DNA of 40,226 nucleotides from a virus. Both the position numbers and the translations under genes were made by a program. The first letter of the stretch is position 1. Each line of letters begins with the position of its first letter. The notes under the pieces are model-generated. The model was not told the origin of the DNA. It searched no databases and was given only the letters and a program-made list of their open reading frames with translations. The stretch lies in IMG/VR virus record IMGVR_UViG_3300046506_000475, positions 1 to 40,226 of that record. One strand, written 5' to 3'. This document shows, one piece after another, positions 1 to 40,226 of the stretch.

Positions 1-1197
1 TCAGGCTTGTACCGATTTTATACCAATCATCGCTTGCTCAAGCTTTCCGACCTCTGACCAGTCAGTTGTTGACGATAGCCATTTTGCGTAAGTCGTCAGT
101 AACACCTGGACGCTGTGGCCAAGCTGGCCGGCGATAAACGCAGGGTTCATGCCTGCCATTAGACACATAGTTGCATAGGTGTGTCGGCAGTTGTACTGCG
201 GTCGATGCCGTAGATCAAGCGCCGTCAAAGCCTTGCTGAACTGGTCGCCGGTTTGAGACGGGCGGCAGATGAATTCAGACCCTCCCGATGGCGGAAACAC
301 ATACTGCGATTTGGTCTTGATTCTCCGACGCTGTAGCAGTCGATCATCGGCGATCTGCTTGGCTTGCCGCAGGGCATTCAACGCTCGGCTATTAAGCATT
401 ACCGTCCTCGCGTACTTCGTTTTGGTGCGCTCCTCTACTTCCCCATCTACGACGATTCGGCAGACGTGTGCAGTGCGCGCTTCCATGTCGATCTCATCCC
501 AACGCAACGCCGCTATCTCTCCGGTTCTCAGCCCGCTGAAGAACGCAAATTCAAAGTAAGCGGCAAATATCCGCACGCCTGGCTTTTTAAAATTCGCGTA
601 CATCCACTCAACGATTACAGCCGCTTCATCACCCGAAAACGGATCTACCTGCTTTTTTGCTTTTTTCGGGAGCTTGATCGGCGTCGCCGGATTGCGATCA
701 AGCAACTCATCCTGCACGGCAGACTTCAGTAGTGAAGTGACCCGCGCTATCGACTCGCGTTTAATCGACTGTGTTTCCCAAACTGTTTCGCTTATTACCC
801 TGCGTAGCACCATCGTGGTGATTGCCGTTATCGGTAGCTGCCCAAGCCATGGCATCCAGTAGGTATTGATCGTTGCGCGATAGTTTCTCCGAGTGCCCGG
901 CACGATCTCCAAACTATCAATCCAGGCCTGGGCGTACTCGCCGAACGTCATCACCAACGATACAGGCAGGTAGCTGGAGTTGGGGAACAGCTCAGCGTAT
1001 CGCTGATCATCCAAAACCCCATGCTTTGCCAGGCTTATTACTTGATCGCGTAAATCGGCTGCCGCTTTAATCCCTTTTGGGGTTTGTGGGTGTGCGAGAG
1101 TCTCGCAGCGTCGCTCGCCTCTCCAGGTGAAGCGAATGCGAATGGACTGGCCAACGATTTCAACTCCTGTGGGCAGGCCCATTGGCTTTCTAGCCAT
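1..1197 (-). CDS. int: Phage integrase (tyrosine recombinase)
   Basis: Site-specific recombinase expected to integrate and, with the excisionase, excise the prophage. The 398-residue protein has an N-terminal arm-binding domain of the DUF3596 type (about residues 1-70), a core-binding domain (about 80-170) and a catalytic domain. Catalytic residues visible are Arg224 (SGLRTGE), a Lys near 259-261, Arg338, His361 (LGHS) and the nucleophile Tyr370. The usual His of the HxxR box is Tyr335 (YNCR); I believe this is a known variant among related phage integrases. The ATG start is supported by an AGGAG box on the minus strand, and the first codons overlap the end of the excisionase gene. The stop codon is the first base of the window, so attL lies immediately outside it. 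Confidence 0.95.
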   Translation of the reverse strand: MARKPMGLPTGVEIVGQSIRIRFTWRGERRCETLAHPQTPKGIKAAADLRDQVISLAKHGVLDDQRYAELFPNSSYLPVSLVMTFGEYAQAWIDSLEIVPGTRRNYRATINTYWMPWLGQLPITAITTMVLRRVISETVWETQSIKRESIARVTSLLKSAVQDELLDRNPATPIKLPKKAKKQVDPFSGDEAAVIVEWMYANFKKPGVRIFAAYFEFAFFSGLRTGEIAALRWDEIDMEARTAHVCRIVVDGEVEERTKTKYARTVMLNSRALNALRQAKQIADDRLLQRRRIKTKSQYVFPPSGGSEFICRPSQTGDQFSKALTALDLRHRPQYNCRHTYATMCLMAGMNPAFIAGQLGHSVQVLLTTYAKWLSSTTDWSEVGKLEQAMIGIKSVQA

Positions 1198-1382
1198 GCT
1201 TCATATCTCCTTAAGCTATAAAATATTCTGCCGTCTATCTTGTTCCAAACACCTTCAGGAATTACGCGACGGTCGCGCTTGCCCTCCAGTGCCCGCTTGG
1301 TGGTGCCGATGATTTCGGCCATCCGAGCCTCCGGCACTTTGTCGAGCTGAAAGGGTTCCTGTGATTTCTGTATTTCCGGCAT
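1038..1382 (-). CDS. xis: Excisionase-like protein
   Basis: Probable recombination directionality factor. The core (segment GTTKRALEGKR, then IPEGVWNKIDGRIFYSLRRY, then EAWLESQW) matches the winged-helix excisionases I know from Pseudomonas prophages. The reading frame is open upstream to 1742, but that longer start has no ribosome site. The ATG at 1382 is preceded by GAGG at good spacing and gives a 114-residue protein of normal size. The last 160 bases overlap the integrase start in another frame, so the two are co-transcribed and probably translationally linked. The open stretch 1383-1742 upstream could be an N-terminal extension, but I see no support for it. Confidence 0.75.
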   Translation of the reverse strand: MPEIQKSQEPFQLDKVPEARMAEIIGTTKRALEGKRDRRVIPEGVWNKIDGRIFYSLRRYEAWLESQWACPQELKSLASPFAFASPGEASDAARLSHTHKPQKGLKRQPIYAIK

Positions 1383-1872
1383 AGGAATACCTCGCCCGCC
1401 GCTCACCGGCAGGCATGTAGGGGGATTGGGGATAGGGTATTTCTTGCTGATGCGGTCGGAGATCTGGTCCAACTCCCGGGCCATTTCAAACATCTGGTTG
1501 TTGTCGCGGCGGGATACAATGGGGGATCGTTGAACGTTGCGGCCGCTCAAGCTCCAGGCGGCAAGCACGATCAGCCTGGCCTCAAGAGCCGCTTCATGGC
1601 CTAGGTCCGTTGTAGATGAAGGCGTGGGCTCGCCAGTGGGGGAGGGGCGATCATCGGTACCCTCCGCATTACCAGCCTTTGCTCCGTGACGTCCTTGGAG
1701 AGAGCTCTCTATATGTGAGCGATGAACGGTGAGTCGCAGCATTTCGCAACGAGCGAAACAACTCCCTTCCTCTGGATTACAAGCTCAACTCCTTGCCATG
1801 CTGGCAGTTTGGCATATCTTGGGTTATGGTTTGCTACGTGAATTTTTTGTTCTCTTGAGCGGGAGTTTAAAG

Positions 1873-2223
1873 TTGAGTTTTCCTTCTATACCAAATCCGC
1901 CGCCTCTGTCAGGGCTTGCTCATGGTCTGGGTTTTCCTGCAAGTCCTATCGTTAAGGGGCAGTGGTTTAAAAATCAGGAAATGCGATTGGATGGGTGGTC
2001 GTTTCAAAATTGTAGGTTCGATGGATGTAGGTTAAATGTTGCTTCTACAACATTTAAGTTAGAGCGATGCTACATTGATGAGCATACCTCTATAGTGTTT
2101 GAGGGGGCTATTTTGAATGTCGTACGTCTGTTTCATGTTCGCAACGAGTATATGAAAAAAAGCGCTCCTTATTTTGCACCGACCTATCATGAAGACGGTA
2201 CGATATCAATTGGAGCGGCATAG
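1873..2223 (+). CDS. Small pentapeptide-like hypothetical protein
   Basis: A 116-residue protein of unknown function. The middle segment (LDGWSFQNCRFDGCRLNV, then FKLERCYIDE and IVFEGAIL) has the alternating aromatic/Cys spacing of a short pentapeptide-like right-handed helix. I chose the TTG at 1873 because GGGAG lies seven bases upstream; the frame is open back to a GTG at 1729, which lacks a ribosome site. It is one base away from the next gene, so the two form a unit. The region is AT-rich compared with the phage core, as expected for a late-acquired accessory gene. It is transcribed away from the excisionase. Confidence 0.6.
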   Translation: MSFPSIPNPPPLSGLAHGLGFPASPIVKGQWFKNQEMRLDGWSFQNCRFDGCRLNVASTTFKLERCYIDEHTSIVFEGAILNVVRLFHVRNEYMKKSAPYFAPTYHEDGTISIGAA

Positions 2224-2224
2224 C

Positions 2225-2818
2225 ATGGGGGTCAATGGAAAATTTGAAACCACGGTTTCGCTGACTCCCCAAAAAAGCCAAGTTTTTACTATTGGTTGCT
2301 TGACTGTTTGTGGTCTAAGTTTGGCAGCTTGTTTTGCGTTTTTATGGACGGGTCGAAATGGGTGGGAGATCCCTCTTTATAGTTCCGCAGCAGCAGGGGC
2401 TATGGGATTACTGTGCTGGATTCTATCTCACCGAAATAGCGATCTTGCTGGTGGAAAGTCAACTCATTTGACGGCTGCTGAATCGGGGCTTGCTATGACT
2501 TTCGACGCCCGTAATCCACCGACTAAGCAAATGTTATTGATTTTTTCAAACTATGTAGAAGCAATTGCTCATAGGGCGCCTCTTCCGCGCTCAAACGGAT
2601 TAATCGATAGCGCTGGGAATGTAATAGTAGGCTCAGAAGTTGAGGCTAATTTAGAGGTGGACAAGTTGAATGAGGTTGCCGCCCAGCAGACTGAAGCTAT
2701 TGAACGCTCTTTGGATCACGGATATAAAAGCCTAGAGGTCTCAGGTCGACAAGATGCGACTGCGCCACTTTACACCGGAGAGGCTCCAATTGAAGGAGTT
2801 TCTGGTAGTGGGAACTGA
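2225..2818 (+). CDS. Two-TM membrane protein, unknown
   Basis: Unrecognised 197-residue protein. Two hydrophobic segments lie near residues 20-42 (TIGCLTVCGLSLAACFAFLW) and 48-70 (IPLYSSAAAGAMGLLCWIL), forming a hairpin in the inner membrane, followed by about 125 soluble residues that would face the cytoplasm if the short N-terminus does. The tail is low-complexity (ending GVSGSGN). It starts one base after the stop of the upstream gene, with GGAGCGG before the ATG, so both are read from one message. A small membrane-anchored protein beside the integrase suggests a superinfection-exclusion or defence role, but nothing in the sequence proves it. Confidence 0.6.
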   Translation: MGVNGKFETTVSLTPQKSQVFTIGCLTVCGLSLAACFAFLWTGRNGWEIPLYSSAAAGAMGLLCWILSHRNSDLAGGKSTHLTAAESGLAMTFDARNPPTKQMLLIFSNYVEAIAHRAPLPRSNGLIDSAGNVIVGSEVEANLEVDKLNEVAAQQTEAIERSLDHGYKSLEVSGRQDATAPLYTGEAPIEGVSGSGN

Positions 2819-3000
2819 TTCGCAGTCTATTTTATGTCTAAATTAACCCTTGTCTGTGTGCTCAAGTAAACTTCTAAATTGAAGTGCGGTGCTGGAGCGA
2901 TGCTTTTTATTTCGCTAAAATCATTGGGTCAGTCATAATGTTGCTGATGTAGAAAAGGTTAATGTGATTACGAGTTTAATGGCCTCGTAGTGTCCAGTGA

Positions 3001-3099
3001 GCATGTAAAGCATGTAAAGCATGTAAAGCATGTAAAGCATGTAAAGCATGTAAAGCATGTAAAGCATGTAAAGCATGTAAAGCATGTAAAGCATTGAAA
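3001..3099. repeat. Ten-copy 9-bp tandem repeat (GCATGTAAA)n
   Basis: Ten perfect head-to-tail copies of GCATGTAAA occupy 3001-3090, followed by one degenerate copy (GCATTGAAA). They lie in the 380-base non-coding gap 2819-3198, about 100 bases before the PutAbiC-like gene. Open frames through the array encode only monotonous LYM or HAL repeats and have no ribosome site, so I read it as non-coding. Such arrays change copy number by slippage and could alter promoter spacing, or could be clustered protein-binding sites. Apart from this array I see no gene in the gap. Confidence 0.95.
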
Positions 3100-3198
3100 T
3101 CGTTATGTCCGATAGAAAGTTCAACACCGTTTTGCCACGGCGGTGATAGCAATACGTGATTTGCCGTAGGGTTTATAGTTTTGGAAAGTGGAGTTGTT

Positions 3199-3867
3199 AT
3201 GAAAAAGGTATTCAAGAAATATTTTTTGAGCTTTTGGTTTTTCGCGATTGTACTGGTTTTCTGTTCGGGTTTTGCCACAATCTGTCTTTATCGCACCTAT
3301 CTTGGCGTTGAGTTTTCTCGTAATCCTAGCGATTGGTCAGTGTTCGGAAGTTATTTTGGTGGGGTTGTAGGGCCACTAGTGTCATTTGTTACCCTGCTTG
3401 CAGTCCTGAGGACTGTATATCTTCAAAAGGAGTTGCTAGGTGTGCAGCGCTCTGAGTTTGACAGCTTGATGAGACTTCAGTTGAACACCTTTGCTTCTCA
3501 GGAAAGACAAGTTAAAAACGCCATGGCGATAGCAGATCGTGAACATATGGAGCGCTCACGCGGCGCATGTTTGCAGATGCTTGATCGCCAGTTACTCCAT
3601 ACCGAGAATAAGTTGACGCGTCTTAATAGTGTTTTTGATACCGTGATTAGTCTTCGGTCTAGTAATCCTGATGAGGTTGTTGAGTTAGTTTCATCGATAA
3701 AAACTTATACTGATGCGTGCATTCAGTTGACCGAAATTTTTCAAAAAATATCTATCAGCGTTTCTACTGATGAGTACGAAAGCCCGGAGGCTCTGCATGA
3801 GTTCTTCAGGAGCGAAATGTCAAAGGCATACGAACAAACCGCTGTCGCAGAAGATGCACAATCCTAG
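3199..3867 (+). CDS. PutAbiC-like two-TM protein
   Basis: A 222-residue protein with TM1 near residues 8-30, the motif DWSVFGSYFGGVVGPLVSF (45-63), TM2 near 55-75, then a long charged helical region (LQKELLGVQRSEFDSL onward). The W-x-x-FG-x-x-FGG-x-x-x-PL motif followed by a membrane helix and LQ is characteristic of the putative abortive-infection family PutAbiC (PF16872) and related membrane proteins. The ATG at 3199 has GTGGAG upstream; the TTG at 3181 is less likely. It is AT-rich, has its own intergenic region with the tandem repeat, and no partner gene follows in the same direction. Its anti-phage role is inferred from family resemblance only. Confidence 0.65.
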   Translation: MKKVFKKYFLSFWFFAIVLVFCSGFATICLYRTYLGVEFSRNPSDWSVFGSYFGGVVGPLVSFVTLLAVLRTVYLQKELLGVQRSEFDSLMRLQLNTFASQERQVKNAMAIADREHMERSRGACLQMLDRQLLHTENKLTRLNSVFDTVISLRSSNPDEVVELVSSIKTYTDACIQLTEIFQKISISVSTDEYESPEALHEFFRSEMSKAYEQTAVAEDAQS

Positions 3868-3925
3868 CGCCATTCGGATCTTCGTCAGCTTGAGGTCCAA
3901 CATATGCGAAAGGCATACCGCTTTA

Positions 3926-4072
3926 TCACATGCTTTGGTCGGCCTTAATGATGTCGGCCAACTCAACCGTAAATTTCTCTACGCGCAAAGCTGAATCCTT
4001 CGCTGCTGCCTTGTCATGCTTGCGGCGCTGCTTTAGCGGCATCGCCGTCGGCTGTTGCTCTTCCTCGGCCAT
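3926..4072 (-). CDS. Small 48-residue protein
   Basis: Short gene encoding a highly charged peptide that begins MAEEEQQPTAMPLKQRRKHD and ends DIIKADQSM. The composition and amphipathic C-terminal helix look like real coding sequence rather than chance. The ribosome site is weak (GTAGG). It lies downstream of two other minus-strand genes and probably closes the leftward early operon that begins at PL near 5690. Function unknown. Confidence 0.5.
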   Translation of the reverse strand: MAEEEQQPTAMPLKQRRKHDKAAAKDSALRVEKFTVELADIIKADQSM

Positions 4073-4125
4073 GGCCTACTTCTTCGATTGCATGTACTGA
4101 CCGATCGGGCCATGCCTTTCGCCGA

Positions 4126-4455
4126 CTATGTCTTAATTGGTTGATCATGCGCTTTTTGGGGATGCGCTGATAACTGGGACCATCCTTCAATATTGACCTT
4201 CTTGCCGTCAGCGCGAGCCTCAAGCAACTGTGCTCGGTTGATCGCTGCCTTCCAGGTGAAGCAAATCCCCATGACCTTGCCGGTAGAGCGTTCGACAACG
4301 TGATAGGCGCCGGCACCTTTGTTGACTACCTGGAAGCGAACCTCTTGCGCTGGCTGTTCCTTGCCGATCATGGCGTACATTGCGCTAGTTGCAATGGTTG
4401 CGCGGACACGGAGGGCCGCGAGCCCTTCGGTGCGTTCTTGCATTGATGGGGGCAT
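4126..4455 (-). CDS. Hypothetical early protein (109 aa)
   Basis: Unrecognised 109-residue protein of the leftward early operon. It starts MPPSMQERTEGLAALRVR and contains FQVVNKGAGAYHVVERSTG, then FTWKAAINRAQLLEARADGK, which reads like a small compact domain with a beta pair and a helix. The ATG at 4455 has AAGGA upstream, whereas the frame open back to 4575 runs through the neighbouring gene's sequence and is not needed. It lies 22 bases after the LuxR-type gene and is likely co-transcribed with it. Confidence 0.65.
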   Translation of the reverse strand: MPPSMQERTEGLAALRVRATIATSAMYAMIGKEQPAQEVRFQVVNKGAGAYHVVERSTGKVMGICFTWKAAINRAQLLEARADGKKVNIEGWSQLSAHPQKAHDQPIKT

Positions 4456-4477
4456 GTCTTTTCCTTCGGCGTTTGAA

Positions 4478-4861
4478 TTAGGCGAGCAGTACCGGTTGCT
4501 CCGCGCGGCGCACCACCCTGACTTGCGCCGTCCGGCGTTCCGGCACCCGGCGATCACGACGCATGGCGTCATCACCGACCACTGCGTGCATGGCGATCAG
4601 CGCAGCCAGGGCGAAGCACATCGGCGAGATGATCTGGCGGCGCATGGCCTCGGCGATCATCGCGGTCTGGCGGGACACGCCGAGCTTGAACATGGCGCAG
4701 GAAAGGCGCTTGGCCACAGTGCAGGCTGCAACGTCGAACTGCCGGGCAATTTCTTTGGCCGTCATGCCCTGGGCGGCGGCTAGTAGGTACTGAAGCTCTT
4801 TAGGCGCAAGGCCTCTACCGAGGTGACCCTTCCATGCGCCGCAGGTAATTTCTCTGTCCAT
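4478..4861 (-). CDS. LuxR-type HTH protein
   Basis: Probable small transcription regulator of 127 residues. Residues about 19-73 (LAPKELQYLLAAAQGMTAKE, then IARQFDVAACTVAKRLSCAM) form a GerE/LuxR-type helix-turn-helix with the usual helical spacing. There is no receiver or ligand domain. The C-terminus has a hydrophobic stretch (PMCFALAALIAMHAVVG) and then an Arg-rich tail. ATG is preceded by GAGG at eight bases. It is divergent from the small gene at 4984, across a 122-base gap. Target and effect unknown. Confidence 0.75.
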   Translation of the reverse strand: MDREITCGAWKGHLGRGLAPKELQYLLAAAQGMTAKEIARQFDVAACTVAKRLSCAMFKLGVSRQTAMIAEAMRRQIISPMCFALAALIAMHAVVGDDAMRRDRRVPERRTAQVRVVRRAEQPVLLA

Positions 4862-4983
4862 TTAGAATCCTCGGTGTGATCACTGGGTGGCCTGCGGCCA
4901 GCTCACCACTGCCCAGGTGACGGGCTTTGCGCTAGGCTGAGCGCTCTCACACATCACAACCTGCAAAGGAGGGCGAACTGCGC

Positions 4984-5214
4984 ATGCGCAAGTTCAAGTT
5001 GAAGTTCAAACACGACGCTGACGACATGAATCCGAAGATTCTTGAGACCGACCGGTCGATCAAAGTAGGGGACGCTGTGGAGCTTGAGGACGGGTTCTGG
5101 TATGGCGTTATGGAGATTCGAATTCTGAAGCGAGATATTCAGCTAATTCTTTCGAAATCGTCTCAAGACGCAGAAGAGGCAAAGCTTGTAATGATGCAGT
5201 TATTGTCCGACTGA
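4984..5214 (+). CDS. Hypothetical protein (76 aa)
   Basis: Unrecognised 76-residue protein, basic at the N-terminus (MRKFKLKFKHD) with a predicted beta-rich middle (VGDAVELEDGFWYGVMEIRI) and a C-terminal helix. AAGGAGG lies 11 bases before the ATG. It is the only plus-strand gene inside the leftward early region, so it needs its own promoter in the 4862-4983 gap. Its 3' end is overlapped on the other strand by a weak 71-codon frame, which I judge less likely. Confidence 0.65.
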   Translation: MRKFKLKFKHDADDMNPKILETDRSIKVGDAVELEDGFWYGVMEIRILKRDIQLILSKSSQDAEEAKLVMMQLLSD

Positions 5215-5319
5215 GAACTGTAGTTGCGAACTTAAACCAGCTCTCTTTTTCGATGTCGCGGCTTGGGTGCATTAAGAAGAGTTTCGTCTTCAATCCTGGG
5301 TTTCCCTGGCACGCCAAGG

Positions 5320-5406
5320 TCATGAGGGCCGCCTAAATTTTTTTCCTTTTAATGACGGAGCTAAAACCCAAGGTTCGGTAATGTTTGTGCCTTCTGGCTG
5401 TAGCAT
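5320..5406 (-). CDS. Possible 28-residue leader peptide
   Basis: Very short frame starting MLQPEGTNITEPWVLAPSLK, with AGGAG eight bases upstream of the ATG. Its TGA stop overlaps the ATG of a weak 71-codon frame (5108-5323) as ATGA, the arrangement of translational coupling, but that second frame runs into the opposite-strand gene at 4984-5214. I report it because of the good ribosome site; it may be spurious. Confidence 0.25.
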   Translation of the reverse strand: MLQPEGTNITEPWVLAPSLKGKKFRRPS

Positions 5407-5431
5407 TTCGACACTCCTCTTAGTCATCCCA

Positions 5432-5455
5432 AAGCACCCTCGCAAGAAGGTGCTT
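5432..5455. other. Hairpin in PL leader region
   Basis: Perfect 7-bp inverted repeat AAGCACC/GGTGCTT with a 10-base loop, between two small minus-strand frames. There is no T-run on either strand, so it is not a standard terminator. It could be an RNA element in the leftward early transcript. Confidence 0.45.
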
Positions 5456-5480
5456 CAGTGATGCGCTTCGCCCGGACCCG

Positions 5481-5627
5481 CTACTGGCGTCGGTCACAGG
5501 CACAATCAAATTGTTCTTCCAGCCGCGGGCCTTTCGGCTTGTTCTCCCGCTGGATAACTGCATATGGCGCTTTACGCTGCACGCCCGGGTCAGTTGCCAA
5601 CCCTCTGAACTGTTGAGGCCGGTTCAT
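5481..5627 (-). CDS. First gene of leftward early operon (48 aa)
   Basis: Short gene encoding MNRPQQFRGLATDPGVQRKA, then YAVIQRENKPKGPRLEEQFD and a Cys-containing end (CACDRRQ). GGAAGG lies upstream of the ATG. It begins about 35 bases after the expected start point of PL, the position that the N antiterminator holds in lambda. The protein is basic but I do not recognise an N-type Arg-rich motif, so the role stays open. Confidence 0.6.
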   Translation of the reverse strand: MNRPQQFRGLATDPGVQRKAPYAVIQRENKPKGPRLEEQFDCACDRRQ

Positions 5628-5669
5628 CGCTGCCTTCCACCTGGCCGGTTGTTATCCGGCGACGAGGTA

Positions 5670-5698
5670 AATTAACCGCCGGTTTATATTTATGTCAA
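5670..5698 (-). promoter_or_regulatory. Leftward early promoter PL
   Basis: On the minus strand a perfect TTGACA (bases 5698-5693) is followed after 17 bases by TTAATT (5675-5670). One operator lies in the spacer and the other just upstream of the -35, so repressor binding would block it. It should drive the minus-strand genes from 5627 downward. Confidence 0.75.
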
Positions 5699-5711
5699 TA
5701 CCGGCGGTTAA
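5672..5711. promoter_or_regulatory. OL-like operator pair
   Basis: Two inverted copies of the operator: AACCGCCGGTT at 5674-5684 (perfect dyad about a central C) and TACCGGCGGTT at 5699-5709 (the reverse complement with one change). Centres are 25 bases apart, matching the 24-25 base spacing at the repressor-cro operators. They overlap the PL promoter. Confidence 0.85.
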
Positions 5712-5720
5712 TTTATTTTT

Positions 5721-5748
5721 TTGTAAAGGTGGGTTAAAATTTTAAAAT
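5721..5748 (+). promoter_or_regulatory. SOS promoter of the DUF1654 gene
   Basis: TTGTAA (5721-5726) and TAAAAT (5743-5748) are separated by 16 bases. The expected start point near 5755 falls inside the LexA box, so LexA would cover it. Confidence 0.55.
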
Positions 5749-5749
5749 G

Positions 5750-5765
5750 CTGTATATTCATACAG
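5750..5765. promoter_or_regulatory. LexA box
   Basis: CTGTATATTCATACAG fits the gammaproteobacterial LexA consensus CTG-N10-CAG with an AT-rich alternating centre. It ends 19 bases before the ATG of the DUF1654 gene. Confidence 0.85.
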
Positions 5766-5784
5766 TATCTTTTTGAGGTTTAAG

Positions 5785-6096
5785 ATGGCCAGCGAACGGA
5801 AGAAGCAAGAACAAAAATCAGAAATGAGCGGTATGGAGCGCTTAGCGTTGCGCGTTTCATCGATGATCAACCACCCCGTGGCGCAGGCGCAGCGCTGGGT
5901 GACGATTCATCGCCTGGACACGGACGGAGATCGGGAGTGGGAAGAGGTTCTAGGGGTGATAGCCGAAACCGACGAGCTTGAGTTGACGCTCAATGACGAT
6001 GGCAGCGTGACGGTAAGGTGGGAGCAGCTGGAAGTCGAGGCGGCAGGGCAGGGTGAACCTGCATTTGAGCAGGAAGAGGAGGTGGCGCCTTTCTAG
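5785..6096 (+). CDS. DUF1654 protein, LexA-controlled
   Basis: A 103-residue protein of family DUF1654 (PF07867), recognisable from MERLALRVSSMINHPVAQAQ, then RWVTIHRLDTDGDREWEEVL and the closing IAETDELELTLNDDGSVTVR. The family is common in Pseudomonas and its phages; its biochemical role is not known to me. ATG has GAGG eight bases upstream. A LexA box covers the promoter, so expression should rise on DNA damage, and the OL pair lies 60 bases further upstream. The acidic tail (EQEEEVAPF) is poorly conserved. Confidence 0.85.
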   Translation: MASERKKQEQKSEMSGMERLALRVSSMINHPVAQAQRWVTIHRLDTDGDREWEEVLGVIAETDELELTLNDDGSVTVRWEQLEVEAAGQGEPAFEQEEEVAPF

Positions 6097-6220
6097 CGGA
6101 GTTGCCGATAACGGCTACTCTTAGGTAACTATAAATGTGATAATAGCAAGCAAGCTTGATGGCGCTAAGCCATCATCGAGTTGAGTTTTAAATGTGTCTA
6201 ATTTTAGGAGTCTCTGCTCA

Positions 6221-7042
6221 GTGTTTTCCGAGAAAGAGATAAAAGCGGTTCTTATTGACTGGCTTTTTGACAGGGGCATGGTTAATGACGCTGTTATTGT
6301 TAACGAGATGGTTGTAGCCAACTGGTCTCGACGAGCGGACATCGCCGTTGCTAATGGTCGCCTCTATGGCTTTGAGATAAAAAGTCATTTTGATACTTTG
6401 AAGAGGTTGCCGGGTCAAGTTGAGTCTTTTCAGGCGCATTTTGATAAGGTCGTTGTAGTTGCCGCGACCAAATTTATTGCCTCGATACAACGGGACTATC
6501 CTTCAGAAATTGGAATACTCGAGGTTTACAACGCGTCTGGTCGTGCAAAAATTCGTCAAGTTCGACCTGGTCGTATATGCGAAGTTAAGGATGTCTCAAA
6601 GCTCACAAGCCTAATAACCAAGTCAGAGCTTGAAAGATTTGTAAAGCAGAGTGGCGTACCATTTCAGGCAGGAATGCTTAGGTCCGAGCTGGTCAACGCC
6701 TGCGGCTTGAGAGCTTCCAAACAGCTACGATCATATGTTTTAGACTGCATCAAGCAAAGGTATAGTAGTTCATTCAGAAATTTCTTAAATGAACGACAGG
6801 TCTGTACGACTGAGGCATGCCTTGATCTCCTCAGCAAAAGCGCAACAATTCGGGTTAATCTCGAGCGTCAGGTCGCTATGTATAGCGAAGGGTATCATCC
6901 AGCTCAGCGCGCTGAAAAAAAGATAGACTTCAGCATACTGGGTGATGGGATTGAGGCTCTCGAATTTGAGATGCCTCAATCAGTGTTGATACGTCGAAGG
7001 ACTCAGAAATCAAAGTCGTCGAAGTCTTCTTCGTCAGACTGA
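6221..7042 (+). CDS. sce7726-family nuclease-like protein
   Basis: A 273-residue protein of the sce7726 family, which I read as a PD-(D/E)xK-type nuclease fold. From the GTG start the candidate catalytic residues are Glu29 (VNEMVV), Asp40 (RADIAVANG), Glu52 and Lys54 (YGFEIKSH), followed by Gln66 in GQVESF, a Qxxx(Y/F) motif as in RecB/Cas4-type nucleases. The rest is helical, ending in a Ser/Lys tail (KSKSSKSSSSD). AGGAG lies ten bases before the GTG at 6221; the frame extends to a GTG at 6194 with a weaker site. It converges on the beta-family gene and overlaps it by 40 bases. In other genomes sce7726 genes lie beside sce7725/beta-type genes. Substrate unknown; a defence role is inferred. 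Confidence 0.75.
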   Translation: MFSEKEIKAVLIDWLFDRGMVNDAVIVNEMVVANWSRRADIAVANGRLYGFEIKSHFDTLKRLPGQVESFQAHFDKVVVVAATKFIASIQRDYPSEIGILEVYNASGRAKIRQVRPGRICEVKDVSKLTSLITKSELERFVKQSGVPFQAGMLRSELVNACGLRASKQLRSYVLDCIKQRYSSSFRNFLNERQVCTTEACLDLLSKSATIRVNLERQVAMYSEGYHPAQRAEKKIDFSILGDGIEALEFEMPQSVLIRRRTQKSKSSKSSSSD

Positions 7043-8082
7043 CTTTTACTGTTCAAGTCTATCTGTCGACTAATATGCATGTTAACCCGGGCGGCGATCC
7101 ATGACGCAGGGGTTTTCATATTGTCGATCTCACCTTGTGCTGCTTTCATGATTTTCTTCGCTCCCCATGTTTCATCATCTGCTATCTCAGGAAATGCGTC
7201 GATAATATCTTCGGCCGCTGAAATGTACCCTTGTGAATTGGTGTCTGAGCGTCGCTCAAACACCCAAGCATCATTTAAGGGGTAATCAATTCGAGCGATA
7301 AATCTCCCGCCGGAAGTTGTATATACTCTCGAGTGTATAGATCCATGGTCGCCATATATTACAGCCTCTCTGCCTATCGCGGCATGGAGTTTCGTCTCCA
7401 TGATGTCAATTACTCCGGTTTTTCCCTTGCTATTGACATCTATAAAAGGCATGACTGAGGATGGGAAGCTAGTTGATGCGACGCTTATGATTGCGCTATC
7501 TACTTCGTCCCTAATAGAGTTTATCAAGGTCACAGTTCCGGCAAGCGAAGCGTGAAGGGTATCTCTAATATAACCTGCATCAATTATTACAAGTGCATTA
7601 TCCGAAGAATCAAGCGCTGACAATGCCGCAATTACGTTGTTTGTCTGGTTGCTAAAACTACTAATCTTAAAAACAATTTTCCCGAGCCCGGCATTCTCAA
7701 AGGCGCGAGCCTGTCGGATCACCTGAGATATTTTTGAGTCATCAGTTATTTGAATTACTGGGATTATCGGGTGATCAATTTTGCTAACGAAATTCCTCCA
7801 GTTTTTAAAATCAGAATCTGGGTTTCTAAGCTCAAAGATATCCTTGGTTAGGTAGCTCGGGTCTGTAGTCAGATCCAAAGCAAAAGGCCTACCATTACAA
7901 GCTGAAATTACTTCTCTCAGGGATGTGACAGTATCAGTTTGTCGTGGCCAAACACCAAGAGTGAACAAAGGGATTACGGCATCTTTACATGAGTCAGAAA
8001 GCTCCCCGAAACCTTTTACTTCCGCTGGCCGGCTTCGCAGGTTTGGATAATAGGTGTAATCGTTAAAGTCAATTTTCATCAA
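7003..8082 (-). CDS. Beta-family protein
   Basis: A 359-residue protein of the beta family (PF14350, related to sce7725). The N-terminus shows the typical Y-x-P-x-L-R-x-R-x-x-E signature (YYPNLRSRPAEVKG) followed by IPLFTLGVWP. The middle alternates strands and helices (PIIPVIQITDD, IVFKISSF, ALVIIDAGYIRD), like a barrel. The tail is very acidic (SDEEDFDDFDF). Two adjacent ATG codons follow GAGGAT. Its start overlaps the end of the upstream TM gene by 14 bases, so both are on one message and probably coupled. Biochemical activity of the family is unknown to me; neighbourhood suggests it works with the nuclease-like and membrane proteins. Confidence 0.75.
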   Translation of the reverse strand: MMKIDFNDYTYYPNLRSRPAEVKGFGELSDSCKDAVIPLFTLGVWPRQTDTVTSLREVISACNGRPFALDLTTDPSYLTKDIFELRNPDSDFKNWRNFVSKIDHPIIPVIQITDDSKISQVIRQARAFENAGLGKIVFKISSFSNQTNNVIAALSALDSSDNALVIIDAGYIRDTLHASLAGTVTLINSIRDEVDSAIISVASTSFPSSVMPFIDVNSKGKTGVIDIMETKLHAAIGREAVIYGDHGSIHSRVYTTSGGRFIARIDYPLNDAWVFERRSDTNSQGYISAAEDIIDAFPEIADDETWGAKKIMKAAQGEIDNMKTPASWIAARVNMHISRQIDLNSKSQSDEEDFDDFDF

Positions 8083-8527
8083 TCATATCCTCAGATTCAA
8101 TCCTTTGCTCTTTGGGGGACTGCCCTGAAGCTTTTTTAGAGCCCGGGGTGGCGCGTTGCCGAGGTTTGACGGCACTCTTCGTAGCTGTAGCTATCACATA
8201 TGATCCGATTTCAGTAAGTCTGTCGTTTGCATATTCCAGTTCGCCAACTCTCGCCGCTAGTTCTATTGAATTTTGCGTCTGTTCAGCAGCGGTGTGGCTT
8301 AATACTCCATTTATCTCAATTAACTTGAAACAGAGCCGTGTTAGAAATGTGCCTATAAGAATTGCCGAAATCCATCCAGACAGACTTAACCATAAATTTC
8401 TCTCCCCAGAGTTTGAGTAGTAGACAGACAAAGCGATACCCGCGGCGCCCAAAAAAGTGCCAGCTACACCGTAGTAAAACCCTGCGAGCGAGACGCTATC
8501 GGAATGTGATTTTTTTTGATCTGCCAC
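8069..8527 (-). CDS. Two-TM protein with coiled coil
   Basis: A 152-residue protein with TM helices near 15-37 (FYYGVAGTFLGAAGIALSVY) and 45-68 (LWLSLSGWISAILIGTFLTR), a helical segment rich in Glu, Asn and Leu (TQNSIELAARVGELEYANDR) and a basic, Lys-rich tail. The GTG start has GGAGGG five bases upstream. It leads the beta-family gene in a two-gene operon. The layout, membrane hairpin plus cytoplasmic coiled coil beside a nuclease-like gene, is typical of effectors or sensors in anti-phage modules, but I recognise no named family. Confidence 0.6.
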   Translation of the reverse strand: MADQKKSHSDSVSLAGFYYGVAGTFLGAAGIALSVYYSNSGERNLWLSLSGWISAILIGTFLTRLCFKLIEINGVLSHTAAEQTQNSIELAARVGELEYANDRLTEIGSYVIATATKSAVKPRQRATPGSKKASGQSPKEQRIESEDMIDEN

Positions 8528-8568
8528 TGTGACCCTCCATGCTCCAAATCTCCATGAATTACAATCGG

Positions 8569-8784
8569 CTAAACTCTTCGCTCATTACGGTTTAATAGAA
8601 CTACGTGCAACGGCAACCTTGGCGAAATTAGCTTTTGTTGTCCGATAGGGGGCTGGACGCTTCTGGACTGCTGCTCCGCATCCATATAGCGCATCTTTTT
8701 TGAGCCAAAAGTCGACTTGAGCCGGTTTGTAGAGTCTTTAAGATCGTGACTATTGGCTGGGTTTACCGTGGGGTATGGCGTCAT
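8569..8784 (-). CDS. Doubtful 71-aa frame coupled to repressor
   Basis: A frame whose ATG overlaps the repressor stop codon as ATGA, so it could be translated by re-initiation. The product (starting MTPYPTVNPANSHDLKDSTN) is polar, with many basic residues, and I recognise nothing in it. There is no independent ribosome site. It fills most of the 253-base gap between the repressor and the TM gene, which otherwise holds nothing I can name. Confidence 0.25.
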   Translation of the reverse strand: MTPYPTVNPANSHDLKDSTNRLKSTFGSKKMRYMDAEQQSRSVQPPIGQQKLISPRLPLHVVLLNRNERRV

Positions 8785-9641
8785 ACCGGTTGTCCGTTCC
8801 ATACATACAGCACCCGGGCCAGGATGTGGGTGTCATCCACTCGGATGTCCTCAGCGTCATGGTGCTTGTTGTCCGAGATCATCTTGAAGCGGTCCTTGCC
8901 TTTCTTCTGCAGCCGCTTCACGTAGAGCATGTCGTCATGGGAGAAGAGGTAGATACCGTCACCCATGAACTCCCGAATAGTAATATCCACCAGCAGCGGG
9001 TCACGATCCTTGATCGTTGGCGCCATCGACTGACCCCACCCGGTAATCATTTTTAGGTGAAAGTGTTCTTTGAAGGTGAGACCGAGGTCGCGTAGATGCT
9101 TTGGGCTGACTCTGATGTCCTGGAGCATTTCCGGGTATTCATGAGGGATCTGCCCACCGCCCATCGCTGCGCGCACGTCGTAGTGGGCAATCCAAACCTC
9201 GTCGCCTATCTGACCTGGGCGAGAAAATTCAACCGGAACCATATTACCTAAATCGCTTTGCTCCGCAGCTGCAAGGAGGCTTGCGCGAGCGGCATCTGAA
9301 AGACCTTTCCCTTTTGCTGCGAGCATCTGCCGAACCATTTCCGATGCTGAAAGGCCGGCGTCTTGATGATCAATACTCGTCAGTCCAGCAATCTCAACTG
9401 CGAGCCGCTTACTGAAACGTTCAACGGGGACCCCCAGTAGCCTGGATAGGACGGCTGCGAATTTCGCGTTGAGCGGATTCGTTCCGTTTAAATACATGGC
9501 TACCGCCGCGGCCGATATATCAGCCGCCTCAGCCAAGCTGGCCTGAGTTAGGCCCAGCGCATTCTTCTTTGAGACGAACAGGGCTTTCGCCGCTTCACAC
9601 TCAGCTTTGAGTTCCGGGGACAGCTCTTTCTTTTTGGTCAT
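8781..9641 (-). CDS. cI: CI-like repressor, S24 protease type
   Basis: Master lysogeny repressor of 286 residues. An N-terminal XRE helix-turn-helix lies near 28-60 (LGLTQASLAEAADISAAAVA), a linker follows to about 150, then a LexA/UmuD-type S24 domain with Ser205 (GWGQSMAPTI) and Lys242 (LYVKRL) as the catalytic pair. RecA-stimulated self-cleavage, probably near AAMGGG (158-163), would inactivate it. It faces Cro across three operators, and matching operators lie at 5674-5709. The ribosome site is weak and the first operator sits within ten bases of the ATG, which suggests autoregulation. Confidence 0.93.
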   Translation of the reverse strand: MTKKKELSPELKAECEAAKALFVSKKNALGLTQASLAEAADISAAAVAMYLNGTNPLNAKFAAVLSRLLGVPVERFSKRLAVEIAGLTSIDHQDAGLSASEMVRQMLAAKGKGLSDAARASLLAAAEQSDLGNMVPVEFSRPGQIGDEVWIAHYDVRAAMGGGQIPHEYPEMLQDIRVSPKHLRDLGLTFKEHFHLKMITGWGQSMAPTIKDRDPLLVDITIREFMGDGIYLFSHDDMLYVKRLQKKGKDRFKMISDNKHHDAEDIRVDDTHILARVLYVWNGQPV

Positions 9642-9650
9642 TTGTGAAAT

Positions 9651-9712
9651 TTAACCGGTGGTTAAGTTATTTGCGCTAACCGCCGGTATTGCCTGAAAAC
9701 TAACCGCCGGTT
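9651..9712. promoter_or_regulatory. OR-like operators (three sites)
   Basis: Three copies of the 11-bp operator: AACCGGTGGTT (9653-9663), AACCGCCGGTA (9678-9688) and AACCGCCGGTT (9702-9712, perfect). Centres are 25 and 24 bases apart. The rightmost copy is identical to the perfect copy in the OL-like pair. They fill the repressor-cro gap. Confidence 0.9.
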
Positions 9713-9717
9713 AATAT
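9689..9717 (+). promoter_or_regulatory. Rightward early promoter PR
   Basis: TTGCCT (9689-9694), 17-base spacer, TAATAT (9712-9717). The third operator lies in the spacer and the second abuts the -35. The predicted start near 9724 lies after the ATG at 9721, so that ATG cannot be the cro start unless a promoter further upstream is used. Confidence 0.7.
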
Positions 9718-9750
9718 TGCATGCACACATCATCCTTGTTGGGCCAAGAA

Positions 9751-9951
9751 ATGAAGAAGACGCCGTTACCCGAGTTGGTAGGGAGGATCGGGCAGACCGC
9801 TGTCGCCAAGGCACTCGGCGTCAGCTCTCCTGCCATCTCAAAAGCACTTCGAGCCCAAAGAGATATTCAGGTTCAAGAGCACCCGGACGGCACATTAACC
9901 GCTGAAGAGGTACGACCGTTTCCATCGCAAAGCAGCGCTCTGGTGGGGTGA
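9751..9951 (+). CDS. cro: Cro-like repressor
   Basis: A 66-residue DNA-binding protein with a lambda-Cro-type helix-turn-helix (IGQTAVAKALGVSSPAISKA, about residues 13-32) followed by a beta hairpin (IQVQEHPDGTLTAEEVRPFP). It should bind the same operators as CI and favour the lytic cycle. I chose the ATG at 9751 because the predicted PR start point lies near 9724; the frame is open to an ATG at 9721. The ribosome site is weak. First gene of the rightward early operon. Confidence 0.8.
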   Translation: MKKTPLPELVGRIGQTAVAKALGVSSPAISKALRAQRDIQVQEHPDGTLTAEEVRPFPSQSSALVG

Positions 9952-10028
9952 ATTTTCCCTTAGTCCAGATCCCGAGGAAAGTGATTTGGATTAGCTGTTG
10001 ATTCATCCAGTCCCCAAATCGCAGACAT

Positions 10029-10053
10029 AAAAAAACCGCCTGGCAGGGCGGTT
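10029..10053 (-). terminator. Hairpin with T-run on minus strand
   Basis: AACCGCC, five-base loop, GGCGGTT, flanked on the left by seven A residues, which form a U-run only in a minus-strand transcript. No minus-strand gene near here needs it; it may stop leftward read-through toward PR, or act as an RNA element in the early message. Confidence 0.5.
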
Positions 10054-10080
10054 CAGTACAGCTTCATAACGAGGTGAATA

Positions 10081-10305
10081 ATGATCAATAACGGCCACGC
10101 CGTCAACAGCTCGGGCGATGTCGCGACACTGTCCGGCGATTCCGAAAAGGTGTCTCGACACCTAGTTGCAAATCAATCCGCCGCGATGAAGGCCGCTCTC
10201 ATGATTAGCGGCCAATACTCGCATGCCTCCAAGTCTAAATTTCGCCAAGCATGCCTCAATCATTTGAAGGCGTCCTTAGCTTCTGCCCAGGATGTCCCCG
10301 CATGA
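10081..10305 (+). CDS. Hypothetical early protein (74 aa)
   Basis: Unrecognised 74-residue protein in the place that cII holds in lambdoid phages. The second half is helical and basic (MKAALMISGQYSHASKSKFR, then QACLNHLKASL). GAGGTG precedes the ATG at good spacing. I see no clear helix-turn-helix, so a CII role is only positional. Its stop overlaps the start of the next gene as ATGA. Confidence 0.7.
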   Translation: MINNGHAVNSSGDVATLSGDSEKVSRHLVANQSAAMKAALMISGQYSHASKSKFRQACLNHLKASLASAQDVPA

Positions 10306-11009
10306 GTACGATCATCATGAGCCTGTGCTGGCCGTTGCAAGGCATGAGCGGCCCGCAAAAGGCTGTACTGATTTCGCTGGCCGATAATGCAAACGACGAG
10401 GGTGTCTGCTGGCCTTCGGTCGCTCGCATCTCTGAGCGGACATGCCTCGCAGAAAGGACTGTTCAGGCCGCTATAAAGTGGCTGGGTCAAGTGGGCATTT
10501 TGTCTGTCCGGGAACGGATGGGGCGTTCGACGATTTACACCCTAACCCCCGCATCTTATGCACCCCCGCAGGCGGCGCACCCCGCAGCAGATGCACCACC
10601 ACCCCCGCAGCTCACAGCGCAAACCCCCGCAGCAGCCGCACCCAGAACCGTAATAGAACCATCAGGTGAACCAACACCTCTCGTCGGCGGTGAGCAACCA
10701 GCGAAAATTTCGAAACCGAAATGCCCGACCCAAGCAATCGTCGATTTGTTCAACTCGACGATCCCGGAGTTTCCTCGGGTCATGTTGTTGACCAAGGATC
10801 GGATCGCCAAGGTCAGCGCACTTTGGAACGAAAGCGATGTTCATCAGGATCTCAGTTTCTGGGCCGAGTACTTCGCCTTGGTGCGCACCAGCGACTTTCT
10901 GATGGGTAAGGTTTCGACCGCTGGCGGCAATCCCTTCCGCTGCAACTTCGATTGGCTGATTGCCCCGAGCAACTTCGTGAAGGTCGTTGAGGGTAATTAC
11001 AATGCGTGA
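10302..11009 (+). CDS. O-like replication initiator
   Basis: Origin-binding protein of 235 residues. A winged-helix domain near residues 14-75 (MSGPQKAVLISLADNANDEG, CWPSVARISERTCLAERTVQ) matches the N-terminus of phage replication proteins of the O type. A Pro/Ala-rich linker follows (about 80-125), then a C-terminal domain (FWAEYFALVRTSDFLMGKVS, then FDWLIAPSNFVKVVEGNYN) typical of initiators that load a helicase. The linker DNA carries iteron-like repeats. Start ATG overlaps the previous stop (ATGA). It overlaps the helicase gene by eight bases. Confidence 0.8.
   Translation: MSTIIMSLCWPLQGMSGPQKAVLISLADNANDEGVCWPSVARISERTCLAERTVQAAIKWLGQVGILSVRERMGRSTIYTLTPASYAPPQAAHPAADAPPPPQLTAQTPAAAAPRTVIEPSGEPTPLVGGEQPAKISKPKCPTQAIVDLFNSTIPEFPRVMLLTKDRIAKVSALWNESDVHQDLSFWAEYFALVRTSDFLMGKVSTAGGNPFRCNFDWLIAPSNFVKVVEGNYNA
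10544..10631. repeat. Iteron-like repeats, candidate origin
   Basis: Five copies of ACCCCCGCA or a one-base-shorter form start at 10545, 10562, 10579, 10601 and 10623, spaced 17, 17, 22 and 22 bases. They lie inside the initiator gene, as lambda's origin iterons lie inside O. The alternative is that they only reflect the Pro/Ala coding of the linker. Confidence 0.5.
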
Positions 11010-12369
11010 TCCATACAGCCTTGAAGCCGAGCACGGTGTGCTGGGGGCGATGTTCCTGCGCCCTGAGCTGATCGACGTACTGGCCGCCGACCTGGTACCC
11101 GAGGACTTTTACTACGAGGACAACGCCGAGCTGTATCGGGGGATTTTGGCCTTGCACGGTGATGGTCATCCCGTCGACATCGTGACGGTCGGGGTTTATG
11201 TGGGTGATCTGCCAGGTGGTGCGAGTTCGTTTGCCTACGCCGCAGAAATTGCCCGCAATACGCCGAGTGTTGCAAACGCCGCTTCCTACGCCGCGACTGT
11301 TCGTGAGCGAAGCCTGGATAGGTCGATCATCGAACTGAGCGTGCGGATCAACGACATCGCCTACGGTGACCAGCCAGCAGCTGACAAGGTCGCGGCGGTA
11401 CAGGCTGAGTCCCACGCAATTGACAGCCAATCGGCGACATCTGAAGTGGTCAAGGCTGAGGACTTTCTCAACGACTACATTGAGGTGCTGCAGGCCCGGG
11501 CTGATCGTGGTGACGAAATTGACGGCCTGTCCACGGGCATTCCTGATTTGGACGAGAAGCTGCAAGGGCTCAAGCCAGGCCAGCTGATCGTGATTGCTGG
11601 CCGCCCGGCCATGGGCAAAACCACGCTCGCCATGAATATCGCGTCTCACGCGGCTATCCGTGATGGCAAAAGCGTGATGGCGTTCAGCCTGGAAATGGAT
11701 AACACGGGCCTGATGGATCGCTTCATGGCATCCGAAGGGCGTGTGCCGTTGCAATTGATCAAAAATGGCAAGGCTCCAAACACCCATGGCGCCGAGCTGA
11801 TGAGTGCCGCCGGTAAGCTCAAGAAATCGAACCTGTTCCTGTCGGATCGCGCGTCGATGTCGATGAATCGGCTGCGCTCGGCCGCTCGCCGCCATAAGCG
11901 TCGATATGGCTTGGACCTCATTGTCATCGACTACCTGCAATTGGTGGAGTCCGACTCGCGCACGTCCAGCCGTGAGCAAGAAGTCAGCCACATGACGCGC
12001 ACCGCGAAGCTTATGGCTCGCGAGCTGGGCGTCCCGGTGATTCTGCTCAGCCAGCTCTCCCGCAAATGCGAAGAACGTCCTAACAAACGCCCGCTTTGTT
12101 CTGACCTGCGCGAATCCGGCGCCATTGAGCAGGACGCCGACATCATCCTGTTCGTGTACCGCGATGAGGTCTACCACGAACACTCCGACGCCAAAGGCAT
12201 TGCCGAAATCATTATCGGCAAGGGCCGTGACATTGCCGGCGGCACCGTACGTGCCGCTTTCCTCGGTCAGTACAGCCGGTTCGAGCAATTGGCAGCTGGT
12301 TGGGTAGAGCCCGCCAAGCCCGAAAAGGTCAGCAGCCTGGCGGGTCGTTACAGAAAGGAAAACAACTGA
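11002..12369 (+). CDS. dnaB: Replicative DNA helicase
   Basis: DnaB-family hexameric helicase of 455 residues, nearly the full length of the bacterial enzyme. The N-terminal domain (SLEAEHGVLGAMFLRPELID) is followed by a RecA-like ATPase with Walker A GRPAMGKTT (200-208), Walker B LDLIVIDYLQL, and the later motifs LSQLSRKCEERPNKRPLCSD and LRESGAIEQDADIILFVYRD. GAGGG precedes the ATG; the start overlaps the initiator gene. Carrying its own helicase means the phage need not capture the host enzyme. The C-terminus is rich in Lys and Arg. Confidence 0.96.
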   Translation: MRDPYSLEAEHGVLGAMFLRPELIDVLAADLVPEDFYYEDNAELYRGILALHGDGHPVDIVTVGVYVGDLPGGASSFAYAAEIARNTPSVANAASYAATVRERSLDRSIIELSVRINDIAYGDQPAADKVAAVQAESHAIDSQSATSEVVKAEDFLNDYIEVLQARADRGDEIDGLSTGIPDLDEKLQGLKPGQLIVIAGRPAMGKTTLAMNIASHAAIRDGKSVMAFSLEMDNTGLMDRFMASEGRVPLQLIKNGKAPNTHGAELMSAAGKLKKSNLFLSDRASMSMNRLRSAARRHKRRYGLDLIVIDYLQLVESDSRTSSREQEVSHMTRTAKLMARELGVPVILLSQLSRKCEERPNKRPLCSDLRESGAIEQDADIILFVYRDEVYHEHSDAKGIAEIIIGKGRDIAGGTVRAAFLGQYSRFEQLAAGWVEPAKPEKVSSLAGRYRKENN

Positions 12370-12578
12370 TGGTACCGATTCGCCTGGCCGTACCGGTCCC
12401 GGCTAATTACCGCTACGCGGTGCATTGCTGCGGCTTCAAGTTGGACATGGATGTATTGCCTGACCATGCGGTGGCTTTGTTCGCTGATGAGGCCATGGCC
12501 AAGCGCTACGGCGATTGGATGTGGCCGACAACATTCGAGGTCGTTGACCTTTTGGCCCCGAAGGAGGGCATTGCTTGA
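12369..12578 (+). CDS. Hypothetical protein (69 aa)
   Basis: Small 69-residue protein with no family I recognise. It starts MVPIRLAVPVPANYRYAVHC and contains an ADEAMAKRYGDWMWPTTFEV segment. The ATG shares a base with the helicase stop, and AAAGGA lies upstream. Its own stop overlaps the TTG of the recombinase gene. Tight packing shows it belongs to the replication operon. Confidence 0.65.
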   Translation: MVPIRLAVPVPANYRYAVHCCGFKLDMDVLPDHAVALFADEAMAKRYGDWMWPTTFEVVDLLAPKEGIA

Positions 12579-13903
12579 ACACCAAAATCAAAACCCTGAC
12601 GGTAAAACTGTCAGATGCCGAGATCGTGCGCAATGCCAAGCTTGAGCACGTGCGTGACCTGCGGGATGCGAGCCACCCGGCTTTACACTTCCGGTACTTG
12701 ACGAACCGCACTCGCGGCTCCTGGTACTTTCTTCACAAGCGCCAATGGCATCTTATCGGGCACTTCCCAGACCTGAGCAGTAAGCAGGTGGTCGCGGCGC
12801 TGCCGGCGGTGCGCCTTCGTGTGGCGGCTGACGGCGCGGCCAGTGTCTCGGGCTGGGTGGCCGTTGGCGAGCTGCTCGACTGGTTCGGTGAGCGCATGGC
12901 GAAGTCGCGCTCGCTGGGCGGCAAGCGTCGGTCAGCCATCAAATCGGCGATCGGCTGCCAACTCAAGCCGCGCCTGGATGATTTGCTGATCAGCGACGTA
13001 AACGCCCAGACCTTGGACAAGCTGCTGATGTGGCCGGCACAGGCAGAACTGTCGCTGTCGTATGTGCAACAGCTGTTTCGCCTTGTCGTCATGGCCTTCC
13101 GTCAGGCGCGCAAGCTCGACCTGATCCCCGTCAATCCAGTGGCAGAACTCAAATTCAGCCAGTTCACCACCGCGCGCATCCAACCCAAGCCCGCCCGCCT
13201 GCGCGATGTCCAACTGACGGATTTGGTGACATTGCTCGCCGACCGTTTCGACAGCGCACCAGGTGACGCCATGCTGGCCTTGATGATGCTGTGCCACGGC
13301 ACCCGGATCGGTGAAACCCGACAGGCGCGTTGGGCTGACATTGCACTGCCGGAGCGCGAGTGGTTCCTGCCGGCCGAGCACACCAAGACCAAGACCGAGC
13401 TGCGCGTGCCGCTGACCGATCAGGTGTGCGGGCTGCTGCGTCGTTACCGTGGCCGCCAGGCCGCCCAGGGATATGAGGGGGCTTTTCTGTTCCCGTCACG
13501 CCGTGGCAAGCCGCTGAGCGATAACCAGGCGAGCGCCGTGTTTACTCGGTTGGGGCAGGGCGCCTGGACCAGTCATGACCTGCGCAAGGTGGCTCGTACG
13601 GCCTGGACTGACCTTGGCGTTGACGGCCATATCGGCGAGATGCTGCTCAACCACTCGCTGGGTAAGATCGCCTCCACCTACATCAACACGCAGGCCAAAG
13701 AGCAGCGCCGACTGGCTCTGGTGAAGTGGCACGACTGGTTAGATGAACGTGGCTTTAAGGCGATTCACAAGCAGACAGGCGCTAGATATGAAGATTCGCA
13801 AAACCTCGTAGACGCATTGAACGGCGGGGCCTGCGAGCCAGAACCACAATTTGTTAAGGGCGAGGTTTTAAAACATGCAGAAAGGGCAGAGGGCTGGATT
13901 TAA
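12575..13903 (+). CDS. Second tyrosine recombinase
   Basis: A 442-residue tyrosine recombinase within the replication operon, distinct from the integrase. Catalytic residues are all visible: Arg244 (GTRIGETR), Lys271 or Lys273 (TKTKTE), His334 and Arg337 (SHDLRK), His360 (LLNHS) and Tyr369 (STYIN). The N-terminal third has an arm-like beta domain (HFRYLTNRTRGSWYFLHKRQ). The TTG start has AAGGAGG at seven bases and overlaps the previous stop. An integrase here, far from the attachment site, may resolve multimers or act at a second site. The C-terminal tail overlaps the next gene by 29 bases. Confidence 0.9.
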   Translation: MNTKIKTLTVKLSDAEIVRNAKLEHVRDLRDASHPALHFRYLTNRTRGSWYFLHKRQWHLIGHFPDLSSKQVVAALPAVRLRVAADGAASVSGWVAVGELLDWFGERMAKSRSLGGKRRSAIKSAIGCQLKPRLDDLLISDVNAQTLDKLLMWPAQAELSLSYVQQLFRLVVMAFRQARKLDLIPVNPVAELKFSQFTTARIQPKPARLRDVQLTDLVTLLADRFDSAPGDAMLALMMLCHGTRIGETRQARWADIALPEREWFLPAEHTKTKTELRVPLTDQVCGLLRRYRGRQAAQGYEGAFLFPSRRGKPLSDNQASAVFTRLGQGAWTSHDLRKVARTAWTDLGVDGHIGEMLLNHSLGKIASTYINTQAKEQRRLALVKWHDWLDERGFKAIHKQTGARYEDSQNLVDALNGGACEPEPQFVKGEVLKHAERAEGWI

Positions 13904-14195
13904 GCAGGAGCGGATCGAGCTAGAATCTTGCTCGATCTGCAGGGAGAAGGCGGTGGTTAGTGGGATGTTTTATGAGCGGGTTTGCACGGATTGCAACGCC
14001 TCAGGTTGGGTTGTTGCGGGGACCAAGTTGGTGCTTTCTTCGGGCGAATTGGTTACGCAGTTGAGCTTCAAGTTGCAGAAGGCACATCGGGAAATTTTAG
14101 CTTTGAAAGGCGTGTCTCGGATGGGCGAGCCTCAGAGTCAGTATGAACAATCGAACCGCCTGGGGGCAGGCGGCACTAACTACACAGGGGACTGA
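13875..14195 (+). CDS. Small zinc-ribbon protein
   Basis: A 106-residue protein with two Cys pairs (Cys19/Cys22 in CSIC, Cys37/Cys40 in CTDC), spaced as in a zinc ribbon, followed by a helical region. GAGG lies upstream of the ATG. It overlaps the recombinase end and is followed three bases later by the next gene. Zinc-binding of this kind is common in phage early regulators, but I do not recognise the family. Confidence 0.7.
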   Translation: MQKGQRAGFKQERIELESCSICREKAVVSGMFYERVCTDCNASGWVVAGTKLVLSSGELVTQLSFKLQKAHREILALKGVSRMGEPQSQYEQSNRLGAGGTNYTGD

Positions 14196-14198
14196 CCG

Positions 14199-14894
14199 AT
14201 GATCTATCAAAGCGTACTTGGCGGCGTCGTTTCGGCCCTCGCGGCAGAGTCAATCGACAACACCAGCAAACAGGCATGGCAAAAGCTGTACAGCCCGCAC
14301 GAAGAGCAGCAGCGCGACCTTCGGTCGCTGTTCGGCGCGGTGCCGGGTGAATCAATCGACCGCACTCAGGCAGACTGCTGGATTGCAGCTCGACTGCACC
14401 ATGGGCTTGAGAAGCATCACATGGACGCTCTTGTCGCAAAATACAGCACCGACAAAGGCAAAAAGATCCAGGCGATCGCTGACCTTCGCCTGCGCATCCG
14501 GTCTCCGGCACCGATGCTATTCGTCTATAAGGCTGTTACGGCTTGGGCAATTCCAAAGCTCAAAGGCGCCGAGCGAAAACCCCCTCAAGCGATCACCATA
14601 ACCGTTCCCTTGGATGTACCAGATTGGCGTCGTGAGTCGATGATTGCGTCAGCGGTCGCGGCGGAGCGTGCCGCAAAGAAGCGGCTTGATTCCCCTGCAG
14701 CTTCTATGATTATCCTTCCCAAGAGCTTCTATGATATGAGCACTTGGGATCTGGAAGGACGTCCTGAGTCTACTCGCCGGGAGTGGCGCCGTAATATCCA
14801 TGGTGCCTTGAATACGTGGGTCAATGAGGCCCTTTGTGTTGCAGGCGAAATCTTCGAGTACGAAGGCTTGATTATTTCTGGTGCTGCGGCATGA
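14199..14894 (+). CDS. Possible late regulator (231 aa)
   Basis: Last gene of the early operon, the position of Q-type antiterminators. The 231-residue protein is mainly helical with many Arg/Lys and Trp (DCWIAARLHHGLEKHHMDAL, then STRREWRRNIHGALNTWVNE). I see no Cys pairs or clear named domain, so calling it a late antiterminator rests on position and on the terminators that interrupt the late operon. AGGGG precedes the ATG. The 165-base gap 14895-15059 downstream has no gene and may hold a promoter. Confidence 0.55.
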   Translation: MIYQSVLGGVVSALAAESIDNTSKQAWQKLYSPHEEQQRDLRSLFGAVPGESIDRTQADCWIAARLHHGLEKHHMDALVAKYSTDKGKKIQAIADLRLRIRSPAPMLFVYKAVTAWAIPKLKGAERKPPQAITITVPLDVPDWRRESMIASAVAAERAAKKRLDSPAASMIILPKSFYDMSTWDLEGRPESTRREWRRNIHGALNTWVNEALCVAGEIFEYEGLIISGAAA

Positions 14895-15059
14895 TTGCGT
14901 ATTGACATCCATTCAGCGGTCCATCAGTATTTATTTCATAATGTCATTTCTGCGTTTGAAGGATTTGTTGGGTGTGCGCCTGGCAAATCCTGACTATCCA
15001 TTTTTCAATTTGGCACGTGTTTAGTTCGAGCCGAAAATTTTTGTTGCACAAGGATGTTG

Positions 15060-15260
15060 ATGGATAACAAAACTATTCGTTGGCTCACCGGTCTTTGTAT
15101 AGGGCTAGCTACAGGGTTTATGGTTACAGGGGTTGCAACGCTTTCGCTGCTCGATGATTCGAAGCCTGGGGTGATTTTAGTCGGTGCTACAATGTCGGTA
15201 TCGAGTGTCCTACTTCTTGCGATTTCTTATCTCGTCGCAATTCAGGAGGTGGAAAAATGA
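15060..15260 (+). CDS. Small two-TM membrane protein
   Basis: A 66-residue protein that is almost entirely two hydrophobic helices (TGLCIGLATGFMVTGVATLS and VILVGATMSVSSVLLLAISY). The ATG at 15060 is preferred over 15054 because AAGG is six bases upstream. Its stop overlaps the next start as ATGA. It lies between the early and late operons, a usual site for accessory cassettes. Confidence 0.6.
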   Translation: MDNKTIRWLTGLCIGLATGFMVTGVATLSLLDDSKPGVILVGATMSVSSVLLLAISYLVAIQEVEK

Positions 15261-15823
15261 CAGTTTGGATCATTCTATTCTGGGTGGTCGGGGTTGGTTT
15301 GCTTGTAGCGGTAGCCGTATGGCGCGGCTTGAAGAATGGCCCAACCGTTTTTGAGTCGACGACTATTGACATTGATTCGGTCCTCCGGGAACAGTTGATT
15401 GCTGCGGAACGTGCAGCTCAAGCTGCAGATCAGACACAAGCAGAGCTAGCATCGCTCAGATCTGAAATTGAAAGGCTCAGCCGAAAATTTGAGTCTGATG
15501 ATCGTGAAGGTGACCCATCAAAGAAGGTGGAGTCTGACAGGCCTCTTGTGCCGAAGGCATTCTTTAAGGCCTTTAAGGGGCCCTTTCGTGACCTTGATAT
15601 TGCACCTGACCACACCATCGATCACCATATTTTGGGTGAGGTGAAGCCCTTGGCTCGGACTGCTGTAGGAGAGGTCATAGCTTTGCAACGTCAGTTAGAG
15701 GCGCTTATACGGGATTCTGGAAATCTGACTGTCGTTGATGTAGCTGGGAGGTTTTTGTATGATCCTCAGCGACCTAAGGCACCACTAATCGATGGCCCTC
15801 TCATCGTTAAACATCCAATCTAA
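15257..15823 (+). CDS. Membrane-anchored coiled-coil protein
   Basis: A 188-residue protein with one N-terminal TM helix (WIILFWVVGVGLLVAVAVW), a coiled coil (about residues 45-80, AAERAAQAADQTQAELASLR), then a soluble domain (PLVPKAFFKAFKGPFRDLDI). It is translationally coupled to the small membrane protein before it, and AGGAGG precedes the ATG. A strong terminator follows. It could be a structural or exclusion factor; no family recognised. Confidence 0.6.
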   Translation: MTVWIILFWVVGVGLLVAVAVWRGLKNGPTVFESTTIDIDSVLREQLIAAERAAQAADQTQAELASLRSEIERLSRKFESDDREGDPSKKVESDRPLVPKAFFKAFKGPFRDLDIAPDHTIDHHILGEVKPLARTAVGEVIALQRQLEALIRDSGNLTVVDVAGRFLYDPQRPKAPLIDGPLIVKHPI

Positions 15824-15840
15824 TCGTTTCGCACATAACA

Positions 15841-15868
15841 AACCCACTCATTGAGTGGGTTTTTTTTT
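15841..15868 (+). terminator. Strong intrinsic terminator
   Basis: Perfect 9-bp stem AACCCACTC/GAGTGGGTT with a three-base loop, followed by a long T-run. It closes the two-gene membrane cassette and separates it from the holin. Confidence 0.9.
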
Positions 15869-15896
15869 GCCTGTCCCGGAACGGGAATTTATCGAG

Positions 15897-16217
15897 ATGA
15901 ATATGCCAGATAAGCCAGATACTTGGCCGCTAGTGCTTGCGTGGCTGAGTCAGCATACGCCCATTCTTTACCCGGCAGCCCTGTCCTGTGGCATGGCAGT
16001 TCTTCGCATCACTTACGGTGGTGGAACACGCCGGCAGATGCTGGTGGAGGGCGTTCTCTGTGGGGGATTGACCCTGACTATCATCAGCGGCCTGGAGTTT
16101 TTCGGCTTACCGCAGAGCATGGCCACATTCGTGGGTGGTTGGGTCGGTTTTTTGGGCGTGGAGAAGATCCGCAGCATTGCTGACCGAGTGACTGATTTTA
16201 AGTTACCGACCCGATAG
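15897..16217 (+). CDS. Holin, lambda type
   Basis: A 106-residue membrane protein matching the lambda-type phage holins I know from Pseudomonas (PF05106-like). Hydrophobic segments are ILYPAALSCGMAVLRITYGG, VLCGGLTLTIISGLEFFGLP and SMATFVGGWVGFLGVEKI, the last ending in a charged tail. It would form membrane lesions that release the endolysin at the end of infection. The endolysin lies 20 kb away, so the lysis genes are split. The start could also be the ATG at 15903; the ribosome site is weak in both cases. Confidence 0.75.
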   Translation: MNMPDKPDTWPLVLAWLSQHTPILYPAALSCGMAVLRITYGGGTRRQMLVEGVLCGGLTLTIISGLEFFGLPQSMATFVGGWVGFLGVEKIRSIADRVTDFKLPTR

Positions 16218-16252
16218 GTAGAGTTAACAGCAGAAGTTGGGGGAGGAGCGAC

Positions 16253-16975
16253 GTGCTTAAGATTGATACCAAGGGCGGAGACCACCTCAAAAGAACGCTC
16301 AGTAGCCTGGAGCGGAGGCAGTTTCCGTTTGCCCTGGCATTGGCTCAGACCCGCACCGCAAAGCTGGTTGAGGCAGCCGAGATTGAGGAAATGGCCCGGG
16401 TGTTTGACCGGCCTACTCGATTCACGCTCAACAGTGTTTTCGTCCGGCCAGCCAAGAAGGGCGGGTCTGGCGCGGTGGTGTGGGTCAAGGACTATGCGTC
16501 CAAGGCCGACGCACCCATTCGCTGGCTTCTGCCTGAGGTGGACGGCGGCGAGCGGCAGGCCAAGCGCAGTGAGAAACTGTTGAGTGCCCGAGGCATTCTT
16601 TCATCTGGGCGCTTCCTGATGCCGGGCGGTGGGATGACGCTGGATAGTCACGGCAACATCAATCGCGGTGTGATGCAAAAGGTTCTATCTGGCCTCGGCG
16701 CCCAAGGTGATAAGTACGCAAACAGCACCGATAGCCGCCGGAGTCGCGGCAACAGCAAGCGCTTCTTTGTGCTGGGCAAGGGCAGCAGGGCCGTTGGCAT
16801 TGCACAGCGTACCGGCAAGGGCTCGGCGGGCTTGCGGATCATGATGGCCTTCGCGGCTCGTCCAACCTACAAGCATCGGCTCGACTTTTACGGCGTTGCT
16901 GATCGTGTCGTGCGCGACAACTTGCCCGAGCAGGCGCGTCAGTCCCTGGCGGAAGCGGTCCTGAAGGCGAAATGA
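16253..16975 (+). CDS. Virion-associated hypothetical protein
   Basis: A 240-residue protein found just before the terminase. Its N-terminus (GDHLKRTLSSLERRQFPFAL, then RTAKLVEAAEIEEMARVFDR) and C-terminus (YKHRLDFYGVADRVVRDNLP, then EQARQSLAEAVLKAK) resemble small minor-tail or completion proteins of the gpZ/gp10 kind, but I cannot assign one. GTG start with GGAGGAG upstream. The 143-base gap after it has no gene. Confidence 0.6.
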   Translation: MLKIDTKGGDHLKRTLSSLERRQFPFALALAQTRTAKLVEAAEIEEMARVFDRPTRFTLNSVFVRPAKKGGSGAVVWVKDYASKADAPIRWLLPEVDGGERQAKRSEKLLSARGILSSGRFLMPGGGMTLDSHGNINRGVMQKVLSGLGAQGDKYANSTDSRRSRGNSKRFFVLGKGSRAVGIAQRTGKGSAGLRIMMAFAARPTYKHRLDFYGVADRVVRDNLPEQARQSLAEAVLKAK

Positions 16976-17118
16976 TCACGACGTCGGCCGGCCACTGGAT
17001 GCCAATGAGAATAGTTATCGAAAAGGTACTCCCGGACCCCGCCCCCCTCAGGGGGTAATTCGAGGCCCGCTCGTTCTCTATATATGACCCTTTTTCTGAG
17101 GTTGGTTGTTGTTTAGTT

Positions 17119-17673
17119 ATGGCAAATCAATCGATCTCTCGAAAGCCGGAGTGGCTTAACAAGTCGCGCATGGCCGATAGCCTCGGGATTACCACGCAAG
17201 CCTTCGATAAATGGGGCGTTACGCCGGTCGCAAAGATCGGTCGTGAGTCTTTTTATGACGTGCGCTCAGTGCTCGATAACCGGCTTAACCACAAGAGTGA
17301 CAAACACCAACCGCTCGACAACAACGGCGATCCCATCGATCCGCTGATTGAGTACAAGCAGGCGCAGCAGAAATTACGCCTGACCACCGAGCAGGCCGAT
17401 GCCCAGGCGATGCGAAATCAGGTCAAGGCTAAAAAGCTGGTACCGGTCGATTTCAACGTTTTTGCACTAGGCAAATTCGGCGCCGCGTTTGGCTCGGCGC
17501 TGGACACGGTTCACGTCAAGGTGAAGCGCCGCTGTCCTGATATCGAGGTCCGCCACGTTGAAGCTATCCAGCATGTGATTGCCGTTATGCGTAACGAGAT
17601 GGTCGATCTGGCTGAAAAAATACCGGAGTACCTTGATGAGTTCATTCAATCCGTGGATGACGGCGCTGATTAA
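17119..17673 (+). CDS. Terminase small subunit (DUF1441)
   Basis: DNA-recognition subunit of the packaging motor. A winged-helix segment (SRMADSLGITTQAFDKWGVT) is followed by a helical region (EYKQAQQKLRLTTEQADAQA) as in the Nu1/DUF1441 family. 184 residues. It overlaps the large subunit start by 38 bases. No clear ribosome site before the ATG. Confidence 0.85.
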   Translation: MANQSISRKPEWLNKSRMADSLGITTQAFDKWGVTPVAKIGRESFYDVRSVLDNRLNHKSDKHQPLDNNGDPIDPLIEYKQAQQKLRLTTEQADAQAMRNQVKAKKLVPVDFNVFALGKFGAAFGSALDTVHVKVKRRCPDIEVRHVEAIQHVIAVMRNEMVDLAEKIPEYLDEFIQSVDDGAD

Positions 17674-19693
17674 CAGCGTTCGAAAGGGGCTAGAGGGGCT
17701 GTACAAGGAGCCACCTTTAACGGCGGTTGAATGGGCAGATAAGCATTTTTACCTGTCGTCGGAGTCGTCATATCAGGAAGGGCGATGGACCACGGCCCCC
17801 TTTCAAGTCGCCATCCTCAATGCGATGGGTAACGACCTGATACGTGAAGTCAACGTGTTGAAATCGGCCCGGGTGGGCTACACGAAAATGCTGGTAGCCA
17901 ACATGGGCTACAAGATCCAGCACAAGAAACGCAACGTACTGACCTGGTGTCCGACTGACGGTGACGCTGACGGCATGATGAAGCGGCACATCGAAACGAT
18001 GATTCGCGACGTGCCGCTGGTTAAGGCGTTGGCGCCCTGGTTCGGCATGAAGCATCGAGACAATACGCTCGATGAGAAGCGTTTTGATAACGCCAAAATG
18101 CTGTGGTGTTTAGGCGGCACGGCGGCCAAAAACTATCGGGAGAAAAGCCCGGACGAGGTTATCTACGACGAACTTTCGAAGTTCGACGCGGACATTGAAG
18201 GTGAGGGCGCGCCGACCATCTTAGGCGATAAGCGCCTTGAGGGTGCGACGTTCAAGAAGTCCATTCGCGGATCTACACCGACAACAATCGTTCCCGCCGG
18301 CGAGGGTGAAGAAACCAGCGGCGAGGGCTGCCAAATCACCCGGGCGGCGGACGACTCGCCGCACCTGTTGCGCTTCAACATCAAATGCCCTCATTGCGGT
18401 ACCGAGCAGCATTTGAAGTGGGGCGATCCCGATACGCCGTTTGGCATCAAGTGGCTACTGAACGATTTAAAGCAGGTCGACAAGGCCTGGTATGCGTGCG
18501 AGTCCGGTCACGGTTGCACGTTCGAATATCACGAAATGGTCGCAGCCTCGGTGACTGGTCGCTACATCTGCGAGCGCTCGGGGGTGTGGACGCGCGACGG
18601 CATGAACTGGTTCACCAGTGCGGACCTGCCCATGCAGCCGCCGCGCTCGGTGACGTTCCATATCTGGACCGTTTATTCAGAGTTCGTGACCTGGGCGGAG
18701 GTTGTCAGCGAGTGGATCAAGGTCAAGAAGGACCGGGGCAAGCTCAAGACCTTTATCAACACCACATTGGGCGAGGCCTGGGAAGAAGATCAGGGCGAGC
18801 AGCTGGAGTGGCAACAGCTCCAGGCTCGTCGTGAGGTTTATCCCCAGGTGCCCGCGTGGGTGGTGGCGATCTTTGGCGGCATCGACACACAGGACGACCG
18901 TTACGAGGGGCGTTTTTGGGGATTCGGTGCTGGTGAAGAATCTTGGTTGATTCACAAATTCATCCTCAACGGAGACCCGGCCAGCGTCGAGCTGCGCAAA
19001 AAGGTCGGCATTGAGCTGAAGAAGCGCTTCATTCGTGCTGACGGCACCGTTATGACGCTTGAACGTGCGTGCTGGGACCAGGGCGGCCACTACTCGGACG
19101 AGGTTCGGCAGGAAAGCATTAAGCACGGTGTGAACTGGATTCTGCCCGTGTTCGGCGCGTCGACTTACGGCAAGCCGATTGCTACCTGGCCACGTCAGAA
19201 AACCAAGGTGAAGGGCGGCCGGGTCTATCTCGTTGAGGTAGGCACCGACAACGCCAAAGAGCTGATCTACGGACGCCTGAATATTCAGCCGGACACATCG
19301 GGTGCCCGGGTGCCGGGGTGCGTCCATCTGCCAGCCAACGACGAGCTGTGTGGTGAAGACGAGCTGAAACAGCTGACCGCTGAGCGTCGAAAGTGGGTGA
19401 TCGTCAAGCATCGGCGCGTACAGCGCTGGGACGCTGGCGGCCGCCGAAATGAGGCGCTCGATTGTTTTGTGTATGCCCTGGCGGCCTTGCGCATCAGTCA
19501 ACAGCGCTTTGGGTTGAACCTCGACCTTTTGTCAGCCCGATTGCCAGCCGGCAATCAGTCGCCCGTGCCTGAGGTTATTGAGCCAGAAGCGTCCCCCCCT
19601 GAGCCGTTACCCGTAACGGACGTACAGCAACCCGCCGATCCGCCTGCCGATTCCGGCGGTTGGCTTGAGACAGGACAAAGCACATGGCTATAA
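17636..19693 (+). CDS. Terminase large subunit (GpA family)
   Basis: Packaging ATPase and nuclease, 685 residues, of the lambda GpA family (PF05876). Walker-A-like SARVGYTKM (77-85), Walker B EVIYDE with Asp178 and Glu179, and a CPHC zinc pair are visible. The nuclease half contains FGGIDTQDDRYEGRFWGFGA and a late MTLERACWDQGGHYSDEVRQ segment. ATG at 17636 has GGAG upstream. The C-terminus is Pro-rich and likely contacts the portal. Confidence 0.95.
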   Translation: MSSFNPWMTALINSVRKGLEGLYKEPPLTAVEWADKHFYLSSESSYQEGRWTTAPFQVAILNAMGNDLIREVNVLKSARVGYTKMLVANMGYKIQHKKRNVLTWCPTDGDADGMMKRHIETMIRDVPLVKALAPWFGMKHRDNTLDEKRFDNAKMLWCLGGTAAKNYREKSPDEVIYDELSKFDADIEGEGAPTILGDKRLEGATFKKSIRGSTPTTIVPAGEGEETSGEGCQITRAADDSPHLLRFNIKCPHCGTEQHLKWGDPDTPFGIKWLLNDLKQVDKAWYACESGHGCTFEYHEMVAASVTGRYICERSGVWTRDGMNWFTSADLPMQPPRSVTFHIWTVYSEFVTWAEVVSEWIKVKKDRGKLKTFINTTLGEAWEEDQGEQLEWQQLQARREVYPQVPAWVVAIFGGIDTQDDRYEGRFWGFGAGEESWLIHKFILNGDPASVELRKKVGIELKKRFIRADGTVMTLERACWDQGGHYSDEVRQESIKHGVNWILPVFGASTYGKPIATWPRQKTKVKGGRVYLVEVGTDNAKELIYGRLNIQPDTSGARVPGCVHLPANDELCGEDELKQLTAERRKWVIVKHRRVQRWDAGGRRNEALDCFVYALAALRISQQRFGLNLDLLSARLPAGNQSPVPEVIEPEASPPEPLPVTDVQQPADPPADSGGWLETGQSTWL

Positions 19694-19908
19694 CCGAACG
19701 CCCAACCGCACAGGACATGGTCGACCGCTATGTGGCGGCCGAGCTGTCGGTTCTGGACGGCAAGGAGACCATTTTTAATGGCCGAAAACTGGTCTTGTCG
19801 GACCTCAAGGAGATTCGTGACGGCCGCCTTGAGTGGGAGCGTCGGGTAAGCGCTCAGAAGTCACAGGCAGGAGGCCGCCCAGGTTATGCCTTTGCGGAGT
19901 TCTCTTGA
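19684..19908 (+). CDS. Head-tail connector, gpW type
   Basis: A 74-residue protein of the gpW-like head-tail joining family, recognisable from its size, helix-hairpin-helix form (AAELSVLDGKETIFNGRKLV) and place between terminase and portal. It would close the head after packaging. Its stop overlaps the portal TTG start. Confidence 0.8.
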   Translation: MAITERPTAQDMVDRYVAAELSVLDGKETIFNGRKLVLSDLKEIRDGRLEWERRVSAQKSQAGGRPGYAFAEFS

Positions 19909-21449
19909 ATTTTCTGGACAAGGCTCTTGCGCCGCTGTTCCCGGGGCTGGTGGTGGATCGCCTTCGAGCCCGTCACGTCATACAAGCGTTTGAGGCGGCG
20001 GACGTCACCCGGACCCACAAGGCCAAGGGGCAGAAGCGCAGTGCGGATGGCGCGTTGCAGCGCACCGCGAAGTCTATGCGTGAGCAGGCCCGTAAGCTGG
20101 ATGAGGATCACGACATTGTGACGGGCTTGTTCGACCGTCTTGAAGAACGGTTGATAGGTGGCCCAGGGATAGCCGTAGAGCCTTTGCCGCTGACGCTGAC
20201 GGGTGAGGTGCACTTAGAGTTTGCGGCGCAAATTAAGGCCGCCTGGTCTGAGTGGTCGTTGCACCCCGAAACGTCCGGCGAGCTGTCCCGTCCACAAATG
20301 GAACGCGTGGTTTGCCGTACCTGGCTGCGCGATGGCGAGGCGCTGGCTCAGAAAGTTATGGGGCGCGTAGCGAACTACACGCATATGCACGCGGTGCCGT
20401 TTTCGCTTGAGCTGCTGGAGCCTGACTTTCTGCCGTGGGAGTACAACGACGAATCGAAGGGCATTGTCCAGGGCGTTGAGCGCAACGACTGGCGGCGCAT
20501 CAAGGCGTACCACTTGCTCAAGCGACACCCGGGCAGTTCGTTGGGGTACGGCCTGACGCTCGACACCAAGCGTGTGCCGGCAGAGCAGATGATCCATATC
20601 GCCTATCGCAAACGGATCGGCCAGAACCGAGGCCAGCCGCTGTTGCATGCGGTGTTGATTCGCTTGGCTGATATCAAGGATTACGAGGAAAGCGAGCGAG
20701 TTGCGGCGCGGATCAGCGCGGCGCTTGCGATGTACATCAAGAAGGGTGAGCCGGAAGACTACGTAGCGCCTGTGCCGGTAGAGGGCAAGATGCCTGCCGC
20801 CCGAACTATCCCCATAGGCCCAGGCATGGTGTTTGACGGGCTTCTGCCCGGCGAAGACGTGGGGATGATCGAAAGCAACCGGCCTAACCCATACCTTGAA
20901 GGGTTCCGTAACGGCCAACTCAAGGCCGTGGCTGCAGGCACGCGCATTGGGTATTCCAGCCTTTCGCGCAGCTATGACGGTAACTACTCGTCCCAACGCC
21001 AGGAGTTGGTCGAGGCCCAGTTGGGTTATGACCAGCTTCAGCACGATTTTATCGACTACTGGAGCCGCCCGGTTTACCGCGATTGGTTGGCCATGGCCAT
21101 CCTGAGCGGTGTGATCGTGCCGCCGTACGACGTGGATCCTCGGACGATTTACGGCGCTGTTTACCAGGGGCCGGTGATGCCCTGGATCAACCCGGTTCAT
21201 GAGGCAAACGCCTGGGAAACGCTGGTTAAGGCTGGGTTTGCCGATGAGGCCGAAGTGGCTCGGGCGCGGCAGCGTAACCCGCAAGAGCTGAAGCGCTCGC
21301 GAATGTCGGAAATCTCCACCAATCGGCGCGATGGGCTGGTGTACAGCTCGGACGCCTTCCACCAGTTCTATGGGAAGAACGCAGCCAATGAACAAACTAA
21401 ACCACCGGCCGCTGATGCGGCCAAGGGCGTCGATCAGCTCGACGAATGA
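19905..21449 (+). CDS. Portal protein, lambda family
   Basis: Dodecameric portal, 514 residues (PF05136). Diagnostic segments are ARKLDEDHDIVTGLFDRLEE, RTWLRDGEALAQKVMGR and SRSYDGNYSSQRQELVEAQL. TTG start with GGAG upstream, coupled to the connector gene. Its last 62 bases overlap the protease-capsid gene. Confidence 0.95.
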   Translation: MNFLDKALAPLFPGLVVDRLRARHVIQAFEAADVTRTHKAKGQKRSADGALQRTAKSMREQARKLDEDHDIVTGLFDRLEERLIGGPGIAVEPLPLTLTGEVHLEFAAQIKAAWSEWSLHPETSGELSRPQMERVVCRTWLRDGEALAQKVMGRVANYTHMHAVPFSLELLEPDFLPWEYNDESKGIVQGVERNDWRRIKAYHLLKRHPGSSLGYGLTLDTKRVPAEQMIHIAYRKRIGQNRGQPLLHAVLIRLADIKDYEESERVAARISAALAMYIKKGEPEDYVAPVPVEGKMPAARTIPIGPGMVFDGLLPGEDVGMIESNRPNPYLEGFRNGQLKAVAAGTRIGYSSLSRSYDGNYSSQRQELVEAQLGYDQLQHDFIDYWSRPVYRDWLAMAILSGVIVPPYDVDPRTIYGAVYQGPVMPWINPVHEANAWETLVKAGFADEAEVARARQRNPQELKRSRMSEISTNRRDGLVYSSDAFHQFYGKNAANEQTKPPAADAAKGVDQLDE

Positions 21450-23433
21450 GCCAGGTGCTAGCTGGTACTCAATGCGCGCCGTGTCGGCGGGTGTCGCTGA
21501 GTTGCGCATTGAAGACGATATCGGCGCCTGGGGGATCACTGCCAAGCAGTTTGCAAAAGACCTGAAGGCCCTCGGTGACGTGTCACTGATCAATCTGTAC
21601 GTGCAAAGCCCTGGCGGTGATGTGTTCGACGGTATCGCCATTTACAACATGCTCAAGCATCACCCCGCTCGGGTGGAGGGCACTGTGGGCAGTTTGGCGG
21701 CGTCGATGGCCAGCGTGGTGTTGATGGCCTGCGACGTCATCAGCATCCCGGAAAACGCCGCGATCATGATCCACAAACCCTGGGGCATTCAGGGCGGTGA
21801 CGCCGAGGATATGCGGCGTTATGCCGAGCTGCTGGATCAGGTCGAGGGCTCGCTGGTCCAGGCCTACGTGGCCAAAACCGGCAAGACCCCGGAAGACATC
21901 CATGCGTTGCTTGAAGCCGAAACGTGGATGTTCGGGAGCGATGCGGTAGCCGCGGGCTTCGCGGACAAGATCACTGAGCCGTTAAAGGCTTATGGAAATA
22001 TCAACTCTCAACGCATGCAGGAGTTCACCAACATGCCAGAAGCTTTGAAAGCATTTTATGCCCCTAAGGGCTCTGTTGCGCCGCCGGTTGTGCCAGCACC
22101 GGCACCCGCTCCAGCGCCTGCCAATCAGACGGTCGAGGCGATTCGCGCCCAGCTCATGGCCGAAGAAACCACCCGACGTACCGGTGTAACCGCTGCGTTT
22201 GGCAGCTTCGCCACGGCCCACGCTGAGTTGTTGAATACCTGCCTCAACGACATGTCTTGCACCGTCGCTGTCGCGCGTGAGCAGCTGTTGGCGGCAATGG
22301 GTGCCGGCACTACTCCGTCCCAGGCTCCCAAGCCAGGCATGCATGGCCATATCACCAACGGCAACTTGGTGGGCGACTCGGTGCGCGCCTCTTTGGCCAG
22401 CCGTACCGGCCACGGTGAGCAACAGGCTGACAACGCTTACAACTACATGAGCCTGCGCGAGTTGGCCCGGGCTTCGCTGCATGATCGCGGCATTCTGGTC
22501 GCCACTTTGAACCCTATGCAGATGGTCGGCATGGCGTTTACCCACGGATCGAGCGACTTCGGCAATATCCTGTTGGATATCGCACATAAGTCGGTGCTGT
22601 TGGGCTGGGAAGAAGCGGCCGAAACTTTCCACCTCTGGACCCTCAAGGGCGAGCTGAGCGACTTCAAGCCGGCCGCACGGGTCGGTATGGGTGAGTTCCC
22701 AAGCCTGCGTGAAGTACGCCCAGGTGCTGAATACAAGTACGTCACCGTGGGTGATCGTGCCGAACTGATCCGCCTGGCCACCTATGGCGAGCTGTTCAGC
22801 ATCACCCGCCAAGGCATCATCAACGACGATCTGTCGATGCTGGTTGATGTTCCTCGCAAGATGGGTATGGCGGCCAAGGGCACCATCGGTGATTTGGTAT
22901 ACGGCACTCTGACCGGTCCGACCAAGTTGCAGGACGGCAAACCGCTGTTTGATGCCAGCCGTAAAAACCTGTTCACGGGCACCGCCTCGGCCATGTCCAT
23001 CCAGTCGCTGAGCGCGGCTAAGACCGCCATGGCGCTGCAGAAGACGCAGACCGAAGGCGGTAAGGCGCGCACCCTGAACATTCGCCCGGCCTACGTGCTG
23101 TGTCCGGTTGCCCTGGAGGACAAGGCCAAGCAACTGATCCGTTCGGCGTCCGTACCTGGTGCCGATACCAACTCGGGTATCGACAACCCGATTCGCAACT
23201 TTGCTGAAGTCATCAGCGACGCGCGCCTTGATGATGCGTCGGCCACCTCGTGGTACCTGGCTGGCAAGCAGGGTTCCGACACCATCGAGGTCGCTTATCT
23301 GAACGGCGTAGACACCCCGTATGTTGAGCAGGAACAAGGCTTTGGCATCGACGGTGTCACCAGCAAGGTTCGGATCGATGCCGGCGTGGCACCGCGTGAC
23401 TATCGCGGCCTTAACCAGTCCACCGGCAAGTAA
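21388..23433 (+). CDS. Prohead protease-major capsid fusion
   Basis: One 681-residue polyprotein. Residues 1-205 form a ClpP-type serine protease with Ser106 (GSLAASMAS) and His129 (AAIMIHKPW). A helical scaffold-like and Pro/Ala-rich linker follows (about 225-330, with PVVPAPAPAPAPA). The rest is an HK97-fold major capsid protein (NYMSLRELARASLHDRGILV, then a C-terminal RIDAGVAPRDYRGLNQSTGK). Fusions of this kind are known in annotated phages. Self-cleavage should release capsid protein during assembly. ATG 21388 overlaps the portal end. Confidence 0.9.
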   Translation: MNKLNHRPLMRPRASISSTNEPGASWYSMRAVSAGVAELRIEDDIGAWGITAKQFAKDLKALGDVSLINLYVQSPGGDVFDGIAIYNMLKHHPARVEGTVGSLAASMASVVLMACDVISIPENAAIMIHKPWGIQGGDAEDMRRYAELLDQVEGSLVQAYVAKTGKTPEDIHALLEAETWMFGSDAVAAGFADKITEPLKAYGNINSQRMQEFTNMPEALKAFYAPKGSVAPPVVPAPAPAPAPANQTVEAIRAQLMAEETTRRTGVTAAFGSFATAHAELLNTCLNDMSCTVAVAREQLLAAMGAGTTPSQAPKPGMHGHITNGNLVGDSVRASLASRTGHGEQQADNAYNYMSLRELARASLHDRGILVATLNPMQMVGMAFTHGSSDFGNILLDIAHKSVLLGWEEAAETFHLWTLKGELSDFKPAARVGMGEFPSLREVRPGAEYKYVTVGDRAELIRLATYGELFSITRQGIINDDLSMLVDVPRKMGMAAKGTIGDLVYGTLTGPTKLQDGKPLFDASRKNLFTGTASAMSIQSLSAAKTAMALQKTQTEGGKARTLNIRPAYVLCPVALEDKAKQLIRSASVPGADTNSGIDNPIRNFAEVISDARLDDASATSWYLAGKQGSDTIEVAYLNGVDTPYVEQEQGFGIDGVTSKVRIDAGVAPRDYRGLNQSTGK

Positions 23434-23453
23434 GCCGCTGGCAAGCCCCTGAC

Positions 23454-23478
23454 CCCCGCCTTGAGCGGGGTTCTTTTA
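23454..23478 (+). terminator. Hairpin after capsid gene
   Basis: CCCCGC/GCGGGG with a short loop, followed by TTCTTTTATT. It is weak as a terminator and lies inside the late operon, so it may lower expression downstream of the abundant capsid protein. Confidence 0.55.
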
Positions 23479-23501
23479 TTCTGCACTAGGAGAATGTGGC
23501 C

Positions 23502-23816
23502 ATGGCCAAGAATCACGTAGGACCAGGCGGGACCGTAAACTTTGATGCACCAACCGGCGGTGTCACGGCCGGTGTGCCGGTGGCGTTGAATGATCTTGTT
23601 GTAACTCCGCTGGCTGGCGGGCCGAAGGGCGCGCCGTGTGTGGGGTTCACTGGCGGGGTCTGGAATGTCCAGGCAACGCCTGGGCTCAAGCAGGGCCAAA
23701 AGGTCAATATTTTGGCCGGTGTGCTGGTCAAGCCTGACACGGCCGAATCGGTGCCTTACGGCAAGATGATGTCGGATGAATCGGGCGGTATGGCCGAAGC
23801 GCTGTTGATTCCCTGA
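23502..23816 (+). CDS. Capsid decoration-like (DUF2190)
   Basis: A 104-residue protein of family DUF2190, beta-rich and low in charge (GVTAGVPVALNDLVVTPLAG), typical of small proteins that follow the capsid gene and decorate or stabilise the shell. AGGAG precedes the ATG. The next gene overlaps its stop. Confidence 0.75.
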   Translation: MAKNHVGPGGTVNFDAPTGGVTAGVPVALNDLVVTPLAGGPKGAPCVGFTGGVWNVQATPGLKQGQKVNILAGVLVKPDTAESVPYGKMMSDESGGMAEALLIP

Positions 23817-24190
23817 TGGCGCCCGGTCGCTTTCGTGCCCTGGCGGCGCGCATGGACGCGGTGCTTGTGGATCGCTTGGGCGACCGTGCGATTCGCGAGG
23901 ATGGCACCGACTTGTTCGGTGCTTTCGTATCGCCCTTCATCAGCGGCGAACTGTCCGGCGGTAGTCATCGCATCGGCGCCGTAGTGAACGCCGAAGACGT
24001 GCAGCAACCGACGTTTACGGCGCGCGTGATCGACACCGAGGGATTCAAAAGGGGCACCCACCTAATCGTGGATCTGCCGCCAGTGTATGGCGGTGGGGCC
24101 TATGAGGTCGTACGGCTCAAGCCAGACGGTTCGGGCATGGTCGACGTGATATTGAGGCCCGGCAATGAACGTATTCAAGACCCTGCATGA
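23816..24190 (+). CDS. Head-tail joining protein
   Basis: A 124-residue protein in the FII-like position. Pattern RMDAVLVDRLGDRAIREDGT, then HLIVDLPPVYGGGAYEVVRL, is seen in lambda-like head-tail attachment proteins. It starts on the overlap ATGA of the previous stop. It would bind the completed connector. Confidence 0.65.
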   Translation: MAPGRFRALAARMDAVLVDRLGDRAIREDGTDLFGAFVSPFISGELSGGSHRIGAVVNAEDVQQPTFTARVIDTEGFKRGTHLIVDLPPVYGGGAYEVVRLKPDGSGMVDVILRPGNERIQDPA

Positions 24191-24668
24191 CACCATGACC
24201 GCCACCATTAAGGCGGGTATGCCGGCGGCCGTTACGGTTGAGGCGTACCCGGAAATGGACAACAGCTTCAATCTGCCGGCGGTGTTTTTCGGGTTGTCCG
24301 AGTACCACCCTGACGCGGACGTGGGGACCGGTGAAACGGTTTTGCGCGGCACGTTTCAGGCGATCATTCTGGTGGATCCGGTGTTGCCGCATGCGTCCTT
24401 GCAGGCTTCCTGGCTGGCTGCAAAGCTGTCCATGTTGCTACATGGCCAATACTGGGGGCTGGATTTTGTTGAGGGGGTCAGGGACGTATCAGCGCGGCCG
24501 GATGATTCCAGTTCTGAGTTGGCCAGCTTCCTTGTGTGGGTAGTCCAGTGGACGCAGGTCATGCGAGTCGGGGAAATGCAGTGGCCCTGGCCGCCTGAAA
24601 CCCCCGATATGCGCAGCCTCAACCTGTCGGCCGTCCCGGACGCCGATAGTCCAGGGGAAGCGCAATGA
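24165..24668 (+). CDS. Tail-completion-like protein
   Basis: A 167-residue protein with a beta-rich core (FNLPAVFFGLSEYHPDADVG, then FQAIILVDPVLPHASLQASW). Position and size suggest a tail terminator or neck protein at the head-tail junction. GAGG precedes the ATG; it overlaps both neighbours. Confidence 0.6.
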   Translation: MNVFKTLHDTMTATIKAGMPAAVTVEAYPEMDNSFNLPAVFFGLSEYHPDADVGTGETVLRGTFQAIILVDPVLPHASLQASWLAAKLSMLLHGQYWGLDFVEGVRDVSARPDDSSSELASFLVWVVQWTQVMRVGEMQWPWPPETPDMRSLNLSAVPDADSPGEAQ

Positions 24669-25258
24669 GTTATCAGACGGGCGAGCATGACCGGATGATC
24701 GCTGCGATGATCATGCCGTGTGTGGTGGTCGGGGTGGATCTAATGGCCCCGGCCGTGCGGGTCAAGTCGGGCGACTGGGTGAGCGCCTGGGTGCGCTGGC
24801 ACAGCCAGGCAGCAGGCAAGGCCCGACATTGGCGAGCGCCGAGCCTGGGTGAGCAGGGGGTGTTGTTCAACCCCAGCGGCCAGGCCGGTATGGGTACGTT
24901 TGTCCCGGGGCTGTACGGCGGTGCGGGTGCGCCGCCGGATAACCGCGATCACGTTGAGGTGTGGCGGTTCGATGATGGCGGCTCCCTGGTCTACGACTGG
25001 AAGGCCAAGAGCTACACCATCACCTTGCCAACGGGCACGGTGAGCATCAAGGTCGGGGCAACCGAGGCGGTGGTTACGGATAACGCGGTGACGGTCACAA
25101 CGACCAACATAAAGTTGATTGCAGACGTTGCAATTGAAGGTTCGTTATCCGTAACGAAAGACGTCTCTGTCCTGGGCGCCCTGCATGCAGTGAAAGACAT
25201 CACCAGTGCCGGCAAGATCCTTGATGCCGGTGGTAACAGCGCGAACCACAAACACTAG
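24665..25258 (+). CDS. Baseplate spike protein V
   Basis: P2 gpV-like membrane-piercing spike, 197 residues. The OB-like N-terminal region (GVDLMAPAVRVKSGDWVSAW) is followed by a beta-helix (TITLPTGTVSIKVGATEAVV, repeated T/V strands) ending in NHKH, the metal-binding tip motif of gpV spikes. AGGGGAAG precedes the ATG. First gene of the contractile-tail module. Confidence 0.88.
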   Translation: MSYQTGEHDRMIAAMIMPCVVVGVDLMAPAVRVKSGDWVSAWVRWHSQAAGKARHWRAPSLGEQGVLFNPSGQAGMGTFVPGLYGGAGAPPDNRDHVEVWRFDDGGSLVYDWKAKSYTITLPTGTVSIKVGATEAVVTDNAVTVTTTNIKLIADVAIEGSLSVTKDVSVLGALHAVKDITSAGKILDAGGNSANHKH

Positions 25259-25274
25259 CCATTCAATTCTACTG

Positions 25275-25297
25275 GCCCGCCGCGTGCGGGCTTTTTT
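25275..25297 (+). terminator. Intrinsic terminator after V
   Basis: GCCCGC, five-base loop, GCGGGC, then six T residues. It lies within the tail operon and would end transcription unless the polymerase is modified. Confidence 0.8.
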
Positions 25298-25313
25298 GTG
25301 CCCGGGGGAAACC

Positions 25314-25520
25314 ATGGCCAAGACTTCTGATAAACCCGCCGCCGGCGTCGTGCCTGGCTCAACGTTTCGCGACAAGCTCTACACCTCGCGCACCCTGATC
25401 CTGCCCGACAGCGGCCGCCCTCTGGCGGTTCTCAAGGCGCAGGTGTCGGTACCGGCGGCGGATGCCGAGGCGCTGGAATACCTCAAGGCCCATGAGGAAT
25501 TCGAACTACTGCAGGAGTGA
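25314..25520 (+). CDS. Small tail-module protein
   Basis: A 68-residue protein between V and W. The segment DKLYTSRTLILPDSGRPLAV is followed by an Ala-rich helix (VPAADAEALEYLKAHEEFEL). I do not know its role. GGGGGA precedes the ATG. Found in a similar position in several Pseudomonas P2-type phages to my recollection. Confidence 0.6.
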   Translation: MAKTSDKPAAGVVPGSTFRDKLYTSRTLILPDSGRPLAVLKAQVSVPAADAEALEYLKAHEEFELLQE

Positions 25521-25525
25521 CCTAG

Positions 25526-25852
25526 ATGATCGGAATGGACCGCCACACCGGCCAGCCCATTTCGGGCCTTGCGCATTTGCGGCAATGCATCGGGGACATT
25601 TTGAGCACTCCGCTGGGCAGTCGCCGGCAGCGGCCGGAGTACGGCAGCAAGTTGCGCCGCTACGTGGACTTGCCGGTTAACGAGGGCTGGAAAGGGGCTG
25701 TTCAGGCCGAGGCAAGCAGGGCGTTAAGCCGCTGGGAGCCCCGTCTGAAGCTGGAACGCGTGCAGGCCATTTCTGTCCTGGGCGGCCTGGTCAAGATTCA
25801 AGTCACCGGTGTTTACCTGGGCGAAAGCGTACTGCTGGAGGTAAGTGTATGA
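25526..25852 (+). CDS. Baseplate protein W
   Basis: P2 gpW/T4 gp25-like baseplate wedge protein, 108 residues (PF04965). Motifs include LRQCIGDILSTPLGSRRQRP (the TP-x-GSR signature) and ALSRWEPRLKLERVQ. AGGAG precedes the ATG. It overlaps J by four bases. Confidence 0.92.
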   Translation: MIGMDRHTGQPISGLAHLRQCIGDILSTPLGSRRQRPEYGSKLRRYVDLPVNEGWKGAVQAEASRALSRWEPRLKLERVQAISVLGGLVKIQVTGVYLGESVLLEVSV

Positions 25853-26730
25853 GTATCGTTGACCTGTCGGAGTTACCGGCACCGGACGTGCTTGAGCCCC
25901 TGGACTTTGAAGAGGTCTACACGGAATCGCTCGGTGTCTTTCGTGACTTCATGGGCGACAACTGGAGTGCACCCCTTGAGAGTGATCCGGTGGTCAAGTT
26001 GCTGGAAGCCGGTGCTTATGCGCGCATTGGTGATCGCGCCCGGGTAAACGATGCAGCCAAGGCGTTGATGCTCGCGCATGCGATTCGTGGCGACCTCGAT
26101 CAGTTGGGGGCGAACGTCAACACGCCGCGCCTGGTGATCCAGGCGGAAGACCTGCGCGCAGTGCCGCCGGTGGAGAAGATCACAGAAGGTGACGATGCCT
26201 ACCGCGAACGGATCCAGATGGCCTACGAGGGCCTGACGACGGCCGGCCCGCGTAATAGCTACAAGTTGCATGCCCGCAACGCTTCGGCCCTGGTGGCGGA
26301 TGCGTCCGCTGAAAGCCCGGCGCCGGCATGCGTTACGGTAACGGTGCTGGGCTTGTCGGGTGATGGGACGGTCAGCCCTGAATTGCTGGCGGTGGTCGCT
26401 GCAGCGGTCAACGATGAAAACGTTCGGCCACTGGGTGATCGGGTCACGGTGCAAAGCGCCGAGGTGTTGCCGTACCGCGTCGACGCGGTGCTGTACATGA
26501 AAGGCCCAGGGCCTGAAAGCGCCGTGGCGCTCGCTGAGGCGGAAAGGCGGCTCGCCGCCTGGATCAACCCGCGCCGCCGCTTGGGTGTCGAGGTAGCGCG
26601 TTCAGCTGTGGACGCGCAGGTGCACGTTCCTGGGGTTTCACGCGTTGAGCTGCCCGGGTGGCAGGATCTTGCCCCTACAGAGGCGCAGGCGGCCTTCTGC
26701 ACTGGCTACAGCGTCACGCTGGGGGAGTGA
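25849..26730 (+). CDS. Baseplate protein J
   Basis: P2 gpJ-like baseplate edge protein, 293 residues. Typical are the ALMLAHAIRGDLDQLGANVN segment and the C-terminal TIQ-rich V-x-G-V-x-R-V-E-L stretch (VHVPGVSRVELPGWQDLAPT). Translationally linked with W (overlap) and I. Confidence 0.92.
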   Translation: MSIVDLSELPAPDVLEPLDFEEVYTESLGVFRDFMGDNWSAPLESDPVVKLLEAGAYARIGDRARVNDAAKALMLAHAIRGDLDQLGANVNTPRLVIQAEDLRAVPPVEKITEGDDAYRERIQMAYEGLTTAGPRNSYKLHARNASALVADASAESPAPACVTVTVLGLSGDGTVSPELLAVVAAAVNDENVRPLGDRVTVQSAEVLPYRVDAVLYMKGPGPESAVALAEAERRLAAWINPRRRLGVEVARSAVDAQVHVPGVSRVELPGWQDLAPTEAQAAFCTGYSVTLGE

Positions 26731-26731
26731 C

Positions 26732-27343
26732 ATGAAGAGCTTACTGCCGATCAATAGCACTCAGCTGGAGCGGGCGATTGAGGCGGCAAGCACGGATCAA
26801 ACCGTGATTCCCCTGCGCTCGCTCTACAACCCCATGACTTGCCCCGTTCATTTGCTCCCCCACCTTGCGTGGGCCTGGTCTGTCGATCGCTGGGATGATC
26901 GTTGGACGGAGGCGGCCAAGCGCAATGCGGTACGGGCGTCGTTTTATATCCACTCACGCAAGGGAACCATCGGCGCGCTGCGCCGCGTGGTGGAGCCGCT
27001 TGGCTATCTGCTGGAGGTGATCGAGTGGTGGCAGACGGTGCCCGAAGGACCGCCGGCGACGTTCGCCCTGAGGGTCGGCGTACTTGACACCGGCATTACT
27101 GAAGAAATGTTCAGTGAGCTGGAGCGCCTGATTGACGACGCCAAGCCCGTGAGCCGGCATCTGACCGGGCTCGACATAACGCTCGAAACTCGCGCTAACG
27201 CCTATACCGGCTTCGCTGTTTATGACGGTGATGAAATCGACGTTTACCCCTGGGCCAACCCCGATATCGACGTGGTGATTCAAGGCCATGCAGGCGTAAG
27301 CGAATACACCCTCGACGAACTGGATGTGTACTCACATGGTTGA
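26732..27343 (+). CDS. Baseplate protein I
   Basis: P2 gpI-like tail protein, 203 residues. It has CPVHLLPHLAWAWSVDRWDD and KGTIGALRRVVEPLGYLLEV, both diagnostic. The ATG follows GGAGTGAC. It overlaps the fibre gene by eight bases. Confidence 0.92.
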   Translation: MKSLLPINSTQLERAIEAASTDQTVIPLRSLYNPMTCPVHLLPHLAWAWSVDRWDDRWTEAAKRNAVRASFYIHSRKGTIGALRRVVEPLGYLLEVIEWWQTVPEGPPATFALRVGVLDTGITEEMFSELERLIDDAKPVSRHLTGLDITLETRANAYTGFAVYDGDEIDVYPWANPDIDVVIQGHAGVSEYTLDELDVYSHG

Positions 27344-29426
27344 TAAGAATTCTATTTTTGGCGGCATGATCACCACGCAGGGGGCCGCCAAGAAGACCAA
27401 CTGCGATGCCCTCGGTATTCCGTGGGAGCCGCGTTACATGTTGATCGGCGATGCCAACGGCACCGATCCGGTGCCCAGTCCTTCGCAGACCAAGCTGGTC
27501 AATCAGGTTTATCGCGCGCAGATCAATCAGCTGCGGGTATCTCCGACGGATGCCAATGTGCTGATTGCCGAGGTGGTGTTGCCGCCCGACGTGGGTGGTT
27601 GGTGGGTGCGCGAGTTGGCCCTGGAGGACAAGGACGGCGTGTTTTCTGCGGTGGCCAACGCGCCGCCGAGTTACAAGCCAGTGCTGGCCCAGGGCTCGGG
27701 GCGCAATCAGGTGGTGCGTATGCACATCATCACCAACGGCACCTCGAACATTCAGCTGAAAATCGACCCGGCGGTGGTGCTGGCTACGCGTCAGTATGTC
27801 GATGAGGCGGTTAACGGCCTTCTGCCGGCAAACAAGCCTGCTGGCACCTACACCAAGGTGACGGTCAATGATCGCGGCGTTTTCGTTTCTGGATCTAACC
27901 CGACCACGTTGGCGGGGTATGGCATCACCGACACGTATACCAAGGACCAAATCACGGCAATGATCGCCCAGGCCTCGGCTTTGCCGGTGGGCTCGATGAT
28001 CGGTTTCCCCGTGGACAAGGTGGCCCCAGGCTTTCTGGAGCTGGACGGTAGCGTCAAAAGCGTTGCTACGTATCCTGACCTGGCGACGTTCCTGGGCGGG
28101 GCATTCAACAAGGGCGACGAGGGCGCCGGCAACTTCCGCCTTCCTGAGTCGCGCGGCGAGTTCCTGCGTGGTTGGGACCATGGGCGCGGGGTCGATGCGG
28201 GCCGTGCGATTGCTACTTATCAACTCGACCAGTTTCAAGGGCATACATTTACTGGTGCAGGCGGCGCCGGTGGTAATACCCCGGCCTATGACTCTTGGGG
28301 CAACGTAGGAACACCATCTGCACAGAAGTTTCCGCCGGTCACAGATGGCGTGAACGGCACCCCACGGATAGGCAGTGAGACGCGAGGCCGTAACCTTGCG
28401 GTTATGTGGTGTATCAAAGCCTGGAACGCACCGATCAATCAGGGAAATATCGACGTAGCGGCCCTGGCCAGCGAAGTCGAGAAGACCCGAAACCTCTCGA
28501 TTCAAGGTGCTTACCGGGGAATCCTTCTCTCTACGCCCGGCGTCGGCTCGATAATCTCGGGCCGCGTTGATCAGGTGATTGTCAAAGATGGGGCCGGAGT
28601 GGCGCGTCGTATCAGCGGGCTTTCTGCTGCGATCAATCTGGCTACCGTTGGAGCCAATGGCCTGGATGTCGGGGTATTGGCGGCGTCGAGCTTTTACTCG
28701 TTGTGGGCTATCAACGGCGCAGCCCAGGCGTTCATCGCTGCGCTGTGCCCTATGCTGGCAGGGGCTACCACTGCGGGATCCGCGGTTGTTACCGGTTTGC
28801 CCAGTACCGCGTCACTGCGAGTTGGCATGCAGCTTTCGAGTTCGGCATTCCCTGCCGGCTCGGTTGTGCAAAGCATTGATTCGCCGTCTCAAATCAACGT
28901 GAGCGCCCTGGCGTTGACCACGACTGCGGCGGCATCTTTGCGCTTCGTTTATGAGCCGGTGATGCCTGCTGGATACACGTCAAAGGCGCGCGTAGGCATG
29001 TTTCTGACGGCGACGAACGGGGTGCCATATGCTTACACGCAGATAGACAGCCTTCTCTTTTTCGATCCGACAGCGGCGTCGAATACGCTCAATTACCCGA
29101 TGGCTGTGTCAGGTGTCGCAAGTGCGCCAGTGTCTGTTTCGCTCGCGAACCTCGTGCCGCCAACAGCCCGTAAGGTTTCGTTGGTTGCCGGGTGCACGGG
29201 TGGCTACGTGGGCTTTGCGCCTGAGGGGTCTTTCGCCTCAACGCCTGGCACTGGCTATCTGAGCCCGGCGCAGTTGAACGGGTTCCCGTTTGCTGGGGGT
29301 TACAACGCTTCAGGCCCTGTTCCTACGGCGCAGGGTGAGTTTATTTTGCGGCGTATGAGCTTCCTGTATTGCGCAACCGCAGCATCGGCTGTTGCACAGG
29401 TCATGGGCTGGGAGGACGGGTTATGA
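27336..29426 (+). CDS. Tail fibre with collar domain
   Basis: Receptor-binding fibre, 696 residues. The N-terminal DUF3751-type attachment domain (about 1-160, FGGMITTQGAAKKTNCDALG, then PPDVGGWWVRELALEDKDGV) joins it to the baseplate. A tail-collar domain follows (about 206-290, GSMIGFPVDKVAPGFLELDG, NFRLPESRGEFLRGWDHGRG). The last 330 residues are a Ser/Ala/Gly-rich tip I cannot name, likely the host-specificity part. Confidence 0.88.
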   Translation: MVDKNSIFGGMITTQGAAKKTNCDALGIPWEPRYMLIGDANGTDPVPSPSQTKLVNQVYRAQINQLRVSPTDANVLIAEVVLPPDVGGWWVRELALEDKDGVFSAVANAPPSYKPVLAQGSGRNQVVRMHIITNGTSNIQLKIDPAVVLATRQYVDEAVNGLLPANKPAGTYTKVTVNDRGVFVSGSNPTTLAGYGITDTYTKDQITAMIAQASALPVGSMIGFPVDKVAPGFLELDGSVKSVATYPDLATFLGGAFNKGDEGAGNFRLPESRGEFLRGWDHGRGVDAGRAIATYQLDQFQGHTFTGAGGAGGNTPAYDSWGNVGTPSAQKFPPVTDGVNGTPRIGSETRGRNLAVMWCIKAWNAPINQGNIDVAALASEVEKTRNLSIQGAYRGILLSTPGVGSIISGRVDQVIVKDGAGVARRISGLSAAINLATVGANGLDVGVLAASSFYSLWAINGAAQAFIAALCPMLAGATTAGSAVVTGLPSTASLRVGMQLSSSAFPAGSVVQSIDSPSQINVSALALTTTAAASLRFVYEPVMPAGYTSKARVGMFLTATNGVPYAYTQIDSLLFFDPTAASNTLNYPMAVSGVASAPVSVSLANLVPPTARKVSLVAGCTGGYVGFAPEGSFASTPGTGYLSPAQLNGFPFAGGYNASGPVPTAQGEFILRRMSFLYCATAASAVAQVMGWEDGL

Positions 29427-29776
29427 GTTTTGCTGTTCGTAATGACGGCGTTTACCGCTGCCGGTCTATCGGTGGGCCTGAGGAGCTGTTGCCCGGCGAG
29501 GTGTTTTCTGAGGTCTATGTCCCGTTGCTTTCGGTTGGTGTTGATGTTGATGCCGAGCGTTCGTGGCGTGATGGGGAACTGGCGAGTCTCATGTGGCTGC
29601 GTGAGCGGCACCGTGACCAGTTGGAAATCGGCCGCGAAACAACACTCTCCGCTGAGCAGTTCACTGAGCTGCTGGAGTACATGCAGGATCTGCGCGACTG
29701 GCCACAATCGCCGGACTTTCCCGACATCGAGCAGCGGCCAGTGCCGCCGGCCTGGATTGCCGAGCAAACCCAATAG
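29423..29776 (+). CDS. Tail fibre assembly protein
   Basis: A 117-residue chaperone-like protein. The C-terminal part (SAEQFTELLEYMQDLRDWPQ, then SPDFPDIEQRPVPPAW) matches the tail-fibre assembly family (PF16778-like). It overlaps the fibre gene end by four bases and two terminators follow. Confidence 0.8.
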   Translation: MSFAVRNDGVYRCRSIGGPEELLPGEVFSEVYVPLLSVGVDVDAERSWRDGELASLMWLRERHRDQLEIGRETTLSAEQFTELLEYMQDLRDWPQSPDFPDIEQRPVPPAWIAEQTQ

Positions 29777-29777
29777 G

Positions 29778-29806
29778 CGCCCCGCACTGACGGGGCGTTT
29801 TCTTTT
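29778..29806 (+). terminator. Terminator after fibre module
   Basis: CGCCCCG/CGGGGCG with a six-base loop, then TTTTCTTTT. First of two hairpins between the fibre module and the sheath. Confidence 0.85.
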
Positions 29807-29808
29807 CC

Positions 29809-29820
29809 GTTACGCGTAAC
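29809..29820. repeat. Junction palindrome, copy 1
   Basis: Perfect palindrome GTTACGCGTAAC between two terminators. The 16-base sequence TTCCGTTACGCGTAAC (29805-29820) recurs at 35540-35555. Confidence 0.85.
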
Positions 29821-29834
29821 ACGAACAACCCACG

Positions 29835-29857
29835 GCCTCGCTTATGCGGGGCTTTTT
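29835..29857 (+). terminator. Second terminator before sheath
   Basis: GCCTCGC/GCGGGGC with a four-base loop and one G-T pair, followed by five T residues. Confidence 0.75.
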
Positions 29858-29876
29858 CGTTTCTGGAGATTGCCCT

Positions 29877-31040
29877 ATGAGTTTCTTTCACGGTGTGACC
29901 GTCACCAACGTGGACACCGGCGCGCGGCCTATCGCGGTGCCGTCGTCCTCGATCATCGGTCTGTGCGACACCTTTACCCCAGGGCCTAAGGTGACGGCCA
30001 AGCCTAACCAGGTGCTGATGATCACTCGCGAAAGCGAAGCGGTGGCGGCCTGGGGTGAGGACGCGGCGATCACCAAATCCATCAAGGCGATCTACATGCG
30101 CGCCAAGGCGGTGATCGTGGCGTGCGGTGTCGAGAAGCTGGCCACGCCCGCGCTGCAGACCTCGGCCATCATCGGTGGCGTTCTGGCGGATGGTCAGCGT
30201 ACCGGCATGCAGGCGCTGCTTGACGGTAAGAGCCGTTTCAATGCTCAGCCCCGTTTGCTGATTACCCCGGGTCACAGCGCGACCCAGGCCGTGGCCACGT
30301 CGCTCGATGCGCTCGCCGGCAAGTTGCGCGGCCTCGCCATCGTTGATGGTCCGAACACCACCGACGAGGCTGCCATTGCCTACGCCGAAAACTTCGGCAG
30401 CAAGCGCGTGTTTCTGGTGGATCCTGGCGTGCAGACCTGGGACACCGGGCTCAGTGAAACCGTGGACGCACCAGCGTCGGCTTGGGTGGCTGGCCTGTTC
30501 GCCTGGACCGATAACGAATACGGTTTTTGGGCCTCGCCGTCGAACAAGGAGTTTGTCGGCATCACCGGTACCACGCGCCCGATTGAGTTTTTGGACGGCG
30601 ACGCAACGTGCCGGGCCAACCTGCTCAACAACGCGAACATCACCACGATCATTCGCGACGATGGCTACCGCCTGTGGGGCAACCGTACCTGCTCCAGCGA
30701 TCCCAAGTGGGCCTTTGTCACGCGTGTGCGTACCCAGGATATCGTCATGGACGCGATCCTCTACGGGCACAAGTGGGCGGTTGACCGCTCGATCACGAAG
30801 ACTTACGTCAGCGACGTGACTGAAGGCCTGGAGAACTTCATGCGCGACCTGAAAAAGCAGGGCGCGGTGATCAACTTCGAAGTGTTCCCGGACGACGAGC
30901 TGAACACTGCCAGTCAGCTGGAGCAGGGCAAAGTCTTTTGGCGCATCCGTTTCACCGACGTGCCGCCGGCTGAGAACCCCACTTTCCTCGTTGAAGTCAC
31001 GAATCAGTGGATCACCGAAGTCATCGAAACCAAAGCCTAA
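29877..31040 (+). CDS. Tail sheath protein (FI)
   Basis: Contractile sheath subunit, 387 residues, P2 gpFI family. Recognised by GVTVTNVDTGARPIAVPSSS, then IIGLCDTFTPG and the C-terminal handshake strand region (NPTFLVEVTNQWITEVIETK). GGAG precedes the ATG. Its presence shows the virion is a myovirus. Confidence 0.95.
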   Translation: MSFFHGVTVTNVDTGARPIAVPSSSIIGLCDTFTPGPKVTAKPNQVLMITRESEAVAAWGEDAAITKSIKAIYMRAKAVIVACGVEKLATPALQTSAIIGGVLADGQRTGMQALLDGKSRFNAQPRLLITPGHSATQAVATSLDALAGKLRGLAIVDGPNTTDEAAIAYAENFGSKRVFLVDPGVQTWDTGLSETVDAPASAWVAGLFAWTDNEYGFWASPSNKEFVGITGTTRPIEFLDGDATCRANLLNNANITTIIRDDGYRLWGNRTCSSDPKWAFVTRVRTQDIVMDAILYGHKWAVDRSITKTYVSDVTEGLENFMRDLKKQGAVINFEVFPDDELNTASQLEQGKVFWRIRFTDVPPAENPTFLVEVTNQWITEVIETKA

Positions 31041-31052
31041 GGAGGCTTCGCA

Positions 31053-31562
31053 ATGTCCATGATTCCCCAAACGCTGTTCATGATGAACATGTTTGTCGAC
31101 GGCATGAGCTTTGCCGGCGACGTGCCGACCTTGAGCTTGCCCAAGATGAAAATCAAAACCGGCGAGTACCAGGGCGGCGGCATGGATGCCCCCATTGATA
31201 TGGATCAGGGCATGGAAAAGCTCGAGGCGTCTTTCAGCACCAAGGGCGTTCGCCGTGAGTCGATGAAGTTTTTCGGCCTGGCGGATCAGACGGCGTTCAA
31301 CGCCGTATTCCGTGGCTCGTTCAAGGGGCAGAAGGGGGCCACCACGGCGGTGGTCGCCACCATTCGCGGCATGGTCTCGGAGTTGGACCCGGGCGAGTGG
31401 AAGCCAGGCGGCGACGCTGAGTTCAAGTACGCCGTCAGTGTCAGTTACTACAAGCTGGAAGTCGCTGGCGTTCGGATGTTCGAAATCGACCCTGTCAACG
31501 CGGTACGCGTCATCAACGGCGTTGACCAACTCGCGGCTGTTCGCCGCGACCTCGGCCTTTAA
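31053..31562 (+). CDS. Tail tube protein (FII)
   Basis: Inner tube subunit, 169 residues, P2 gpFII family: MSMIPQTLFMMNMFVDGMSF at the N-terminus, then PTLSLPKMKIKTGEYQGGGM and DAPIDMDQGMEKLEASF. AAGGAGG precedes the ATG. Confidence 0.94.
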   Translation: MSMIPQTLFMMNMFVDGMSFAGDVPTLSLPKMKIKTGEYQGGGMDAPIDMDQGMEKLEASFSTKGVRRESMKFFGLADQTAFNAVFRGSFKGQKGATTAVVATIRGMVSELDPGEWKPGGDAEFKYAVSVSYYKLEVAGVRMFEIDPVNAVRVINGVDQLAAVRRDLGL

Positions 31563-31574
31563 GGAGTAGTGCCC

Positions 31575-31880
31575 ATGGCTCAAGACAAAAACGAAAACCC
31601 TGAATGGCTGACCGTCAGCGCCGATTCCGCAATCATCAAACTGTCCAAAATCGTTAAGGTCAATCAGGTCGACACTGATCAGCTGACCATGCGCTCCCCG
31701 ACCATTCGCGAGGTTCGCAACGCGACCAAGACCGCGCCTGGTGACGAGGAGCAAATCGAACTGATCCTGTTCGCAAGCCTGACCGACGCAGGCACAAATG
31801 ATCTGGGGGAGCTGAGCGTGCGTGACTACAAACGCCTTCAGGCTGGTTATTTTCGCCTGGTGCGCGAGGACCGGGTTTAA
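31575..31880 (+). CDS. Tail assembly chaperone E
   Basis: A 101-residue P2 gpE-type chaperone for the tape measure. Typical is TMRSPTIREVRNATKTAPGD. GGAG precedes the ATG. It ends EDRV, TAA, but a second frame continues after it, giving the longer E+E' form. Confidence 0.85.
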   Translation: MAQDKNENPEWLTVSADSAIIKLSKIVKVNQVDTDQLTMRSPTIREVRNATKTAPGDEEQIELILFASLTDAGTNDLGELSVRDYKRLQAGYFRLVREDRV

Positions 31881-31992
31881 CGAGGAAATACAGAGAAAGC
31901 TGGCTCAGCGGCTGGCTCGGGAAATGTCTTTCTCGGCCAGCGAAATCGAAGCCATGTCTTTCTCGACGATGATCTGGTGGCTCAAGGAGTGA
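31816..31992 (+). CDS. E' frameshift extension
   Basis: Open frame without its own good start that overlaps the end of E and runs to 31992. Its product contains GFNEEIQRKLAQRLAREMSF and ends STMIWWLKE, typical of the second part of P2/lambda-type tail chaperones. Relative to E it lies in the +1 (equivalent to -2) frame. A slip must occur between 31816 and 31880, possibly at CGGGTTTAAC (31872-31881) where the E stop sits. Confidence 0.75.
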   Translation, partial: ACVTTNAFRLVIFAWCARTGFNEEIQRKLAQRLAREMSFSASEIEAMSFSTMIWWLKE

Positions 31993-32022
31993 GCCGCCTG
32001 GACCTTTTCGGAGTGACCCCCC

Positions 32023-34479
32023 ATGGCGAACAACCTGGCGCTTGGCGTAGTCATCGGCGGCGCTATCAGTTCAACCGTTGGCGCGGCCTTCAGGGACGTT
32101 GAAGGGCGTATCAAGAAACTCAGTGATCAGGGCACCAAGGCCCGGGTACTGCAAAGCACTATCGGCGACACCATTCGCTTGCGTGATGAGTGGAAAAAAG
32201 CCCATGACACCGGATCGGCCTCGGCGGACGGTCTGCTGAAAAAGCTGGAATCAAACCTCAGAACCCTCAAGGATCAGGGCGTTGAGGTCAGCAAGTTGCG
32301 AAACGAGTACCAGAAACTCGGCCAAGTGGCCCGTGGGGCTGAGCTTAAGGCGCTCGGCCACACACAACTCAAGCAGGGTAAGGATGGGCTGAAAAGCTCG
32401 CTCGGCCAGGCCACAGCGCTGTCGGCGGCCGTCGCCATTCCTACCAAGATATCCGGTGACTATCAGGCGCAAGTGCGCCAGATGTCGCTGTGGGCGCACA
32501 CCGCCGGCACTGAAGACGAAGGCAAGATGGCCGAAATGGTCTCGACCATTGCGGACGACAAAGGCATGAGTCGCCAGCTGCTGGCCAAGGCGGTCGGTGG
32601 CCTGATTGAAAAGGGCGTTGAATGGCAGGAGGCCAGCGAATACGCCGGCCAGATTGCTGACCTGATCGACGGCCAGGGCATGGAAGCCGAGACCATTGCC
32701 ACCTTGATCAACTCTTTCAAAGAGGCGGGTGTTAAGAAAGAGGACATGGCCGGCATGCTTGGCCAAGTTGCGGCGGCGGGCGATATCGGCGCCTTCGGTC
32801 CCAAGGACATGGCCCGGTATCTGCCGGCCATGCTCGGCAACATCAAGCGCCTGGGCATGGAAGGCCCCGAAGCGGTGCGTTTCCTCGGTGCCAGCTTGCA
32901 ATCGCAGTACTCGCAAACCCAGGACTCGGCGGCCGCTGCGACCAATATGAATAACCTGCTGAGCGCGGTGATCAGCAGCACCAGCCAGGAACGTTTTGCC
33001 AAGGAAGGCTACGACCTGGCCGGCTCGATCATTGCCGCGACCAAGAGCGGCAAGGCTGCCAACCCGGTCGACGCGTTCATCATGCTCAGTCAGGAAATGA
33101 TTAAGCGGCAGGATCCGGCGAAGGCCAAGAAGATCGAGGCCCTGAAGGCAAAGATCAAGGCGGCGGCCGATGGCAGTGCCGAGGAACAGCAGGCCATGGT
33201 GGCCCTGACTGAGGCGGCAGGGCTTGCCAACATCGTCAGCGATCAGAGCGCCAGTGCGGGCTTGCTCGCGCAAATCAAATACGGCGACAAGATCAAGGCC
33301 GATATGGTCACGATCAAGGACACCGACGGTAAGACCAAGATCGAGGCGGACGCGGCCAAGGCGCGCGAGACGTCTAACCGCAAATGGTCGACGGCTACGG
33401 CAGGCATGGAGGCGTCCATGATCAGCCTGGGCGATGGCCTGCGGCCGCTGACTGACAAGGTCGCGGATGGTCTGGGCAAAGTTGGCTATGCACTGGCTGA
33501 CCTGGCCAACAAGTACCAGCCCGTAACGGCGGTGATTGCCGGTGTGGCGGCCGGTGCTGTCACGTTGGGCGCGGCGTTGAGCGCGCTCAAGATCGGCAAG
33601 GGTTTATTAAACATCGGCCGTGGCTCCCTGATGGGTAATCCGAACATCCCGCAAAAGGTGATCGTGACCAATCTACCCGCCGGCGGACTGGGCGGGCTGG
33701 ATGGCGGTGTGGACGGTGGTGGCAAAGACGGTAAAGGGGGAAAGGGCGGGAAGGGTGGCAAGGTCGGTATGGCGGTGAAGGGAATCGCCGCGTTGGCAGT
33801 CGTTGAGGCCGGTTTCAAGATCAAAGATACCTACGACAATGCCACCACACGGGACGAAAAGGCCGAAGGGTATGGCGAGGCGGCCGGGGGCTTGGCGGGC
33901 ACGCTTGCCGGGGCTGCGGCCGGTGCTGCGATTGGCTCGGCGATACCGGTGATCGGCACTGTTGTCGGCGGACTGCTGGGCGCGTACCTGGGCAGCATGG
34001 GCGGCGACGCGCTGGGCGGCTACCTGGGGAAAGCGGTATTTGGCGGTGACGACGGGCTGAAGAAAATGCCCGATGCGGGGCCGCTGATGATGGCCAATGC
34101 CGGCAAGGATATCCCGCCAGTGATGGCTGATATCGCGGCGTCTTTTGCGCCTAAAGCCAATGGCGCTGGCCCTCTGCTGATGCCTGGCGCCGTCAAGACG
34201 CCGGGGCCGGTGGGTGGTGACGTGGTTCGTTCGCTGGCTTCGCCGCCGGCATCGAGCACACCCGCTGCGGTTTTGTTAATGGCGGTACCGCCAAAACCGC
34301 CGGCGCCCAAGATCGAGCAGAAGGTTGATATCAGCGCGCCCATTCAGGTGACCGTGCAAGGGGACGTGAAGGATCCGGCGCAACTGGCCCGAGAGCTTCG
34401 CCCGTACATCGAGCAGCAACAGCGGGAAATCACTCAGCAACTGGAGAGCCGCAAGCTCTACGACGATGCGCACCTTTGA
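32023..34479 (+). CDS. Tape measure protein
   Basis: Tail-length determinant of 818 residues. Long helical N-terminal region (DVEGRIKKLSDQGTKARVLQ), two hydrophobic segments in the last third (YQPVTAVIAGVAAGAVTLGA and AGTLAGAAAGAAIGSAIPVI), and a Gly/Lys run between them (near 560-585). The C-terminal half resembles glycine-zipper regions that insert into membranes. Start ATG is 30 bases after E'. Confidence 0.93.
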   Translation: MANNLALGVVIGGAISSTVGAAFRDVEGRIKKLSDQGTKARVLQSTIGDTIRLRDEWKKAHDTGSASADGLLKKLESNLRTLKDQGVEVSKLRNEYQKLGQVARGAELKALGHTQLKQGKDGLKSSLGQATALSAAVAIPTKISGDYQAQVRQMSLWAHTAGTEDEGKMAEMVSTIADDKGMSRQLLAKAVGGLIEKGVEWQEASEYAGQIADLIDGQGMEAETIATLINSFKEAGVKKEDMAGMLGQVAAAGDIGAFGPKDMARYLPAMLGNIKRLGMEGPEAVRFLGASLQSQYSQTQDSAAAATNMNNLLSAVISSTSQERFAKEGYDLAGSIIAATKSGKAANPVDAFIMLSQEMIKRQDPAKAKKIEALKAKIKAAADGSAEEQQAMVALTEAAGLANIVSDQSASAGLLAQIKYGDKIKADMVTIKDTDGKTKIEADAAKARETSNRKWSTATAGMEASMISLGDGLRPLTDKVADGLGKVGYALADLANKYQPVTAVIAGVAAGAVTLGAALSALKIGKGLLNIGRGSLMGNPNIPQKVIVTNLPAGGLGGLDGGVDGGGKDGKGGKGGKGGKVGMAVKGIAALAVVEAGFKIKDTYDNATTRDEKAEGYGEAAGGLAGTLAGAAAGAAIGSAIPVIGTVVGGLLGAYLGSMGGDALGGYLGKAVFGGDDGLKKMPDAGPLMMANAGKDIPPVMADIAASFAPKANGAGPLLMPGAVKTPGPVGGDVVRSLASPPASSTPAAVLLMAVPPKPPAPKIEQKVDISAPIQVTVQGDVKDPAQLARELRPYIEQQQREITQQLESRKLYDDAHL

Positions 34480-34491
34480 CCTGGGGGACTT

Positions 34492-35337
34492 ATGGGCTAC
34501 ATGGAGCAGCTGCAAGCAAGTGTGAAGTCCCTGGCGGCGGCAGGTGAGACTGGCCGCCGTAGCCTGGATGGGATGATTGGGCCGGTCGACGGCGCAATCA
34601 GTGAACTCAGCGGTGCGGCTTCTGAGCTGGAGGGCGTCCCTTTTGTGGGGCCGGCCATTGGCGAGAAGCTGCAGCGCGTTATGCGTGGGGTGACAGCGGC
34701 CCAGGCAAAGGTTGGCCAAGTGGTCTCGGTGTACAGCGCAGCCACCCGGGCGGCGTCTCAGATTGATGAGCGCTTGGGTGCGCTGAGCGAGCAGGCCGGG
34801 CGGGCTGCGACTGCGATCAACAATATCGCCGGCAAGGTCAGCCCCTCGCTGTCTGGCATTCTCCCGACCGGGGCCTTTGCTGCTGATGCCACACCGGCGC
34901 CGGAGGCGGTGAAACCCTTCCCGCACCTGATGATCATGCAGCCGCGTGATCCGAAACAGCAGCCGTACTTCTTCAACCTGGACACGGCGGCCTTCGATGA
35001 ATTGCGGCGCTCGACAGCTTTCCGCTGGGCCTCTCAGGAGCGGCTGACGCGTCGACCAGCCCAGCAGGCTATCGGTATGGGTGACGAAAAGCTGACGTTG
35101 AAGGGCGCCGTCTTCCCGGGCTTCAGGGGCGGCATTAAGCAACTGGACACCCTGCGAACCCTGGGGGGCAAGTTGCAGCCCATGACGCTGACCACCGGCT
35201 ACGGCGACGTGTTGGGCACCTGGTGCATGACCAGCGTCGAGGAAGAACAAAGCGCGCTGCTGGGCGGCGGCATCCCGCGTAAGCAAGGCTTTACCCTGGA
35301 GTTTGTACGCTATGGCGACGACATGCAGAACGTCTGA
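34492..35337 (+). CDS. Tail protein U with N-terminal extension
   Basis: The C-terminal half (from about residue 140, PHLMIMQPRDPKQQPYFFNL, then DTLRTLGGKLQPMTLTTGYG) is P2 gpU (PF06995). The first 140 residues are an Ala/Gly-rich helical extension absent from P2 gpU, which is about 159 residues in P2. GGGGG precedes the ATG. It overlaps X. Confidence 0.88.
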   Translation: MGYMEQLQASVKSLAAAGETGRRSLDGMIGPVDGAISELSGAASELEGVPFVGPAIGEKLQRVMRGVTAAQAKVGQVVSVYSAATRAASQIDERLGALSEQAGRAATAINNIAGKVSPSLSGILPTGAFAADATPAPEAVKPFPHLMIMQPRDPKQQPYFFNLDTAAFDELRRSTAFRWASQERLTRRPAQQAIGMGDEKLTLKGAVFPGFRGGIKQLDTLRTLGGKLQPMTLTTGYGDVLGTWCMTSVEEEQSALLGGGIPRKQGFTLEFVRYGDDMQNV

Positions 35338-35518
35338 CGGGGATCTGTTGGACACCATCTGTCACAACTACTACGGCCATCTGAGCGGCACGGTGGAGGC
35401 CGTGCTCGATGCCAATCAGGGGCTGGCCGATGAGGTTCAGCCGTACCGAGCTGGTGTGGTGATTGTCCTGCCGGACATGCCGGCACCCACTGAAGAACTT
35501 GTGATGCTTTGGGATTAG
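35312..35518 (+). CDS. Tail protein X
   Basis: A 68-residue P2 gpX-like protein with the LysM-type motif DGDLLDTICHNYYGHLSGTV (residues about 9-28) and PYRAGVVIVLPDMP. Binds the tail tip or peptidoglycan. It overlaps U by 26 bases. Confidence 0.9.
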   Translation: MATTCRTSDGDLLDTICHNYYGHLSGTVEAVLDANQGLADEVQPYRAGVVIVLPDMPAPTEELVMLWD

Positions 35519-35543
35519 CCAGGCCTGGCTGTCCTTTCCTTCC

Positions 35544-35555
35544 GTTACGCGTAAC
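35544..35555. repeat. Junction palindrome, copy 2
   Basis: Second copy of GTTACGCGTAAC, in the X-D gap; the shared 16-base sequence is at 35540-35555. A hairpin (CCGCCAAC/GTTGGCGG) lies a few bases further. Confidence 0.85.
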
Positions 35556-35599
35556 GGCCGCCAACATTCCCCCGCGTTGGCGGGGTAACTGGGTGAACC

Positions 35600-36643
35600 A
35601 TGACCCCTCGCTTTCGTGTCGTTGCAGACGGTAAAGACATTACCGCGCTGATCAATGACCGCCTGTTATTGCTGAAAACCACTGACAAGCCAGGCATGGA
35701 GTCGGACGACTTCGAGTTGCGGATCGATGACCGCGACAGCGCCGTGGCGCTGCCCAAGCGCGGCGCCGGCATTGAGATCTACCTGGGCTATGCCGAAACG
35801 TCCATGGTGCGCCTGGGCCGTTATATGGTGGATGAGGTCGAGATATCCGGCCCGCCTAACACCATCGTCGTGCGCGGCAAAGCCGGCGACATGCGCGGTA
35901 CCGGAAAGACGGTGCGCAGCGGTAGCTGGGAAGACGTGCCGCTGTCCAAGATCGTGGCCGACGTGGCTGCCCGCAACGGCTGGACGCCGGTGTGCAGCGT
36001 CTCCACGAACGTGCCCCGGGCTGACCAGCTCAGCGAGTCTGATTTCAACTTCATCACCCGCATTGCCAAGCAGCACGACTGCACGGCCAAGGTGGCCGAT
36101 GGGAAGTTGATTGTCATGACCCGCGACGGCGGCACCAGTGCGAGCGGCAAGGCCTTGGGCGCCGTCACCATCACGCCGGCCGATGTCAGTCGGTGGCAGT
36201 TCCGCTTGGGCGATCGCAACACACACAAGGCGGTGGCCACCAAGCACCAGGACAAGAAAAGCGGTGAGTTGAAGCTGATCAGCCTGGACAACACGGATGC
36301 GCCCGACGGGCTGCCGGCGGTGCATACAGACCGTCATATCTACCCCAATAAGACCGCGGCGGCCCAGGCCGCTAAGGCCCGACTGACCGCGTTCAATCGA
36401 TCTTCTGCAGGCGTTCGTCTTGAAATGCCTGGGCGTACCGATCTGTTTGCCGAGCGGTCGGTAAACGCCACGGGCTTCAAGGTCGGCATTGATGGCGAGT
36501 ACCTGGTCGACTCGGTTGAGCAGGTATTCACCCAAGCCGGCTGGTCGACCACCGCCGAGTGCAATGGCGGCAAAAAGGGTAAGGCCAAGGCCAAGGGTAA
36601 GGAGGCGAAAAAAACCAAGGAGGTCAAGGTTCTACAGCTTTGA
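35600..36643 (+). CDS. Tail protein D
   Basis: P2 gpD-like baseplate hub, 347 residues (late control D family). VVADGKDITALINDRLLLLK and FELRIDDRDSAVALPKRGAG are diagnostic. The C-terminus is Lys-rich (KKGKAKAKGKEAKKTKEVKV). In P2 it joins the tube to the spike. Start ATG after GGGTGAACC. Confidence 0.92.
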   Translation: MTPRFRVVADGKDITALINDRLLLLKTTDKPGMESDDFELRIDDRDSAVALPKRGAGIEIYLGYAETSMVRLGRYMVDEVEISGPPNTIVVRGKAGDMRGTGKTVRSGSWEDVPLSKIVADVAARNGWTPVCSVSTNVPRADQLSESDFNFITRIAKQHDCTAKVADGKLIVMTRDGGTSASGKALGAVTITPADVSRWQFRLGDRNTHKAVATKHQDKKSGELKLISLDNTDAPDGLPAVHTDRHIYPNKTAAAQAAKARLTAFNRSSAGVRLEMPGRTDLFAERSVNATGFKVGIDGEYLVDSVEQVFTQAGWSTTAECNGGKKGKAKAKGKEAKKTKEVKVLQL

Positions 36644-36678
36644 CGTGACTCACTGAAACCCCCGTTTAACTGGAAACC

Positions 36679-36702
36679 GCCGCCATTTGGCGGCTTTTTT
36701 TT
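36679..36702 (+). terminator. Terminator before endolysin
   Basis: GCCGCC/GGCGGC with a four-base loop and eight T residues, between D and the endolysin gene. Confidence 0.85.
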
Positions 36703-36715
36703 GCCTGGAGAAAAC

Positions 36716-37363
36716 ATGTCTATCACCCTGCAGCAGTTGATGTTGATCCTCCCGAACGCTGGCCGTCAGGCCGGGCTTTTTGTCGGTGTCTTGAATACTG
36801 CGATGAGCAAGTACGGCATCGTCACGCCCAAGCGAATCGCGGCCTTCATAGCCCAAGTCGGGCATGAATCCGGCCATTTGACGCGCCTGGTCGAGAGCCT
36901 GAACTACAGAGCGGACCGAATCGTAGCCTTGGGTAATGCCGCTAGCCCGGGTTCCCGATGGCGATCCCTGGTGCCGCGTGCCGCCGAGCTGGCGGGCAGT
37001 TCGGCACGTATGGGGAACGCCGTCTATGGCGGCCGTATGGGCAATTGCCCTGAGGCGTCGGGCGAGGGCTATATCTACCGAGGGCGCGGCCTGATCCAGA
37101 TTACTGGCAAGGACAACCATCGTGCGTGCGGTGAAGCCCTGGGCGTCGACCTGATCAATCATCCCGAGCTGCTGGAGCAGCCGCAATACGCAGCGCTGTC
37201 GGCGGCCTGGTACTGGTCCGTAAACGGGCTGAACACGCTGGCCGACGCAGGTGACATCCAGAATATCGGCAGCCTCATCAACACGGGCAGCAAGGGGAAG
37301 ATCCCGAATGGTGCGGCTGATCGCCTGGCGCTGTATCAGACGGCATTGCGGGTGCTGGCATGA
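36716..37363 (+). CDS. Endolysin, GH19 family
   Basis: Peptidoglycan-degrading glycoside hydrolase of 215 residues. Catalytic Glu51 lies in AQVGHESGHLTRL, and RGRGLIQITGKDNHRACGEA is the substrate-binding signature of GH19 chitinase-like lysozymes. There is no signal peptide, so export depends on the holin at 15897. GGAG precedes the ATG. Confidence 0.92.
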   Translation: MSITLQQLMLILPNAGRQAGLFVGVLNTAMSKYGIVTPKRIAAFIAQVGHESGHLTRLVESLNYRADRIVALGNAASPGSRWRSLVPRAAELAGSSARMGNAVYGGRMGNCPEASGEGYIYRGRGLIQITGKDNHRACGEALGVDLINHPELLEQPQYAALSAAWYWSVNGLNTLADAGDIQNIGSLINTGSKGKIPNGAADRLALYQTALRVLA

Positions 37364-37878
37364 CGCCCGTGCGGAAGCTGGCCGGCCTCGTGCTGCTGAT
37401 ACTGGTGGCTATGGCCGCGAGCTGCGGCGCTGCCTGGCAGGTGCAGGACTGGCGCCTCGGGAAGATGCTGGCAGAGCAGGGCGCCCAGTTCGAGGCGGAC
37501 CTGGCCGCGATCAGTAATGCCGCAGCAGCCCAGGCCCGTGCCGAGCAAGACAAGCGGCTGGCCACCGAGCAGCAGCTGGCCGCCTCCGACCAACAACACA
37601 CCAAGGAATTATCCGATGCCCAGCGCAACCAGGCTTTACTGCGTGACCGCCTTGCTACTGCTGATGTGCGGTTGTCAGTCCTTCTCGACGCCACGGATTC
37701 AGCCAATGGCTGCAACATGCCTACCACCCCCGGCGCCGTCGGCGTGGTTCATGCAACCCGTCGAGCCCAACTTGACCCAGCGTATGCGCAGCGAATTATC
37801 GCCATCACCGACGATGGGGATAACGCCGTGATCGCGCTGCGGGCTTGCCAGGCTTATGTCAGGGCTCTGTCCCCCTGA
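37360..37878 (+). CDS. Inner-membrane spanin (Rz)
   Basis: A 172-residue i-spanin. One N-terminal TM helix (LAGLVLLILVAMAASCGAAW) is followed by a long periplasmic helix (AQARAEQDKRLATEQQLAAS) and a C-terminal domain. Contacts the o-spanin to break the outer membrane. It overlaps the endolysin stop by four bases. Confidence 0.88.
   Translation: MTPVRKLAGLVLLILVAMAASCGAAWQVQDWRLGKMLAEQGAQFEADLAAISNAAAAQARAEQDKRLATEQQLAASDQQHTKELSDAQRNQALLRDRLATADVRLSVLLDATDSANGCNMPTTPGAVGVVHATRRAQLDPAYAQRIIAITDDGDNAVIALRACQAYVRALSP
37616..37831 (+). CDS. Outer-membrane spanin (Rz1), nested
   Basis: A 71-residue lipoprotein encoded in another frame inside Rz. Signal peptide TRLYCVTALLLLMCGCQS has a lipobox-like end at Cys20 (or Cys18), then a Pro-rich mature part (TCLPPPAPSAW). 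AAGGAA precedes the ATG. Such full embedding is known for Rz/Rz1 pairs. Confidence 0.85.
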   Translation: MPSATRLYCVTALLLLMCGCQSFSTPRIQPMAATCLPPPAPSAWFMQPVEPNLTQRMRSELSPSPTMGITP

Positions 37879-37929
37879 GTACGTTCAACTCGAGCTGTGC
37901 AACCCGGGGGACTGGATGGACTATCCTCA

Positions 37930-37946
37930 CCCTTTTAGAAAAAGGG
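37930..37946. other. Hairpin before 37954 gene
   Basis: CCCTTTT/AAAAGGG stem; the second arm carries the GGGA ribosome site of the following gene, so folding could limit its translation. Confidence 0.4.
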
Positions 37947-37953
37947 AATCAGC

Positions 37954-38181
37954 ATGGATGGCATGACGCTCAGCCCAAAGATCGAGCGCGAGGCTGACAA
38001 GCTGCTGGCCCAGATCGCCCGGGCAGACTCCATGATTGTTGCGGCGAAGGCGGGCGCCCGGGCCGAGGGCTTCGTGCTCGGTCTGGAGTCGGCGCGCGCT
38101 TTGACCGAAGAGACGATCGACCGTCTGTACGTGATATTCGACTCCGCCACGGAACAAAAGCTGAAGTCGCTTGCGGGCTGA
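37954..38181 (+). CDS. Hypothetical protein (75 aa)
   Basis: A 75-residue, fully helical protein (SPKIEREADKLLAQIARADS, then RALTEETIDRLYVIFDSATE). No domain recognised. Located after the lysis genes, where phages often carry optional genes. GGGAATCAGC precedes the ATG. Confidence 0.6.
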   Translation: MDGMTLSPKIEREADKLLAQIARADSMIVAAKAGARAEGFVLGLESARALTEETIDRLYVIFDSATEQKLKSLAG

Positions 38182-38262
38182 GCTCGCCCGCCCGTCGGTG
38201 CTGGTGAACAGTTCGCGTGCCGCCAGGCTCTACCTTGCAGACCCTGGACTGAGCTGACCTTC

Positions 38263-38472
38263 ATGACGATTGATATCGAACAGATAAACGCTATGGAAGC
38301 GTGGTTCGCGCTGCGCAACGACGCGACGCTTATATCCGCCACACCGGAGGAGCGCTACGAGACTCGGCTCAAACTGGCGGATGATTTGCTGGAGCGGAAG
38401 CTGGTAGACAGCGGAGAGTGGAGGGAGCTGGTCGAGGAGGCGACAGCTGCCTACGCCGAAGAGTTAGGCTGA
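38263..38472 (+). CDS. Hypothetical protein (69 aa)
   Basis: A 69-residue acidic protein (MTIDIEQINAMEAWFALRND, then RLKLADDLLERKLVDSGEWR). Helical and Glu-rich. Converges with the minus-strand gene and overlaps its end by nine bases. Unrecognised. Confidence 0.6.
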   Translation: MTIDIEQINAMEAWFALRNDATLISATPEERYETRLKLADDLLERKLVDSGEWRELVEEATAAYAEELG

Positions 38473-38823
38473 CGGCTCTTTGAGTACCCTCAGTTCCAGC
38501 AGCAGCCGCTGATTCTCCCTGAACAGGTGGTCGCGCTGATGGGCGATTAGTTCCAGGCTGCGCAACTTGGTACCCATTTCTGAGGTATCAAGGTTGAGCC
38601 GCCCAACATCGGCGAGAGCCTTCTTGAGGGCGTCTTCGGTAGACGCTTTCCCGGTGGCTAGGTCGTCGCTGAGCTGCACCAGCCCCGCGATATTTGATCG
38701 AGCCCTGCGCAGCATCACCTGGGTCTGGTTGAGCTCGTCCTCGAGCAGAGCACAGTGATGCTTGTACATTTCCAGTGGCGTAGGGCAGCCGAGCCACGCG
38801 GAGGTATCTTCGTCGATGTTCAT
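38464..38823 (-). CDS. LexA-controlled coiled-coil protein
   Basis: A 119-residue protein of heptad-rich helices (YKHHCALLEDELNQTQVMLR, then SLELIAHQRDHLFRENQRLL). It has no membrane segment. A LexA box lies 20 bases upstream of the start, so it should be induced with DNA damage, like the DUF1654 gene. No ribosome site is obvious. Function unknown. Confidence 0.65.
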   Translation of the reverse strand: MNIDEDTSAWLGCPTPLEMYKHHCALLEDELNQTQVMLRRARSNIAGLVQLSDDLATGKASTEDALKKALADVGRLNLDTSEMGTKLRSLELIAHQRDHLFRENQRLLLELRVLKEPSA

Positions 38824-38842
38824 GGGGTGTAAGTTCCGAATA

Positions 38843-38858
38843 CTGTATGTGCATACAG
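38843..38858. promoter_or_regulatory. LexA box, second copy
   Basis: CTGTATGTGCATACAG, the same CTG-N10-CAG form, within a longer dyad (TACTGTATG...CATACAGTA). On the minus strand TAGAAT (38865-38860) lies just before it, the same -10 then LexA-box layout as at 5743-5765. Confidence 0.85.
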
Positions 38859-38917
38859 TATTCTAGTTTTCATAAAGCGGAAGGCTTGAGGCGACGAACT
38901 GTTGCTTTACCCGACAA

Positions 38918-39127
38918 TCAGCCAGGTGCCATGAGGACGGCCAGGGTCAGCTTGATGAAATCCTCGTTCTCATCGATGGTGTGCAGAGCACCGCGAACGT
39001 TCTCTGCCACTTCGGAGGATCCGCGCTGCTCGACCCAGTTCGAAATCTCCATGATGGAGGCTTCAAGGGCCAATTGGTTTTCATAGAGCTTGGAGAGTAG
39101 GGAGGGGAGCAGGTCTGAGTTGGGCAT
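38918..39127 (-). CDS. Small protein common in Pseudomonas
   Basis: A 69-residue protein beginning MPNSDLLPSLLSKLYENQLA and helical throughout, of a kind I recall from several Pseudomonas genomes. GAGGAACG precedes the ATG on the minus strand. Role unknown. It may be the last phage gene or the first host one. Confidence 0.65.
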   Translation of the reverse strand: MPNSDLLPSLLSKLYENQLALEASIMEISNWVEQRGSSEVAENVRGALHTIDENEDFIKLTLAVLMAPG

Positions 39128-39437
39128 AGGCGTTCCTCTGGTGGAGTAAGCAGCTTAGCAGTGGGCATTCTTAAGGATTTCGTGTTCGGTCGGCAGAACG
39201 CCGGGGGAGGGGGCGAATTTCGTACCAATTTTTGTACCACTACCCGTGTTTAGCTGGCGGGTGGTGAGTATTCCAAAGTAGCCAGGTCCCCGTATTTGCT
39301 GGGCCTGACTACTTTGAAAACCTTTCTGATACACGAAATTAATATTAGGAGTATGGACGAGAGACTGTCGAATGTTCTTCTAAAACCAGACGAAAGTACT
39401 TAAAAACAAAGAAAAAACAGGGTTTATTGCGGACAAT
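39128..39437. other. Right-end non-coding region, probable attR zone
   Basis: 310 bases without a gene. It contains GTACCAATTTTTGTACCA (39222-39239), similar to GTACCGATTTTATACCA (9-25) at the integrase end in the same orientation, and a 13-bp inverted repeat with one mismatch (39274-39286 and 39304-39316). The right attachment site should be here, but the host core cannot be identified without comparing an uninfected strain. Confidence 0.4.
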
Positions 39438-39467
39438 AAAAAGCCCTGCGATAAGGCAGGGCTTTTT
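39438..39467. terminator. Bidirectional terminator of folD
   Basis: GCCCTGC/GCAGGGC with flanking A5 and T5 runs, so it works in both directions. It lies 15 bases beyond the folD stop codon and marks the edge of the host operon. Confidence 0.88.
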
Positions 39468-39482
39468 CAGCACGGCTGGTTA

Positions 39483-40226
39483 TTAGTCGTGCAGCGACTC
39501 TGCCGCGTACAGGGTGTTTTCCAGCAGGCAGGCACGGGTCATCGGGCCAACGCCGCCGGGTACCGGCGTAATCCAGCCGGCGCGGGGCAGGGCGGTCTCG
39601 TAGACCACGTCGCCGACCAGCTTGCCGTCTTCCTGGCGGTTGATGCCGACGTCGATGACGATCGCGCCTTCCTTGATCCACTCGCCCTTGACCAGCCCTG
39701 GCTTGCCGGCAGCGACTACGACCAGGTCCGCGCGGCCGACGTGGCCGGCAAGGTCCTTGGTGAAGCGGTGGGTGACGGTGACGGTGCAGCCAGCCAGCAG
39801 CAGTTCCATCGCCATTGGGCGGCCAACGATGTTGGAGGCGCCGACGATGACGGCGTCGAGACCATAGAGGTCGACACCGGTGCTTTCCAGCAGGGTCATG
39901 ATGCCTTTGGGGGTGCACGGGCGCAGCAACGGGATGCGCTGGGCCAGGCGGCCGACGTTATACGGGTGGAAACCGTCGACGTCCTTGTCCGGGCGAATGC
40001 GCTCGAGCAGCTTGGAGGCGTCCAGGTGCTCCGGCAGCGGCAGTTGCAACAGGATGCCGTCGATGCTCGGGTCATCGTTGAGACCGTCGATCAGGTCGGT
40101 GAGCGCCTGCTGGGTGGTGTCGGCAGGCAGGTCGTAGGCCTTGGAGATAAAGCCGACCTCTTCACAGTCTTTACGCTTGTGCGAGACATAAACCTGAGAG
40201 GCAGGATCGCTGCCGACCAGGATCAC
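39483..40226 (-). CDS. folD: FolD, 5' end cut by window
   Basis: Host bifunctional methylenetetrahydrofolate dehydrogenase/cyclohydrolase, making 10-formyl-tetrahydrofolate. The 247 visible residues show [40 protein letters not shown], and NADP-binding [20 protein letters not shown], with the [16 protein letters not shown] signature at the end. The N-terminal portion of about 35 residues is beyond 40226. Read on the minus strand; this is chromosomal, not phage. Confidence 0.97.

Follow-up and report, generated by a model that had tools for sequence, protein, structure and literature searches.

A predicted LexA-repressed promoter of a DUF1654 gene in the immunity region of a lambda-like Pseudomonas prophage

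The DNA analysed, referred to here as the window, is the entire 40,226-base stretch of IMG/VR virus record IMGVR_UViG_3300046506_000475. It carries a lambda-like switch in which cI (minus strand) and cro (plus strand) flank an OR region with three operators. A tyrosine integrase gene occupies one end of the window (1–1197) and a gene that we take to be folD-like lies at the opposite end. Besides the integrase, a second tyrosine-recombinase-like protein (PF00589) is encoded at 12575–13903, and open reading frames at ~2976–3127 read (HAL)n or (MLY)n, which corresponds to a short tandem repeat. The gene of interest encodes a DUF1654 protein (PF07867; 91.2 bits against a cut-off of 27), lies to the right of OL and points towards cI. 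From the sequence, we infer that its upstream region is a LexA-repressed (SOS) promoter, situated in the immunity region of a Pseudomonas prophage of the lambda type. The layout resembles OL/PL and OR/PRM of phage lambda, as generally known, in having operators at OL and OR, cI and cro, and a leftward promoter at OL; lambda itself is not known to have a LexA-controlled gene on the OL side that points at cI. The features are listed in Table 1.

Table 1 Features of the immunity region and of the second LexA box (window coordinates).
Feature	Position	Strand	Remarks
OL operator, distal	5672–5686		TTAACCGCCGGTTTA; common to OL and OR
OL operator, proximal	5697–5711		Abuts predicted −35; 14/14 bases same as OR
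PL promoter, predicted, leftward	5669–5698	−	TTGACA (5698–5693), 18 bp, TAATTT; score 11.51
DUF1654 promoter, predicted	5712–5740	+	−35 TTTATT (5712–5717), 17 bp, −10 TAAAAT (5735–5740)
Alternative DUF1654 promoter, predicted	5721–5748	+	TTGTAA-16-TAAAAT
LexA box	5750–5765		CTGTATATTCATACAG; 2 mismatches to idealized palindrome; conserved before DUF1654 relatives
DUF1654 gene	5785–6096	+	103 aa, ends EEEVAPF; Pfam PF07867, E 3.4e-26; phrog_2707
cll-like gene (sce7726 family)	6221–7042	+	PADLOC cll, E 5.6e-99; NF033832, E 2e-38
beta gene	7003–8079	−	PADLOC beta, E 1.5e-156; PF14350, E 1.6e-49
gop-like gene, weak match	8069–8527	−	PADLOC gop, E 7e-6, 24.3 bits
cI-type repressor	8781–9641	−	HTH + S24 domain; AAM-GGG at cleavage position
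OR, three operators	9651–9665, 9676–9690, 9700–9714		Between cI and cro
cro	9721–9951	+	PF09048, E 2.9e-22
Second LexA box	38843–38858		CTGTATGTGCATACAG; 19 bp before start of ORF 38464–38823 (−)

The initial annotation had placed a LexA box of the form CTG-N10-CAG near the DUF1654 gene. The bare pattern was rejected as evidence, as it occurs 11 times in the window with 12.9 occurrences expected by chance. The box itself is nevertheless present, and its full sequence performs better than 100 shuffles: CTGTATATTCATACAG differs from the palindrome CTGTATATATATACAG at two positions, and a search for CTGTATATATATACAG with up to three mismatches returned two sites in the window (5750 and 38843) and none in 100 dinucleotide shuffles.

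Two sigma-70-type promoters were predicted for the gene, with practically equal scores (11.27 for TTTATT and 11.21 for TTGTAA) under approximate weights. The TTTATT-17-TAAAAT promoter is favoured, since its −10 element lies where most relatives have theirs; the best −10 begins 14–19 bp ahead of the box in 106 of 134 loci. With this promoter the predicted start is 5747 and the box spans about +4 to +19. The box had been proposed to overlap the start point; whichever promoter is used, its position is at +1 or immediately behind it. The promoter is also close to an operator, as had been stated, but the distance is 9 bp for the TTGTAA promoter and not 12, and the TTTATT promoter abuts the operator. 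The operators themselves were recognized by matches to motifs like TTAACCGCCGGTTTA, of which there are eight (both strands) at the five OL/OR sites, with 0.66 expected. The leftward TTGACA of PL sits between the two OL operators, so PL alone accounts for OL; the GTCAA core of PL was seen by eye in all 19 of the class A rows printed (class A being the immunity class of the window). A third OL operator at ~5723–5737, suggested by a half-site GGTTAA on the −10 region, was rejected, as by eye it is not kept in the class A relatives.

Conservation of the box was analysed at 139 further DUF1654 loci (80 of 249 viral relatives and 59 from genomes), which are not independent, as some viral and genome contigs share identical stretches; with the window included, there are 115 distinct upstream sequences. 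A strict pattern, CTG[TG]A[TC]N4[AG][TA]ACAG on the strand of the gene and 20–90 bp before the protein match, was found at 133 of the 139 loci. On the gene's strand it occurs only twice elsewhere in 1,584,599 bases, and mononucleotide shuffles give about one occurrence per 1.58 Mb. Four loci that miss the strict pattern (L029, L030, L069 and L133) have a box with one outer base changed, and at L136 and L139 no full box was seen upstream of DUF1654. One of the loci, L078, carries a DUF1654 frame (5986–6096) that an early stop shortens to 37 residues.

A phage sample of 11 records, picked for diversity from 51 with a DUF1654 match and extending down to 39% protein identity, has a CTG-N10-CAG box in every record, with 12 to 14 of the 16 consensus bases. 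Eight of these boxes fit the strict pattern; those of LESphi3, D14S and TC7 do not. In two records, P52 and TC7, the annotated DUF1654 start falls within or ahead of the box; it has probably been placed too far upstream. Phage P54 encodes a second, divergent DUF1654 protein (L142:3668–3907, E 6e-11) back to back with the first.

DUF1654 is also widespread in genomes, and 102 of the 119 sampled from the genus contain it. With a slightly looser pattern, a box was found at all 38 genome copies examined; these comprise ten from four genomes, some already among the loci, and 28 of the best-scoring copies of a larger search. Most of the 38 look chromosomal by sequence, the neighbours having been read for two. 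Copies L151–L154 and L162–L189, which look chromosomal, have a LexA box closely upstream of the protein. Since such copies carry LexA boxes too, the ancestral role of DUF1654 need not concern prophages. Among plasmids, six records match DUF1654 by protein, with one weak DNA match. In the literature searched (titles, abstract openings and passages), no statement of a LexA rule for the DUF1654 family was found, and as far as our searches show this family-wide rule is new. A domain of unknown function present in most of the sampled genomes of the genus thereby becomes a defined SOS family.

A paralogue provides published evidence of LexA regulation. According to the text available from PMC4595014 (citing Abella et al., 2007), the P. 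putida prophage gene PP3901 belongs to the LexA1 and LexA2 regulons, its reporter rose with nalidixic acid and it is needed for the damage-mediated induction of other prophages; that text does not name its product. The printed primers gave no match in 199 genomes; in IMG/VR they located PP_3901 at L161:3041–3301, on a contig that we infer to belong to strain KT2440. PP_3901 is a DUF1654 protein of 86 residues (E 1.7e-32), and CTGTCTATGCATACAG, one base off the strict pattern, lies upstream of it. The one paper found to mention DUF1654 draws no such connection in its available text. As far as our searches show, this identity is new, and it assigns a family to a P. putida prophage gene for which a requirement in the induction of other prophages has been reported.

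PP_3901, in prophage P1 of KT2440, thus shares with the window gene the DUF1654 domain, a LexA box and a prophage with a cI-type repressor gene. It differs in lacking the C-terminal PF described below and in its position, as it points in the same direction as the cI-rexAB operon and lies beyond the likely rexAB and hicAB genes. By gene order it would be transcribed away from cI, which falls outside the stretch fetched. The neighbouring open reading frames are presumably rexAB and hicAB, an assignment based on the accessible part of PMC12894663 and on general knowledge and not on a family search. PP_3901 is a paralogue and not an ortholog of the window gene. The conservation of the box, together with the published regulation of this paralogue, strongly supports the LexA control of DUF1654 that the initial annotation had proposed, and we consider it very probable that the predicted promoter in the window is under LexA control.

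The position of the gene is nearly constant. In 133 of the 140 loci that include the window, a cI-type gene lies downstream of DUF1654 and is faced by it; of the other seven, four have little downstream sequence and two (L009 and L072) have cI further along the same contig. A search was also made from the C-terminal domain of CI, with 80 of 439 CI relatives kept. Among the 59 loci whose flank measures 6.5 kb or more, 57 have DUF1654 (52 with a box), as do 69 of all 80 (63 with a box). Because many of these contigs were already among the 139 loci, this search is a converse test and not an independent sample.

The N-terminal domains of CI fall into seven classes and one singleton, with operator motifs that were picked by eye from the same data and class sizes that vary slightly between analyses. 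The class-specific motif was found at OL in 118 of 124 loci and at OR in 97 of 124 (under those patterns, 0/20 in class E and 1/4 in class F), and a few off-class matches occur. When OL and OR are compared over 14 bases, 12 or more agree in the best match in 84 of 126 loci, compared with 4 of 126 when OR is shuffled. Across these N-terminal swaps the C-terminal domain of CI (mean identity 84%), DUF1654 and the box all stay. The repressors of the window and of L001–L139 look like domain swaps, with seven DNA-binding kinds and matching operators. For the 125 loci with CI longer than 200 residues and DUF1654 longer than 80, DUF1654 distances correlate with those of the CI C-terminal domain at r = 0.655 and with those of the N-terminal domain at 0.16; the two CI domains correlate with each other at r = 0.11. 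As a control, a replication gene was compared with the C-terminal domain in 44 loci and gave 0.15. For a luxR-like gene located near OL, r was 0.64, in only 16 loci, so the link to the C-terminal domain is not unique to DUF1654. As far as our searches show, this architecture, with a constant box, DUF1654 and CI C-terminal domain and a joint exchange of operators and N-terminal domain, is also new.

On our preferred reading, LexA on its box, at the start point or immediately behind it, would hold DUF1654 off, and RecA-driven cleavage of LexA would switch it on. OL would adjoin the promoter because it serves the divergent PL, and the influence of CI on the promoter would vary between immunity classes. 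The product would then promote the induction of prophages, most probably in trans, in the way reported for PP_3901; putative routes are binding of the CI C-terminal domain or action on RecA or SSB partners. We regard it as probable, though well short of certain, that a LexA-repressed promoter delivers a DUF1654 protein that helps to induce prophages. Taken separately, the role in induction, which is drawn by analogy from PP_3901, is slightly favoured.

A rival reading is that DUF1654 is a LexA-controlled antirepressor like Tum of 186, AntC of N15 or GfoA of the Gifsy phages and binds the shared C-terminal domain of repressors that cleave poorly, so that one prophage induces several. If so, prophages of different immunity could be co-induced in trans. 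The architecture described above is consistent with this proposal, as is the action on several prophages reported for PP_3901 in the available text of PMC4595014. The cleavage position is consistent too: in the 131 of 133 CI sequences that could be read it is Met-Gly (127) or Leu-Gly (4), where LexA has Ala-Gly. The initial annotation had called the repressor self-cleaving, which is uncertain for the same reason; its Ser-Lys dyad is kept in the window, and this intact catalytic dyad weighs against the antirepressor proposal. A PDB search with the CI alignment gave matches to the N-terminal, HTH-bearing part only, with none over the cleavage site.

Several further points count against the antirepressor. 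F116 and LESphi3 carry DUF1654 beside normal Ala-Gly repressors of another C-terminal type, so DUF1654 may not have one CI-binding function throughout, and chromosomal-looking copies exist. No relation of DUF1654 to a known antirepressor was found by family (Pfam gives DUF1654 only) or by significant fold match. An AlphaFold model of moderate confidence (pLDDT 71.6, pTM 0.51) has helices and three strands; it gave no match with E ≤ 0.001 in the PDB or BFVD, and a second fold comparison was uninformative (Z at most 6.4, mixed small folds). In the available text of PMC3121763, Tum, AntC and GfoA/GftA are, like DUF1654, small phage proteins behind a LexA box, and a role in induction is a further likeness, as reported for a paralogue of the DUF1654 gene. 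The same text places GfoA and GftA outside the immunity region and gives as their targets repressors without a cleavage domain, whereas DUF1654 sits between OL and cI and the CI here has an S24 domain. We hold the antirepressor as a tentative proposal that is more doubtful than the preferred reading.

The next alternative concerns the promoter: OL and the box may form one joint switch at which CI and LexA both repress DUF1654. It arises from the geometry of the window, where the proximal operator abuts the predicted −35, an arrangement compatible with repression or activation, and from class B, where the nearest operator lies within the promoter spacer. The distance from the nearest recognized operator to the box is 38 bp in class A (19 loci) and 15 bp in class B (19 loci). 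However, classes C–G have medians of 73–104 bp upstream of the box (90 of 128 loci; single loci 19–127 bp), so that operators lie near the DUF1654 promoter in only two of the seven immunity classes (38 of 128 loci). The meeting of two switches, LexA and CI, at one spot thus holds in the window and not generally. As the distance differs by class, CI must affect the promoter differently in different phages. For classes A and B a joint CI–LexA switch is plausible; as the explanation of the arrangement as a whole, we consider one joint repressive switch rather unlikely.

A third possibility is that the C-terminus of DUF1654 gives it a part in recombination or RecA loading, with an indirect effect on induction. 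An alignment of 57 members has a conserved core of ~65 residues and an acidic tail, and 127 of 134 loci encode a protein that ends in PF with acidic residues ahead of it. Such an acidic tail ending in PF resembles the C-terminus of SSB. Against this, among the 11 phage records only VW-6S, D14O and AUS531phi have the PF ending. It is absent from F116, P54, TC7, LESphi3, phi297, P52 and D14S, from PP_3901 and from the two copies of chromosomal type that were read, so the PF tail is not the core function of the family. We consider an action through the tail unlikely.

It is equally unlikely, in our estimate, that the gene is an ordinary moron, a host SOS gene taken up by phages together with its promoter, which helps cells to survive damage and takes no part in the switch. 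Its frequency in genomes of the genus and the LexA boxes on the copies examined are what such a gene would predict, but its near-fixed seat between OL and cI and the requirement for PP_3901 in induction, as reported in the available part of PMC4595014, point the other way. Less likely still is that the class A promoter is a second PRM, activated by CI at the OL operator nearer to it (centre 5704, ~43 bp upstream of the predicted start; the centre of the matching OR operator, 9683, is 42 bp before the cI start codon) and repressed by LexA, with DUF1654 made only in a lysogen that lacks LexA and still has slow-cleaving CI, and disarming in trans all repressors with the conserved C-terminal domain across immunity classes.

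The interval between DUF1654 and cI is a cargo slot, which in the window is occupied by cll, beta and a gene that matches gop weakly. These adjoining genes resemble the Gop-Beta-Cll cassette of the PADLOC models; the window copy differs in its setting, between OL and cI of a lambda-like prophage and downstream of a predicted LexA-controlled promoter. The gene that had been described as nuclease-like and 124 bases downstream is cll, and the 124-bp gap stands if GTG 6221 is the start; the listed open reading frame opens at GTG 6194. The same cassette is found in four of 150 other loci (L001, L028, L064 and L075), each with a 124-bp gap. Downstream of DUF1654, 60 of 133 loci have a terminator-like hairpin in forward orientation and 105 have one in reverse; 107 have at least one of the two. 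The window has none, so read-through from DUF1654 into cll is possible, and the two genes could share a message; the 124-bp gap may also hold a promoter for cll itself. As far as our searches show, a predicted defence cassette behind an SOS promoter is new, and it offers a testable tie between DNA damage and phage defence.

The second site found with CTGTATATATATACAG lies near the right end of the window. The near-perfect box CTGTATGTGCATACAG precedes an uncharacterized open reading frame of 119 residues, which by this box is a probable second SOS gene of the phage.
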